Assembly: GCA_001950395.1 (NCBI GenBank)
Contig: BDLO01000001.1
Coordinates: 1,773,979-1,837,978, forward strand
Source of the DNA: Coriobacteriaceae bacterium EMTCatB1
GTDB lineage: Bacteria; Actinomycetota; Coriobacteriia; Anaerosomatales; Anaerosomataceae
Length of the DNA: 64,000 nt
Direction: 5' to 3'
Below the pieces are notes generated by a model. The model saw nothing but the letters and a program-made list of their open reading frames with translations, did no database searches and was not told where the DNA came from. The first letter of the stretch is position 1, and each line of letters opens with the position of its first letter. Both the position numbers and the translations under genes were made by a program. This document shows, one piece after another, positions 1 through 64,000 of the stretch.

Positions 1-1
1 G

Positions 2-625
2 CAGACCGCCCTGAACGTGCTCGGCTTCCCGTGCGGCGAGATCGACGGGATCTTCGGTCCGAGCACGGAACAAGCGGTGCGTGAGTTCCAATTCAACGTC
101 GGGCTGCCGGCAGACGGCGTCGCCGGCGACGAGACCCTCCGCGCGATCCAGCGGCTGCGCCACGCTTGGCAGGGCAGAGACCCCGCCGTGCCGACCGAGC
201 TCAGGCGCGCCTCTGTGGCTGCAGCGTCTGCGATGACGGGGCGTGCCGTGCGGTTCGAGTGGCGCGACCGCTCGCTTCGAGCGGTGTGCGAGCGCGCGGC
301 CAACCTCGTGCAGGCCATCACTGAGGGAGCGCGGGCGACCGCGGCGGAGCCGGAGGACCCGGACGAGGGCTTCGATGCGATCGTGGCGCTGGCGGCCGCT
401 GCGGGGGACGACAAAGGGCTGCCCGTGGCGCGGCTCGACCTGAGCGATGCGGCACGGTCTGCATCCAGGCTGACGATGGCGCTTGCGTCGGCGAGCCATC
501 GCCCCGCGCGCGTGATCGCTCTCGCCGACGAGCCTCGAAACGAAGAAGAGATGCAGCGCCTCGCCGTACTCGTGGTAGACGCGCTGGCCGCCGCGTTTGG
601 GAGAGCCGACCGCCCGGTGGTATAA
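2..625 (+). CDS. Peptidoglycan-binding domain protein, 5'-truncated
   Basis: The open frame runs in from the left edge, so the N-terminus is missing. A GTG at 17 could be read as a start but lies inside the domain. The first 45 or so visible residues match a PG_binding_1 fold: a GIFGPSTEQAVREFQ stretch followed by GLPADGVAGDETL. That family binds cell-wall peptidoglycan and is usually attached to a hydrolase. The remaining 150 or so residues are Ala-rich and I do not recognise them; an amidase-type catalytic domain could lie upstream of the window. The next gene is an NlpC/P60 endopeptidase, which supports a cell-wall role. The stop codon TAA lies inside the TATAAT of the next gene's promoter. 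Confidence 0.75.
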   Translation, partial: QTALNVLGFPCGEIDGIFGPSTEQAVREFQFNVGLPADGVAGDETLRAIQRLRHAWQGRDPAVPTELRRASVAAASAMTGRAVRFEWRDRSLRAVCERAANLVQAITEGARATAAEPEDPDEGFDAIVALAAAAGDDKGLPVARLDLSDAARSASRLTMALASASHRPARVIALADEPRNEEEMQRLAVLVVDALAAAFGRADRPVV

Positions 626-626
626 T
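597..626 (+). promoter_or_regulatory. Promoter for the NlpC/P60 gene
   Basis: TTGGGA (597-602) is followed after 18 bp by a perfect TATAAT (621-626). It overlaps the 3' end of the preceding gene. Transcription would start near 633, which leaves a leader of about 35 bases before the GTG start at 667. Confidence 0.6.
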
Positions 627-666
627 CTGCAGGTTGTTGCCGCATACCCGATGGTGGAGTCACGCA

Positions 667-1683
667 GTGTTGTCTTGCTCATACCGCTCTCGCTCGCTCG
701 TCGCGCTGCTCATAGTGCTCGTGGCTGCTTCCCGACCGATCGCGGCCACGGCTGCCCCTGCTGACTCGAAGCGTGCTCAGGCAGAGGCCGTTCGCGCGCA
801 GATCGCCGAGCTCGACGAGAAGATCGAGATCGCGTCTGAAGACTACAACGACGCTCAGATCGCGTACGCGTCGGTCACGGCGAAGCTCACCAAGACCGAG
901 CGGCGCCTGAAGGACCTTTCGTCGAAGCAGGAGTCACTCGAGAAGAGGCTGAGCGTGCGTGCGCAAGAGATGTACCGGAAGGGACCGCTCGGCACCCTCG
1001 ACCTCCTGTTCGGCGCGACCACGTTCGAGGAGTTCGTCACGGCGTGGGACCTGCTCAAGTCGATGAACCAGCAGGACGCCGACGCCGTTGCAGCAATCAA
1101 AGCGACGAGAGCGGAGGTTTCAAAGGCCCGTGCGGAGCTGAAGCGCCAGCAGGCGGAGGCCAAGAAGCAGCGCGACCTCATGCTCGCTCGCAAACGCACC
1201 ATCGAGCATCAGCTTGCGGAGCGCAAACGTCGGCTTGCGGGCCTGGAAGACGAGATCGCGCGGCTCGAGGCGGAGGAGCGCGAGCGGGAGCGACGGGCGT
1301 GGACGCCCCCGCCCGACCTCGGCGACCCCGTCCGTGCACCGCGAGGGTCGGTCGTGCAGATCGCGCTCAGCAAGCTCGGGACGCCGTACCGGTGGGGCGC
1401 ATCAGGTCCTGACGCGTTCGACTGCAGCGGCTTCACGATGTGGGTGTACGCGCAAGTCGGCGTGAGCCTGCCGCACAGTTCGCGGGCGCAGTACGACTGC
1501 GGGGAGCGGGTGTCGCGTGCGAACCTGAGGCCCGGCGACTTGGTCTTCTTCGGGCGTAGCAGGATCCACCACGTCGGCATCTACATCGGTGGCAACCGCT
1601 ACGTCCACGCACCGCACACAGGCGACGTCGTGCGCATCTCCAGTCTCGACCGGGCCGACTACGTGGGCGCGTGTCGTCCATGA
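667..1683 (+). CDS. Secreted NlpC/P60 peptidoglycan endopeptidase with coiled-coil N-terminus
   Basis: This 338-aa protein likely cleaves peptide stems of peptidoglycan outside the cell. The start is a signal peptide (SRSLVALLIVLVAASRPIAA). A long charged coiled coil spans about residues 35-215 and resembles the PcsB/CwlO regulatory arm. The C-terminal NlpC/P60 domain has Cys253 in FDCSGF, His302 in HHVGIYIG and a third polar residue, His314, in YVHAP. I chose GTG 667 because GGTGGAG lies 7 bases upstream. A TTG at 634 is also in frame but would sit at the predicted transcription start. In related proteins the coiled coil holds the enzyme inactive until FtsEX or a similar partner engages it; that link is inference here. 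Confidence 0.88.
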   Translation: MLSCSYRSRSLVALLIVLVAASRPIAATAAPADSKRAQAEAVRAQIAELDEKIEIASEDYNDAQIAYASVTAKLTKTERRLKDLSSKQESLEKRLSVRAQEMYRKGPLGTLDLLFGATTFEEFVTAWDLLKSMNQQDADAVAAIKATRAEVSKARAELKRQQAEAKKQRDLMLARKRTIEHQLAERKRRLAGLEDEIARLEAEERERERRAWTPPPDLGDPVRAPRGSVVQIALSKLGTPYRWGASGPDAFDCSGFTMWVYAQVGVSLPHSSRAQYDCGERVSRANLRPGDLVFFGRSRIHHVGIYIGGNRYVHAPHTGDVVRISSLDRADYVGACRP

Positions 1684-1745
1684 TCTGCGCGCGGAGCTGG
1701 TGTATCTGAAGATGTGACGGGCCGGGGGGCTTGGAGGGGGCTGGA

Positions 1746-2960
1746 ATGGGCGTTCTTGGTCCGCTGAGGAACCGCGAGTACCGCAAGCTTTGGTTCGCTC
1801 AGCTCGTGTCGGTTCTCGGCGACAAGATCCATCAGATCGCCGCGAGCATCCTGGTCTACAAGATAACGGGCTCGCTCGTGCACGTCGGCGCGATGCTTGC
1901 GGTTACGACGCTGCCCGCGGTCCTGTTCGGCATCCCGGCAGGGGCGGCCGTCGACCGTGCGGAGCGGAAGCGCGTCATGGTCACGGCCGACGTAGTGAGG
2001 GCAGCGCTTGTCCTCGCCATCCCGATCCTCGCCGAGCACGGTATAGGGTTCTTCTATGCGGCGGCGTTTCTCGTCGCCACCGCCTCGCTGTTCTTCGAAC
2101 CGGCGCGCTTCTCGCTCATCCCAGACCTGGTTCCAGAAGAGGAGCTCACTGCCGCGAACTCGCTCGACCAAGCCAGCATCGCCGTGTCTGAGATCGCAGG
2201 GCTCGCCATAGGAGCCGGTCTCGTGGCTGGCCTTGGCACCTTCGACGCCTTCGTCGTTGACGCCGCGAGCTTCGTCGTGTCGGCTCTCGTGATCGCGCGG
2301 ATGGCCGTCCCGGCTCGCAGCGAGGTCGCCGGCGGAGCAGAGGAAGCGCCCCCGTTCGCGGCTCAGATCGCAGAAGGCGTCCGTACGATCCGCGAGCACT
2401 CGATCATCAGCGCCCTCACGGCCACGTACGCTGCCGCAGCGCTGCCGATGGCGGCGGCCAATGCCGCCATGCAGGGACTGGCGCTCGTCCGGTTCGGGCG
2501 CGGGCCCATCGACGGTCGAGCGGTGGGACTCGCTGCTATCGATGCAGCTGTCACCGTCGGGCTGCTCGCGGGGAGCGTCACCGTCGGCCAGAGCGGCAAC
2601 AGCCGCTCCGGTCGCAAGTACGTGATCGCATTGGCGGCAGCGGGTGTGTTCCTGGTCGGCACGGCCAGCGCGAGCAGCATCGTCATGGCCTTGCCGTTCG
2701 TCTTCCTGGTAGGGGTCGCGAACATGTGGTTCTACGTCCCAGCCAGGTCCATCCTGCAGATCCACGCCCCGAGCACTCATCTCGGCAGGATATACGCGGT
2801 GTGGCGTACGCTCACGCACGCGATGCTGGCTGCGGGGTACGCGGTAGCAGGCTTCCTCGCGCAGCGGTTCGGCCCATCGACGACGCTCGTCTGCCTCGGC
2901 TGCGGGATGCTGGGCATCTCCGCGTATGGCTGGAGTCGCGCATCTCTGCGGGAAGCATGA
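1746..2960 (+). CDS. MFS transporter (MFS_3/EntS-like)
   Basis: A 404-aa integral membrane protein with about 12 hydrophobic segments. It starts MGVLGPLRNREYRKLWFAQ, the opening typical of MFS_3 exporters. The loop between helices 2 and 3 carries GAAVDRAERKRVM, a variant of the MFS motif-A GxxxDRxxRRR signature. Such proteins export siderophores, drugs or metabolites using the proton gradient; the substrate cannot be told from sequence. ATG 1746 is preferred over the in-frame TTG 1731 because GGAGGGGG ends 5 bases before it. It stands between a cell-wall hydrolase and pilT with no clear operon partner. Confidence 0.85.
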   Translation: MGVLGPLRNREYRKLWFAQLVSVLGDKIHQIAASILVYKITGSLVHVGAMLAVTTLPAVLFGIPAGAAVDRAERKRVMVTADVVRAALVLAIPILAEHGIGFFYAAAFLVATASLFFEPARFSLIPDLVPEEELTAANSLDQASIAVSEIAGLAIGAGLVAGLGTFDAFVVDAASFVVSALVIARMAVPARSEVAGGAEEAPPFAAQIAEGVRTIREHSIISALTATYAAAALPMAAANAAMQGLALVRFGRGPIDGRAVGLAAIDAAVTVGLLAGSVTVGQSGNSRSGRKYVIALAAAGVFLVGTASASSIVMALPFVFLVGVANMWFYVPARSILQIHAPSTHLGRIYAVWRTLTHAMLAAGYAVAGFLAQRFGPSTTLVCLGCGMLGISAYGWSRASLREA

Positions 2961-3033
2961 CCCTGCACTCGGCGTCTCGAACGCGGTATGCTTCGTAGGT
3001 ACGCAGTCGACGGCGCTTGCGTGGTGAGGGCTC

Positions 3034-4137
3034 ATGGCGGAGATCGACGCACTCCTGAAACTCATGGCCGACCGAGGGAGCTCGGACCTGCATATCAAGG
3101 TCGGCAGTCCTCCAGCGATTCGCCTGAACGGAAAGCTCGTCGTCCTGCGCGAGCTCCCGGTGCTCACGCCAGAGGCGACTAAGGCGCTCGCGCTCGGCAT
3201 GATGGACGAACGGCAGCGGCAGTCGTTCGAGAACCACAGAGAGGCCGACTTCGCGTACTCGGTGCGCGGGGTCGGGCGCTTCCGCGTCAACGTCTTCTAT
3301 CAGCGTGGCAGCGTCGGCATGACGCTTCGCCGTGTGACGACCGAGCGCGCCTCGATCGAGGAGCTGGGCCTGCCTCCGGTGGTGCGGCGTCTTGCCGATG
3401 AGCCGCGCGGCCTCGTGCTGGTGACCGGCACTGCCGGCTCCGGCAAGACGACGACGCTCGCGGCGATGATCGACCACATCAACCACACACGCGAGGGGCA
3501 CATCATCACGATCGAGGATCCGATCGAGGTCTTGCACGAGGACGACAAGTGCATCATCAACCAGCGCGAGATCGGGATCGACACCGAGAGCTACGCGGAT
3601 GCGCTGAGGCACGTGGTCAGGCAAGACCCTGACGTGATCCTGATCGGCGAGATGCGCGACCACGAGACCGTCTCCGCGGCGCTCACGGCCGCCGAGATCG
3701 GCAACCTCGTGCTTTCGACGCTCCACACCATCGACGCGACCGAGACCATCAACCGCATCATCGACTTCTTCCCGCCGTATCAGCAGAAGCAGATCCGCCT
3801 CATGCTCGCGTCGACGCTCAAGGGCATCATCTCGCTGCGGCTCATCCCATCGATCAACGGCGGTCTCGTGCCCGCCGTCGAGGTGCTGGTGATGACGGGC
3901 ACCATCCGTGAGTACATCATCGACCCGGACAAGACCTACCTCATCCGGGATGCTATGGAAGACGGCGAATACTACGGCATGCAGACCTTCGACAAGAGCC
4001 TGCTCACGCTCTACCAGCAGGGAAAGATAACGCTCGACGACGCGACGGCCATGGCGGCCAACGCCCACGACTTCAAGATCAAGGTCCGGCAGCTCGGCAT
4101 CACGCCGCAGCAAGCCGCCGAGACCGGCATCTACTGA
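3034..4137 (+). CDS. pilT: Type IV pilus retraction ATPase PilT
   Basis: A 367-aa hexameric secretion-family ATPase that in other bacteria depolymerises type IV pili at the cytoplasmic face of the inner membrane. Walker A is GTAGSGKTT at residues 132-140 (Lys138). The Walker B/Asp-box region is DVILIGEMRD at 200-209, and the His box contains STLHTIDA. Length and the AIRLNGKL-type N-terminal domain fit PilT rather than the larger PilB. GGTGAGGG precedes the ATG. No other pilus gene lies in the window, so pilin, PilB and PilC would have to be elsewhere. The family assignment is firm. A twitching role is inferred. Confidence 0.93.
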   Translation: MAEIDALLKLMADRGSSDLHIKVGSPPAIRLNGKLVVLRELPVLTPEATKALALGMMDERQRQSFENHREADFAYSVRGVGRFRVNVFYQRGSVGMTLRRVTTERASIEELGLPPVVRRLADEPRGLVLVTGTAGSGKTTTLAAMIDHINHTREGHIITIEDPIEVLHEDDKCIINQREIGIDTESYADALRHVVRQDPDVILIGEMRDHETVSAALTAAEIGNLVLSTLHTIDATETINRIIDFFPPYQQKQIRLMLASTLKGIISLRLIPSINGGLVPAVEVLVMTGTIREYIIDPDKTYLIRDAMEDGEYYGMQTFDKSLLTLYQQGKITLDDATAMAANAHDFKIKVRQLGITPQQAAETGIY

Positions 4138-4305
4138 CGGCGCGCTTCGCGGGAACGCAGATGATGTCGCGTCCTTCTACGGTTGCAGGTCCAACGCCAC
4201 GCCTGCACGCTGCCACAACGGGCCCCACTACGCGCAGCAGTATCTTGTGCGCGACTGCCGGCGTTTTCCCTGTGGAAGGCAACGTGGCGGCCTGCGGGAG
4301 CCACG

Positions 4306-4866
4306 GTGCAGCAGATGGACGTTGAGAGACTCATCCGCAGGGCGCAGCAGGGCGACTCCCGAGCGTTCGCGCGGCTGTACGATCTGTTCTTCGACCGTGT
4401 CTTCGGATTCGTGCGTGCGCGTGTGAGCGATGTCGAGGACGCGAAGGACCTGACGGCGACCGTCTTCATGCGGGCATGGGAGGCGCTTCCCGCGTACGAC
4501 GTGCGCGGCGTGCCGTTCGCCGCGTGGCTCTTCCGGATCGCGCGCAACGCCATCATCGACGAGTACCGGCGTGCGTCTCGCGAGCCGCAGAGGGTGCACG
4601 AAGAGGACGCCGAGGCCGTTGCGGATCCGCAGAGCCTGGATGAGACGGTCATCGCGCTCAGCGATGCGCAGCGGGTGCGCGAAGCGCTGCGAGGACTGAC
4701 AGAGGAGCAGGCGGCGGTGATCGTGCTGCGCTTCTTGTGGGACCTGCCGATCGCGGAGGTGGCCGACGCGCTCGGCAAGACGGAGGGCGCAGTCAAGGCT
4801 ATGCAGCACAGGGCCGTGCGCATGCTGGCGAAGCGGCTGGCGGAGATGGCAGATGACGCATCGTGA
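4306..4866 (+). CDS. ECF-type RNA polymerase sigma factor
   Basis: A protein of about 186 aa with sigma-70 region 2 (LYDLFFDRVFGFV through FAAWLFRIARNAIIDEYRR) and region 4 (LTEEQAAVIVLRFLWDLPIAEVADALGKTEGAVKAMQHRA). It lacks regions 1 and 3, as in ECF factors. GTG 4306 lies 5 bases after GGGAG; ATG 4315 is the alternative. The open frame extends further upstream, but that part is not sigma-like. Its 3' end overlaps the next gene by 14 bp. The downstream DUF5667-like membrane protein suggests the actinobacterial ECF/DUF5667 pairing, where the partner may act as an unconventional anti-sigma factor. That pairing is inferred from context. Confidence 0.88.
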   Translation: MQQMDVERLIRRAQQGDSRAFARLYDLFFDRVFGFVRARVSDVEDAKDLTATVFMRAWEALPAYDVRGVPFAAWLFRIARNAIIDEYRRASREPQRVHEEDAEAVADPQSLDETVIALSDAQRVREALRGLTEEQAAVIVLRFLWDLPIAEVADALGKTEGAVKAMQHRAVRMLAKRLAEMADDAS

Positions 4867-5653
4867 TCATATAGAGAGCGGGGATTCCGTCGTCAGGCGG
4901 GCGGTATCGGTCGCACTGACTGAAGGCGCAGACGAGGCGCGCCGCTCGATCAGGTCTGCGGTGCTCGATGCTGCGCGTTCTGATGCGCGCTGGATGCCTT
5001 TCGGGAGGCTCTCGCGACGCGCGGCGGCAGCGCTCGTGGCTGTGACGCTCGTCGGCAGCGGCGCAAGCGCCGCGGTTGCAGCGGCGCGACCCGGAAGCGC
5101 CGCCTACGTGCTCAAGCGCGCTGCGGAGCGTCTCGCTCTCGAAGTCGTTCCGAGCGGCGCGTTCGAGGATGCCTTGCAGGCCCATTTCGCGGAGCGTCGC
5201 GCTGCAGAGATGCGCGAGCTGCTTCGAAGCGGCCTTGACGAGCAGGCGCTGCAGCGGGCGCTCGACAGCATGGGCGTCTCGGCCGGGCAATCCGAGGGCG
5301 GTCAAGGAAGCGCCGAAGACGCGCTCAAACGCGAGCTTGAGCAGCTCGAGGGCGGTTCTGGCGCTCAGCCTAGCCAAGACATGTCGGGTGGCGGACGAGC
5401 GGGCATCGGAGCCCCAAGCCCTGGCCCCGTCGACTCGTCGGCGTCGGGCGGCGGCTCGTCGGGCGGCGGCTCGTCGGGCGGTGGCTCTCGCGATGGTGCT
5501 GCTCCTCAGTCCCCGTCTGGCGGGAGCTCGCAGCGGGAGCGATCCCCAGACTCGTCAGCCGGTCCCGGAACGAGCGGTTCGACCGACGCTACCGGCGGCG
5601 CTCCCCAGCAACAGGGGCCGAGCGGAGCCGGAGGCTCACGGCGGCAGCCCTGA
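4853..5653 (+). CDS. DUF5667-like membrane protein, putative partner of the ECF sigma factor
   Basis: A 266-aa protein with one transmembrane segment near residues 45-75 (RRAAAALVAVTLVGSGASAA). It is followed by a PGSAAYVLKRAAERL stretch and a helical AHFAERRAAEM region, as in DUF5667 proteins encoded beside ECF sigma genes. The last 100 or so residues are low-complexity Gly/Ser/Pro, probably an extracytoplasmic tail. The start overlaps the sigma gene by 14 bp, so translation is likely coupled. No zinc-binding anti-sigma motif (HxxxCxxC) is present, so any anti-sigma activity would be of a different type. Function is not established. Confidence 0.7.
   Translation: MTHRDHIESGDSVVRRAVSVALTEGADEARRSIRSAVLDAARSDARWMPFGRLSRRAAAALVAVTLVGSGASAAVAAARPGSAAYVLKRAAERLALEVVPSGAFEDALQAHFAERRAAEMRELLRSGLDEQALQRALDSMGVSAGQSEGGQGSAEDALKRELEQLEGGSGAQPSQDMSGGGRAGIGAPSPGPVDSSASGGGSSGGGSSGGGSRDGAAPQSPSGGSSQRERSPDSSAGPGTSGSTDATGGAPQQQGPSGAGGSRRQP
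5444..5488 (+). repeat. Three tandem 15-bp repeats encoding Ser-Gly-Gly-Gly-Ser
   Basis: The unit TCGGGCGGCGGCTCG occurs at 5444-5458 and 5459-5473. A third copy at 5474-5488 has two substitutions. It codes for the Gly/Ser linker of the DUF5667-like protein and may vary in copy number between strains. Confidence 0.85.
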
Positions 5654-5754
5654 GACCTGGTTTCAACACACGCTCAACATCAAGTCCGTCACCCTGAGGG
5701 CTTCCTCGCCGTTTTCCGTGATGAACGCCGGATACGACGAGGAGGTGAGCGCAG

Positions 5755-6258
5755 ATGCGACGGACGAAGATCTTCGCAGCACTGGTGGCGGCAGTCGCTC
5801 TGGCATTGCTCGCATCGGCGCCCGCGTGGGCAGGGCAAGGCGGCTCTGTCGGCGGTGGCGCCGGTTCTCAGCAGCATGAAGCCCGCTCGGGTTGGGACGT
5901 GGCTCCGCCCGCCGAGGATGCCCAGCTCGACCGAGACCGCGACTGCGTGCAGGACCGGACCCGGGACGGCTCGTGCCTTGAGTGCCCCGGCACGCCTCTG
6001 CAGACGCAGACGCGGGAAGGCGCTCAGGCTGGGAGCGGTGCTGACGACGCTGTCGAAGCGGCAGACGTGAGCGCATCGGTCGAAACCCCCATCCGTGCGC
6101 AAGTCCGCGAGCGGGTGAGGATCGAGAACCTCACCCGGGTCGAAAACCGGCTTCGCGTCCTCGACGGAGTGCGCGGAGGCGATGGTGACACGGTCGGTCT
6201 GGTGAGGGCCGCGCTCAAGCTCATGGAGCGGCTGAGGGCCTGGCTAGGAACGCTGTGA
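5755..6258 (+). CDS. Secreted protein of unknown function
   Basis: A 167-aa protein with a clear signal peptide (MRRTKIFAALVAAVALALLA, cleavage after APAWA). The mature part is acidic, Gly-rich and charged, with two cysteines in DGSCLECPG and a helical Arg-rich C-terminus (VRERVRIENLTRVENRLRVL). I recognise no domain. GAGGAGGTG precedes ATG 5755. It lies 100 bp after the DUF5667-like gene in the same direction and ends at a strong terminator. It may be the last gene of the ECF operon or a target of that sigma factor. Confidence 0.7.
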   Translation: MRRTKIFAALVAAVALALLASAPAWAGQGGSVGGGAGSQQHEARSGWDVAPPAEDAQLDRDRDCVQDRTRDGSCLECPGTPLQTQTREGAQAGSGADDAVEAADVSASVETPIRAQVRERVRIENLTRVENRLRVLDGVRGGDGDTVGLVRAALKLMERLRAWLGTL

Positions 6259-6284
6259 AGCGTTGTGATGGTGGGTTTGGCGGC

Positions 6285-6320
6285 GAGAAGCGCCCTTCTT
6301 ACGGGGCGCTTCTCCGTTTT
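6285..6320 (+). terminator. Intrinsic terminator after the secreted-protein gene
   Basis: A perfect 11-bp stem, GAGAAGCGCCC (6285-6295) with GGGCGCTTCTC (6304-6314), has an 8-base loop and is followed by CGTTTT. It also covers the stop codon of the convergent minus-strand gene. On that strand it has no T-run, so it acts mainly on the plus strand. Confidence 0.8.
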
Positions 6321-6655
6321 CTGGAGACCCACCAGGCCAGGACCGCTGCGCCGACGATCGCACCTGCAGTGTCGATCGCCCAGTCCAGCGGATCGGGAGT
6401 CCTGCCCGGAACGAATGCCTGATGGAACTCGTCGGTTACTCCGTACAACGACGCGAGCGCCACGGCAGGCAGCACCCGGGTCGGATCGGGCAGCGCATAC
6501 AGGACGAGCGCGCCCAGGACGGCGTAGGCGCCGAAGTGCGCGTACGGCGCTATGCCGCTTGGGACGTCCGAGCCCGGCCGGGAGGAGAGCCAGAAGATCA
6601 CCGCCATCCACGCGGCTGCCGGAGCCCATCTGAAGACCACGCCTCGGATCCGCAT
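6299..6655 (-). CDS. VanZ-family membrane protein
   Basis: A 118-aa protein with four predicted membrane segments and the VanZ signature: FWLSSRPG near the start, a HFGAYAVLGAL segment and DEFHQAFVPGRTPDPLDWAID. VanZ-like proteins are linked to glycopeptide resistance in enterococci, but most members are uncharacterised. AGGAGAG lies 5 bases before the chosen ATG at 6655. The longer upstream frame is not VanZ-like. The 3' end overlaps the terminator hairpin shared with the convergent gene. It is divergent from the EamA transporter gene. Confidence 0.85.
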   Translation of the reverse strand: MRIRGVVFRWAPAAAWMAVIFWLSSRPGSDVPSGIAPYAHFGAYAVLGALVLYALPDPTRVLPAVALASLYGVTDEFHQAFVPGRTPDPLDWAIDTAGAIVGAAVLAWWVSRKRRSAP

Positions 6656-6776
6656 GCAGCTCTCCTGAGTCGTTTCGAAGACACGGGTGGTGAGTGTACC
6701 ACGGGCGATGCGCCTCTTGACGCGACGGAGCGACGGTGCGAGGGTGATGCGCGTCCGTCGACCGTGAGGAGGCCCC

Positions 6777-7688
6777 GTGAGCCGGCGCTTGGCGCTCGCC
6801 GCCGTGGTGGTGTCTGCCGCCTGTTTCGGGACGCTTGGCGTCCTCGCGTCGCTCGCGTATCGCGAAGGCATGCAGCCGCTTCCGCTGCTGGCGTGGCGCT
6901 TCGTGCTGGTCGCGCTGCTCATGGGCGGGATCCAGGCGCTGAAGGACCCCAGCGCGCTGCGCGCAGGCGTCAAGGACTGGTGGCGGTACGCCGCTCTGTC
7001 GATCACCGGATACGGTGCGGCCTCGGTGTGCTACTTCTTCGCGCTCAAGCACGCGAGCGCTTCCATCGTCGCCGTCCTGCTGTACAGCTACCCAGCGATC
7101 GTCGCTGGTTTGAGCGCCGCGTTCTTGCACGAGCGGATGACTGCGGCTCGCGTCGTGGCCATCGCACTCACAGCCGCCGGTTGCGCCTTCGTCGTTCAGG
7201 CATTCTCCCCGGGTGCGCGAGCGAGCGCAGTCGGCATCGCTCTCGGCCTGGGTGCAGGATTGGGCTACGCGGTCTTCAACGTGCTCTCGCATCGGTGGTT
7301 GCCGGGCCGGTCGCGGCTCGTTCTGATGACCTACACCTTCGCGATCTCCGGCGTAGCGATCGCCGCCTTGTGCCTGCTCACGGGCCAAGACCTCTCCCCG
7401 GCTGGCTGGAGCGCCGTGGCGTGGTGGCTGCTGTTGGCGATAGTGGCAGTGCCGACGGTCATGGCGGTGCTGCTCTACCTCGGCGGGATCCGTCGGCTTG
7501 GCGCAGCGCAAGCAGCGATCGTCTCGACGACGGAGCCGCTGTTCACCATCGCCTTCGCGGCTGCGGTGCTGGGCGAGAGGCTGGCGTCGTCGCAAGCGCT
7601 CGGAGCCGCTCTCGTGCTCGCGGGTGTGGTCTTGGCCGAGATGCGAGGGAGCGGCGGCGCTGCACCAGACGAGCTGGCGTCGGTGTGA
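6777..7688 (+). CDS. EamA-family (DMT superfamily) transporter
   Basis: A 303-aa protein made of two EamA repeats with about 10 transmembrane helices. Each repeat ends with the family pattern, first AIVAGLSAAFLHERMT, then TEPLFTIAFAAAVLGERL. Members export amino acids or other small metabolites across the cytoplasmic membrane; the substrate here is unknown. GTG 6777 is preceded by GAGGAGG. It is a single gene, divergent from the VanZ gene and convergent with the membrane protein that follows. Confidence 0.87.
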   Translation: MSRRLALAAVVVSAACFGTLGVLASLAYREGMQPLPLLAWRFVLVALLMGGIQALKDPSALRAGVKDWWRYAALSITGYGAASVCYFFALKHASASIVAVLLYSYPAIVAGLSAAFLHERMTAARVVAIALTAAGCAFVVQAFSPGARASAVGIALGLGAGLGYAVFNVLSHRWLPGRSRLVLMTYTFAISGVAIAALCLLTGQDLSPAGWSAVAWWLLLAIVAVPTVMAVLLYLGGIRRLGAAQAAIVSTTEPLFTIAFAAAVLGERLASSQALGAALVLAGVVLAEMRGSGGAAPDELASV

Positions 7689-7694
7689 GCGCGC

Positions 7695-8411
7695 TCAGCG
7701 CGCAAGAAGGGTGCTTGCGAGCGTCGAGGCAGCTGCCCCGAGAGCGTGGCCGCCGTACGCCCAGGCGACGAGCCTGAGCGCGTCGCTCTTCGAGGCGCCT
7801 ACGGACGAGAGCGCGAAGTAGGCGGCGACAGCCGAGAGGGCGAACCCCGCGAGCCCGAATCCCGGGAAAGCGCTGAGCGCGAGCGGCGGAAGCGCCACGG
7901 CCCAGGCGAGCACGACGCGGTCGGCGGCGACGGCTGCAGCGGCAGCGAGCATCAGGAGCACCGCGAGCCGCGCGACCGACCACACGACGAGTCCCGCAAT
8001 GTACGCCCAGAGAGCCTCCTCGCCTCGCAGCCCGAGCAGACTGCTTGCGATCGACGCCCCGAGCGGCGCAACGACCGACGCCGCGATCACCAACGGGGCT
8101 TCACGTTCGCCGATGCTCGCAGTGGTCTGTGGGCGTATCCAAGATCGTAGGGTGAGCGTCGCGGCTCGTCCCAGCGATGCCCACGGCGCGGCGGACCGCA
8201 GCCACCGCAGCGCCGCGGCGAGCGTCGCCCGCCACCACGCGAAGGCACGTGTCGTGCAGGCGACGACGCGATCTTGGGAGGTGTGGAGCCTCTCGCGGGT
8301 CGAACGCGCGAGCTTCGGCAGCGATCGGCTCCGGCCGTAGCCGGACACGCGCGCGAGCGTTCTGCGCCACCAGTAGAAGACGCCCCGTGCCACCTCTCGT
8401 GCCCGCGCCAT
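7695..8411 (-). CDS. Membrane protein of unknown function (Yip1-like topology)
   Basis: A protein of about 238 aa. A basic, Trp- and Arg-rich cytoplasmic N-terminus of 110 or so residues is followed by about five hydrophobic segments in the second half. The pattern (WAYIAGLVVWSVARLAVLLML, then LPPLALSAFPGFGLAGF) resembles Yip1-domain proteins, but the match is only by general appearance. ATG 8411 is preferred because GGGGAG lies 5 bases upstream; the frame is open for another 60 codons. It converges with the EamA gene and is divergent from the PBP gene. Confidence 0.6.
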   Translation of the reverse strand: MARAREVARGVFYWWRRTLARVSGYGRSRSLPKLARSTRERLHTSQDRVVACTTRAFAWWRATLAAALRWLRSAAPWASLGRAATLTLRSWIRPQTTASIGEREAPLVIAASVVAPLGASIASSLLGLRGEEALWAYIAGLVVWSVARLAVLLMLAAAAAVAADRVVLAWAVALPPLALSAFPGFGLAGFALSAVAAYFALSSVGASKSDALRLVAWAYGGHALGAAASTLASTLLAR

Positions 8412-8517
8412 TCCATCTCCCCGGCGTGCTACCATGCTCCCGACCGTCCCGGCCGCATCCTTTCGACAGGATACCGGACTCCGTGACCAGGCAGCGGCCG
8501 GGATGCTTGGAGGTCGT

Positions 8518-10515
8518 GTGCGAGCATCGTCGCTAGAGCGCCTGCTCAAGATCGTCGCGGCGATCCTGGGTGTGCTCGTCGTCACGTTCACGGCGACGGG
8601 CGCCTACCTGTACGCCCTCTCGAAGACGCTGCCCGACCTGAGCGCCGAGAACGCCGCCTTTCGGCCCGCCCAGACCACGGTCGTGTACGCCTCGGACGGC
8701 ACCGTCCTGGCTGAGTGGCACGCGGAGCAGGATCGCACTGTGGTGTCGCTCGACGAAGTCCCCAAGCACCTCCAAGACGCAGTCGTCGCGATCGAGGACG
8801 AGCGCTTCTACGAGCACGACGGCGTCGACTTCAAGGGCATCGCTCGGGCGCTTCGAGCCAACGCGAGCTCGGGCGGGATCGAACAAGGCGGCAGCACGAT
8901 CACGCAGCAGGTCGTCAAGCTGCTGTTCACTGAAGGCGAGCGCACGATCACCCGCAAGATCAAAGAGGCGTTGCTGGCGTACCAGCTCGAGGCGCGCACC
9001 GACAAGCGCAAGGTGCTGGAGACGTACCTCAACCTCGTCTACTTCGGCGAGGGCGCGTACGGCGTCGAGAGCGCCTCGAAGCGCTACTTCGGTAAGCACG
9101 TCGGCGACGTCGACCTGCAGGAGGCGGCTCTCCTCGCCGGGATCATCGCCTCGCCAGGCCGATACGACCCCGTCGCTCATCCAGAGGCAGCGCGTGAGCG
9201 GCGCGACCGCGTGCTTGCGCGCATGCAGGAGCTCGGCTACATCTCGGAGCAGCAGCGCGCCGAAGCCGCCGCCGCAGAGGTCGCGATAAAGCCGCGGAAA
9301 GACGATCGCGAACAGCTCGCCCCGTACTTCGTCGAGCACGTGAAGCAGCAGCTTATCGAGCGGCTGGGGTCGCAGACCGTGTTCGAGGGCGGATTGCGCG
9401 TGTACACGACGCTCGACCCCGCCGTTCAGCGCTGTGCTGAGGAGGCAGCCCGTGCGCTGCTTCCGGAGGAGCGTGACCCCGAAGCGGCCCTCGTGTGCAT
9501 CGACCACACCACGGGCGATGTGCTCGCGATGGTCGGCGGTCGTGACTTCGCGAAGGAACAGTTCAACCTCGCCGTGCAAGGCAAGCGGCAGCCGGGGTCG
9601 GCCTTCAAGCCGTTCGTGCTCGTCACAGCGCTTTCGCAAGGCGTGAAGCCCAGCGACGTGTTCGACGCCCGACCGTACGTCACGCGTGTCAAGGACGGCA
9701 TCTGGAGAGTCCAGAACTACGAGAACGAGAAGACGGCCCCGGCGATGACGCTTGCCGCTGCGACCACGTGGTCAGTGAACGCCGTGTACGCGCGCCTCGT
9801 GATGAAGGTGGGCGCCGAGAACGTCGTGAAGACCGCGCACGACATGGGCATCACGACCAAGCTCGATCCCAATCCGGCGATCGCGCTCGGCGGGCTTTCG
9901 ACGGGCGTCTCGCCGTACGAGATGGCGAGCGCGTACGGGACCCTGGCCGCCGGCGGGATCAGACGCGAACCGGCAAGCATCGTCAAGGTGACCGACAGCT
10001 CTGGGAGCGTCGTGTTCGCGCCCGTCCGGGAGTCGCGGCGGGTGATCCCGGCCTCAACCGCGAAGACTGCTGCAGCGATGCTGCACGACGTGGTCGAGCA
10101 GGGCACCGGGCAGGCCGCGAAGCTGGCTGTGTGGGCGGCGGGGAAGACCGGCACGACGCAGGCGTACCGGGACGCCTGGTTCGTCGGCTGGGCCGACGGT
10201 TTGAGCACGGCGGTGTGGGTGGGATACCGTGAGGGGCAGGTCTCGATGACCGACGTCCACGGGATCAAGGTCACGGGAGGCAGCTACCCAGCACGCATCT
10301 GGCAGCGTTTCATGAGCCGCGCGCTCGCGATCCGACGTCAGCCGACAGCATCTGTCGAGACCACCGGTGCCGCCGAAGGGCAGGTCTCTGGGGGCTTGGT
10401 CCGCGTTCGAGTCTGCACGCAGTCGATGTTGCTCGCAAACGACAGATGTCCCGAGGTCGTCGAGATGTACCTCGACCCTGCGATCGCACCGACCGCCGTC
10501 TGCAAGGAGCACTAG
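8518..10515 (+). CDS. Class A penicillin-binding protein (transglycosylase/transpeptidase)
   Basis: A bifunctional peptidoglycan synthase of about 665 aa. It has a short cytoplasmic tail and one membrane anchor (IVAAILGVLVVTFTATGAYL). The GT51 glycosyltransferase domain carries EDERFYEHDGVD (catalytic Glu93), GGSTITQQ, RKIKEA and LNLVYFGEGAYGV. The transpeptidase domain has Ser361-x-x-Lys364 in GSAFKPF, SVN at 419-421 and KTGT at 543-546. A C-terminal extension of about 70 residues has two cysteines. GTG 8518 follows GGAGG by 4 bases; in-frame ATGs at 8503 and 8434 are alternatives. The stop codon abuts the J-domain gene. Confidence 0.93.
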   Translation: MRASSLERLLKIVAAILGVLVVTFTATGAYLYALSKTLPDLSAENAAFRPAQTTVVYASDGTVLAEWHAEQDRTVVSLDEVPKHLQDAVVAIEDERFYEHDGVDFKGIARALRANASSGGIEQGGSTITQQVVKLLFTEGERTITRKIKEALLAYQLEARTDKRKVLETYLNLVYFGEGAYGVESASKRYFGKHVGDVDLQEAALLAGIIASPGRYDPVAHPEAARERRDRVLARMQELGYISEQQRAEAAAAEVAIKPRKDDREQLAPYFVEHVKQQLIERLGSQTVFEGGLRVYTTLDPAVQRCAEEAARALLPEERDPEAALVCIDHTTGDVLAMVGGRDFAKEQFNLAVQGKRQPGSAFKPFVLVTALSQGVKPSDVFDARPYVTRVKDGIWRVQNYENEKTAPAMTLAAATTWSVNAVYARLVMKVGAENVVKTAHDMGITTKLDPNPAIALGGLSTGVSPYEMASAYGTLAAGGIRREPASIVKVTDSSGSVVFAPVRESRRVIPASTAKTAAAMLHDVVEQGTGQAAKLAVWAAGKTGTTQAYRDAWFVGWADGLSTAVWVGYREGQVSMTDVHGIKVTGGSYPARIWQRFMSRALAIRRQPTASVETTGAAEGQVSGGLVRVRVCTQSMLLANDRCPEVVEMYLDPAIAPTAVCKEH

Positions 10516-10803
10516 GTGCGCGACTGCTACGAGGTCCTGCAGGTATCGCCCGACGCCGATCCAGAGGTCATCGAGAAGGCCTACCGCGTTCTCGCGCGCA
10601 AGCGCCATCCGGATGCCCGGCCAGGCGACCGGCGGGCTCACGAGATGATGATCGAGCTGAACGAGGCCTATGCGATCTTGAGCGACCCGCAACGGCGTGC
10701 TGCGTACGACAGAGAGAGGGCGCAGAGGCGCCGAGTCCCAGAAGCGCTCTACGTCTTCTGGGACTCGGGTCTGATCGGTCTGTACCGGCGTTACGGGCGG
10801 TGA
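10516..10803 (+). CDS. J-domain protein (stand-alone)
   Basis: A 95-aa protein whose first 65 residues form a J domain: CYEVLQVSPDADPEVIEKAY, the HPD tripeptide in RKRHPDARPG, then NEAYAILSDPQRRAAYD. J domains stimulate the ATPase of DnaK-type Hsp70. There is no G/F-rich, zinc-finger or C-terminal substrate domain, so it is not a full DnaJ. The start GTG directly follows the PBP stop codon with no gap, which implies translational coupling. Confidence 0.88.
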   Translation: MRDCYEVLQVSPDADPEVIEKAYRVLARKRHPDARPGDRRAHEMMIELNEAYAILSDPQRRAAYDRERAQRRRVPEALYVFWDSGLIGLYRRYGR

Positions 10804-10827
10804 CTCTGCGGCGCGCCGCTTAGCGGG

Positions 10828-11163
10828 TCAGGTTGTCTGCTCGATCTTGGACTGGATGGCGCGCAGTATGCCGGGATACGACACCGCGCCCTCGTACATG
10901 GGTTCGCCGTCGATGACCGTGACTGGGTAGATCCAGCCGTTCTCCTTGATCGTGGCGATCATCTCGCCGTGCTGCTCTTGGACCTCAGGGCGTGTGGTGT
11001 CGAGGTAGACGACGCGCGCCAGGTCCCCGAAGCGCGTCCGCACCTCGGAGCTTACTATCTCGGTGATCTCCGCCGGAGTCCACGAGGGACCTCAACCGCC
11101 AGAGAAGCACTCCGTCTCCACTGGGAAGTCGTAGACTTCCACGGTCACGATCGGGTTCGCCAT
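10828..11163 (-). CDS. Probable selenoprotein: thioredoxin-fold protein with in-frame UGA (CX4U)
   Basis: The 112-codon frame runs from ATG 11163 to a TGA at 10828-10830. It is interrupted only by TGA at codon 24 (11092-11094). Reading that codon as selenocysteine gives a 111-aa protein with ECFSGG-U-GPSWTP, a CX4U redox motif directly after beta strand 1. The rest fits a thioredoxin fold: a helix, strand ARVVYLDT, a helix, a probable cis-proline strand YPVTVIDGEPMYEGAV, and a last helix. The stretch after the UGA has no start codon or SD that would make it a separate gene of sensible length. GAGGAGAG precedes the ATG. It lies 11 bp behind a ferredoxin gene. A nonsense mutation or two truncated products are the alternatives. 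The fold recalls YuzD-type proteins, but I cannot name the family. Confidence 0.75.
11063..11083 (-). promoter_or_regulatory. Putative bacterial SECIS element
   Basis: On the minus strand, 17 bases separate the UGA from a GGC apical loop (11074-11072). The stem is CTCC/GGAG at the top, then GA/TC and GT/AC below, with one bulged base on each side. A stem just 3' of the UGA, a G in the first two loop positions and a UGA-to-loop distance of about 16-37 bases are what is known of bacterial SECIS elements read by SelB. Confidence 0.6.
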
Positions 11164-11174
11164 GATGTCTCTCC

Positions 11175-11378
11175 TCACGCTGGCGCGACGGCGCCGGTCG
11201 GGCACACACGGGCGCAGATGCCGCAGCCGGAGCAGCGGCTCGCGTCGACCTCGTAGCCATTGTAACCCGGGTATGGCCCTCCTGGCCGCGGCACGATCGC
11301 TCCCTTCGGGCACACCCTCCGAGCCGGGCACGCAGGCGAACGGTCGCACACGTTCGCGTCGACTGAGTACGTCAGCAT
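11175..11378 (-). CDS. 4Fe-4S ferredoxin-type protein
   Basis: A 67-aa iron-sulfur protein. The C-terminal half has the standard motif C49-S-G-C52-G-I-C55-A-R-V-C59-P. The N-terminal half has three cysteines with unusual spacing (Cys11, Cys17, Cys23-Pro) instead of CxxCxxC. It may bind one typical and one atypical cluster, or a single [4Fe-4S] cluster. ATG 11378 is preceded by GAGGAGG. It is the first gene of a two-gene unit with the probable selenoprotein, which suggests the two exchange electrons (inference). A palindromic operator-like site lies just upstream. Confidence 0.85.
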   Translation of the reverse strand: MLTYSVDANVCDRSPACPARRVCPKGAIVPRPGGPYPGYNGYEVDASRCSGCGICARVCPTGAVAPA

Positions 11379-11411
11379 CCATTCCTCCTCGAACGGGGTT
11401 TCGCTGCGAAT

Positions 11412-11439
11412 AGTATACCCACCCGGGTATACCACGCAA
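11412..11439 (-). promoter_or_regulatory. Promoter with overlapping palindromic operator for the ferredoxin-selenoprotein pair
   Basis: On the minus strand, TTGCGT (11439-11434) is followed after 16 bp by TATACT (11417-11412). Within it, GTATACCC-ACCC-GGGTATAC (11413-11432) is a perfect 8-bp inverted repeat with a 4-base spacer that covers the -10 box. The AT-flanked C-tract/G-tract form resembles operators of the CsoR/CstR repressor family (copper or persulfide sensors); that likeness is inference. Confidence 0.6.
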
Positions 11440-11537
11440 CCCCGTGCGCGACGTGCTGCTACTTGGTACCATGTGAACGAGCGGAACGAGGGGCGGACCG
11501 CGTGTTGCCGTGAGTTTCACCTGGAACGGAGCGTCCC

Positions 11538-12683
11538 ATGAGCAAGTCTGCGGAGAAGCAAGAACTCATCGTATTCCTGGTCGCAGGACTCGTGGTCGGA
11601 TTGGTGTTCCCTCCATTCGCCTTGCTGTTCGTGACAGCCAAGAGCTCGATCGCTCTTGCGCTGTTCGTGCTCGCGTGCGTGGGCGCGGGGCTGCTGCTCG
11701 GCGTCGTCTGCTTCTACGCGTCCCGGCGTCTGTCTGAGCGTCCATTTCGCGAAGTGCTTTCGCGGGCGGGCAAGACGCTCGGCATCTCCGTCCATGACGC
11801 GAAGGGTCTCGAAGGGCTTGCTGCCGAGACGGACCGCGTGTTCTCGAACATCTCCGCGCTGCTCGACCAGATCCGGGGCATGACGACCAACGTGCGCGCG
11901 CTGACTGCGCAGATCCTTGCAGCCACCGAGGAGCAGGCAAGCGGTGCGGCGGAGCAGGCCGCGGCGGTCACGGAGACGTCGGCGACTGTCGAAGAGCTCG
12001 CGCAGACGTCGAGCCAGATCGCCGAGAACTCAGCGGCTGTGGTGCGCATCGCAGAAAGGACGCTCGCGAGCGCAGAAGAAGGGCTGCAGGCGGTGCACGA
12101 CACCGCTGAGGGCATCGAGGAGATCCGTCTGACCACGCAGCAATCGTCGGACCGCATCCTCGCGCTCGGCGAGCGCAGCCAGGAGATCGGCCGCGTGCTG
12201 ACGATCATCGACGAAATCGCCGAGCAGACGAAGATACTCGCGCTCAATGCCGCCATCGAGGCCGCACGCGCTGGCGAGGCAGGCAAGGGCTTCTCTGTCG
12301 TAGCTGAAGAGATCCGCAAGCTGGCGGAGTCGGTGACGGAGTCGACGCAGGAAATCGGGCGCGTCGTGCGTGAGATCCAGGCGTCTACCTCGGCCCTGAT
12401 CATGCAGACGGAGAAGGCCGCGAACAAGGTCAACGAGGGCAAACGGCTCGCGGAGAGCACTCAAGACGCGCTCGAGCGCATCGTATCGCAGGTCGAGGAG
12501 ACCACAGACGCCGCCAAGCAGATATCGATCGCCACACAGCAGCAGCGCAGCGCGTCAGACCAAGTGGTGCTGTCGATGAAAGAGGTTGCTACGGTCTCTC
12601 AGCAGGCCGCTGAGGCCTCACGCCAGGTCGCGGCTGCGATCCACGAACTCAATCGGCTCGTCGACGCGATGGCCGTGAAGTGA
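11538..12683 (+). CDS. Methyl-accepting chemotaxis protein without an extracytoplasmic sensor domain
   Basis: A 381-aa receptor. Two hydrophobic helices at about residues 9-31 and 36-59 are joined by only a few residues, so there is no ligand-binding domain outside the membrane. A linker leads to the MCP signalling coiled coil, whose hairpin tip is [20 protein letters not shown] followed by [21 protein letters not shown]. That tip binds CheA and CheW. Such short receptors may sense membrane or redox state, or pair with another sensor. GGAACGGAG precedes ATG 11538. It lies directly upstream of the multiheme cytochrome gene, which has its own promoter. Confidence 0.9.
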
Positions 12684-12753
12684 ACACGGGTTCCAGTCGT
12701 GCTCTGGTGGCAGGAACCGGTGCTCCGCAGGGCGAAATGCACCACTGCTTGTA

Positions 12754-12782
12754 TTGTCGTGTCACAAGGCATCGGATACAGT
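12754..12782 (+). promoter_or_regulatory. Promoter for the multiheme cytochrome
   Basis: TTGTCG (12754-12759), a 17-bp spacer and TACAGT (12777-12782). An imperfect inverted repeat, CTTGT (12748-12752) with ACAAG (12764-12768), overlaps the -35 box and could bind a repressor. Confidence 0.5.
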
Positions 12783-12859
12783 AGAGCGCATGCAGCGGCG
12801 TGAGGGGCCGCTTAGCGTGCGTGGACGCTGAAATCCGGGACGAGCGAGGAGAGATGCGT

Positions 12860-14923
12860 ATGGCGAAGATCTCTTTGGCCGGGTTCAAAGATCCGGTCAG
12901 ACGACCACGGTACGTGATTTGGACGGGGGTCGTCGTCCTGGCGCTTGCGGCGTTCATCATCATCGCGTTCGGCGCGACGTCGACTTACTGGTTCTGCGCG
13001 AGCGTGTGCCACAAGGTGCAGGACGATTCCATCGCTGCGTACAACCGCTCGTCCCACAGCATGGTTTCGTGCATGTCGTGTCACGAGCCAGTCAACTCGG
13101 ATCCCATCACCTTCACGCTGAAGAAGGCCAAGGCGCTCGGCGAACTCGTCCTGACCGTGACGAATAAGTTCGAGCTTCCGCTGAACGCTGAGAGCCATCT
13201 CGCGATGAACACGGAGGAGATGGGCTCGCGTCAGTGCACGCAGTGCCACAACCTGAAGACGCGGAAGATCACCCCCGGCCCGGGCATCAAGATCGACCAC
13301 GATGCGCACGAGAAGAAGGATATCCACTGCACCGCATGCCACAACCGCGTCGCGCACAACGAGAGCGGCGACTGGGAGCCGACGCTCGTCGATCCGCAGA
13401 CCAAGAAGAAGAGCGTCAAGCACCAGAACTTCATGTCGATGACCGCGTGCTTCCGCTGCCACACGCTCACCTCTGAGCCCCCGGCGGGCGGCATCAAGGC
13501 CCCCGGCAAGTGCTCGGCGTGCCATCCCGCGGACTTCGACTTGAAACCGCCTTCGCACAAGGAGAAGGACTTCTATCCGAAGGGCCACGCGAAGCTCGCG
13601 GTCGCGAAGGTGGATCGCTCCACCGGCAAGCCGGTGGTGAGCGAGGGCGCGTCCGAGGGCGAAGAAGCGGCTGAGGGCACTGAGGCTGAGAAGGAGGGCG
13701 AGGCCGCCGAGGGCGAAGGCCTGCACCTCGTCGCGGTCGACAAGGTGGACTACTGCGCCACGTGTCACGTGAAGGCGACCTTCTGCATGGGCTGCCACGG
13801 CATGGAGATGCCGCACCCGGCTGAGTTCAAGGAGAAGACGCACCCCGAGGTCGCCAAGACCAAGATGGACAAGTGCGACATGTGCCACCAGGTCAAGAAG
13901 ACGAACTACCAGTTCTGCAACGAGTGCCACCACGGCACCAAGGTCAACTGGAAGTTCGATCCGAAGGTGGCCTGGCAGACGCAGCACGCGAAGGCCGTCA
14001 CCACGAACGGCGTCAGCGCGTGCCTCGGCGCGTGCCACGAGCAGAAGTTCTGCGTGGAGTGCCACACCAAGCTCAAGCCGCTGCCGACGTCTCACAAGGA
14101 CGCGAAGTGGCTGCGTGACAAGCTGACCGTGACGAAGTACGGCTCTGCCGCCGCTCAGCCTTCCGGCAAGCACGCGCTCGCCGCTCTCAAGGCGATTGAC
14201 AGCTGCGACGTGTGCCATGGCCCGGGCGGCACGAACGCCACGTTCTGCAAGGGCTGCCATGGCATGGAGATGCCGCACCCAGACACGTTCAAGAAGAACC
14301 ACGTGTCTGGTCGCAAGACGCCGCAGCTGTGCGCGAACTGCCACACCTTCAAGGAGGTCTGCTCCGACTGCCACCACGTAGATGCCGTCAACGGCGTGCC
14401 GTGGCAGAAGCAGCACCCGAAGGCCGTGGCGGCGAAGGGCACTGCTCCGTGCTTCGAGAAGTGTCACGAGAACAAGCAGTTCTGCGTGGACTGCCACACG
14501 AAGCTGAAGGCGTTGCCGGCGTCGCACAAGGCGTCTGACTGGACGCGCAACCTGGCGCTCGGCAAGTCAGCGAAGCACTCGGCGGCATACAAGGCCCAGC
14601 CGGACAGCTGCGATTATTGCCACGGCACCGGCGGCACCGACGCGAAGTTCTGCAAGGGCTGCCACAAGCTGCCGATGCCGCACCCGGCGAACTTCAAGGA
14701 CACCCACAAGGCCGATTTCCAGGCCAAGAAGCTCACCAAGCCGGTGTGCGAGAACTGCCACAACCAGTACTTCTGCGACAACTGCCATCACAAGGGTGCG
14801 GTCGCGAACCAGGCGTGGCGGACGTACCACCCGAACATCGTCAAGAAGAACGGCGCCGAGCCGTGCTTCGAGTGCCACAAGCCCACATACTGCTCGTACT
14901 GCCACGTGCGGCTGATCCACTAG
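12860..14923 (+). CDS. Membrane-anchored multiheme c-type cytochrome, 24 potential heme sites
   Basis: A 687-aa protein with one N-terminal anchor helix (VIWTGVVVLALAAFIIIAF). The first heme region resembles NapC/NirT/NrfH quinol dehydrogenases. I count 21 CxxCH motifs and three CX3CH motifs (C46ASVCH, CLGACH, CFEKCH). The first six are spread over residues 46-240; an acidic Glu/Ala linker follows at about 265-290. The remaining 18 lie in three homologous blocks that begin at residues 299, 449 and 584. It probably moves electrons from the quinone pool into the periplasm or to the cell surface. ATG 12860 is chosen because GAGGAG lies 8 bases upstream; ATG 12854 is too close. A strong terminator follows. 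The terminal acceptor is unknown. Confidence 0.9.
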   Translation: MAKISLAGFKDPVRRPRYVIWTGVVVLALAAFIIIAFGATSTYWFCASVCHKVQDDSIAAYNRSSHSMVSCMSCHEPVNSDPITFTLKKAKALGELVLTVTNKFELPLNAESHLAMNTEEMGSRQCTQCHNLKTRKITPGPGIKIDHDAHEKKDIHCTACHNRVAHNESGDWEPTLVDPQTKKKSVKHQNFMSMTACFRCHTLTSEPPAGGIKAPGKCSACHPADFDLKPPSHKEKDFYPKGHAKLAVAKVDRSTGKPVVSEGASEGEEAAEGTEAEKEGEAAEGEGLHLVAVDKVDYCATCHVKATFCMGCHGMEMPHPAEFKEKTHPEVAKTKMDKCDMCHQVKKTNYQFCNECHHGTKVNWKFDPKVAWQTQHAKAVTTNGVSACLGACHEQKFCVECHTKLKPLPTSHKDAKWLRDKLTVTKYGSAAAQPSGKHALAALKAIDSCDVCHGPGGTNATFCKGCHGMEMPHPDTFKKNHVSGRKTPQLCANCHTFKEVCSDCHHVDAVNGVPWQKQHPKAVAAKGTAPCFEKCHENKQFCVDCHTKLKALPASHKASDWTRNLALGKSAKHSAAYKAQPDSCDYCHGTGGTDAKFCKGCHKLPMPHPANFKDTHKADFQAKKLTKPVCENCHNQYFCDNCHHKGAVANQAWRTYHPNIVKKNGAEPCFECHKPTYCSYCHVRLIH
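13754..14923 (+). repeat. Three tandem six-heme coding blocks in the cytochrome gene
   Basis: Blocks start at 13754, 14204 and 14609 (150, 135 and 104 codons). Each has the heme order C-C-C-C-C-C with shared text such as FCxGCHxxxMPHP, then a CHH motif, then EPCFE/APCFE-like and FCVxCHTKLKxLP segments. In blocks 1 and 2 the fifth site is CX3CH; in block 3 it is CxxCH. The pattern points to internal duplication. Confidence 0.85.
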
Positions 14924-14941
14924 CCGTTTGACGAGCGGACC

Positions 14942-14980
14942 GGCGCCCGGGGCTCGCAGAAGCTCCGGGCGCCTCTCTTT
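14942..14980 (+). terminator. Intrinsic terminator after the cytochrome gene
   Basis: A 13-bp stem with one G-T wobble, GGCGCCCGGGGCT (14942-14954) with AGCTCCGGGCGCC (14961-14973), a 6-base loop, then TCTCTTT. Confidence 0.9.
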
Positions 14981-15006
14981 ACCGGCCGTCTGGCTCACGC
15001 TATGAT
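14978..15006 (+). promoter_or_regulatory. Promoter for tRNA-Pro
   Basis: TTTACC (14978-14983), a 17-bp spacer and TATGAT (15001-15006), ending 10 bases before the tRNA. It begins in the T-run of the preceding terminator. Confidence 0.6.
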
Positions 15007-15016
15007 GTCATCCCGC

Positions 15017-15093
15017 CGGGATGTGGCTCAGCTTGGTAGAGCGCTGCGTTCGGGACGCAGAGGTCGTGGGTTCAAATCCCGCCATCCCGACCA
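15017..15093 (+). tRNA. tRNA-Pro(CGG)
   Basis: A cloverleaf of 77 bases with CCA encoded. Acceptor CGGGATG pairs with CATCCCG. The anticodon stem CTGCG/CGCAG encloses TTCGGGA, which reads CGG (proline). The T-arm has GGTTCAAATCC. Confidence 0.95.
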
Positions 15094-15152
15094 TCGGATC
15101 AGGAGGCGGCAGGCCCGTGCCAGGGTCTGCCGCCTGTTCGTAAGGCGGTGCG

Positions 15153-15827
15153 ATGCTGGAGCAGCTGTTCCGCGTGCTCGGGTACGGACTGTGCCACCAG
15201 CTGCCCGAGCGGTCGTTCTTCGCGGGGGGCTTCCAGCTTCCCGTGTGCGCTCGGGACACGGGCATCTACGCGGGTTTCGCGCTTTCCCTCCTCGCGATCA
15301 CCGCCCTTGAGCGTGGCCGACGCCCCACGGAGCTGCCACGAGCGTGGATTCTTGTTGTCGGCGCGGCGGGCGTCGCTGCCATGATCGCCGATGGCGTCTC
15401 GTCCTACGCGGGATTGCGCGAGACCACGAACGCGCTCAGGCTCGCCACGGGGCTCGCCGCGGGGTGGGCGTTGCCCCTGGTGGTGGTGCCCATGCTGAAC
15501 GGGCAGATGTGGTCGTCAGCGTCTCGTGCGAGGCTCTTGGACGGCTGGCGCGGTGTAGTCTGGGTCGTTGCCGGCTTCGCGTCGTATCCGCTGCTGCTGC
15601 TCTTCGCGCCCGCGCTTGGCGTGGCGTACCCCTTTGCAGTCAGCGCGGCGATCATCGTGACGCTGGTTGCCGTGAACCTCGTGTTCGTGACGCTGCTCCC
15701 TCGCTTCGAGCGCGCCGCCGGGAGCATGCGGCAGGCCGTTTTCCAGGTCGGACTGGCGCTGGTGCTTGCGTTCGTGGAGATCGCTCTCGCTGGGGCGCTG
15801 AGAGCAGTCCTGGAAAGTCTACGATAG
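15153..15827 (+). CDS. DUF2085-family membrane protein
   Basis: A 224-aa protein with about six hydrophobic segments. Its N-terminus carries the DUF2085 signature: LCHQLPERSFF then FQLPVCARDTGIYAGF. In most members as I know them the second motif is CARCTGIY; here the second cysteine is Asp, which might alter metal or heme binding if that is the family's role. The function of DUF2085 is unknown. AAGGCGG precedes ATG 15153. It lies 60 bp after tRNA-Pro and seems to be transcribed alone. Confidence 0.8.
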   Translation: MLEQLFRVLGYGLCHQLPERSFFAGGFQLPVCARDTGIYAGFALSLLAITALERGRRPTELPRAWILVVGAAGVAAMIADGVSSYAGLRETTNALRLATGLAAGWALPLVVVPMLNGQMWSSASRARLLDGWRGVVWVVAGFASYPLLLLFAPALGVAYPFAVSAAIIVTLVAVNLVFVTLLPRFERAAGSMRQAVFQVGLALVLAFVEIALAGALRAVLESLR

Positions 15828-15899
15828 CGGGGCTGTTGTGAGGAGAGCGGCGCGGGCGTATGATTCGGTCGTGTGGGCGGCTCGGACAGGGGAGCGAGA

Positions 15900-16157
15900 A
15901 TGGTCTACACCAAGAAGGACACCATCCGGGTGATGATCATCACCAAGGACCATCGCATCGAAGGCGACATGCACGTGCTGGAGGGAAGCCGGCTCACGGA
16001 CTCGCTGAATGCGAAGGGCAAGGACTTCTACGCCATCACCAACGCGCGCATCTTCAACCTCGCCGACGGGGCGCTTCTTGCGGCTCCTGAGTTCGTGGCC
16101 GTCGCTCGCGAGGGCATCACAGCCATCTTCCCCGTCGATTCGGACCCCTCGGCCTGA
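15900..16157 (+). CDS. Small conserved-looking protein of unknown function
   Basis: An 85-aa soluble protein predicted to be mostly beta strand (TIRVMIITKDHRIEGDMHV, then FYAITNARIFNL and EFVAVAREGITAIFPV). It has no membrane segment, cysteine cluster or catalytic motif that I recognise. ATG 15900 follows GGGGAG by about 6 bases; an in-frame GTG at 15873 is less likely. It converges with the lipoprotein gene, 15 bp away. Confidence 0.65.
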   Translation: MVYTKKDTIRVMIITKDHRIEGDMHVLEGSRLTDSLNAKGKDFYAITNARIFNLADGALLAAPEFVAVAREGITAIFPVDSDPSA

Positions 16158-16172
16158 TCGGGCGAAGCGCGC

Positions 16173-16634
16173 TCAGTTCAAGGTCGCCGATTCAACGACC
16201 TGGTTCGTTCTCCGATCCAGCAGCCAGTACCTGCGGCCCGTGAGCTTCGAGGCGTCGCTCGCAGCGGGCTTCGCTTCCACGACGATCCAGCAGTCTTCTC
16301 CGTCTACCCGCGCCGCTTCCACGTACACGGGGACGCCGGTGTAGTCTGCCGGCAAAGACGCGGTGAGCGCATCGGCGAGCGACTGGGCGTCTTGGCCGTG
16401 CGACCTGAGCTCGGTGAGCGCTGCAGTCCTGAGGTCAGGGGCGTCCGCAGCGTCGGCGTCGGCCACGCGTCCCAGGTCTGCTGCGCGTGCGACTTCGATG
16501 GCCTCTGCCCGAGTCATCGAGCGCCCCGAGTCTTTGAACCTCACGATGCCTCGGCTGCAGGCTGTCGACAGGAGCCCAGCGACGAGCACGAGCGTCACCA
16601 GGGGTATCATCGTCTTGAGCACGGTGCGTTGCAT
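16173..16634 (-). CDS. Putative lipoprotein
   Basis: A 153-aa protein with a hydrophobic leader and a lipobox-like LLSTAC (Cys26). The -3 residue is Ser rather than the usual Leu, so lipidation is likely but not certain. The mature part has an Ala-rich helical half and a beta half ending in CWIVVEAKP and GRRYWLLDRRTNQVV, which recalls a PepSY or NTF2-like fold without a firm match. GAGGAGGTG lies 5 bases before ATG 16634. It is divergent from the SAM hydrolase gene. Confidence 0.7.
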   Translation of the reverse strand: MQRTVLKTMIPLVTLVLVAGLLSTACSRGIVRFKDSGRSMTRAEAIEVARAADLGRVADADAADAPDLRTAALTELRSHGQDAQSLADALTASLPADYTGVPVYVEAARVDGEDCWIVVEAKPAASDASKLTGRRYWLLDRRTNQVVESATLN

Positions 16635-16712
16635 AGAACACCTCCTCGGCGCTGGAGCCATGGTACGACATGCGTGGATGGTTGGCGAAGCGGCGTGGAA
16701 CAGGGAGGCACG

Positions 16713-17513
16713 ATGCAATCCATCATCTGCTTCACCTCGGACTTCGGGATGGGTGACACCTGGGTCGGCATCTGCCATGCGGTCATCTACAAGGCATGCC
16801 CTCAGGCTCGTGTCGTCGACCTTGCCCACGACGTACCGCCGTACGACATCAGGAAGGCGGCCGCGGTGGCTGCGGCGGGCGTCTGGCAGCTTCCTGACGC
16901 GATCCATCTCGTCGTGGTCGACCCCGGAGTCGGCGGCCCCAGGAAAGACCTGTGCCTCGTGACGAGCACAGGCACGATGCTCGTCGGTCCGGACAACGGG
17001 GTGCTCTTGCCTGCGTCGTGGCGTGCGGGCGGCATCGCGGAAGCGTACGCCATCCAACCCGAGGTGCTGAAGTTCGAGGGCCCCCTGGCCACCTTCCACG
17101 CCCGGGACGTGCTCGCTCCGGCAGCGGCGGCTCTTGCGTGCGGTGTGGAGCCCCTCGCGCTCGGCATGCGCATCGATCCCGAGACGCTCGCGCCGCCGCC
17201 GTTCCTGCCCGCCCAGCGCGAAGGAGACGCGTTCGTCGCTGAGGCCGTGGACGCCGACCGCTTCGGCTCAGTGCGCATATCCGTTTCGTCGGCGGACCTG
17301 CAGTTCGTCGACGTCCCCGAAGAGGTCGAGATGTCCTTCGGGCACACGGTGATGACCGTTCCGTTCCGCAGGACGTTCTCAGACGTGGGCGAGGGAGAGC
17401 CGGTGGCGCTCGTCGATTCGTCCGGATGGCTGACCCTGGCCGTGTTCAAGGGCAGCGCGGCAGAGCGTTATGGGATAGAGCCCGGCACAGCGTTCCGTAT
17501 CCGATTCCGCTAG
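16713..17513 (+). CDS. S-adenosyl-L-methionine hydrolase (adenosine-forming), DUF62 family
   Basis: A 266-aa member of the SAM hydroxide adenosyltransferase family, related to fluorinase and chlorinase, which splits SAM with water into adenosine and methionine. The N-terminal domain has FTSDFGMGDTWVG, DLAHDVPPYD and VVDPGVGGPR. The middle region holds VGPDNGVL and TFHARDVLAPAAA, the usual nucleotide-binding segments. GGGAGG lies directly before ATG 16713. The frame is open far upstream, but those residues are not family-like. The enzyme may limit SAM or recycle methionine. MTA phosphorylase, another SAM-salvage enzyme, is encoded 1 kb downstream. Confidence 0.88.
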   Translation: MQSIICFTSDFGMGDTWVGICHAVIYKACPQARVVDLAHDVPPYDIRKAAAVAAAGVWQLPDAIHLVVVDPGVGGPRKDLCLVTSTGTMLVGPDNGVLLPASWRAGGIAEAYAIQPEVLKFEGPLATFHARDVLAPAAAALACGVEPLALGMRIDPETLAPPPFLPAQREGDAFVAEAVDADRFGSVRISVSSADLQFVDVPEEVEMSFGHTVMTVPFRRTFSDVGEGEPVALVDSSGWLTLAVFKGSAAERYGIEPGTAFRIRFR

Positions 17514-17566
17514 ATGTCAGTCCCCTCTGGCATCCTCTCTGGTGAGACGACGATGCGGAGGGGACG

Positions 17567-18526
17567 ATGAAGACGGATCTGGCAGCAACGCTCACGGAGG
17601 GTCGCCGTGTGGACTCGGTCTTCTCCTTGCGCGCGCGCGAGCTGCGCTCGACTCGGCACGGCGAGGCGTATCTGGCGCTCGAGCTCGCCGACCGGTCGGG
17701 GACGATCGCCGGCGTGATGTTCAAACCCGATGCTTTGGCCGCCTCGATCCCGGCCGGAACCGTGGTGCATGTCCTGGGGATCGTGACGACGTATCGCGGA
17801 GTGAAGCGCATCTCCATCGACGACATGCGCCCGGCGGAGCGCTACGACGTGTCGGACCTCCTGCCGCGCTCGGCGCGGGAACGCAAGGAGTCGGTCAAGG
17901 AGCTCCGACGGCTGGTCGAGATGGTCGAAGACCCGGGGTTGTCCCGTCTCCTCCGTACCGTATTCGGGGACGTGACGTTCTTCCGGTCGTTCGCTGCACT
18001 GCCGGCGAGCATCGTCGAGCACCACGCAGGCATCGGAGGGCTTCTCGAGCACACCGTGGCAGTGGCCACCGCGTGCGTCGGCTACCAGCCGGTCTGCCCG
18101 GGCCTCGACCGCGACCTCTTGCTTGCGGGCGCTCTCCTGCACGACGTCGGAGTGGTGGACGCCATCCGGCTCGGCACGGGCTTCGAGCCCACGGTGGAAG
18201 GACGGATGCTTGGGCATGCAGTCCTGGGCGAGCGTCGGGTGAATGCGGCGTGTGCAGCACTGCGAGACGTCCTGAGCGTAGAAAAAGCCGCGCATCTCTC
18301 GCACCTCGTGTTGAGCCACCACCGTTCAGACTTCGGCTATGCCGTGGCTCCGAGCTCCCTGGAGGCGTTGGTGCTGAGCCATATCGACGCGCTCGACAGA
18401 GAGGCGTCGGCGTTCGCCGGGGCGCTCAAAGGGGCCCTTCGAGCCGAAGAGGAGTGGACCGACGCGTCGAACCAGTTCGGCCGCCCGCTGTACGCGGGTG
18501 GAGCGTCGGGGCTCAGGACGGCCTGA
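17567..18526 (+). CDS. YhaM-like 3'-5' exoribonuclease (OB fold plus HD domain)
   Basis: A 319-aa protein. The first 95 or so residues form an OB-fold nucleic-acid-binding domain (YLALELADRSGTIAGVMF). The HD phosphohydrolase domain follows, with GGLLEHTVAVA and LLLAGALLHDVGVVDAI, then VLSHHRSDFGY. This order is that of YhaM/Cbf1, a metal-dependent nuclease involved in RNA turnover. GAGGGGACG precedes ATG 17567. It lies between two SAM-metabolism genes without obvious linkage. Confidence 0.85.
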   Translation: MKTDLAATLTEGRRVDSVFSLRARELRSTRHGEAYLALELADRSGTIAGVMFKPDALAASIPAGTVVHVLGIVTTYRGVKRISIDDMRPAERYDVSDLLPRSARERKESVKELRRLVEMVEDPGLSRLLRTVFGDVTFFRSFAALPASIVEHHAGIGGLLEHTVAVATACVGYQPVCPGLDRDLLLAGALLHDVGVVDAIRLGTGFEPTVEGRMLGHAVLGERRVNAACAALRDVLSVEKAAHLSHLVLSHHRSDFGYAVAPSSLEALVLSHIDALDREASAFAGALKGALRAEEEWTDASNQFGRPLYAGGASGLRTA

Positions 18527-18588
18527 GAATCGTGCCGTGATGCTCTACAATCAGAGCCGAAGCGGTTCGACGATCCGGAGGTGCGCGC

Positions 18589-19383
18589 ATGCAGTATCCA
18601 CAGGCCGAGATCGGCGTGTTCGGCGGAAGCGGCTTCTACTCGTTGCTCGAGAACGCGGATGAGGTTCGGGTCGACACTCCCTACGGTGCGCCGTCAGCGC
18701 CCGTCACGATAGGCGAGATCGCGGGCAGGAAAGTGGCATTCCTGCCCCGCCATGGGACCGCCCACCAGTACCCGCCGCACATGATCAACTACCGGGCCAA
18801 CGTGTACGCGATGAAGCTGCTCGGCGTCTCGCGCATCATCGGTCCGAACGCGTGCGGCTCGCTGCAGCCGCACGTCAAGCCGGGCGACTTCGTCATCTGC
18901 GACCAGTTCGTCGACCGGACCTGGGGACGCAAGGACACGTTCTACGACGGACCCACCACGACTCACGTGTCATCTGCTGACCCCTACTGCCCGACCATGC
19001 GGCAGATCGCAGTGGCAAAAGCGCGGGAGCTCGGCATCACCGTTCACGAGCGGGGCACGGTGGTGGTCATCCAGGGTCCGCGCTTCTCGACCCGCGCAGA
19101 GTCGCGCTGGTTCGCCTCTCAGGGCTGGGAGGTCATCAACATGACCCAGTATCCAGAGGCGTACCTGGCGCGCGAGCTGGAGATCTGCTACTGCAACATC
19201 TCGCTCATCACCGACCACGATGCCGGCGCAGAGGGCGTCGAGCCGGTCACGAACGAAGAGGTCATCCGCGTGTTCAATCAGAACAACGAGAAGCTCAAGG
19301 CGCTGTTGCACGCGATGATCCCAGCGCTGCCAGTGGAGCGCGACTGCATCTGCGCCCATGCACTGGACGGCGCGGCATTCTAG
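18589..19383 (+). CDS. mtnP: S-methyl-5'-thioadenosine phosphorylase
   Basis: A 264-aa PNP/MTAP-family enzyme that splits methylthioadenosine with phosphate into adenine and methylthioribose-1-phosphate, recycling by-products of SAM use. Visible motifs are FGGSGFYSL (phosphate loop), RHGTAHQYPPHMINYRANVY, GPNACGSL, CDQFVDRTWGR, GPRFSTRAESRW and NMTQYPEAYLARE, followed by TDHDAG. A purine nucleoside phosphorylase with relaxed specificity is the main alternative. GGAGGTG precedes the ATG, and a TACAAT box lies at 18546-18551. Confidence 0.93.
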   Translation: MQYPQAEIGVFGGSGFYSLLENADEVRVDTPYGAPSAPVTIGEIAGRKVAFLPRHGTAHQYPPHMINYRANVYAMKLLGVSRIIGPNACGSLQPHVKPGDFVICDQFVDRTWGRKDTFYDGPTTTHVSSADPYCPTMRQIAVAKARELGITVHERGTVVVIQGPRFSTRAESRWFASQGWEVINMTQYPEAYLARELEICYCNISLITDHDAGAEGVEPVTNEEVIRVFNQNNEKLKALLHAMIPALPVERDCICAHALDGAAF

Positions 19384-19428
19384 AGCCGGCGTAGGACGCG
19401 ACGGCGGTCGAACGGAAGGAGGCACGCC

Positions 19429-20547
19429 TTGCCCGGTACGTCGTCGCGCACCATAGCGACGCTCTTCGGGATACCGATCGAGGTGAACGCGAGCTGGCTC
19501 CTCGTGTTCTTCCTGGTGTCCGTCGGTCTGGCGACCAGCTATTTCCCGCAGGCGTTGCCAGGTCTCCCAGCGACTGCATACGCAGCGCTGGCGTTCGGTA
19601 CCGCGCTGGCGTTCTTCGCGTCCATCGTCTTGCACGAGCTGGCCCATTCGCTCGTGGCGCGTGCGGGCGGGCTGAGGATCAAGCGGGTCACGCTGTTCGT
19701 CTTCGGCGGCGTGTCGCAGATGGAGGAGGAACCGAGAAGCCCGCTGCGCGAGCTGGCCATGGCGATTGCTGGACCCGCGACGAGCTTCCTCTTGGGCTTG
19801 CTCGGGCTCGTCGCTGTCGCGTCGCTCGGTGAGCGGATGCCCGAGCTCGCACGGGTGCCCCTCGAGTACCTCACGTTCATCAACTTCTCCGTCGCGGCGT
19901 TCAACCTGCTTCCAGGGTTCCCTCTCGATGGAGGCCGCGTCCTTCGGGCGCTGCTGTGGGCGCTCACGAAAGACGTGTTGAGGGCCACCCGTTGGGCGAC
20001 GCGGACGGGTCAGGCCATCGGCTACGGGCTTGTCGCCGTCGCCGTCTACCTCGTGCTGCAGGGCCAGCTCGACGCGATCTGGCTCGCTATCATGGGGTGG
20101 TTCATCACGACGCTGGCGGCGAACGCGTACGCGCAGCAGGTAATCCGCGCGCAACTCGCGGCCGTTCCGCTCGAGAGCATCATGAGCTCGCCCGTCGTCA
20201 CGGTTCCCGCCGAGACGCCGATCTCCGAGGTGGCTGAAGCGTACGTGCTCGGCGGCCGGCACTCGCGCTATCCGGTCGTCGAAGACGGCAGGGTCGTGGG
20301 CCTGCTCGACTTGCACGCCGTCCGCAGCGTTCCGCGACAGGCGTGGAGCTCGAAGACCGTCGGGGAGCTCGCCGTTCACGACCTCTCTCGCGCGGTGGCG
20401 GCACCTTCCGCGAGCGTGGAGAGCATCCTGCCGTCGCTGGAGCCTGACGGGCCGGGGGCGGTTCTCGTCGTCGAGGACGGGCGGCTCGCGGGAATCGTCA
20501 CGCGTGGTGACGTGATCAGGCTGCTCAGGCAGAGCCGGGGCGTCTGA
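19429..20547 (+). CDS. Site-2-type zinc metalloprotease (M50) with two CBS domains
   Basis: A 372-aa intramembrane protease of the M50B/SpoIVFB type. HELAH (in SIVLHELAHSLVA) supplies two zinc ligands and the catalytic Glu. The third ligand is the Asp in FPLDGGRVLRALLW. The last 120 residues form a CBS pair (IMSSPVVTVPAETPISEVAE, and VTRGDVIRLLRQ at the end), which may sense adenine nucleotides. The start is TTG 19429, supported by GGAAGGAGG 6 bases upstream; no ATG or GTG is well placed. Its substrate, often a membrane anti-sigma factor, is unknown. Confidence 0.9.
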   Translation: MPGTSSRTIATLFGIPIEVNASWLLVFFLVSVGLATSYFPQALPGLPATAYAALAFGTALAFFASIVLHELAHSLVARAGGLRIKRVTLFVFGGVSQMEEEPRSPLRELAMAIAGPATSFLLGLLGLVAVASLGERMPELARVPLEYLTFINFSVAAFNLLPGFPLDGGRVLRALLWALTKDVLRATRWATRTGQAIGYGLVAVAVYLVLQGQLDAIWLAIMGWFITTLAANAYAQQVIRAQLAAVPLESIMSSPVVTVPAETPISEVAEAYVLGGRHSRYPVVEDGRVVGLLDLHAVRSVPRQAWSSKTVGELAVHDLSRAVAAPSASVESILPSLEPDGPGAVLVVEDGRLAGIVTRGDVIRLLRQSRGV

Positions 20548-20559
20548 AGGCCAGACCAT

Positions 20560-20589
20560 CTTGCGCAAGATTGTGACTGCGGGTAACAA
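20560..20589 (+). promoter_or_regulatory. rex promoter with Rex-like inverted repeat
   Basis: TTGCGC (20561-20566), a 17-bp spacer and TAACAA (20584-20589). The -10 box is part of TTGTGA-N7-TAACAA (20571-20589), close to the Rex half-sites TTGTGA/TCACAA but with one extra spacer base. CTTGCGCAAG (20560-20569) is a perfect palindrome. Autoregulation is plausible. Confidence 0.45.
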
Positions 20590-20620
20590 TGTCCCAAGGC
20601 CCGCGACGATAGGATCACAC

Positions 20621-21271
20621 ATGCAGTCCACGCCAGCAGACATCCCAGCAGGCGTGATCGAGCGATTGCCGGTGTACCTGGGAACGCTCATCCAGCTCAG
20701 GCACGAAGGGCGCACGACCGTCTCGTCGTCACGGCTCGGCGAGCTCACCGGGATAAACCCCGCGCAGATACGGCGCGATCTCACGCACTTCGGCTCCTTC
20801 GGCAAGCGCGGTGTGGGCTACGACATCGCCCTGCTGGTGGACAGCATCCAGCGGATACTCGGAGCGGACCACGTGCATCGGCTTGCGCTCATAGGGGCCG
20901 GCAACCTCGGCTCCGCGATCGCCGGCTACGATGGTCTGAAGCAGCACGGCTTCTACGTCACCGCCGTGTTCGACAACGATCCGAAGAAGGTCGGCACGAG
21001 GATCGGGGACGTGGTCGTGCAGCACGTCGACGAGCTGCCTCGCGTGGTCGCCGACCAGAACATCCGCATCGCTGTCCTTGCGGTCCCTCCCGAGGCGGCT
21101 CAGGCCGCAGCGGACCTGGTGTGCCGAGCCGGCATCAAGATCATCCTCAACTACACGCCGGCCCTCGTGAGCGTGCCGGACGGCGTGAGGCTGCACAACA
21201 CCGACCCGGTCCTCGAGCTGCTGCACACCCTGTACTACCTCTCGCGCGCAGAAGGCACGGACAAGGTGTAG
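20621..21271 (+). CDS. rex: Redox-sensing transcriptional repressor Rex
   Basis: A 216-aa dimeric repressor that leaves DNA when NADH/NAD+ rises. The N-terminal winged helix holds SSSRLGELTGINPAQIRRDL and FGSFGKRGVGYDI. The Rossmann domain has the nucleotide motif GAGNLGSAIAGY. The last helix (DPVLELLHTLYYL) is the domain-swapped dimer helix of the family. ATG 20621 gives the normal length; SD is weak (AGGATC). An in-frame TTG at 20561 would add 20 residues but lies in the promoter. It is expected to control fermentative or respiratory genes. Confidence 0.95.
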   Translation: MQSTPADIPAGVIERLPVYLGTLIQLRHEGRTTVSSSRLGELTGINPAQIRRDLTHFGSFGKRGVGYDIALLVDSIQRILGADHVHRLALIGAGNLGSAIAGYDGLKQHGFYVTAVFDNDPKKVGTRIGDVVVQHVDELPRVVADQNIRIAVLAVPPEAAQAAADLVCRAGIKIILNYTPALVSVPDGVRLHNTDPVLELLHTLYYLSRAEGTDKV

Positions 21272-21383
21272 GAATCCGGTCGCCGCAGTTCCTGGCACCC
21301 GCAGGCCAAGGGTGGTACTGTATGGAGGCGTTCCGGGACCGCCGTGCGGATTCCGACGAAGATGGACGTTAGAAGGAGGGCAC

Positions 21384-21599
21384 ATGGCCGCGTTTGGTCT
21401 GCCGATGGGCGGAGAGCTCTGGATCATCCTCATCATCGTGCTCATACTGTTCGGACCGTCGCAGCTCCCCAAGCTCGCTAAGATGGTCGGGAAGTCTGCG
21501 AAGGCCCTGAAGGAAGGCATGGAGCAGGGGCTTGACGAGAGCGAGTCGAAGCCCGAGTCCGCGAACTCGGAGGAGAAGAGCTCGGAGAAGACCGAGTAG
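21384..21599 (+). CDS. tatA: Sec-independent translocase subunit TatA
   Basis: A 71-aa protein with a short N-terminal membrane helix (LWIILIIVLILF), the FG-P hinge (FGPSQLPKLAK), an amphipathic helix (MVGKSAKALKEGMEQGLDE) and an acidic tail. This is the TatA/TatE layout; TatA forms the pore for folded, often cofactor-bearing proteins. tatC is not in the window. AGAAGGAGGG precedes the ATG. TatA and TatE cannot be separated by sequence. Confidence 0.9.
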   Translation: MAAFGLPMGGELWIILIIVLILFGPSQLPKLAKMVGKSAKALKEGMEQGLDESESKPESANSEEKSSEKTE

Positions 21600-21651
21600 G
21601 CTCCCCTTAGCCCAGAAGCGCTCGCTGGCGTCGCTTGGCGCGGGCGAGCGC

Positions 21652-21679
21652 TTGTGCGCTCTTGTCCATGATGTATACT
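21652..21679 (+). promoter_or_regulatory. Promoter for greA
   Basis: TTGTGC (21652-21657), a 16-bp spacer and TATACT (21674-21679), about 65 bases before the greA ATG. Confidence 0.55.
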
Positions 21680-21744
21680 CTCACGAGCGTTTTTCAGGAG
21701 CCGGGCGACATGCCCGCCGCCATCAGTACCGATCAGGAGCAGCC

Positions 21745-22218
21745 ATGCACAAAGAAGTCGTGCTGACCCCAGAAGGCCAGGCACGTCTGGAGGCCGAGCT
21801 TCATCACCTTGAGACCGTGCGCCGACGCGAAGTCGGCGAGCGCATCAAAGAAGCCAAGGAGTTCGGGGACATCTCAGAGAACTCCGAGTACGACGACGCG
21901 AAGAACGAGCAAGCGTGGGTCGAGAGCCGCATCGCGGAGATCAACGCCATCCTCGCGCACGCCACGGTTATCGAGGCGCCCAAGAAGAGCAGCAAGGTCG
22001 TGCTCGGCTCGCGCGTGGAGCTCAAGGACCTTGCCACGGGCGAGACGCAGACCTTCACGGTGGTCGGCTCTGCGGAGGCCGACCCCGCCCACGCGAAGAT
22101 CTCGAACGAGTCGCCGGTCGGTCAAGCCATCATGGGCAAGAAGAAGGGCGAAGTCGTCACCGTGACGACGCCCCGCGGCGCGGTCATCGAGTACGAGATC
22201 CTCTCAATCAAGAACTGA
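21745..22218 (+). CDS. greA: Transcription elongation factor GreA
   Basis: A 157-aa factor that enters the RNA polymerase secondary channel and triggers cleavage of backtracked RNA. The N-terminal coiled coil ends in the acidic tip (EFGDISENSEYDDAKNEQ), whose Asp/Glu residues are needed for cleavage. The C-terminal FKBP-like domain includes VVGSAEADP and NESPVGQAIMGKKKGEVV. AGGAGCAG precedes ATG 21745. The stop is 3 bases before the lysS start, so the two genes form an operon. Confidence 0.96.
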   Translation: MHKEVVLTPEGQARLEAELHHLETVRRREVGERIKEAKEFGDISENSEYDDAKNEQAWVESRIAEINAILAHATVIEAPKKSSKVVLGSRVELKDLATGETQTFTVVGSAEADPAHAKISNESPVGQAIMGKKKGEVVTVTTPRGAVIEYEILSIKN

Positions 22219-22221
22219 CGC

Positions 22222-23724
22222 ATGCCGGACGGAAGCGACATCTCTGGCACGCAGGCTGACGACCCCGTGGCCGTCCGGCGCTCGAAGATGGCGGCCATGC
22301 GAGCTGCCGGGGACGAGCCGTATAAGGACCGCTACGACCGCACCCACACGGCTGCCGACCTGAAGGAAGCTCACGCAGAGCTTGCGCCTGGCAAGAGCGC
22401 GGGAGCCGAGGCATCGGTCGCCGGACGCGTCATGGCGAAGCGCGACCAGGGCAAGATCGCGTTCTTGGTGATCCGGGACGGGACAGGCGAGCTCCAGCTC
22501 TTCTGCAAGTCCGACGTCCTGGGCGCCGAGCGCTTCCGTGAAGCGCTCGAAGCGATCGACGTCGGCGACTGGGTAGGCGCCTCCGGAGAGGTCGTGCGCA
22601 CGCGACGCGGCGAGCTCTCGGTGGTGCCCGTCGAGCTCACGATCCTCTCCAAATCGTTGCGGCCGCTGCCCGAGAAGTTCCACGGGCTCACGGACGTGGA
22701 GACCCGCTATCGCCAGCGCTACGTCGATCTCATCGCCAATCCGGAGGTCAGGCAGACCTTCGAGAAGCGGTTCGTCGCGATCGCCGCGATAAGGAAGTAC
22801 ATGGAGTCGCAGGGTTTCCTCGAGGTCGAGACGCCGATGCTGCACCCGATACCGGGGGGAGCTACGGCGCGACCGTTCGTCACCCACCACAACGCCCTCG
22901 ACATGGATCTCTACCTGCGCATCGCTCCCGAGCTCTACCTCAAGCGGCTGCTCGTCGGCGGATTCGAGCGCGTGTTCGAGATAAACCGGTCCTTCCGCAA
23001 CGAGGGCATCTCGGTGCGCCACAACCCCGAATTCACCATGCTCGAGGCGTACCAAGCGTTCACGAACCTCGAAGGCATGATGCGGCTCGCGGAAGGCATC
23101 GTGACGGCAGCGGTCGAAGCTGCGTGCGGGTCCCTAGTGGTCGACTACCAGGGCACGCGCATCGACTTCACGCCTCCGTGGCCGCGCCGGACGCTCATCG
23201 AGCTCACCAGCGAAGCTGCGGGCGAAGAAGTCTCCTTCGCGCGGTCGCTCGAAGAGCTGCGCGGGCTGTGCGACGCGCACGACGTGCCGTGGGAGCCCGG
23301 TTGGGGCAAGGGCAAGCTCATCACCGAGCTGTTCGAGAAGCTGGCCGAGCACGCCATCGTGGGACCGACCTTCGTGACCGAGTACCCGTTGGAGACCTCG
23401 CCGCTCGCCCGCAAGAAGCCGACCGAGCCCGATCTCACCGAGCGCTTCGAGGTGATCGTGGCGGGGCGCGAGATCGCGAACGCGTTCTCTGAGCTCATCG
23501 ACCCGATCGACCAGCGCGAGCGCTTCGAGGCGCAGGCGCGGGCGAAGGCAGGCGGCGACGAGGAAGCGATGGGGTACGACGAGGACTACCTGCGAGCGAT
23601 GGAGTACGGCATGCCGCCCGCCGGCGGGCTCGGCGTAGGCATCGACCGGCTCGTCATGCTGCTCACGGACAGTCCCTCGATCCGGGACGTCATCCTCTTC
23701 CCGCACATGCGCCCCGAGTCCTAG
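22222..23724 (+). CDS. lysS: Lysine--tRNA ligase, class II
   Basis: A 500-aa cytoplasmic enzyme that charges tRNA-Lys. The N-terminal OB anticodon-binding domain spans about residues 65-170 ([19 protein letters not shown]). The catalytic core has motif 1 ([11 protein letters not shown]), motif 2 ([20 protein letters not shown]) and motif 3 ([13 protein letters not shown]). No clear SD precedes ATG 22222; coupling to greA, which ends 3 bases before, may supply ribosomes. An internal ATG at 22288 is less likely. Confidence 0.95.
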
Positions 23725-23831
23725 ATCTTCGGCGTAGCTGCCCACCCTCCCCGGTGTCGGCCAGCCGGGGTAGAATATCCACAGGAGCATTCCGCCGCAT
23801 CGTCGGCGTTACCGTCAGTGAGGCGATGATC

Positions 23832-26387
<2,556 letters not shown>

Positions 26388-26390
26388 CGC

Positions 26391-27746
26391 ATGGCGCGGG
26401 CACGCTCGGAGTGGCGCTGCTCCCAGTGCGGCCACGTCACGCCGAAGTGGCTCGGACGCTGTCCAGCGTGCGGCGAATACGGGACGTTCGCTGAAGCGGA
26501 TCCCGTCGAGGAGGAGCGAAGCCGAGGCGCCGCTCCACGCACCCCGATCGCGCTGAGCGACGTGCGCGTCGATCCCGCGACCCGCATCACGACCGGCATC
26601 GGCGAGCTCGACTGCGTGCTTGGTGGCGGGATCGTCCGGGGCTCGGTCATCCTGTTGGCGGGCGAGCCAGGGATCGGCAAGTCGACGCTGCTGCTTCAGG
26701 CCGCGAGCCGACTGGCCTCCTCGGGCCGTCGCGTTCTCTACGTGTGCGGAGAGGAGTCTGCCGAGCAGGTCCGACTGAGGGCGGAGCGGCTCGGCGCCGA
26801 CGGGCGAGTGCTGCTGCTCCCAGACTCCGATGTCCGCGTCGTCATCGCCACAGCCGAGTCAGAGGGCGTCGACGTCCTCGTGGTCGACTCGGTCCAGACG
26901 CTGTCAGACCCGGAGACTCCCGGTTTGGCTGGCAGCGTGGGTCAGGTCAGAGCGTGCGCGCAGGCGCTCGTCGGTCTCGCGAAGAGCGTCGGCGTCGCTG
27001 TCGTCATGGTGGGCCACGTCACCAAAGAAGGAACCGTGGCAGGGCCGCGTGTGTTGGAGCACGTGGTCGACACGGTGCTGTCGTTCGAGGGCGACCGTGA
27101 CCACGCACATCGAGTCGTCCGTGCGACGAAGAACCGCTTCGGCTCGGTGAGCGAGGTCGGGGTGTTCGAGATGACTAGCACGGGACTTGAACCCATCTCC
27201 GACCCCTCAGGGCTGACGCTGTGCCAACGGGCGCACGATGCGCCCGGCACGTGCGTGTTCCCGACGGTCGAAGGCACGCGGCCGATGCTGGTCGAGGTGC
27301 AGGCGCTAGTGACGCGCACGTGGCTGCCTGCTCCGCGCAGGCACGCGGTCGGGGTCGACATCGGCCGAGTCCACCAGATGCTCGCGGTCCTCGAGGGTCG
27401 GGCAGGCGTGCGGTTCGGCGAGCACGACGTGTACGTGTCGGTCGTGGGTGGCGTGCGCGTGTCAGACCCTGCTGTGGACTTGCCGCTCGCTCTGGCGCTC
27501 GTATCTGCCCGAGAGGATACGGCTCTGCCGGCGTGGTCAGCGGCGTTCGGCGAGGTCGGGCTCACGGGCGAGATCCGCGGCGTTCCGCACGGCGGGGTCC
27601 GTGCGGCGGAGTGCGCCCGTGTCGGCGTGAAGGTGCTGCTCGCGCCGGATGGCAAGGGTCCGCTCGCCGCTGAAGGCATCGAGGTAGCGCGCGTCTCGTC
27701 CGTCAGGTCAGCTCTGGTGTCGGCAGGGCTGTTCCGCGACAGGTGA
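26391..27746 (+). CDS. radA: DNA repair protein RadA
   Basis: A 451-aa RecA-like branch-migration helicase used in recombination. The N-terminal zinc finger is C10-S-Q-C13 and C24-P-A-C27. Walker A is GEPGIGKST (91-99). The RadA-specific KNRFG motif is at 247-251. The C-terminal third is the Lon-like domain (VGGVRVSDPAVDLPLALALVS). ATG 26391 lies 3 bases after clpC, so translation is probably coupled. It is followed by disA, the same order as in Bacillus, where DisA and RadA interact. Confidence 0.96.
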   Translation: MARARSEWRCSQCGHVTPKWLGRCPACGEYGTFAEADPVEEERSRGAAPRTPIALSDVRVDPATRITTGIGELDCVLGGGIVRGSVILLAGEPGIGKSTLLLQAASRLASSGRRVLYVCGEESAEQVRLRAERLGADGRVLLLPDSDVRVVIATAESEGVDVLVVDSVQTLSDPETPGLAGSVGQVRACAQALVGLAKSVGVAVVMVGHVTKEGTVAGPRVLEHVVDTVLSFEGDRDHAHRVVRATKNRFGSVSEVGVFEMTSTGLEPISDPSGLTLCQRAHDAPGTCVFPTVEGTRPMLVEVQALVTRTWLPAPRRHAVGVDIGRVHQMLAVLEGRAGVRFGEHDVYVSVVGGVRVSDPAVDLPLALALVSAREDTALPAWSAAFGEVGLTGEIRGVPHGGVRAAECARVGVKVLLAPDGKGPLAAEGIEVARVSSVRSALVSAGLFRDR

Positions 27747-27813
27747 GCAGCTGCCACTAGCAGCCCGCTCCCATGGCGTGGCACAATCTGGGCAGCCCAT
27801 GGCAGGAGGTCGG

Positions 27814-28875
27814 ATGGACATCGCCCAGAACGACGTCATGCTCCAGGCGCTTGCAGCCGTAGCGCCTGGGACGCCCCTGCGCGAGGGGCTGGATCACGTG
27901 ATCTCTGCTCGCACGGGCGCACTCATCGTCATCGGCGACGAGCGAGGAGTGGAGAGCATCAGCAACGGCGGCTTCGTCGTCGGCGTGCCGTACACGCCGC
28001 AGCGGCTGTTCGAGCTCGCGAAGATGGACGGCGCGATCACGCTCGACGCTGATATGAAGCACATCTTGAAGGCGAACGTCCACCTCGTGCCAGATCCCTC
28101 TATCCCGACATCTGAGACCGGCATGCGCCACCGCACGGCTGAACGAGTCAGCTTGCAAACCGATGCGCTCGTCATATCGATCTCCCAGCGCAGGGACGTC
28201 GTGAGCCTCTATCGGCGCGGTCAGAAGGTGGTGTTGGAGGACATCGAAGTCGTGCTCGCGAAGGCGAACCAGGCGCTGCAGACCCTCGAGCGGTACCGTA
28301 CCCGGCTCGACGAGGTGACGGCGCATCTCACGGTGCTCGAATTCGAGAACGTTTCGACGTTCCGCGAGGTTGCGCTCGTGATCCAGCGGGCCGAGATGGT
28401 TCTCAGGGTGGCGAAAGAGGTCAACCGCTACATAATCGAACTTGGCGAAGACGGGCGCCTCGTCAGGATGCAGTCCGATGAGCTCACGGCGGGTGTGGAC
28501 GACGACTACACCATGCTCGTCAGAGACTACGCGGCCGACCCGTCGCCGCGAACAGCTGCGCGCGTGAAGCAGAGGATCGCCGCGATGAAGCCCGACCAGC
28601 TTCTCGATCCGCTTGCCGTGATACACGCGCTGGGACACGCGGGCGGCGCAGATCTTGTCGAACAGCAAGTGCGTCCTCGTGGGTACCGCGTTCTGAGACA
28701 CATACCGGCGCTGCCTGGTTCGGTGGCCAATCGAGTGGTCGACAAGTTCCAAACGCTCGCGGCGCTTCTCGGTGCCTCTGAGCAGCAGCTCGATGACGTC
28801 GAGGGTGTCGGCTCGAGACGGGCTGCGGCCATTCTCGACGGCTTGCGGCGCATGCGCGAGCACCCAGGAGGCTGA
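27814..28875 (+). CDS. disA: Diadenylate cyclase DisA (c-di-AMP synthase, DNA integrity scanner)
   Basis: A 353-aa octameric enzyme that makes cyclic di-AMP while scanning DNA for branched structures. The DAC domain has DGA at 72-74 and RHRT at 105-108, the two catalytic motifs. A helical spine follows (about 150-290). The C-terminal helix-hairpin-helix DNA-binding part ends with DDVEGVGSRRAAAILDGLRRM. ATG 27814 has AGGAGG 4 bases upstream; ATG 27799 and GTG 27778 are in frame but poorer. Confidence 0.95.
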   Translation: MDIAQNDVMLQALAAVAPGTPLREGLDHVISARTGALIVIGDERGVESISNGGFVVGVPYTPQRLFELAKMDGAITLDADMKHILKANVHLVPDPSIPTSETGMRHRTAERVSLQTDALVISISQRRDVVSLYRRGQKVVLEDIEVVLAKANQALQTLERYRTRLDEVTAHLTVLEFENVSTFREVALVIQRAEMVLRVAKEVNRYIIELGEDGRLVRMQSDELTAGVDDDYTMLVRDYAADPSPRTAARVKQRIAAMKPDQLLDPLAVIHALGHAGGADLVEQQVRPRGYRVLRHIPALPGSVANRVVDKFQTLAALLGASEQQLDDVEGVGSRRAAAILDGLRRMREHPGG

Positions 28876-29034
28876 AGCCGGGAAGCGCCTCGACGGTGAT
28901 GGCTGCCGCTCGTCCCTCGTCGAAGCCCGCTTGTCGGGATGTGTGGTAGACTGACTTCGGGTTGAGGGACTCTCTGTACTAGGCCATGAGGAGGTGAGGG
29001 CGCACCGGCAGATGCGTCTCCGGTCGTCGCAGGC

Positions 29035-30069
29035 ATGATCGTGCAGCTGATGCGCTTCGTGCTGCTGACGGCGGGTGCGTTCGGTGGATACTCGGTCGCA
29101 CGGCTCGCTGACTGGCCGTCCCAGACAGGCTTCTCTCAGGAATCCGTCATCATCCTCTTCATCATTCTGGGAAGCTCGATGGGATACCTGCTCGGCGGCA
29201 TCCTTGGCCGAGAGATGACCGTGCAGTTCCGTCGCATCGAGCAGCAAGTCTCCGAGTATCGGCCAGCCGAGCTCTTGTTCGGCGCTGTCGGGCTGATCAT
29301 CGGGCTCGTCATCGCGTTCTTCATCTCAGACCCGCTGGGTCTGCTCAAACCGGCGTGGCTTGCCTTCCTGGCGAAGGTCGGCGTGTACGGGCTGTTCGCC
29401 TACGGCACAGCGAGGCTCTTCTTGCTGCGACGGCACGAGGTTGCCGACGAGCTGTTCACACAGGGAAGCCCATCCACTCACGAGCGACCGAAGTTCCTCG
29501 ACACGAGCGCGGTCATCGACGGCCGGTTCGAGGCGATCGTCAAGTCTGGGTTCCTGGAAGGCCCTCTTCGCGTTCCACGCTTCGTCCTGGTGGAGCTGCA
29601 GACGCTCGCGGACTCCGCGGATGACTTGAAACGCGCGCGAGGGCGCAGAGGCCTCGATACGCTGACGGCCCTCTCCGCGCTCGAAGACGTCGTGACGGTC
29701 ATCGATGCCGACTACCCGGACGTGCCGACGGTCGACGCGAAGATGATACGGCTTGCCCAGTCCTCAGGCGGCGCGATCGTCACGGCCGACCACAACCTGA
29801 CCCAAGTCGCGCGGGTCGAGGGTGTGGATGTGCTGAACCTCAACGAGCTCGCCGAGGCCGTTCGTCCCGTCTACTTGCCTGGCGACAAGCTCGTTCTAGG
29901 CGTTGCGAAGCCGGGCAAGGAGCCCGATCAGGGGGTCGGTTACCTCTCGGACGGCACCATGGTGGTCGTCAGCGACGGGCGCGGTTCGATCGGGAAGGAG
30001 ATCGAGGTGGAAGTGACCTCGGTCTTGCAGACGTCCGCCGGGCGCATGATCTTCGCCAAGGCGGTGTGA
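29035..30069 (+). CDS. Membrane PIN/TRAM-domain protein (YacL-like)
   Basis: A 344-aa protein. About four N-terminal membrane helices (residues 1-135) are followed by a PIN nuclease domain with acidic residues in FLDTSAVIDGRFE, VPRFVLVELQ, TVDAKMIRLAQ and IVTADHNLTQVA. A TRAM RNA-binding domain ends it (LSDGTMVVVSDGR to EIEVEVTSVLQTSAGRMIF). This is the YacL family, found between disA and ispD in many Gram-positives. PIN domains usually cut RNA. No strong SD is visible before ATG 29035. CarD, which often occupies this place in actinobacteria, is absent. Confidence 0.9.
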   Translation: MIVQLMRFVLLTAGAFGGYSVARLADWPSQTGFSQESVIILFIILGSSMGYLLGGILGREMTVQFRRIEQQVSEYRPAELLFGAVGLIIGLVIAFFISDPLGLLKPAWLAFLAKVGVYGLFAYGTARLFLLRRHEVADELFTQGSPSTHERPKFLDTSAVIDGRFEAIVKSGFLEGPLRVPRFVLVELQTLADSADDLKRARGRRGLDTLTALSALEDVVTVIDADYPDVPTVDAKMIRLAQSSGGAIVTADHNLTQVARVEGVDVLNLNELAEAVRPVYLPGDKLVLGVAKPGKEPDQGVGYLSDGTMVVVSDGRGSIGKEIEVEVTSVLQTSAGRMIFAKAV

Positions 30070-30070
30070 C

Positions 30071-30778
30071 GTGCGCGTGGGAGCCATCGTCGCGGCAGCG
30101 GGCTCCGGAGAGCGCTTCGGCCGGCCGGGTGGGAAGCAGCTTGCGCCGCTCGCAGGGGCGACCGTTCTCGAGCACACGGTGCGGGCGGTCGCGGCAAGCG
30201 AGCGGGTCGAGGGCGTCGTGGTCGTGGCCAACCTCGACCACGTGGACGCGATCGCAGGGCTCCTCGCGGGCGAACCCAAAGTCGTGAGCGTGGTCGCAGG
30301 CGGCGCGACGCGACAGGAATCCGTCGCGCGCGCCCTCGATGCGCTCCCGCCCGAGGTGGAGGTCGTCGTCGTTCACGACGGCGCACGCCCGCTCGTTACC
30401 CCGGAGCTGCTGGAGGCGGTGCTGGTCGAGCTCGACGAGAGCGTGGATGCGGTCATCGTCGGCTACCCGTGCTTCGACACCGTGAAATCGGTCGGCCCAG
30501 ACGGGCTCGTCGTGCGCACCGAGGATCGCGGGCGCCTCTGGCTGGTGCAGACCCCGCAAGCGTTCTGGGCTCGTGCGTTGCGAGCGGCGTTCGAGCGTGC
30601 GCAGTGCTCAGGCGTGACTGCCACTGACGACGCTGCGGTCGTGGAGGCCGACGGCGGACGGGTTCGCGTAGTGAGGGGCCCCCGTGACAACATCAAGATC
30701 ACGGTCCCGGAAGACTTGGCCATAGCGGAGGCGGTCTTGCAGGTCCGCGGCCTGGCACGCGGAGGAGGTGCGAGATGA
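30071..30778 (+). CDS. ispD: 2-C-methyl-D-erythritol 4-phosphate cytidylyltransferase
   Basis: A 235-aa MEP-pathway enzyme that joins CTP and MEP to give CDP-ME for isoprenoid synthesis. The N-terminus VGAIVAAAGSGERFG forms the CTP-binding loop with GKQLAPLAG. HDGARPLV and ATDDAAVVE are further family motifs. The start is GTG 30071, 1 base after the previous stop codon. The 3' end overlaps ispF by 4 bp (ATGA), consistent with one operon and coupled translation. Confidence 0.94.
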   Translation: MRVGAIVAAAGSGERFGRPGGKQLAPLAGATVLEHTVRAVAASERVEGVVVVANLDHVDAIAGLLAGEPKVVSVVAGGATRQESVARALDALPPEVEVVVVHDGARPLVTPELLEAVLVELDESVDAVIVGYPCFDTVKSVGPDGLVVRTEDRGRLWLVQTPQAFWARALRAAFERAQCSGVTATDDAAVVEADGGRVRVVRGPRDNIKITVPEDLAIAEAVLQVRGLARGGGAR

Positions 30779-31269
30779 GCGGCGCGTCGTACCGCGTAGG
30801 GATCGGGTTCGATGCTCACGCGTTCGAGCCCGGAAGACCGCTCATTCTCGGCGGGGTCGAGCTGCCGAGCGAGCGCGGGCTTGCCGGCCACTCCGATGCC
30901 GACGTGCTCGTGCATGCGCTCATGGACGCGATACTCGGCGCGCTGCGGGAAGGCGACATCGGCCGCCTGTTCCCCGACGACGACCCGGCATACGCGGGCG
31001 CTTCGAGTGTGGGGCTGCTGGAGCAAGTGGCATCGCTCATGCACGACCGCGGCTTCGAGCTCGCGGATGCGGACTGCGTGCTTGCGCTCGAGCGTCCGAA
31101 GATCGCGCCGTACCGTGACGCGATGCGGGAGCGAATCGCGCGAGCGTTGGGTGTCGAGCCGGAGCGCATCGGCGTGAAAGCGACCACCACGGAAGGGCTC
31201 GGGTTCGTCGGGCGTCAAGAGGGGGCCGCGGCCTACGCCGTCGTGCTTCTGGAGCGTACGCAGCCATGA
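30775..31269 (+). CDS. ispF: 2-C-methyl-D-erythritol 2,4-cyclodiphosphate synthase
   Basis: A 164-aa trimeric enzyme, two steps after IspD in the MEP pathway. Zinc ligands are in GFDAHAFEPG (Asp-x-His) and in HSDADVLVHALMDAI. The family segment ALREGDIGRLFPDDDP follows, and KATTTEGLGFVGRQEG is at the end. GAGGAGGTG precedes ATG 30775. Both its ends overlap neighbours by 4 bp. Confidence 0.95.
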   Translation: MSGASYRVGIGFDAHAFEPGRPLILGGVELPSERGLAGHSDADVLVHALMDAILGALREGDIGRLFPDDDPAYAGASSVGLLEQVASLMHDRGFELADADCVLALERPKIAPYRDAMRERIARALGVEPERIGVKATTTEGLGFVGRQEGAAAYAVVLLERTQP

Positions 31270-32720
31270 GCGAGCGTACGCGCTTCGCGCCCGCGCCGAC
31301 CGGCTCCCTACACGTGGGAGGTGCGCGCACGGCCCTGTTCAGCTGGCTGGTCGCGCGGGCCACAGGCGGACAGTTCGTGGTCCGCCTCGAGGACACGGAC
31401 GCCGCGAGGGTGGTTCCGGGAGCCGACGCGGCGCTGCTCGAGGACCTGCGATGGCTTGGGCTCGATTGGGACGAGGGCCCTGACGTAGGCGGACCGCATG
31501 CGCCCTACCGGCAGTCGGAGCGCGTCGAGGTCTATCGCGCGGTTTGGAATCGGCTCGCGGACGCAGGCGCCCTGTACCCGTGCTACTGCACCCCGGAGGA
31601 GCTCGAAGCGGCGCGCGAGGCGGACCGCGCTCGTGGTCGCGCTCCTCGCTATCCCGGCACGTGCCGGAACCTCTCGTCGGCCCAGCGCGCTCGTCTCGAA
31701 GCGGAGGGGCGGCGCCCGGCGTGGCGCTTCGCCGTGCCCGAAGGACGGCGCGTCGCATTCGAAGACGCCGTGCACGGCTCGATGGAGTTCTCCACTGAGG
31801 AGATCGGCGACTTCGTGGTGCTGCGGTCCGACGGCCGCGCGACGTACGATCTCGCGTGCGTAGCCGACGACGTCGCGATGGGGATCACGTTCGTCGTGCG
31901 GGGTGACGACCACCTCGCGAACACCGCTCGTCAGATCCTGCTGCTCGAGGCGATGGGGGCCGCTCTTCCGCGATACGCGCACCTGCCGCTCGTCACCGCC
32001 CCCGGCGGCCAGCCGCTCTCCAAGTCGCAGGGCGGTTCGGCGCTCGCGGAGCTGCGAGCCGAGGGCTTCCTGCCGTCTGCCGTCGTGGAGTACGTGGCCT
32101 CGCTCGGGTGGAGGGTTCCCGAGGGGCTCGAGGTGCGAGGTCCCCGCGATTTGGTTCCGGCATTCGACATCAGGGCCGTCTCGCCGTCGCCCTCTGTGCA
32201 CGACCTCGCCAGGCTTCGAGCGGTGAACGCAAGGCACCTGCGGCATCTCACAGACGCCGCATTCGCCGAGTTCGCGGAGTGGTTCCTGCCGCCGCTGCCA
32301 GACGGCATCGACCGCGAGGCGCTTCTCGCCATCGCGCGCGAGGAGGCGGAGACCGGGGCCGACATCTCGCGTATCGCGGCTCGGATCGCGTCGCCGCCAG
32401 ATCCGGCGTCGGTCGTCGATACCCGCGTCGTCGAAGCCGTGCGCTCAGCGCTCGACGCGGCGTCCGTCTGGGACCCGGAGGCGATCTCGCAGCGTGTGAA
32501 GGACGAGTTCAAGAGCCGCGGCCTCACAGTCAAAGAGGGAATGCACGCGCTGAGGCAGGCCCTGATCGGAGTCGCGGACGGGCCGCCGATCGCGTCGTTG
32601 CTTCGGGCGCTCGGGCCCGCCGAGACCGAGTCTCGCATCGGTCGCGTATCGTTGACGGAGCCCGGCTCCTCCGGCGATAGTGATGTGTCCCAGCACTCCG
32701 CGGGCGGCCAGGAAGCGTGA
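31266..32720 (+). CDS. gltX: Glutamate--tRNA ligase
   Basis: A 484-aa class I synthetase. The HIGH-type motif is in [20 protein letters not shown], and the KMSKS-type motif is the variant LSKSQGG. The catalytic core has [19 protein letters not shown] with two cysteines, and the C-terminal anticodon-binding region is helical. It charges tRNA-Glu. If GatCAB is present the enzyme may also misacylate tRNA-Gln, but this window cannot show it. ATG 31266 overlaps ispF by 4 bp. The last 20 residues are Ser/Gly-rich. Confidence 0.94.
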
Positions 32721-32722
32721 GC

Positions 32723-33421
32723 ATGTTCGAGCGCATGAGAAGAGACATCGAGGCAATCAAGGAGCGCGATCCAGCGTGCACCTCGACGCTCTCTGCGCTC
32801 ACCAACTACCCGGGCCTGTGGGCGGTGTGGTGGCACCGCGTCGCACACCGGCTTCACAGAGCGGGCCTCGTGTGGCTGGCCAGGCGCATCAGCCAAGTGG
32901 TCCGTCATTACACAGGCATCGAGATCCACCCTGGCGCGACGATCGGTGAGGGGTTCTTCATCGATCACGGCATGGGCGTCGTGATCGGCGAGACCACCAT
33001 CATCGGGAACAACGTCACCATGTACCAGGGCGTCACGCTGGGCGGCACCGGCAAGGAGCACGGGAAGCGGCACCCCACGATCCAGGACAACGTGGTGATC
33101 GGCGTCGGCGCGACGGTGCTGGGCAACATCACGGTGGGAAGCCATTCGAAGATCGGTGCAGGCGCTGTCGTCATCCAAGACGTCCCCTCGAACTGCACGG
33201 TGGTCGGCGTTCCTGGAAGGATCGTGGTCAGGGAGGGCGAGCGCGTTGATGCGATCGACCTCCATCACGAGGACCTGCCCGACCCCGTGGTCGAGATGTT
33301 CCGGACCCTCCAGCGGCGCATCGAGCGGCTGGAGGCACGGCTGGAGCGCGACGAAGGGATCGCGTCTGAGGCCGGCGAGCCGGTATTCGAGCGGAAGTCC
33401 GACGACGAAAGGCGTTCGTGA
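32723..33421 (+). CDS. cysE: Serine O-acetyltransferase
   Basis: A 232-aa left-handed beta-helix (hexapeptide) acetyltransferase that makes O-acetylserine for cysteine synthesis. The N-terminus [18 protein letters not shown] and [17 protein letters not shown] are typical. The active-site region is [21 protein letters not shown], with the coil repeats after it. ATG 32723 lies 7 bases after AGGAAG; GTG 32717 overlaps the gltX stop and is the alternative. The last 45 residues extend past the usual CysE end as a charged helix. The gene leads into cysS by overlap. Confidence 0.93.
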
Positions 33422-34926
33422 TGGCCATACGCGTCTACAACACGATGTCGCGCACCAAGGAGGACTTCGTGCCTCGTGAGCCGGGCAAGGTCGCGATGTA
33501 CGTGTGCGGCCCCACCGTCTACAACCACATCCACGTCGGGAACGCGCGTACCTTCCTCTCGTTCGACGTCATACGCCGCTACCTGATGTGGCGGGGGTAC
33601 GAAGTGACCTTCGTGCAGAACATCACCGACGTCGACGACAAGATCATCAAGCGCGCCCAGGAGGAGGGAAGGTCGCCCGCGGAGATCGCCGAGACCTATA
33701 CGCTCGCGTTCCGCTCCGCGATGGATGCTCTCGGCGTCCTGCCGCCGACGAGGCAGCCGCTTGCCACGCAGACGATACCGGACATGATCGCGATGGTGGA
33801 GCGGCTCATCGAGCGCGGGCACGCGTACGTGGTGGACGGCGACGTGTACTTCTCGGTGCGCTCGTACCCAGGGTACGGCGAGCTTTCGGGGCGCGACATC
33901 GACGAGCTCGAGGCGGGTGCGCGCGTCGAGGTGGACGAGCGAAAGCAGGATCCGCTGGACTTCGCGCTCTGGAAAGCGGCCAAGCCAGGCGAGCCGCACT
34001 GGCCGAGCCCGTGGGGGGAAGGCCGTCCCGGCTGGCACCTGGAGTGCTCTGTGATGTCCGAGCGCGAGCTGGGCGTGCCGTTCGACATCCACGGCGGAGG
34101 ATCGGACCTGGTCTTCCCTCATCACGAGAACGAACGCGCGCAGTCCGAGGCGGCTACTGGCAAGCAGTTCGTCCGCTACTGGATGCATGGCGGGATGCTG
34201 CAGATCGACTCCGAGAAGATGAGCAAGTCGCTCGGCAACTTCCTGTTGCTCAAAGACGTCCTTGCGAAGCACCCGGCCGCAGTCATTCGGATGCTGATGT
34301 TGCAGACGCACTACCGAAGCCCGCTCGACTTCTCAGACGCGCGGCTCGACGAAGCCGCAGCTGCGCTCGAGCGCATCACGAACGCCGTCCGCAACCTGCA
34401 GTGGGCTGTCGAGACGGCGGGCGGCGGACCGGGGGCTTCGTCGGACGCTCGGTCTGCGCTTGCTGACGCCGTTCGCGAGGCGCGGCAGCGGTTCGAGGAG
34501 GCCATGGACGACGACTTCAACACCGCCGGGGCCCTCGCCGCAGTCTTCGAGCTCGGACGGAAGTGCAATGCCTTCCTTGCTGAGAACGCCTCGGTGCTGG
34601 CCGCGGACGACCGAGCGGTGCTGGTCGATGCGGCCGCTGCCATCCGGGAGCTCCTGGGTGTGCTCGGCATCGAGTTGCAGCCGGCAGAACGAGAGGCCGA
34701 GCCTTCAGCAGACGTGATCGGCATGGCCCGCGACCTTGCCGGCTACTCCGGCTCCGACCCGGATGAGGCGCTGCGCGCTCTCCTCGCGGCTCGTGAGGCC
34801 GCGCGTGCCGAGCGCAACTGGGAGGCGGCTGACGCTGTCCGGGACGCGCTGGGCGTCCTTGGCTACGCGATCGAGGATACACCGCAGGGGCCGCGCGTGG
34901 TGCGTCGCGGCGGAGACTGGGGATGA
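33421..34926 (+). CDS. cysS: Cysteine--tRNA ligase
   Basis: A 501-aa class I synthetase. A zinc Cys sits in YVCGPTVYN, followed by the HIGH-type HIHVGNARTF. WHLECSVMS and the ECS-type Cys plus HHENERAQSEAATG give the other zinc ligands. KMSKSLGNF is the KMSKS loop. The C-terminal DALR-type domain contains DDDFNTAGALA. ATG 33421 overlaps the cysE stop by one base, and its stop overlaps rlmB by 4 bp. Having cysE next to cysS pairs cysteine supply with its use in translation. Confidence 0.95.
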   Translation: MAIRVYNTMSRTKEDFVPREPGKVAMYVCGPTVYNHIHVGNARTFLSFDVIRRYLMWRGYEVTFVQNITDVDDKIIKRAQEEGRSPAEIAETYTLAFRSAMDALGVLPPTRQPLATQTIPDMIAMVERLIERGHAYVVDGDVYFSVRSYPGYGELSGRDIDELEAGARVEVDERKQDPLDFALWKAAKPGEPHWPSPWGEGRPGWHLECSVMSERELGVPFDIHGGGSDLVFPHHENERAQSEAATGKQFVRYWMHGGMLQIDSEKMSKSLGNFLLLKDVLAKHPAAVIRMLMLQTHYRSPLDFSDARLDEAAAALERITNAVRNLQWAVETAGGGPGASSDARSALADAVREARQRFEEAMDDDFNTAGALAAVFELGRKCNAFLAENASVLAADDRAVLVDAAAAIRELLGVLGIELQPAEREAEPSADVIGMARDLAGYSGSDPDEALRALLAAREAARAERNWEAADAVRDALGVLGYAIEDTPQGPRVVRRGGDWG

Positions 34927-35663
34927 GCCACAGGATCGAGGGGCGTCGGGCCGTTCTCGAAGCGCTGCGCGGGGGGCTCGACGTCGAGCGCATCGAGATG
35001 GCGCGCGGGCTGAAGCGCGATGCGGTCCTGGAGGAGATCGCCCGTGAAGCGGCAGCCAGAGGCATCTCGGTAGCTGAAGTGCCACGCGAGGCCCTCGATG
35101 CTGCGAGCGAGCGCGGACGCCACCAAGGAGTGGCGGCGGTGCTGAGATCGTTCCAATGCGCGACGCTCGCCGAGGTGCTGCGTGCGACCGCAGGAAAGCC
35201 CGAAAGCCTCGTAGTCGTCCTCGACCACGTGACCGACCCCGGCAACTTCGGCGCCGTCGTGCGCTCAGCGGAGTGCGCCGGAGCTGATGCGGTGGTCGTC
35301 GCGGAGCGCAGGTCGGCGCCGGTGACCCCTGTCGTTCACAAGGCGGCAGCAGGCGCCTTGGCATACCTTCCGGTCGTGCAGGTCACGAATCTCGTGCGTG
35401 CCATCGAGGAGCTCAAGCAGGCCGGGTACTGGGTGCTCGGCGCCTCCGAGAGTGCGGAGATGGATCTTTGGCACGCGCCCCTCGAAGGCAGGGTCGCGCT
35501 CGCGCTTGGTTCCGAGGGGCGCGGGTTGTCGCGGCTGGTCGAGGCGTCGTGCGACGTGCTCGTCTCGATACCGATGCGCGGCAGCGTAGCGTCTTTGAAC
35601 GTCGCCCAAGCCGCGACGGTGCTCCTCTTCGAGTACGTTCGACGGAGCGCGAGCCGAGGATGA
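34923..35663 (+). CDS. rlmB: 23S rRNA (guanosine-2'-O-)-methyltransferase RlmB
   Basis: A 246-aa SpoU/TrmH-family enzyme that methylates G2251 (E. coli numbering) in the 23S rRNA P-loop. The N-terminal substrate-binding domain (IEGRRAVLEALRGG) is followed by the SPOUT knot: LDHVTDPGNFGAVVRSAECAGADAVV (motif 1), ALGSEGRGLSRL (motif 2) and IPMRGSVASLNVAQAATVLLFE (motif 3). The mrnC gene usual between cysS and rlmB in Firmicutes is absent. Overlaps of 4 bp occur at both ends. Confidence 0.93.
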   Translation: MSHRIEGRRAVLEALRGGLDVERIEMARGLKRDAVLEEIAREAAARGISVAEVPREALDAASERGRHQGVAAVLRSFQCATLAEVLRATAGKPESLVVVLDHVTDPGNFGAVVRSAECAGADAVVVAERRSAPVTPVVHKAAAGALAYLPVVQVTNLVRAIEELKQAGYWVLGASESAEMDLWHAPLEGRVALALGSEGRGLSRLVEASCDVLVSIPMRGSVASLNVAQAATVLLFEYVRRSASRG

Positions 35664-36166
35664 GGCACCTGATCGTCGACGGCTACAACGTGCTGCGCAC
35701 CTCGCGGCGCTACAAAGAAGCCGCCCGCCGAGACCTCGATTCCGCAAGGGCGCGTCTCGTCGCAGACGCGGCCGCGATCGTGGATGCCGAAACTCGTGTG
35801 ACTGTCGTGTTCGATGCGGGAGGCAATCGAGCTTCGACCGGGGCTATCGAGATGGTGGCTGGCGTGGAGGTGGTGTTCTCACCGTCCGGCAGGACAGCCG
35901 ACGACGTCATAGAGTCTCTTGCCGCGAGCGCGAAGTCGTCCGGCGAGGACGTCGTCGTCGTGACGTCGGACGCGGCCACTCAGCACGCCGTCATGGGCGG
36001 AGGCGTCGTCCGGATGTCTGCGAGGGAGTTCGGCGAACAGGTCGATCGCGATGAGGGCGAGCGTGCAGAATCTCTCAAAGGGGGAAGCGCTGCTGTTCCG
36101 ATCGAGAAGCGAATCGACGCCGAGGTGAGGCGCGTCCTCGAGCGCTGGATAGGGCGGGAGCGTTAA
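35660..36166 (+). CDS. NYN-domain ribonuclease-like protein (YacP family)
   Basis: A 168-aa protein of the YacP/Rae1 NYN family. LIVDGYNVLR is the first acidic motif, VTVVFDAGG the second, and TADDVIESLAA and VVVVTSDAATQHAV supply the remaining acidic residues. In Bacillus Rae1 cleaves mRNA in the ribosomal A site. ATG 35660 overlaps rlmB by 4 bp. It is the last gene of the long lysS-to-yacP string before a regulatory gap. Its stop codon lies in the palindrome TTAAGCGCGCTTAA (36163-36176). Confidence 0.87.
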   Translation: MRHLIVDGYNVLRTSRRYKEAARRDLDSARARLVADAAAIVDAETRVTVVFDAGGNRASTGAIEMVAGVEVVFSPSGRTADDVIESLAASAKSSGEDVVVVTSDAATQHAVMGGGVVRMSAREFGEQVDRDEGERAESLKGGSAAVPIEKRIDAEVRRVLERWIGRER

Positions 36167-36181
36167 GCGCGCTTAATTCTA

Positions 36182-36274
36182 CGTCAACAAGATTCGGGTC
36201 TCCTGCACGCGCCAAGAACATATTCGTTCATGTTGCTCGAAACCTGTTGACGCGAATCTCTTGAGTGCTAGATT
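36182..36274 (+). promoter_or_regulatory. Promoter and repeat-rich control region of the sigH-like gene
   Basis: TTGACG (36247-36252), 16 bp, TAGATT (36269-36274) looks like a promoter. Around it CGTCAACA (36182-36189) faces TGTTGACG (36245-36252), and AGATTCG occurs at 36190-36196 and 36270-36276 and inverted at 36253-36259. AACAT/ATGTT (36217-36234) is another inverted repeat. The stretch is AT-richer than its surroundings. Confidence 0.5.
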
Positions 36275-36359
36275 CGACTCGCGCCTCGTGTCGGTTTTCA
36301 CAAGCGCATCGATAGAAGCCCTGCCCTGCTGGGGGAGTCGTCAAGGGAGGGACGTCACC

Positions 36360-37013
36360 TTGCAAAGCGCGCAGAAGCACCCACGAAGAAGGCTCGGACA
36401 GGCGGCAGACGAAGAGATCCAGCTGATCCAGGCAGCACAGGCGGGAGACGACAGAGCGAGCACCGAGATCCTCCGGCGATATCGAGGATTCGTGCGATGC
36501 AAAGCTCGATCATATTTCCTTGCTGGAGCGGACCGCGAGGACGTCATCCAAGAAGGCATGATCGGTCTCTACAAAGCGATCAGAGACTTCGATCCTTCCA
36601 AGCAGTCGAGCTTCCGATCCTTCGCAGAGCTGTGCGTCACCAGGCAGCTCATCACGGCGATCAAGTCAGCGACGCGCCAGAAGCATGCTCCGCTGAACTC
36701 GTACGTGTCCCTTTCCCGCACCGCGGGGCCCGAGGAGGAGGGCGAGCGGGTGCTCGCCGACATCCTGGCGGTTCGCGAGGTGTGCGACCCGGCCGAGCTG
36801 GTCATCTCGGCGTGGGAGGCGACCAACATCCGCGAAGGCTTCTTGAGCGCGCTGTCGCCCTTCGAGTCTGAAGTGCTCCGGTTGTACGTGAACGGCAAGT
36901 CGTACCAGGAAGTAGCCGACACGCTCGGGCGACACACCAAGGCGGTCGACAACGCCATCCAGCGCATCAAGCGCAAGGTCGAGATCCAGGTGGAACGCTG
37001 CCGCGCATGCTGA
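36360..37013 (+). CDS. SigH-like alternative sigma factor (sigma-30 type)
   Basis: A protein of about 217 aa with sigma region 2 (YRGFVRCKARSYFLAGADRE, then DVIQEGMIGLYKAIRDFDPS) and region 4 (LSPFESEVLRLYVNGKSYQE). The sequence and its place between yacP and the rpmG-secE-nusG group match sigH of Firmicutes, which controls stationary-phase genes there. The start is TTG 36360, with AGGGAGGG 8 bases upstream; an in-frame TTG at 36261 has no support. A complex upstream region suggests regulated expression. Whether it drives the same regulon here is unknown. Confidence 0.9.
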   Translation: MQSAQKHPRRRLGQAADEEIQLIQAAQAGDDRASTEILRRYRGFVRCKARSYFLAGADREDVIQEGMIGLYKAIRDFDPSKQSSFRSFAELCVTRQLITAIKSATRQKHAPLNSYVSLSRTAGPEEEGERVLADILAVREVCDPAELVISAWEATNIREGFLSALSPFESEVLRLYVNGKSYQEVADTLGRHTKAVDNAIQRIKRKVEIQVERCRAC

Positions 37014-37070
37014 ACCGAACGATGACCGGCTAGCGCGGGTTCTTCCGGCCGGGTACAATTCTCGGCGCTC

Positions 37071-37145
37071 GCCGGCGTGGCTCAATGGCAGAGCAATCGC
37101 CTTGTAAGCGATAGGTTGTGGGTTCGATTCCCTCCGCCGGCTCCA
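37071..37145 (+). tRNA. tRNA-Thr(TGT)
   Basis: 75 bases with CCA encoded. Acceptor GCCGGCG pairs with CGCCGGC. The anticodon loop CTTGTAA in ATCGC/GCGAT reads TGT (threonine). A TACAAT box lies at 37054-37059, but no good -35 box is seen. Confidence 0.95.
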
Positions 37146-37149
37146 GCGC

Positions 37150-38745
37150 TCACGCGTCCGGGCCAGAGACCGGTTCTGGTCCGGACGTTCGTTCCTCTTC
37201 GCCGTGCGATTCTATCGCCTGCGGCTCCATGCCTGGTTTCCAAAGGACTTCGAAGACCTCGACCGGGCGTGCGATGTTCTTGAGATCGCGCTCGCCGTGC
37301 GAGTGCAGCAGCTCGTCGCTCTGAAGCGCGTGCGCCACATCGCCCGACACGAAGATCCTTCCGCCGTCGGCGAGCCCCATCACGCGCGCCGCAAGGTTGA
37401 GCGCTGCGCCGAGGAACGGTCGGCCTCCCGCGTCCACCACCACTTCACCCAAAGCGATGCCGATTCGTACCGCGAGCGCCTCGGGCACGGAGATCTCGCC
37501 GCCGAGCCGCTCGATCGCCTCTTGCATCTCGATCGCCGCCCGAACGGCCGAATCGGCGGAATCGAACGCAGCCACCAAGCCGTCTCCGCCCGTCGGCTTC
37601 CCCTTGCCGCCGTGGCGCTCGATGATGGGCAGCAGCACGTCCCTGTGGCGCTGCACGATCTTCGCGCACTCCACGCTGCCAAGCCGCTCGGTCATCCGGG
37701 AGAACGCCTTCAGATCGGTCAACATGACGGCTGCGATGCGCGTGTGCCGGCTCGCCAGCTCCTCCTCGGCCGTTGCAATCAAGCGCAGCAACTCGTCGAC
37801 GTCCGCTTCCTTTGCGCGCAGGGAAGATGCAGCACGCTCCGGAGCGGCTGCTTCCGTCTTCACGGTGACGCGCGGGAACAGCCACTCGGAGGCGGCCCCC
37901 GCGACTGCGACGACGACCAGGGAAGCGCCGGTCGTGCGGGCGAGGTCGGCGAACGAGACGCCTGCGTCTGCTGCCCGCCAGACTGCGCCGACCGGACCCG
38001 CGAGCGCAAGCGTCAGGAGCAGGAGCCCAGCGAGTGCGCGGAGCTTCTCGCTCCCGTTCCTGTCCGCGCCTCTCAGCCAGCTCGCCGCAGCAGCGGCGAT
38101 GGCCCAGACGACGACTTGCGCGACGAGAACCCACGTCGGCCCAGCGGACGTGAGCGCGTGAAGCATCCGTGCGGGTTCCGCGTGCGCGATCGACTCGGAA
38201 AGCCACGTGAAGGCGAGAGGGTCCTTCGGCGGGGAACCGAACGAGATGACTGGGTCGGTCGCCGCTCCAGTCAGGAGCGCTCCCACCCGGGAAACGCCGA
38301 GGAGCGCCCCGCCCACGATGGCGGTCGCAGCGCCCAGTCCGGCGCCAAGCGGCCCGTCCTTAAGACCGAACAGATAGCCGGCCAGCACCGGGCCAGCGAA
38401 TCCTGCTCCGAAAGGAAGGCTTGCCAGCGTGACGAGCAGCGCCATCGACCCCGCGGCTTCACGAGAGGCGAGGGCCTGCGCAAGCGCGAAGCCGATCACG
38501 CACAAGGCGGCCCCCGCGACAAAGTCGGCAGCCGCGACGGGTATAGCGAGGGCAGCAACAGCGATGAGCAGTGCGACCGCTGGCGTCCAAAGCGCGAGAG
38601 CGAACACTGCGATCGCGAGGACCGCGGCGATCCAGTCAGGGTAGAACGGCAGCGTGTGCAGCGCGGCGGCAAGCGCAGATGCTACGAATGCGGCCCGGAT
38701 CCAGCGCAAGGCAGCTGGATTCGTGCGAATCGTGCGGGAGGCCAT
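37150..38745 (-). CDS. Membrane-bound class III adenylate/guanylate cyclase
   Basis: A 531-aa protein. About eight hydrophobic segments cover residues 12-290. A linker with helix AKEADVDELLRLIATAEEE leads to the cyclase domain. Metal-binding Asp344 is in MLTDLKAFS and Asp388 in KPTGGDGLVAAF. The transition-state pair Asn450-x3-Arg454 is in GAALNLAARV. All core residues are thus present, so activity is expected; Lys383 is a candidate base-selecting residue, so ATP is the likelier substrate. GAGGAG precedes ATG 38745. It is 11 bp downstream of the DUF3307 gene in the same direction. A divergent gene encodes a cyclic-nucleotide-binding domain, a likely receptor. The 3' end stops 4 bases from tRNA-Thr. 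Confidence 0.88.
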   Translation of the reverse strand: MASRTIRTNPAALRWIRAAFVASALAAALHTLPFYPDWIAAVLAIAVFALALWTPAVALLIAVAALAIPVAAADFVAGAALCVIGFALAQALASREAAGSMALLVTLASLPFGAGFAGPVLAGYLFGLKDGPLGAGLGAATAIVGGALLGVSRVGALLTGAATDPVISFGSPPKDPLAFTWLSESIAHAEPARMLHALTSAGPTWVLVAQVVVWAIAAAAASWLRGADRNGSEKLRALAGLLLLTLALAGPVGAVWRAADAGVSFADLARTTGASLVVVAVAGAASEWLFPRVTVKTEAAAPERAASSLRAKEADVDELLRLIATAEEELASRHTRIAAVMLTDLKAFSRMTERLGSVECAKIVQRHRDVLLPIIERHGGKGKPTGGDGLVAAFDSADSAVRAAIEMQEAIERLGGEISVPEALAVRIGIALGEVVVDAGGRPFLGAALNLAARVMGLADGGRIFVSGDVAHALQSDELLHSHGERDLKNIARPVEVFEVLWKPGMEPQAIESHGEEERTSGPEPVSGPDA

Positions 38746-38756
38746 CCGATCTCCTC

Positions 38757-39470
38757 TCAGTACCGTGACGCCAGAGCTGCGAGCAGAAGCCACGTGCCAG
38801 TGCATAGCAACGTCCCCACCAGCGCCTCGCTCACGTGCCGCGCCCTCACGGCGGGAGGATGCGCGAGTGCGAATGCCAACCGCGGGACGAAAGCCGCGTA
38901 GCCCACGATCGGCACGGGAGTCGCAGCAGCGGCATACAGCGCAGCTGCGCGCTCGATCATCCCGTAGACCCTCGCGCCATCGAATGCAAGCAGGCTGTTC
39001 TCGGGCTGCTCTCCGTTTCCTAGTGCTGACGCGCGCACTTCGAAGGCGAGGATCGCCCCCATCAGGGAAACGATCGCGATGCCGTCCACGAGGCCAAGCT
39101 GCACCACAGACATCCGCATCCAGGCGATGGCGGGCGCGACGGGGGCAGACAACCCAAGCGAGATGAGAACGAGCGACAAGATGTGCAGGGCCTGGTCGAG
39201 CACGAAGACGACCAGCCCAGAGCGCCCTCCGTTCTTGCGAGCGGGCACCGAGAGGTATTCGATCGCCAGGTGGGCGGCCCCGGCGAGCGCGACTGCCGGC
39301 CATGCGACGGGCAGCGCATCTGCCAGCACGGCAGCGGTGCAGGCAGTCACGATCGAAGCGTGCAGGACCTGGCCCGCGAGCCCTGACCGCTTCGCACGGA
39401 CGAGCCGACCGGGCTGGAAGGCGAAATCGCCCAGGACGTGGCCCAACAGCAGCCGAAGGAACAACGCCAT
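38757..39470 (-). CDS. DUF3307-family membrane protein
   Basis: A 237-aa protein with about six hydrophobic segments. Its N-terminus LRLLLGHVLGDFAFQPGRL is the DUF3307 signature (LxxHxxxDFxxQ), followed by LHASIVTACTAAVLA and HLAIEYLSVPARKNG with LDQALHI. The function is unknown. In other genomes DUF3307 genes sometimes accompany transcription regulators. GGGAGGG lies 5 bases before ATG 39470. It is the first gene of the cyclase unit. Confidence 0.8.
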   Translation of the reverse strand: MALFLRLLLGHVLGDFAFQPGRLVRAKRSGLAGQVLHASIVTACTAAVLADALPVAWPAVALAGAAHLAIEYLSVPARKNGGRSGLVVFVLDQALHILSLVLISLGLSAPVAPAIAWMRMSVVQLGLVDGIAIVSLMGAILAFEVRASALGNGEQPENSLLAFDGARVYGMIERAAALYAAAATPVPIVGYAAFVPRLAFALAHPPAVRARHVSEALVGTLLCTGTWLLLAALASRY

Positions 39471-39539
39471 CGATACCCTCCCAGGACGGTCCGCGACGCC
39501 TCGATTGTGCACCAACCAGCACCTTTGCGCTACGCGTGC

Positions 39540-39568
39540 TTCACTATGTCGGCGGGTTGTCCTAGGAT
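39540..39568 (+). promoter_or_regulatory. Promoter for the cyclic-nucleotide-binding protein gene
   Basis: TTCACT (39540-39545), a 17-bp spacer and TAGGAT (39563-39568), 36 bases before ATG 39604. The gap to the divergent DUF3307 gene is 133 bp, so the two directions share a control region. Confidence 0.45.
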
Positions 39569-39603
39569 GAGAGCACGCTGTTCGTCGGAGGCGAGGTGGG
39601 GCG

Positions 39604-40017
39604 ATGGCTCACGAGGAGTTCCTGGCGAGGGTTCCGATCTTCGAGAAGTGCACGCCGGACGAGATACACGCGATCAGCAGCGTCGCCCAAGAGCACTTCT
39701 ACGAGCCCGGGCAGATCATCGTCACACAAGGCACGCCTGGTCAGGCGTTCTACCTCATCCTTGCGGGAAGGGTCGCCATCGAGCGGGACGGCAGAGCGCT
39801 CGGTGCATTCGGTCCAGGCGATTTCTTCGGAGAGATGTCGCTCCTCGACAGCGCACCGCGTTCTGTCACGATCCGGGCGATCGAGCAAACGCGCTGCTTG
39901 ATGCTCTCGAGCTGGGACTTCAAGGCTCTGATCGAGCGCAATCCGTCCATCGCGATCAAGCTGCTGGAGGTTCTCAGCCGCCGTCTTCGGGTCGCGGACG
40001 AGAGACTGACGAGCTGA
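39604..40017 (+). CDS. Cyclic-nucleotide-binding domain protein (no DNA-binding domain)
   Basis: A 137-aa protein made of a single CNB domain: EPGQIIVTQGTPGQAFYLILAGRVAI, then the phosphate-binding cassette FGPGDFFGEMSLLDSAPRSVTI and a final helix. The cassette's GEMSLLD...PRSVT matches the FGExALL...RxA pattern closely, with Arg followed by Ser-Val. There is no helix-turn-helix, so it is not a CRP-type regulator and may act by protein contact. GAGGTGGGG precedes the ATG. The cyclase gene lies on the opposite strand 860 bp away. Confidence 0.87.
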   Translation: MAHEEFLARVPIFEKCTPDEIHAISSVAQEHFYEPGQIIVTQGTPGQAFYLILAGRVAIERDGRALGAFGPGDFFGEMSLLDSAPRSVTIRAIEQTRCLMLSSWDFKALIERNPSIAIKLLEVLSRRLRVADERLTS

Positions 40018-40051
40018 TAGAGCGCGACGTACGGGAAGCGGGGGAGGGGAC

Positions 40052-40672
40052 ATGACGACTGCGCGCGGAAGCCGCCTGCTGCACGACGTGGCTCTTCGGA
40101 TACTGTCGCGGCACCTTCGTGAGTCAGGCTGCACCGACGTGGTTGTGATGAAGGACGTCATGAGCGACGCCCAAGGCATCGACATCTCGTTCGTCAGGAA
40201 CGGCCAGCGCGTCAAAGCGAAGGTGAAGGCCGACTCGTACGCCGGAACAGACCCTGAGAAGATCGCTGACAGGCAGCTGCTCTATTACAGGCAGAGCACG
40301 AGCTCGTACGGTCTGGAGGCGCTCGCTGACACGTTCTCCCGGCAACCGGGCTGGGTTCAGCGCTCCCTGGCGGACGAGCTCATGTACTATCGCCTGGCGA
40401 TCGCCCAGACCGAAGACGAAGTCGCTGCTCTCATGGACGAACCCGACGAGGTCTTCTTCAGCGAGCTCGCCGTGGAAAGCGACGATCTGAGGGTCATCCC
40501 CATGCGTGCTCTGCAGGCGTGGTTCTCCACAGCAGGCGAACGGTTCGCTCCGCGGCCTGTGCTCACAGACGGCCGGTCCGCTTGGTATCGCATCGTTCCG
40601 GAGTCCGAGCTCGAGGCGGACGTGCCCGGCATCGTACGGGTCGGCAGCGTCTTCGCGCGGCTGCGCGCGTAG
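40052..40672 (+). CDS. Protein of unknown function downstream of the CNB gene
   Basis: A 206-aa soluble protein that I do not recognise. The N-terminal part has helix HDVALRILSRHLRES, strand DVVVMKD, then GIDISFVRNGQRVKAKVKADSY. That Asp-x(n)-Lys-x-Lys arrangement vaguely recalls PD-(D/E)xK nuclease cores, but the match is too weak for a call. The second half is acidic, with a conserved-looking WFSTAGERF. GGGGGAGGGGAC precedes the ATG. It lies 34 bp after the CNB gene and probably shares its transcript. Confidence 0.6.
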   Translation: MTTARGSRLLHDVALRILSRHLRESGCTDVVVMKDVMSDAQGIDISFVRNGQRVKAKVKADSYAGTDPEKIADRQLLYYRQSTSSYGLEALADTFSRQPGWVQRSLADELMYYRLAIAQTEDEVAALMDEPDEVFFSELAVESDDLRVIPMRALQAWFSTAGERFAPRPVLTDGRSAWYRIVPESELEADVPGIVRVGSVFARLRA

Positions 40673-40742
40673 CGCCGGCGGCACGCTGTTCGGGATGTTC
40701 TTCAGGGCGTGGCGAATAGACACGCCCGGCGCCGTTGTCGTC

Positions 40743-40772
40743 GTTGACACGCCAAGAATGCTTGCAGTAGTA
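40743..40772 (+). promoter_or_regulatory. Promoter for the tRNA-Tyr/Thr/Met-tuf unit
   Basis: A consensus TTGACA (40743-40748), an 18-bp spacer and TAGTAT (40767-40772). The first tRNA begins 64 bases later. Confidence 0.65.
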
Positions 40773-40836
40773 TTCCTTCTGCCTTTCTGGCGGACGAGCA
40801 ACTTGAAAAGCGATCGAGAACGGCTTTTTTGTTGTC

Positions 40837-40921
40837 GGGGGTGTGCCCGAGTGGCTAAAGGGGACGGGCTGTAAACCCGTTGGCTCTGCCTACCTAGGTT
40901 CGAATCCTAGCGCCCCCACCA
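40837..40921 (+). tRNA. tRNA-Tyr(GTA)
   Basis: 85 bases with CCA encoded and a long variable arm, as expected for tRNA-Tyr. Acceptor GGGGGTG pairs with CGCCCCC. The loop CTGTAAA in ACGGG/CCCGT reads GTA (tyrosine). Confidence 0.95.
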
Positions 40922-40953
40922 GCGACGATCCCGCCATGGCGGGTTGCTTCGGT

Positions 40954-41029
<76 letters not shown>

Positions 41030-41061
41030 TCGACTTGTTCCGGCCGAGCCGGCCGGATCGT

Positions 41062-41138
41062 GGCGGCGTAGCTCAGTTGGTCAGAGCGCACGGTTCATAC
41101 CCGTGTTGTCACTGGTTCGAATCCAGTCGCCGCTACCA
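41062..41138 (+). tRNA. tRNA-Met(CAT), elongator type
   Basis: 77 bases with CCA encoded. Acceptor GGCGGCG pairs with CGCCGCT, with a G-U at the end. The loop TTCATAC reads CAT. The anticodon stem CACGG/CCGTG lacks the three G-C pairs of initiator tRNA, so it is elongator Met. A tRNA-Ile(CAU) needing lysidine cannot be ruled out by sequence alone. Confidence 0.88.
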
Positions 41139-41249
41139 GGCAATTCTCGCGGCGTAAGCCGCGTATCGTTTGTTGAGAGAAGTTCGTGGAGGAATCAAGG
41201 CGGCGCCCTCTCGCGGGCAGCGTCGACCGATTTCAAGAGGAGGAGACTC

Positions 41250-42437
<1,188 letters not shown>

Positions 42438-42456
42438 CGAAGCTTGCCGCGAACTG

Positions 42457-42488
42457 ACGGGGCCTGGGGTGAGCCCAGGCCCCGTTTT
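42457..42488 (+). terminator. Intrinsic terminator after tuf copy 1
   Basis: A perfect 12-bp stem, ACGGGGCCTGGG (42457-42468) with CCCAGGCCCCGT (42474-42485), a 5-base loop GTGAG, then TTTT (42485-42488). Confidence 0.93.
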
Positions 42489-42607
42489 CGCCGCTCAGAG
42501 CGTGTGTCGCCGGTTTGACACTGCTCATCGGCGGGTGTTAGATTACGCTACCGTGCGGCCGGGGCAGACGGCGGTGGAGCTTGCTGCCGAGGTCGCGAGG
42601 AGGACGA

Positions 42608-42757
42608 ATGAGGACGTTGGTCACGCTCGCATGCACTGAGTGCAAGCGACGCAACTACACGACGAAGAAGAACAAGCAGAATAACCCCGAGCGCATCGAG
42701 TTCAAGAAGTACTGCCGGTGGTGCGGCACGCACACCCTGCACAAGGAGACTCGATAA
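42608..42757 (+). CDS. rpmG: 50S ribosomal protein L33
   Basis: A 49-aa protein with a zinc ribbon of two CxxC pairs (CTEC and CRWC), so it is the zinc-containing C+ form. [22 protein letters not shown] is its core; the 20 or so residues KKNKQ to EFKK are standard. GAGGAGG precedes ATG 42608. The order rpmG, tRNA-Trp, secE, nusG is common in bacteria. Confidence 0.96.
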
Positions 42758-42779
42758 CGCTCGGCGCTTGATGCTGCGT

Positions 42780-42855
42780 AGGGCAGTAGCTCCAACGGTA
42801 GAGCGCCGGTCTCCAAAACCGGATGTTGGGGGTTCGAATCCCTCCTGCCCTGCCA
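42780..42855 (+). tRNA. tRNA-Trp(CCA)
   Basis: 76 bases with the 3' CCA encoded. Acceptor AGGGCAG pairs with CTGCCCT. The loop CTCCAAA in CCGGT/ACCGG reads CCA (tryptophan). It lies between rpmG and secE. Confidence 0.95.
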
Positions 42856-42929
42856 GACGTTGCCTCGTCGGGTGGATCCGGCGTGAACGATAGCGAGGCC
42901 GCCCCGCGGCTCTGAGGAACAGGTGGACG

Positions 42930-43160
42930 ATGGCTCAGCAGGGTACCAAAGACAAGCCGAACATCTTCGCGCGCATCGGCGGATACTTCCGAGACGTGCG
43001 GCAGGAGATGAAGCGCGTGGTGTGGCCTTCTCGTGAGGAGGTCGTCAACTCGAGCGTCGTGGTCGTGGTGACCCTGCTGTTCTTCGTCGCGTTCACGTTC
43101 GTCATCGACAGCATCTCGTCGTGGCTGTTCATCGACGTGCTGGCAAAGATCGGCAGGTAG
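42930..43160 (+). CDS. secE: Preprotein translocase subunit SecE
   Basis: A 76-aa protein with an amphipathic helix (YFRDVRQEMKRVVWPSREEV) and one membrane helix (VVVVVTLLFFVAFTFVI). It clamps SecY in the SecYEG channel. The single-helix form is usual outside enterobacteria. It ends 3 bases before nusG. Confidence 0.95.
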   Translation: MAQQGTKDKPNIFARIGGYFRDVRQEMKRVVWPSREEVVNSSVVVVVTLLFFVAFTFVIDSISSWLFIDVLAKIGR

Positions 43161-43163
43161 GCC

Positions 43164-43694
43164 ATGGCGAAGAAGTGGTACGTCATCCACACCTACAGCG
43201 GGTTCGAGAACAAGGTGAAGACGAACCTGCTGCACCGCATCGAGACCATGGGGATGCAGGACAAGATCTTCGAAGTGCTCATCCCCAAGGAGACCGTCAC
43301 TGACGTGAAGGCGGGAGGCCGCCGGGTCACGCAAGACCGGAAGGTCTTCCCTGGCTACGTCCTCGTGCAGATGGAGCTCGACGACGACTCGTGGTACGTG
43401 GTGCGCAACACGCCCGGCGTCACTGGCTTCGTCGGCAGCCAGGGCAAGCCTGTTCCGCTGTCCCGTAAGGAGTTCGAGCGCATCCAGGGCCGTGCAGCGA
43501 CGACGGCGAAGCCCAAGACCATGACTGAGTTCGTCGAGGGCATGCCCGTGAAAGTCACCTCCGGTCCGCTCGCAGACTTTGACGGCACCATCGCCGAGGT
43601 CAACGCTGATCAGGGCAAGCTCAAGGTCATGGTGTCCATCTTCGGCCGGGAGACTCCGGTCGAGCTGGGATTCGATCAGGTGGCGAAGCTATAG
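43164..43694 (+). CDS. nusG: Transcription termination/antitermination factor NusG
   Basis: A 176-aa factor. The NGN domain ([17 protein letters not shown], then [10 protein letters not shown]) binds the polymerase clamp. The KOW domain ([20 protein letters not shown]) binds Rho or ribosomal protein S10. AGGTAGGCC precedes the ATG. It is probably cotranscribed with secE. Confidence 0.97.
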
Positions 43695-43815
43695 CTGAGA
43701 ACGTGGGGCTGCGCCAAACCGCGGGGAGTGATGCACCCCGGTGCTTCTCGGTTCGGCACGGACCCTTGCGATAGAAGAAGGTAGACCGCGCGCCATTCGA
43801 AGGAACGGAAGAGAC

Positions 43816-44241
43816 ATGGCGAAGAAGCAAGTCGGATTCATAAAGCTCCAGATACCTGGCGGCCAGGCGAACCCTGCTCCCCCCGTGGGCCCTGCGCTCG
43901 GTCAGCACCAGGTCAACATCATGCAGTTCTGCCAGGCGTTCAACGCAGCGACGCAGGACAAGATGGGCACGATCATCCCCGTCGAGATCACGGTCTACGA
44001 GGACCGGTCTTTCGACTTCGTGCTCAAGACCCCTCCTGCAGCGGTGCTGCTGAAGCAAGCCGCCGGCATCGAGAAGGGCTCTGCCGTGCCCAACCGCACG
44101 AAGGTGGCGCGCGTCACTCGCGAGCAGGTGCGGCAGATCGCTGAGACGAAGATGCCGGACCTGAACGCGAATGACGTGGAAGCTGCGATGAAGATCATCG
44201 AGGGCACCGCTCGCTCGATGGGGATCGTCGTCGAGGACTAG
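43816..44241 (+). CDS. rplK: 50S ribosomal protein L11
   Basis: A 141-aa protein of the GTPase-associated stalk base. It has the Pro-rich [23 protein letters not shown]-terminus (the part split here to [18 protein letters not shown] is diagnostic). GGAAGAG precedes ATG 43816; the frame is open upstream but not L11-like. The 120-bp gap after nusG contains GGGG/CCCC inverted sequences that might form leader structure. Confidence 0.97.
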
Positions 44242-44317
44242 GTGAAAAGAGCTGCCAGGCGTGTTGCGCGGGCAGCGTGGGAGGGCCGGAAGGTCCGTTG
44301 ACCACGAGGAGGACATC

Positions 44318-45022
44318 GTGAAACGAGGCAAGAAGATCGTCGCCGCTCAGGCGAAGATCGAGCCAGGCAAGCTGTACACGCCGCTCGAGGCGATCCGTCT
44401 GGCCAAGGAGGTCGCGCCAGCTTCCTTCGACGAGACCGTCGAGGCGCACTTCCGTCTTGGGATCGACACCCGACAGGCCGACCAACAGGTCAGAGGCTCC
44501 GTCGTGTTGCCGCACGGCACCGGCAAGAAGGTGCGGGTCGCCGTGTTCGCTCAAGGCGAGAAGGCCAAGGAAGCAGAAGAGGCGGGCGCGGACATCGTCG
44601 GCGCGGACGACCTGATCGAGCGCATCCAGGGCGGCTTCCTCGACTTCGACGCCACCGTCGCCACGCCGGACATGATGGCCAAGGTCGGCAAGCTGGGCAA
44701 GATCCTCGGCACGCGCGGCCTGATGCCGAACCCGAAGCTCGGGACGGTCACGATGGACGTGGCGCGAGTCGTGAAGGAGCTGAAGGCGGGAAAGGTCGAG
44801 TATCGCGCCGACAAGTACGGCATCGTGCACATCGGCATCGGCAAGAAGTCGTTCTCGGACGAAGCGCTCGTCGAGAACTACGCGACTGTGCTCGACGAGA
44901 TCATCCGAGCGAAGCCGGCTGCAGCCAAGGGACGGTACCTGAAGTCCATCACCATCGCAACCACGATGGGACCCGGAATCCCTGTCGACACGCTGAAGAC
45001 TCGGGGACTCCTGGAGGAGTAG
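44318..45022 (+). CDS. rplA: 50S ribosomal protein L1
   Basis: A 234-aa protein that forms the mobile L1 stalk and in many bacteria represses its own operon by binding mRNA. The signature [15 protein letters not shown] is present. The start is GTG 44318, with GAGGAGG 5 bases upstream. GCTGCC/GGCAGC in the 76-bp gap before it could form a hairpin, a possible autoregulatory target. Confidence 0.97.
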
Positions 45023-45035
45023 GAGCCGGTCCGGC

Positions 45036-45064
45036 TTGCGCCGGGCCGTTCCGGGTGCGATAAT
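45036..45064 (+). promoter_or_regulatory. Promoter for rplJ-rplL
   Basis: TTGCGC (45036-45041), a 17-bp spacer and GATAAT (45059-45064) with an extended TG element. Transcription would begin near 45071, just ahead of the L10 leader. Confidence 0.6.
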
Positions 45065-45070
45065 CGCGCC

Positions 45071-45195
45071 CGCGTTTGACAACACTGGACACGACCGCTG
45101 CCGAAGACAGCCGGTGCCTGGCACAACCAGGCTGAAAGGGACGTGCGCCGTCCCGCCCGCCGAGGCGGAGCCGATGACATACGTGGGAACGCCAC
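45071..45195 (+). promoter_or_regulatory. Ribosomal protein L10 leader
   Basis: The leader contains CTGCCGAAGACAGCCGGTG and CCGCCCGCCGAGGCGG, segments typical of the L10 leader. In Firmicutes and actinobacteria L10 (with L7/L12) binds this RNA and represses the operon. It sits directly upstream of a terminator hairpin and rplJ, the usual arrangement. Confidence 0.8.
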
Positions 45196-45236
45196 GCGGC
45201 CTCCGTCTGCAATTCGGGCGGAGGCCGCTTCGTTTC
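45196..45236 (+). terminator. Attenuator terminator in the rplJ leader
   Basis: A 10-bp perfect stem, GCGGCCTCCG (45196-45205) with CGGAGGCCGC (45219-45228), and wobble pairs inside, followed by TTCGTTT. Placed between the L10 leader and rplJ, it probably stops transcription when L10 is in excess. Confidence 0.75.
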
Positions 45237-45315
45237 CAACGAAGGGTGCGAGCGGCCACCAGCGCGAGGAGCCAGACTCCCTTGCTGGCGTGTTCGTACG
45301 GAAGGAGGGATGAGC

Positions 45316-45837
45316 ATGCCGACAGCTGAAAAGGCCGCATTGGTCGCTGAGATCAAAGACCGGTTCGTCGCCGCGTCGGGCGTGATCATGGCCGACTATC
45401 GCGGACTGACCGTGAAGCAGATGCAGGGCCTGCGCGCGAAGCTGCGCGAGGCCGGAGCGGACCTCAAGGTGTACAAGAACACTCTCGCTCAGATTGCGCT
45501 TCGGGAGCTCGCGCTGCCGTCGATGGACAGTCTGCTCGAAGGCCCGACGGTCTTCGTTTTCGCGACCGGCGACCCGGTTCCCGCAGCGAAGGCCCTCGCG
45601 GACTTCGCCAAGGAAGCGAAGATCCTCGAGGTCAAGGGCGGCTACGTGGACGGGGCGGTCATCGGTCCTGAGCAGGTCAAGGCGCTCGCGTCGCTGCCAA
45701 GCCGAGAGGTGCTGGTTGCGCAGGTCATGGGCCTGCTGGTGTCGCCCGTGCGTGGATTCATGTCGATGTGCAACGCGCCTGCAAGCGCGTTCGCGCGCGC
45801 GGTCAAAGCCGTTGCGGACCAGAAAGCGGCTGCATAG
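45316..45837 (+). CDS. rplJ: 50S ribosomal protein L10
   Basis: A 173-aa protein that anchors L7/L12 dimers to the ribosome. The N-terminal RNA-binding domain has VIMADYRGLTVKQM and LKVYKNTLAQIAL; the C-terminal helix is SAFARAVKAVADQKAA. ATG 45316 is chosen because GGAGG lies 7 bases upstream; ATG 45310 is too close to it. Confidence 0.96.
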   Translation: MPTAEKAALVAEIKDRFVAASGVIMADYRGLTVKQMQGLRAKLREAGADLKVYKNTLAQIALRELALPSMDSLLEGPTVFVFATGDPVPAAKALADFAKEAKILEVKGGYVDGAVIGPEQVKALASLPSREVLVAQVMGLLVSPVRGFMSMCNAPASAFARAVKAVADQKAAA

Positions 45838-45905
45838 CCGAGTGGAGTATGGACGTCGTCGCGCGGATGCTCCGCGCGGCATGATCAGAAGAAGGAGAAC
45901 GAACG

Positions 45906-46292
45906 ATGGCGAACATCACCCGTGCAGAGGTGCTTGAGTGGATCAAGAGCGCTCCGGCTCTCGAGCTCGCCGAGCTCGTCAAGGAGATGGAAGAGGTCTT
46001 CGGCGTGTCCGCTGCTGCGCCGGTCGCAGTCGCTGCCGCTCCGGCTGCTGGTGGCGGCGAAGCCGCTCCGGCCGAGGAGAAGGACACGTTCGACGTCGTC
46101 CTGGCGTCGGCTGGCGACAAGAAGATCCAGGTGATCAAGGTCGTGCGCGAGCTCACCTCCCTGGGTCTCAAGGAGGCCAAGGACCTGGTCGACGGCGCGC
46201 CGAAGCCGGTCCTCGAGGGCGTCAACAAGGAGAAGGCCGAGGAAGCGAAGGCCAAGCTCGAGGAGGCTGGAGCCGTCGTCGAGCTGAAGTAG
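45906..46292 (+). CDS. rplL: 50S ribosomal protein L7/L12
   Basis: A 128-aa stalk protein that recruits translation GTPases. The N-terminal dimer helix is [14 protein letters not shown], followed by an Ala/Gly/Pro hinge. The C-terminal domain has [20 protein letters not shown] and [19 protein letters not shown] precedes the ATG. Confidence 0.97.
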
Positions 46293-46312
46293 CCGGCTCT
46301 TGAGGAAGTGCG

Positions 46313-46345
46313 ACGATGGCCGGCGGCTGTGCCGCCGGCCATCGT
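46313..46345 (+). terminator. Long perfect hairpin between rplL and rpoB
   Basis: A 14-bp perfect stem, CGATGGCCGGCGGC (46314-46327) with GCCGCCGGCCATCG (46331-46344), extended by an A-T pair, with a 3-base loop. Only TTCG follows, so it may be a weak terminator/attenuator or an RNase III site that lowers rpoBC expression relative to rplJL. Confidence 0.65.
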
Positions 46346-46369
46346 TCGCGTCCGTGAACACAAGAAGTA

Positions 46370-46398
46370 TTGACTCAGCGGGAGAGTGCGGCTAGACT
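46370..46398 (+). promoter_or_regulatory. Promoter for rpoBC
   Basis: TTGACT (46370-46375), a 17-bp spacer and TAGACT (46393-46398), 52 bases before the rpoB start. Confidence 0.75.
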
Positions 46399-46450
46399 GA
46401 TAGTTTGCGACTCTCGTACGCCTTTCCCGTCTCTAAGGAGGAATCGCCTG

Positions 46451-49933
<3,483 letters not shown>

Positions 49934-49935
49934 CG

Positions 49936-54198
<4,263 letters not shown>

Positions 54199-54204
54199 CA
54201 GGTG

Positions 54205-54247
54205 CCAGGCCCGCGCCTCCGTATCGGGGGCTCGGGCCTGGTCTTGT
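54205..54247 (+). terminator. Terminator after rpoC
   Basis: CCAGGCCCG (54205-54213) pairs with CGGGCCTGG (54233-54241), with extra C/G pairing inside the loop, followed by TCTTGT. It separates the rpoBC unit from the str operon. Confidence 0.7.
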
Positions 54248-54280
54248 GTGGGTAGGGGTGGCTACGCCCGGCCGCGTGGT

Positions 54281-54310
54281 TTGACACACGGGCGGCGGCT
54301 TTGTTACAGT
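54281..54310 (+). promoter_or_regulatory. Promoter for the str operon
   Basis: A consensus TTGACA (54281-54286), an 18-bp spacer and TACAGT (54305-54310), about 80 bases before rpsL. Confidence 0.7.
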
Positions 54311-54392
54311 GCCACCTTGTGGCTTCATGCCGGATGCGTGCGTCCGGTTCTTGATACGAACGTGCGAGAGCAGAATCGAGCAAGGAGGGTCG

Positions 54393-54764
54393 ATGCCCAC
54401 TATCAACCAGCTGGTCCGAAAGGGCCGCAAGCGGGCAGCTGACAAGTCGAAGACGCCAGCGCTGAAGGGCAATCCCCAGAAGCGCGGCGTGTGCACGCGT
54501 GTGTACACCACCACGCCCAAGAAGCCGAACTCGGCGCTTCGCAAGGTGGCGCGTGTCCGGCTGACCAACCAGATGGAGGTCACCGCATACATCCCCGGCA
54601 TCGGCCACAACCTGCAGGAGCACTCGATCGTGCTAGTGCGTGGCGGCCGTGTGAAGGACCTGCCGGGCGTTCGCTACAAGATCATCCGTGCCGCGCTCGA
54701 CTGCGCTGCTGTGAACAACCGCAAGCAGGCGCGTTCGCGCTACGGAGCCAAGAAGCCGAAGTAG
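54393..54764 (+). CDS. rpsL: 30S ribosomal protein S12
   Basis: A 123-aa decoding-centre protein. [18 protein letters not shown] and the loop [11 protein letters not shown] carry the lysines whose mutation gives streptomycin resistance; both are wild type here. CAAGGAGGG precedes ATG 54393, and the upstream open frame is not S12. Confidence 0.98.
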
Positions 54765-54832
54765 GACTGGCAAGCGTGCGGGCCGTTCCGTTCGAGACGG
54801 GCGGCGTCGCCGTGTAGCAGAGGAGTGACGGA

Positions 54833-55303
54833 ATGCCAAGACGTGCAGCAGCCCAGCGCCGGGAGGTCATGCCCGACCCGGTGTACAACAACCGGCTGGT
54901 CACGCAGCTGATCAACAAGGTCTTGCTCGACGGCAAGAAGTCCGTCGCCGAGAGGATCGTCTACGGCGCGTTCGATCTCATCGAGGCGAAGACCGGCAAC
55001 GACCCGCTCGCGACGTTCAAGAAGGCGCTCGACAACGTGCGGCCGACGCTTGAGGTCCGCCCGAAGCGCGTCGGCGGCGCCACGTACCAGGTCCCGGTGG
55101 AGGTCAACTCTCGCCGGGCCACGACGCTCGCGATCCGTTGGATCGTCGGGTTCGCACGCAAGCGCCGCGAGAAGACGATGATCGAGCGGCTCGCCGCTGA
55201 GATCATGGACGCCGCGAATGGCACGGGAGCGTCCGTGAAGAAGCGCGAGGACCTGTTCAAGATGGCGGAGTCAAACCGCGCGTTCAGCCACTACCGCTGG
55301 TAA
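54833..55303 (+). CDS. rpsG: 30S ribosomal protein S7
   Basis: A 156-aa primary 16S-binding protein. The start [20 protein letters not shown] and [15 protein letters not shown] are typical; the end FSHYRW is the usual C-terminus. GAGGAGTGACGGA precedes the ATG. Confidence 0.98.
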
Positions 55304-55334
55304 CGACCGGAATCGACGAGAGAGAACCGACTCG

Positions 55335-57419
55335 ATGGCTCGTAAGCAGTATCCGCTCGCCAAGACCCGCAACATCGGGATCATGGCCCATATCGACGCC
55401 GGCAAGACGACCACGACCGAGCGCATCCTCTACTACACGGGGAAGACGCACAAGATCGGCGAGGTCCACGAAGGTGCGGCGACGATGGACTGGATGGTCC
55501 AGGAGCAGGAGCGCGGCATCACCATCACCTCTGCCGCGACCACCTGCTACTGGAAGGACCATCGCATCCAGATCATAGACACGCCCGGCCACGTGGACTT
55601 CACCGTGGAAGTGGAGCGGTCGCTTCGCGTCCTCGACGGCGCGGTGGCCGTCTTCTGCGCGGTGGGCGGCGTCGAGCCGCAGTCCGAGACGGTCTGGCGC
55701 CAGGCCGACCGCTACGGCGTGCCGCGCATCGCGTACATCAACAAGATGGACCGCACGGGCGCCGACTACCTCAACGTCGTGCAGATGATGCGTGACCGCC
55801 TCGACACGCGTCCCGTGCTGCTTCAGATCCCGATCGGGTCTGAGGACAAGTTCACTGGCATCGTCGACCTCGTCGAAATGAACGCGATCTTCTTCAATGA
55901 GGACGACAAGGGCATCAATCCGACGATCGGCGAGATTCCCGCCGAGCTGCGCGACGAGGCCGAGCTGCACCGCCATGAGCTGGTCGAGGCGGCGGCCGAG
56001 CAGGACGACGAGCTGCTCTCGAAGTTCCTCGAGGACGAGGAGATCTCGACTGACGAGCTCAAGGCCGCGATCCGGAAGGCAACCATCGCGTGCGCCATCA
56101 CGCCGGTCACGTGCGGGGCGTCGTTCAAGAACAAGGGCGTCCAGCCCCTGCTCGACGCCATCATCGACTACCTGCCCTCGCCGCTGGACATACCCCCGGT
56201 CAAGGGCCACGATCTGAAGACGGGAGAGGAGGTCGTGCGTCTCGCCGACGCGAGCGAGCCCTTCGCAGCTCTCGCGTTCAAGGTCATGACCGACCCCTAC
56301 GTCGGCAAGCTCACCTACTTCCGCGTGTACTCTGGGACGATGGTCTCTGGTTCGTACGTCCTCAACTCGACGAAGGGCCACAAGGAGCGCATCGGTCGAC
56401 TGCTCGAGATGCACGCGAACCATCGCGAAGACGTCGACGCCGTGTACGCGGGTGACATCGTCGCGGCCGTCGGGCTCAAGAACACCACGACTGGCGACAC
56501 GCTGTGCGCTGAGGACGCGCCGCTGCTGCTGGAATCGATGGTGTTCCCGGACCCCGTCATCGACATCGCCATCGAACCGAAGACGAAGGCGGAGCAGGAC
56601 AAGCTCACGCAGGCGCTCGCCAAGCTTGCTGAGGAGGACCCGACCTTCCGGGTGCGCACCGACGAGGAGACCGGTCAGACGATCATCGCCGGCATGGGCG
56701 AGCTGCACCTGGAGATCATCGTCGACCGCCTGATGCGCGAGTTCAAGGTCGAGGCGAACGTCGGCAAGCCGCAGGTCGCGTACCGTGAGACGGCCGGCAA
56801 GCCGGTCACGAACGTCGAAGGCAAGTTCGTGCGGCAGACCGGCGGTCGCGGCCAGTACGGCCACGTGGTCATCAACGTCACGCCCCAGGCGCCCGGCGAG
56901 GGCTACGTGTTCGAGAACAAGATTGTGGGCGGCGTGATCCCCAAAGAGTACATCCCGGCCGTGGACAAGGGCATCCAGGAGGCCATGACCTCCGGCGTGC
57001 TCGCTGGCTACCCGGTGGTCGACATCAAAGTCGAGCTGGTGGACGGCTCGTACCACGAGGTCGACTCGTCGGAGATGGCCTTCAAAGTGGCCGGTTCGAT
57101 GGCGATCAAAGAGGCGCTGAAGAAGGCGAGCCCGGTCCTTCTCGAGCCGATCATGGCCGTGGAGGTCAACACGCCCGAGGAGTTCATGGGCGACGTCATG
57201 GGCGACCTGTCGAGCCGCCGCGGTCACATCGAGGGCATGGAGCGCCGCGGCAACGCGCAAGTCGTGCGCGCGCGCGTCCCGCTCGCCAACATGTTCGGTT
57301 ACGCGACCGACCTGAGGTCGCGCACCCAAGGCCGTGCGTCCTACATGATGCAGTTCAAGGCGTACGAGCCGGTTCCGAAGTCCATCGCTGACGAGATCGT
57401 CAGCAAGATGCAAGCGTAA
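55335..57419 (+). CDS. fusA: Elongation factor G
   Basis: A 694-aa translocation GTPase. G1 is [16 protein letters not shown]2 is [11 protein letters not shown]3 DTPGHVDF and G4 NKMD. Domain IV has [11 protein letters not shown] and domain [20 protein letters not shown]. It is the third gene of the str operon, and tuf follows 11 bases later. Confidence 0.98.
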
Positions 57420-57430
57420 GGGAGCCAAAG

Positions 57431-58618
<1,188 letters not shown>

Positions 58619-58642
58619 CGAGCGTCGACGGAGGGTTGAGAG

Positions 58643-58951
58643 TTGGCCAACCAGAAGATCCGCATCCGGCTGAAGGCGTACGACCACGAGCTCGTGGACC
58701 AGTCCACGAAGCTCATCGTCGAGACCGCGCAGAAGACCGGCGCCAAGGTGGCGGGCCCCATCCCGTTGCCGACCGAGCGCAGCCTCTACTGCGTGATCCG
58801 TTCGCCGCACGTGAACAAGGACAGCCGCGAGCAGTTCGAGATGAAGACGCACAAGCGCCTCATCGACATCCTCGAGCCGACGCCGAAGACGGTCGACTCG
58901 CTGATGCGGCTGGATCTGCCGGCCGGTGTCCACATCGAGATCAAGCTGTAG
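58643..58951 (+). CDS. rpsJ: 30S ribosomal protein S10
   Basis: A 102-aa protein, also the NusG-contacting Nus[20 protein letters not shown] and [20 protein letters not shown] are diagnostic. The start is TTG 58643, with GGAGGG 7 bases upstream. It opens the S10 operon, which here follows tuf by 24 bp, so str and S10 genes are probably cotranscribed. Confidence 0.97.
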
Positions 58952-58957
58952 GTAAGA

Positions 58958-58980
58958 GCCCTCTCGCATCGCGAGGGGGC
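58958..58980 (+). promoter_or_regulatory. Stem-loop between rpsJ and rplC
   Basis: GCCCTCTCGC (58958-58967) pairs with GCGAGGGGGC (58971-58980), including one T-G pair, around an ATC loop. No T-run follows, so it is more likely a processing or regulatory structure than a terminator. Confidence 0.5.
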
Positions 58981-59054
58981 ATGAGGCCGGTCCTCTGGGA
59001 AGGCGCGTGGCGTCAAGGGTCCCATGACCGAAGAGACGAGAAGGTGAGTCAAGG

Positions 59055-59681
59055 ATGGCACGAGCGATACTAGGCAGGAAGCTGGGGATGACCCAGGTCT
59101 GGGGTGAGGGCGACCGGTTGATCCCGGTCACCGTCATCGAGGCCGGGCCGTGCGTCGTCACCCAGGTGCGCACGAAGGACCGCGACGGGTACTCCGCGAT
59201 TCAGATCGGCTTCGGCGATATCAAGGAGTCGCGGGTGAACAAGCCGATGGCCGGTCACTTCAAGAAGGCCGGTGTCGCGCCGAAGCGCCACCTGGCCGAG
59301 GTCCGGCTTGACGAGGCGGAGGCGGCCCAAGCGAAGGTCGGCGACACCATCACGGTGGAGGCCTTCGAGCCCGGTTCGCGCGTGCACATCACGGGCACCA
59401 GCAAGGGCAAGGGCTTCCAGGGCGTCATGAAGCGGCACAACTTCGCTGGCGGTCCTGGCGGCCACGGCTCGCACTTCCACCGCGAGCCGGGTTCGATCGG
59501 TCAGTGCGCGAGCCCCTCGCGCGTCCTGAAGGGGCTGGGTCTTCCTGGCCACATGGGGTCCGAGACGGTGACCGTCCGGAACCTGGAAGTGGTGAAGGTG
59601 GACGCCGAGCAGAACCTGCTGCTCGTCAAGGGCGCGGTGCCCGGCGGCAAGAACGGCCTGCTGATGATCCGGCTCGCCTAG
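59055..59681 (+). CDS. rplC: 50S ribosomal protein L3
   Basis: A 208-aa protein near the peptidyl transferase centre. [12 protein letters not shown] at the start and [15 protein letters not shown] with [18 protein letters not shown] are the family signatures. It lies 103 bp after rpsJ. Confidence 0.97.
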
Positions 59682-59715
59682 CGCTGTGCGCTGAGGCTTG
59701 TGCGAGGAGTTGATG

Positions 59716-60342
59716 ATGGCAACGATCGAAGTCAAGGATGCGAACGGCAAGAAGGTAGGGACGGCGGACGTCTCGGACGCCGTGTTCGCCATCGAGCCGA
59801 ACACCTTCGCGATGCACCAGGTCGTGCGCAGCCAGCTGGCCGCGCGCAGGCAGGGCACGCATGACACCAAGGGTCGCAGCGAGGTGAGCGGCGGGGGCCG
59901 CAAGCCCTGGCGTCAGAAGGGCACCGGGCGGGCCCGTCAGGGCACCATCCGTGCGCCCCAGTGGAAGGGCGGCGGCGTCGTGTTCGGCCCGACCCCGCGA
60001 AGCTACGCGTTCAAGGTGCCGAACAAGGTCGTCAAGCTCGCGATGCGCAGCGCGTTGTCGGCCAAGAACGCAGAAGGTGTGCTGCACGTGATCGACGAGT
60101 TCGGATTCGCTGAGCCGTCGACCAAGCAGGCGGCTGCAGTGCTCGAGAATCTGGGCATCACCGGGCGGTGCACCGTAGTGGTCGCGAACGACGACGTGAA
60201 CGCCATCCTCTCGCTGCGCAACCTGCCGAAGGTCCGGGTCATCACGGCGAGCGAGGCGAACACCTACGACCTGATCGACAACACCGCGCTGCTGTTCACC
60301 AAGCCGGCGCTCGAGTGGCTCGAAGGAGTGCTGACGCGATGA
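59716..60342 (+). CDS. rplD: 50S ribosomal protein L4
   Basis: A 208-aa protein lining the exit tunnel; in E. coli it also represses the S10 operon. The tunnel loop GGGRKPWRQKGTGRARQGTI is intact. ATG 59716 lies 6 bases after GAGGAG; ATG 59713 and GTG 59698 are less likely. The 3' end overlaps rplW by 4 bp. Confidence 0.97.
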   Translation: MATIEVKDANGKKVGTADVSDAVFAIEPNTFAMHQVVRSQLAARRQGTHDTKGRSEVSGGGRKPWRQKGTGRARQGTIRAPQWKGGGVVFGPTPRSYAFKVPNKVVKLAMRSALSAKNAEGVLHVIDEFGFAEPSTKQAAAVLENLGITGRCTVVVANDDVNAILSLRNLPKVRVITASEANTYDLIDNTALLFTKPALEWLEGVLTR

Positions 60343-60626
60343 AGGACGCTCGAAGCCTGATAATCCGGCCCATCGTCTCGGAGAAGTCGTACGGGATGAT
60401 GGAGCAGAACCGCTACACCTTCGAGGTCGACAAGCGAGCGACGAAGCCCGAGATCGCTCGTGCAGTCGAGGAGATCTTCGGCGTCACCGTCACGGACGTG
60501 AACACGATGAACGTCCCTGGCAAGCCGAGGCGCGTGCGCTACAACAAGGGCTACACGCGCTCGTGGAAGAAGGCCGTCGTCACGCTGAAGGCGGGCGACA
60601 CGATCGACCTGTTCGGGAACCAATAG
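60339..60626 (+). CDS. rplW: 50S ribosomal protein L23
   Basis: A 95-aa tunnel-exit protein and docking site for trigger factor and SRP. IIRPIVSEKSYGMMEQNRYTF and VNTMNVPGKPRRVRYNKGYT are typical. ATG 60339 overlaps the rplD stop. Confidence 0.97.
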   Translation: MKDARSLIIRPIVSEKSYGMMEQNRYTFEVDKRATKPEIARAVEEIFGVTVTDVNTMNVPGKPRRVRYNKGYTRSWKKAVVTLKAGDTIDLFGNQ

Positions 60627-60646
60627 GGTTTCCGCGAGGCACAGTC

Positions 60647-60682
60647 CGGTGCGAGCTCCGGTGATGGAGCCGCCCGGCACCG
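60647..60682 (+). promoter_or_regulatory. Structured segment in the rplW-rplB gap
   Basis: CGGTGC (60647-60652) pairs with GCACCG (60677-60682) and encloses GCTCC (60655-60659) with GGAGC (60666-60670). The 134-bp gap is long for this operon and may hold a translational control site for rplB. Confidence 0.4.
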
Positions 60683-60760
60683 TGGGAGAGTCCGGCGTCG
60701 AGCCGCAGGCGCAGTCGCGCCGAGTCCCGGCGGCCCGGCAATCGGACGGAAGGAGAGGAC

Positions 60761-61591
60761 ATGGGACTGAAGAAGTACAAGCCGACGTCGCCTGGGCGGC
60801 GCTTCCAGACGGTCTCGGACTTCGCTGACATCACGAAGACCGAGCCGGAGAAGTCGCTGCTCGAGCCGCTGCACAAGAAGGGCGGCCGCAACAACAACGG
60901 CCGCATCACCACGCGTCACCAGGGCGGCGGCCACAAGCGGCGTTACCGCAAGATCGACTTCAAGCGCGATAAGGACGGCGTGCCCGCCAAGGTCGCGTCG
61001 ATCGAGTACGACCCCAACCGCTCTGCACGCATCGCGCTGCTGCACTATGCAGATGGCGAGAAGCGTTACATCCTGGCGCCGCAGAAGCTCAACGTCGGCG
61101 ACACCGTGATGTCAGGCCCCGAGGCCGACATCCGGCCTGGGAATGCTCTGCCGCTCGAGAACATCCCCACCGGCACGGTGGTGCACGCGATCGAGCTGCA
61201 GCCCGGTCGTGGGGCAGCCATCGCTCGCTCGGCGGGCACGAGCGCGCAGCTCATGGCGAAAGAAGGTCCCTTCGCCATCCTAAGGATGCCGTCTTCGGAG
61301 ATGCGCATGGTGCCTCTCAAGTGCCGTGCGACCGTCGGCGTGGTCGGGAACGCCGAGCACGAAGGCATCTCGATCGGGAAGGCAGGCCGCGCTCGGTGGA
61401 TGGGCATCCGCCCCTCTGTCCGTGGTACGGCGATGAACCCGGTCGACCACCCGCACGGCGGCGGCGAAGGCAAGAACAAGTCGGCCGGCCGGCACCCGGT
61501 CTCGCCGTGGGGTGTGCCGACCAAGGGCCACCGGACGCGCAAGAAGCACAAAGCGTCTGACAAGATGATCATCCGTCGCCGGAAGAAGTAG
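60761..61591 (+). CDS. rplB: 50S ribosomal protein L2
   Basis: A 276-aa protein needed for subunit joining and peptidyl transfer. [20 protein letters not shown] and the C-terminal [19 protein letters not shown], which includes the conserved His, are present. GGAAGGAGAGGAC precedes the ATG. Confidence 0.98.
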
Positions 61592-61609
61592 CGCGTAAAG
61601 GAGCTTGAA

Positions 61610-61888
61610 GTGAGCAGAAGCCTGAAGAAGGGTCCCTACGTCGAGCCTCGACTCCTCCAGCGCATCCACGCCATGAACGAGGCCGGCGAGAAGAAGGTCG
61701 TCAAGACCTGGTCCCGCGCATCGACCATCTTCCCCGAGATGGTCGGTCACACCATCGCGGTGCACGACGGGCGCAAGCACGTCCCCGTGTACATCACGGA
61801 GTCGATGGTCGGCCACAAGCTGGGTGAGTTCGCTCCGACCCGCACGTTCCGTGGACACGCTGAGGATCGGAAGAAGGGCCGGCGGTAG
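61610..61888 (+). CDS. rpsS: 30S ribosomal protein S19
   Basis: A 92-aa head protein. [18 protein letters not shown] and [20 protein letters not shown] match the family. The start is GTG 61610, with AAAGGAG 7 bases upstream. Confidence 0.97.
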
Positions 61889-61958
61889 CCGGGCGTCGTG
61901 AAAAGCCCGGCTCGGCACGGAGGGCGTGCCGGCCGGTCGTCGTCGGAGGTTCAAGCAG

Positions 61959-62300
61959 ATGGAATCGAAAGCAGTAGCGAGATACGTGAGGGTGAGTCCC
62001 CGCAAGGCACGGCTGGTCGTCGACCTCGTGCGCGGCAAGAGCGTGCCCGAGGCGGAGGCCATCCTGAAGTTCAGCGACAGGGCGGTCGCCGAGGTCGTCG
62101 GCAAGGTCGTGCACAGCGCGGCCTCGAACGCCGTGCAACAGCACAAAGTGCGGCCTGAGACCCTGTACGTTGCAGAGGCCTACGTCGACGAGGGTCCGAC
62201 CCTGAAGCGCATCCGGCCTCGCGCACGCGGCATGGCGTACCGGATCAACAAGCGGACCAGCCACATCACGGTGGTCGTGAAGCAGCGAGAGGAGGCCTAG
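61959..62300 (+). CDS. rplV: 50S ribosomal protein L22
   Basis: A 113-aa tunnel protein. [20 protein letters not shown] and the beta-hairpin [20 protein letters not shown] are typical. ATG 61959 has GGAGGT 8 bases upstream; the earlier in-frame start at 61926 would add 11 basic residues. Confidence 0.96.
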
Positions 62301-62304
62301 CGCC

Positions 62305-63024
62305 ATGGGGCAGAAGGTCTATCCCATCGGGCTCAGGCTCGGCATCACTGAGGACTGGCGCTCGCGCTGGTTCGAGAGCAAGGGCTACGACAAGGCCCTG
62401 GCAGAGGACCTCGCCATCAGGAAGTACCTGAACAAGCGTCTTGAGCGTGCCGCGTTGTCGCGGATCGACATCGAGCGCAAGGGCGACAAGGTCATCGTCA
62501 AGCTCTGGACGGCGCGACCCGGCATCGTCATCGGCAAGAAGGGCGCCGAGGTCGACGTGCTGCGCAAGCAGCTCGAGCAGCTCATCGGGCGCCCCGTCGC
62601 GGTCGAGATCGTGGAGATCAAGCGGCCGGAACTCGATGCCACGCTCGTCGCGCAGAGCATCGCCGAGCAGCTCGTCGCTCGCGTGTCGTTCCGCCGCGCG
62701 ATGAAGAAGGCAGTGACGGCCGCGATGAAGAGCGGCGCTAAGGGCGTGCGCATCCAGTGCTCGGGTCGGCTTGGTGGCGCTGAGATGGGGCGCCGTGAAT
62801 GGTACCGCGAGGGCCGCGTGCCGCTGCACACGCTGCGCGCGAAGATCGACTACGGCCAGGCCGACGCGGTCACGACGTTCGGCGTCATCGGTGTGAAGGT
62901 GTGGATCTACCGCGGTGACTTCATCCGCGACGCGGACGACCCGATCCTGGCGGAGCCTACGGGCGGCCGTCCACGCTCGGAGCGTCCGCGCGGCCGTCGT
63001 CGCGAGGGCGAAGGGAGAGGCTAA
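62305..63024 (+). CDS. rpsC: 30S ribosomal protein S3
   Basis: A 239-aa protein with a KH domain ([20 protein letters not shown]) and the mRNA-helicase site region [20 protein letters not shown]. The C-terminus is Arg/Gly-rich. The start follows rplV by 4 bases. Confidence 0.97.
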
Positions 63025-63026
63025 GG

Positions 63027-63452
63027 ATGCTGCTTCCCAAGAGAGTCAAGCATAGGAAGGTCCAGCGCGGCAGCATGAAGGGTGCAGCCAAGGGCGGGAC
63101 CCAGGTGCACTTCGGCGACTACGGCCTGAAGGCGCTCGAGGCCGCGTGGATCACGAACCGGCAGATCGAGGCCGCTCGTATCGCGATGACGCGTTACATG
63201 AAGCGTGGCGGGAAGGTCTGGATCAACATCTTCCCGGACAAGCCCGTGACGCAGAAGCCGGCTGAGACTCGTATGGGCTCCGGCAAGGGCAACCCCGAGA
63301 AGTGGGTGGCCGTGGTCAAGCCCGGCAGGGTCATGTTCGAGGTGGCTGGCGTGAGCGAGGAGGTCGCCCGTGAGGCGTTGCGGCTCGCTGCGCAAAAGCT
63401 GCCGATCAAGTGCAAGTTCGTCACACGAGCCGAGTCTGGCGGTGAGGCATAG
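63027..63452 (+). CDS. rplP: 50S ribosomal protein L16
   Basis: A 141-aa A-site tRNA-contacting protein. [18 protein letters not shown] and [20 protein letters not shown] are diagnostic. It abuts rpmC without a gap. Confidence 0.97.
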
Positions 63453-63665
63453 ATGAAGGCGTCCGAGATCAAGGCGTTGGCCGACCAGGAGCTCCTGGAG
63501 AAGCTGAAGCAGGCCCGCACGGAGCTGTTCAACCTCCGGTTCCGCCTCGCAACGGGCAACCTCGACAACCCCAACGCCATCCGTGCTGTCAAGAAGGACA
63601 TCGCACGCCTCCACACCGAGCTGCGCGCCCGCGAGATCGAGGCGTCGCGCAGCCAGGCGTCGTAG
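63453..63665 (+). CDS. rpmC: 50S ribosomal protein L29
   Basis: A 70-aa helical protein at the tunnel exit. LLEKLKQARTELFNLRFRLA and NPNAIRAVKKDIARLHTELR match the family. The ATG directly follows the rplP stop codon, so translation is coupled. Confidence 0.96.
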   Translation: MKASEIKALADQELLEKLKQARTELFNLRFRLATGNLDNPNAIRAVKKDIARLHTELRAREIEASRSQAS

Positions 63666-63685
63666 CGTGCAGGAAGGGATGACGG

Positions 63686-63946
63686 ATGACTACCGAGCGT
63701 AACCGTCGCAAGGAGCGGCAAGGCGTCGTGGTGTCGATCTCTGGCGACAAGACCTGCGTCGTCATGGTCGAGGACCGGAAGAAGCACCCGCTCTACGGCA
63801 AGATGATCACCCGCAGCAAGAAGCTCCACGTCCACGACGAGGCGAACGAGGCGCAGGTCGGCGACACCGTCCGCGTGATGGAGACCCGGCCGCTGTCGAA
63901 GCTGAAGAGGTGGCGGCTCGTCGAGATCGTGGAGAAGGCCAAGTAG
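63686..63946 (+). CDS. rpsQ: 30S ribosomal protein S17
   Basis: An 86-aa OB-fold primary binding protein. [20 protein letters not shown] and [19 protein letters not shown] are typical, with [19 protein letters not shown] at the end. AGGAAGGGATGACGG precedes the ATG. Confidence 0.97.
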
Positions 63947-64000
63947 CACTGGTCCTCTCAGGCGACACGTCTGACGACCAGGTAGGCTCAACGGAGGATA
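63947..64000 (+). other. Right edge: leader and ribosome-binding site of the next gene, expected rplN
   Basis: After rpsQ the sequence contains ACGGAGGATA at 63991-64000, a good SD whose start codon would lie just past the edge. By operon order the gene should be rplN, but none of it is visible. Confidence 0.5.

Follow-up and report, generated by a model that had tools for sequence, protein, structure and literature searches.

What does a reading frame encode when it is open from end to end but for a single UGA codon? The question is raised by a minus-strand frame in the stretch of the Coriobacteriaceae bacterium EMTCatB1 genome analysed here (64,000 nucleotides, hereafter the window, with a G+C content of 66.0%; positions are counted from its first letter). 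A first-pass annotation of the window had proposed that this frame encodes a selenoprotein with a thioredoxin fold, of a family that it could not name. The features of the locus are collected in Table 1.

Table 1. Coordinates of the features of the selenoprotein locus, and the operator places in the EMTCatB1 genome
Feature	Position	Strand	Basis or detail
Selenoprotein gene, DUF1462/ArsD-like thioredoxin fold	10828..11163	minus	111 codons plus stop; translation, PF07315 match, 61 homologues
Apical SECIS hairpin	11065..11081	minus	Stem +11..+17 with +21..+27, loop GGC +18..+20 (11074-11072) after UGA
UGA, the Sec24 codon	11092..11094	minus	Both UGA and C-x4-U conserved in 61/61 gene-holding genomes of the order
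Cys19 codon	11107-11109	minus
Shine-Dalgarno-like GAGGAG	11171..11176	minus	Overlaps stop of upstream gene; many homologues have a comparable site
Small ferredoxin-like gene, 67 aa	11175..11378	minus	Fer4 matches; ends 11 nt before selenoprotein start
Putative promoter	11412..11439	minus	-35 TTGCGT (11434-11439), -10 TATACT (11412-11417); predicted from consensus only
Operator ATACCC-N4-GGGTAT, CsoR-family type	11415..11430	minus	Between -35 and -10
Operator place 1			Thioredoxin promoter
Operator place 2			Divergent promoter, CDF transporter / genome's only CsoR-family repressor
Operator place 3			CcdA (CcdA-type thiol:disulfide membrane protein)
Operator place 4			Rhodanese with thioredoxin-like gene
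Operator place 5			Selenoprotein-ferredoxin operon

The in-frame UGA and its decoding

Translation of the frame (11163-10828) gives a product of 111 residues, MANPIVTVEVYDFPVETECFSGGUGPSWTPAEI...KIEQTT, that ends at a TGA stop and in which Cys19 and Sec24 form a C-x4-U motif. The single frame interrupted solely at codon 24, its coordinates and the Cys-x4-Sec context are thus as first annotated. A protein search found the gene in 61 of the 69 genomes of the order, with one TGA in the matched region of every copy (that of genome G037 has an additional TAG near its end). When these loci were read, C-x4-U was present in all 61 and the base after the UGA was invariably G; the longer motif Cys-x4-Sec-Gly-Pro-x-Trp is likewise retained, together with the TGA, in every holder. 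Two members of the class from outside the order also have the TGA.

This conservation, far stronger than chance would produce, bears directly on two simpler explanations. Were the codon really TGC or TGT, misread in sequencing, or the gene a decaying pseudogene, the identical TGA would not be expected to recur in 61 separately assembled genomes of the order, followed in each by a full-length conserved protein; because the TGA is kept in all of these and in most of the distant relatives too, sequencing error can be excluded, and with nothing found in its favour this explanation as a whole has a negligible probability. The second takes the UGA for a true stop, leaving a leader peptide of 23 amino acids and a separately initiated protein of 71 amino acids that starts from a GTG at 11043. 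A mechanically called open reading frame (10828-11043) does exist there, but few residues of the family are as well conserved as those that immediately follow the UGA, the UGA itself is unchanged across the 61 genomes and, as described below, frozen synonymous codons and compensatory base pairs fall exactly within the hairpin, all of which makes a true stop highly improbable.

The machinery that selenocysteine insertion calls for is encoded in the same genome, a single 1,838,614-base contig on which all four genes are present: tRNA-Sec (74.8 bits), selB (379 bits) with selA adjoining it (619 bits), and selD (373 bits). The selD gene contains an in-frame TGA (STKSG-TGA-AAKWGPGDL; L183 1400-1700, G000:C1:1713630-1714547) and so is a selenoprotein gene in its own right. 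About 6 kb after selB, a few kilobases from the selA-selB-tRNA-Sec cluster and near an IS110 transposase, this anaerobic actinobacterium also has an integron integrase (TIGR02249, 471 bits; L153 12656-13612, G000:C1).

Among the 61 genomes that hold the gene, strict cut-offs detect SelB in 48, tRNA-Sec in 49 and either or both in 53. The eight in which neither was detected are all draft assemblies, from which the two genes, being often adjacent, may both have dropped out. The gene, SelB and tRNA-Sec are absent together from one genome that is 99% complete (G029), and another (G010) has SelB and tRNA-Sec and lacks the selenoprotein gene. The tRNA-Sec model reaches its family cut-off in 25 of the 26 genomes searched for distant relatives; in G504, G750 and G485 it scores only 47-50 bits, near background.

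A SECIS-like stem with GG in its loop had been annotated as starting 17 bases past the UGA. The hairpin and the GG loop are borne out by comparison but the position is not: it is the loop that lies there (+18), while the stem starts at about +11. With the stem placed on each sequence by codon position (three bases further on for subfamilies with one extra codon), 98.6% of cells are paired across 42 distinct sequences, a value that all of 500 shuffles fell short of; sliding one partner against the other lowers it to 43-61%. The pairs change in a compensatory manner, the closing pair occurring as C-G, A-U, U-A or G-U and the first pair as G-C, U-A or wobble forms, and nearly all sequences have GGA or GGC in the loop at +18. 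Synonymous codons inside the hairpin are frozen, with serine encoded by UCU in 57 of 57 cases (UCU makes up 7% of the Ser codons in the rest of these genes) and proline by CCG in 60 of 61 (35% elsewhere), whilst the codons immediately before and after it vary freely. Folded alone, the 45 nt of the window sequence show no gain in stability over shuffles (z = 0.24), and the case for the hairpin therefore rests on comparative rather than thermodynamic evidence. On that evidence, the downstream mRNA hairpin probably aids recoding of UGA24.

Judged from sequence comparison, then, 10828-11163 is almost certainly a genuine selenoprotein gene whose UGA is read as selenocysteine. The earlier call of a probable selenoprotein is supported, and nothing was found of what it had named as contrary evidence.

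Fold, family and relatives

The protein matches the Pfam family DUF1462 (PF07315; E=2.9e-7, 31.2 bits against a gathering cut-off of 25) and has no family assignment in NCBIfam. Its best solved relative is Staphylococcus aureus SA0798 (PDB 1xg8; profile E=3e-4), and an ungapped extension of the reported alignment puts Sec24 in register with Cys22 of SA0798, the second cysteine of its CASC. An AlphaFold2 model built from 59 sequences predicts a thioredoxin fold (pLDDT 87.5, falling below 50 around residues 20-23; pTM 0.79) with the order beta-alpha-beta-alpha-beta-beta-alpha and a proline before strand 3; P80 is invariant. Strand 1 (residues 6-12) and the following helix (30-48) leave the Sec residue in the loop after the first strand, where it had been placed by the first reading of the sequence. 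The top match to the model is again 1xg8, both by Foldseek (E=8e-5) and by VIA-align (Z 9.4, rmsd 3.4 over 101 residues), and structures of ArsD rank close behind.

The likeness to ArsD extends to the site itself. In an hhalign comparison with an ArsD protein (probability 94.6%), VEVYDFPVETECFSGGUGPSWTP aligns with VKVYDPP--MCCSTGVCGPSVDP, so that within the site CFSGGUGPSWTP falls on ArsD CCSTGVCGPSVDP, Sec24 on Cys18 and Cys19 on Cys13. Searches of plasmids returned weak matches to ArsD and to nothing else (best E=0.02, residues 19-99), and the Pfam ArsD model (PF06953) gave no match up to E=1. DUF1462 and ArsD were both assigned earlier to the thioredoxin-like clan (PMC3091736). With the DUF1462 proteins B. 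subtilis YuzD and SA0798 the new protein shares its strand and helix order, but SA0798, at about 19% identity, has a CxxC (CASC) after strand 1 where C-x4-U is found here. With ArsD (PDB 3kgk, 3mwh) it shares a thioredoxin fold devoid of CxxC and a C-x4-C/U-Gly-Pro-Ser site after strand 1; unlike ArsD, it lacks the vicinal Cys12-Cys13 pair, having only the equivalents of Cys13 and Cys18 (Cys19 and Sec24), and its operon in EMTCatB1 is not an ars operon. The DUF1462 match and the ArsD site alignment together therefore describe a protein whose body resembles DUF1462 and whose site resembles that of ArsD, with selenocysteine in place of the last cysteine, and the family that could not at first be named can be assigned to the thioredoxin fold as a DUF1462/ArsD-like branch.

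When 396 genomes of the phylum were searched with a profile, distant subfamilies emerged, nearly all of which have TGA at the site (SCSGGUGPSWSLEE, SCGFGUGSYGLSQAE, ACRGGGUAPPLSLEE, CSGGGUGTVSWSRAE). Some have C-x3-U in place of C-x4-U, and one locus (L191) has no cysteine ahead of the Sec. The search for homologues with cysteine at the Sec position had a divided outcome: at a distance they exist, in the form of Cys22 of SA0798 and Cys18 of ArsD, but the close family yielded no convincing Cys form, the single candidate being weak (L194, E=0.008). A protein of G621 (locus L196) first taken for a Cys homologue was withdrawn, as it has its own in-frame UGA upstream (AGAGGUGPVCEPADC) followed by a hairpin. 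Two loci with no stop in the matched part (L188 and L189) also have a UGA just upstream, and the weak matches in G579 and G650 proved to be true ArsD proteins.

Operon, operator and putative regulon

The gene that precedes the selenoprotein gene encodes a ferredoxin-like protein with seven cysteines arranged as C-x5-C-x5-CP and C-x2-C-x2-C-x3-CP, the first of these cluster motifs being unusual. In 52 of the 61 relatives a homologue precedes the selenoprotein gene on the same strand at a distance of 6-45 nt, and from this order and spacing we infer that the two genes are co-transcribed. Elsewhere in the window (12800-14923, plus strand) is a gene for a large multihaem c-type cytochrome with many CxxCH motifs, which fits an Fe(III)-reducing lifestyle.

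Most of the operator lies in the 16-bp spacer of the putative promoter. A palindrome of the form TACCC-N-GGGTA is found in the promoter of 58 of the 61 relatives, with a TTG no more than 14 nt upstream in 55 of the 58, and where no ferredoxin gene was found the operator mostly adjoins the selenoprotein gene instead. In the EMTCatB1 genome TATACCC-N2-5-GGGTA occurs at five places (Table 1). The EMTCatB1 repressor retains both sensor cysteines and lacks the copper-ligand histidine. A CsoR-family repressor is encoded in 64 of the 69 genomes of the order; in the 30 regulators inspected both cysteines are kept and the copper-ligand histidine is replaced by serine or alanine, in 29 an operator precedes the aligned repressor segment by 126-140 nt, and in 26 of the 30 one is also found before a thioredoxin gene.

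Control of thioredoxin and sulfur genes by members of the CsoR family is known (PMC10318464). The selenoprotein operon, thioredoxin, CcdA, rhodanese and the CDF exporter very probably constitute one CsoR-family regulon, in which the repressor would bind each operator. The arrangement resembles the CstR and TTHA1953 regulons in its two-Cys CsoR-family repressor, palindromic operator and thioredoxin and rhodanese-type targets, but differs from them in having a selenoprotein-ferredoxin operon and a CDF exporter among its targets. The exporter is what lends weight to a different interpretation, that the regulator senses a metal (copper or another, as in CsoR, RcnR or DmeR) and governs metal efflux along with genes for thiol repair, not a response to reactive sulfur: the CDF transporter gene is divergent from that of the regulator, with an operator common to both. 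The Ser or Ala at the copper-ligand position alongside the two retained cysteines in 30 of 30 regulators argues against metal sensing, as does the resemblance of the rhodanese, thioredoxin and CcdA targets to those of sulfur-sensing CsoR-family regulons (PMC10318464), and we consider it somewhat unlikely.

The neighbours of distant relatives point to soft sulfur or metal(loid) chemistry. In family f54 the Sec gene comes directly after a thioredoxin gene (L187, L191), and in family f48 a ThiI/MnmA-like PP-loop protein is encoded next to it, as is a 2-thiouracil desulfurase in one genome. The divergent Sec relative at L196 (G621:C6, about 280-6111; GGUGPVCEPADCGP, its UGA followed by a hairpin) is inside an ars operon that encodes ArsD, an ArsR-like protein, ArsA twice, an SBF transporter and a methyltransferase-like protein.

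Proposed role and novelty

The locus as a whole is best explained, with a probability of roughly 0.8, as encoding a selenoprotein that is decoded by SelA, SelB, SelD and tRNA-Sec, shares an operon with a ferredoxin, belongs to a CsoR-family regulon and serves as a selenol-based stress reductase or carrier. UGA24 would be decoded by the genome's own machinery, helped by the mRNA hairpin just downstream. Sec24 might then attack a persulfide, a polysulfide or the thiol adduct of a soft metal(loid), Cys19 could resolve the product via a selenenylsulfide, and re-reduction would fall to thioredoxin or the ferredoxin partner, making the protein, on balance, a selenol-based reductase or carrier in (per)sulfide or metal(loid) stress. 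In S. aureus persulfides are reduced by thioredoxin-like proteins (PMC6196236). A selenol/thiol oxidoreductase in the response to reactive sulfur or metal(loids) is the likely role, with the caveat that the CDF exporter of the regulon would be compatible with a metal response as well; that the protein works as an oxidoreductase has about an even chance of being correct, and that it carries metal(loids) is possible but doubtful.

Carriage without redox catalysis would make the protein a Sec-containing chaperone of the ArsD type, in which Cys19 and Sec24 bind arsenite, antimonite, Cu, Zn or a similar soft metal(loid) and hand it on to a recipient such as the CDF exporter. The alignment of the site with CCSTGVCGPSVDP (94.6%) is in keeping with this, as are the best plasmid match, the ArsD structures among the top fold matches, the CDF exporter in the same regulon and the company that the distant relative at L196 keeps with ArsD, two copies of ArsA and an SBF-family transporter. 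The protein nevertheless lacks the ArsD-type vicinal cysteine pair, is not matched by the Pfam ArsD model and does not belong to an ars operon in EMTCatB1; cytosolic thioredoxin, CcdA and rhodanese in the regulon, and the recurrence of thioredoxin and ferredoxin neighbours, fit redox chemistry better. We therefore regard a chaperone as unlikely and a selenol-based oxidoreductase as the better fit to these neighbours. It is also possible, if unlikely, that the protein represents an undescribed superfamily of Actinomycetota selenoproteins in which the metalloid site of ArsD was rebuilt with Sec, tying selenium to a CsoR-family sulfur or metal(loid) stress response; Cys19 and Sec24 may in that case have a soft metal(loid), selenium or sulfane sulfur as their cargo, with the protein's own ferredoxin recharging it.

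None of the 119 prokaryotic selenoprotein families inventoried in 2026 is a DUF1462, ArsD or C-x4-U family (PMC13188914 Table 1). A literature search returned no paper joining DUF1462 or YuzD with a selenoprotein, and papers on ArsD and selenocysteine appear, by title and abstract, to include none on such a protein. As far as the papers searched go, the selenoprotein appears to belong to no catalogued family, although unlisted GenBank annotations are possible. The selenoproteins Trx, Grx, SaoT, Sec.1/Sec.2, HUIPC and UXX-star resemble it in having a thioredoxin fold, a redox Sec near the start of helix 1 and a bacterial SECIS, but have UxxC, CxxU, CxU, UxC or UxxT where it has C-x4-U. The protein is near-universal in this order of anaerobes and always in the Sec form, and selection has therefore maintained that form over a long period. 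Annotation that treats the UGA as a stop will truncate the gene in every genome, and the conserved operon and regulon give it a concrete, testable role.

The paralogue at L188 (G553:C19) reads VVYSTLPSG-UGA-SSSGAAGGCG and that at L189 (G443:C25) VVYTTVPSG-UGA-RSCISASG, and these two are candidates for a possible second unlisted type of thioredoxin-like selenoprotein.
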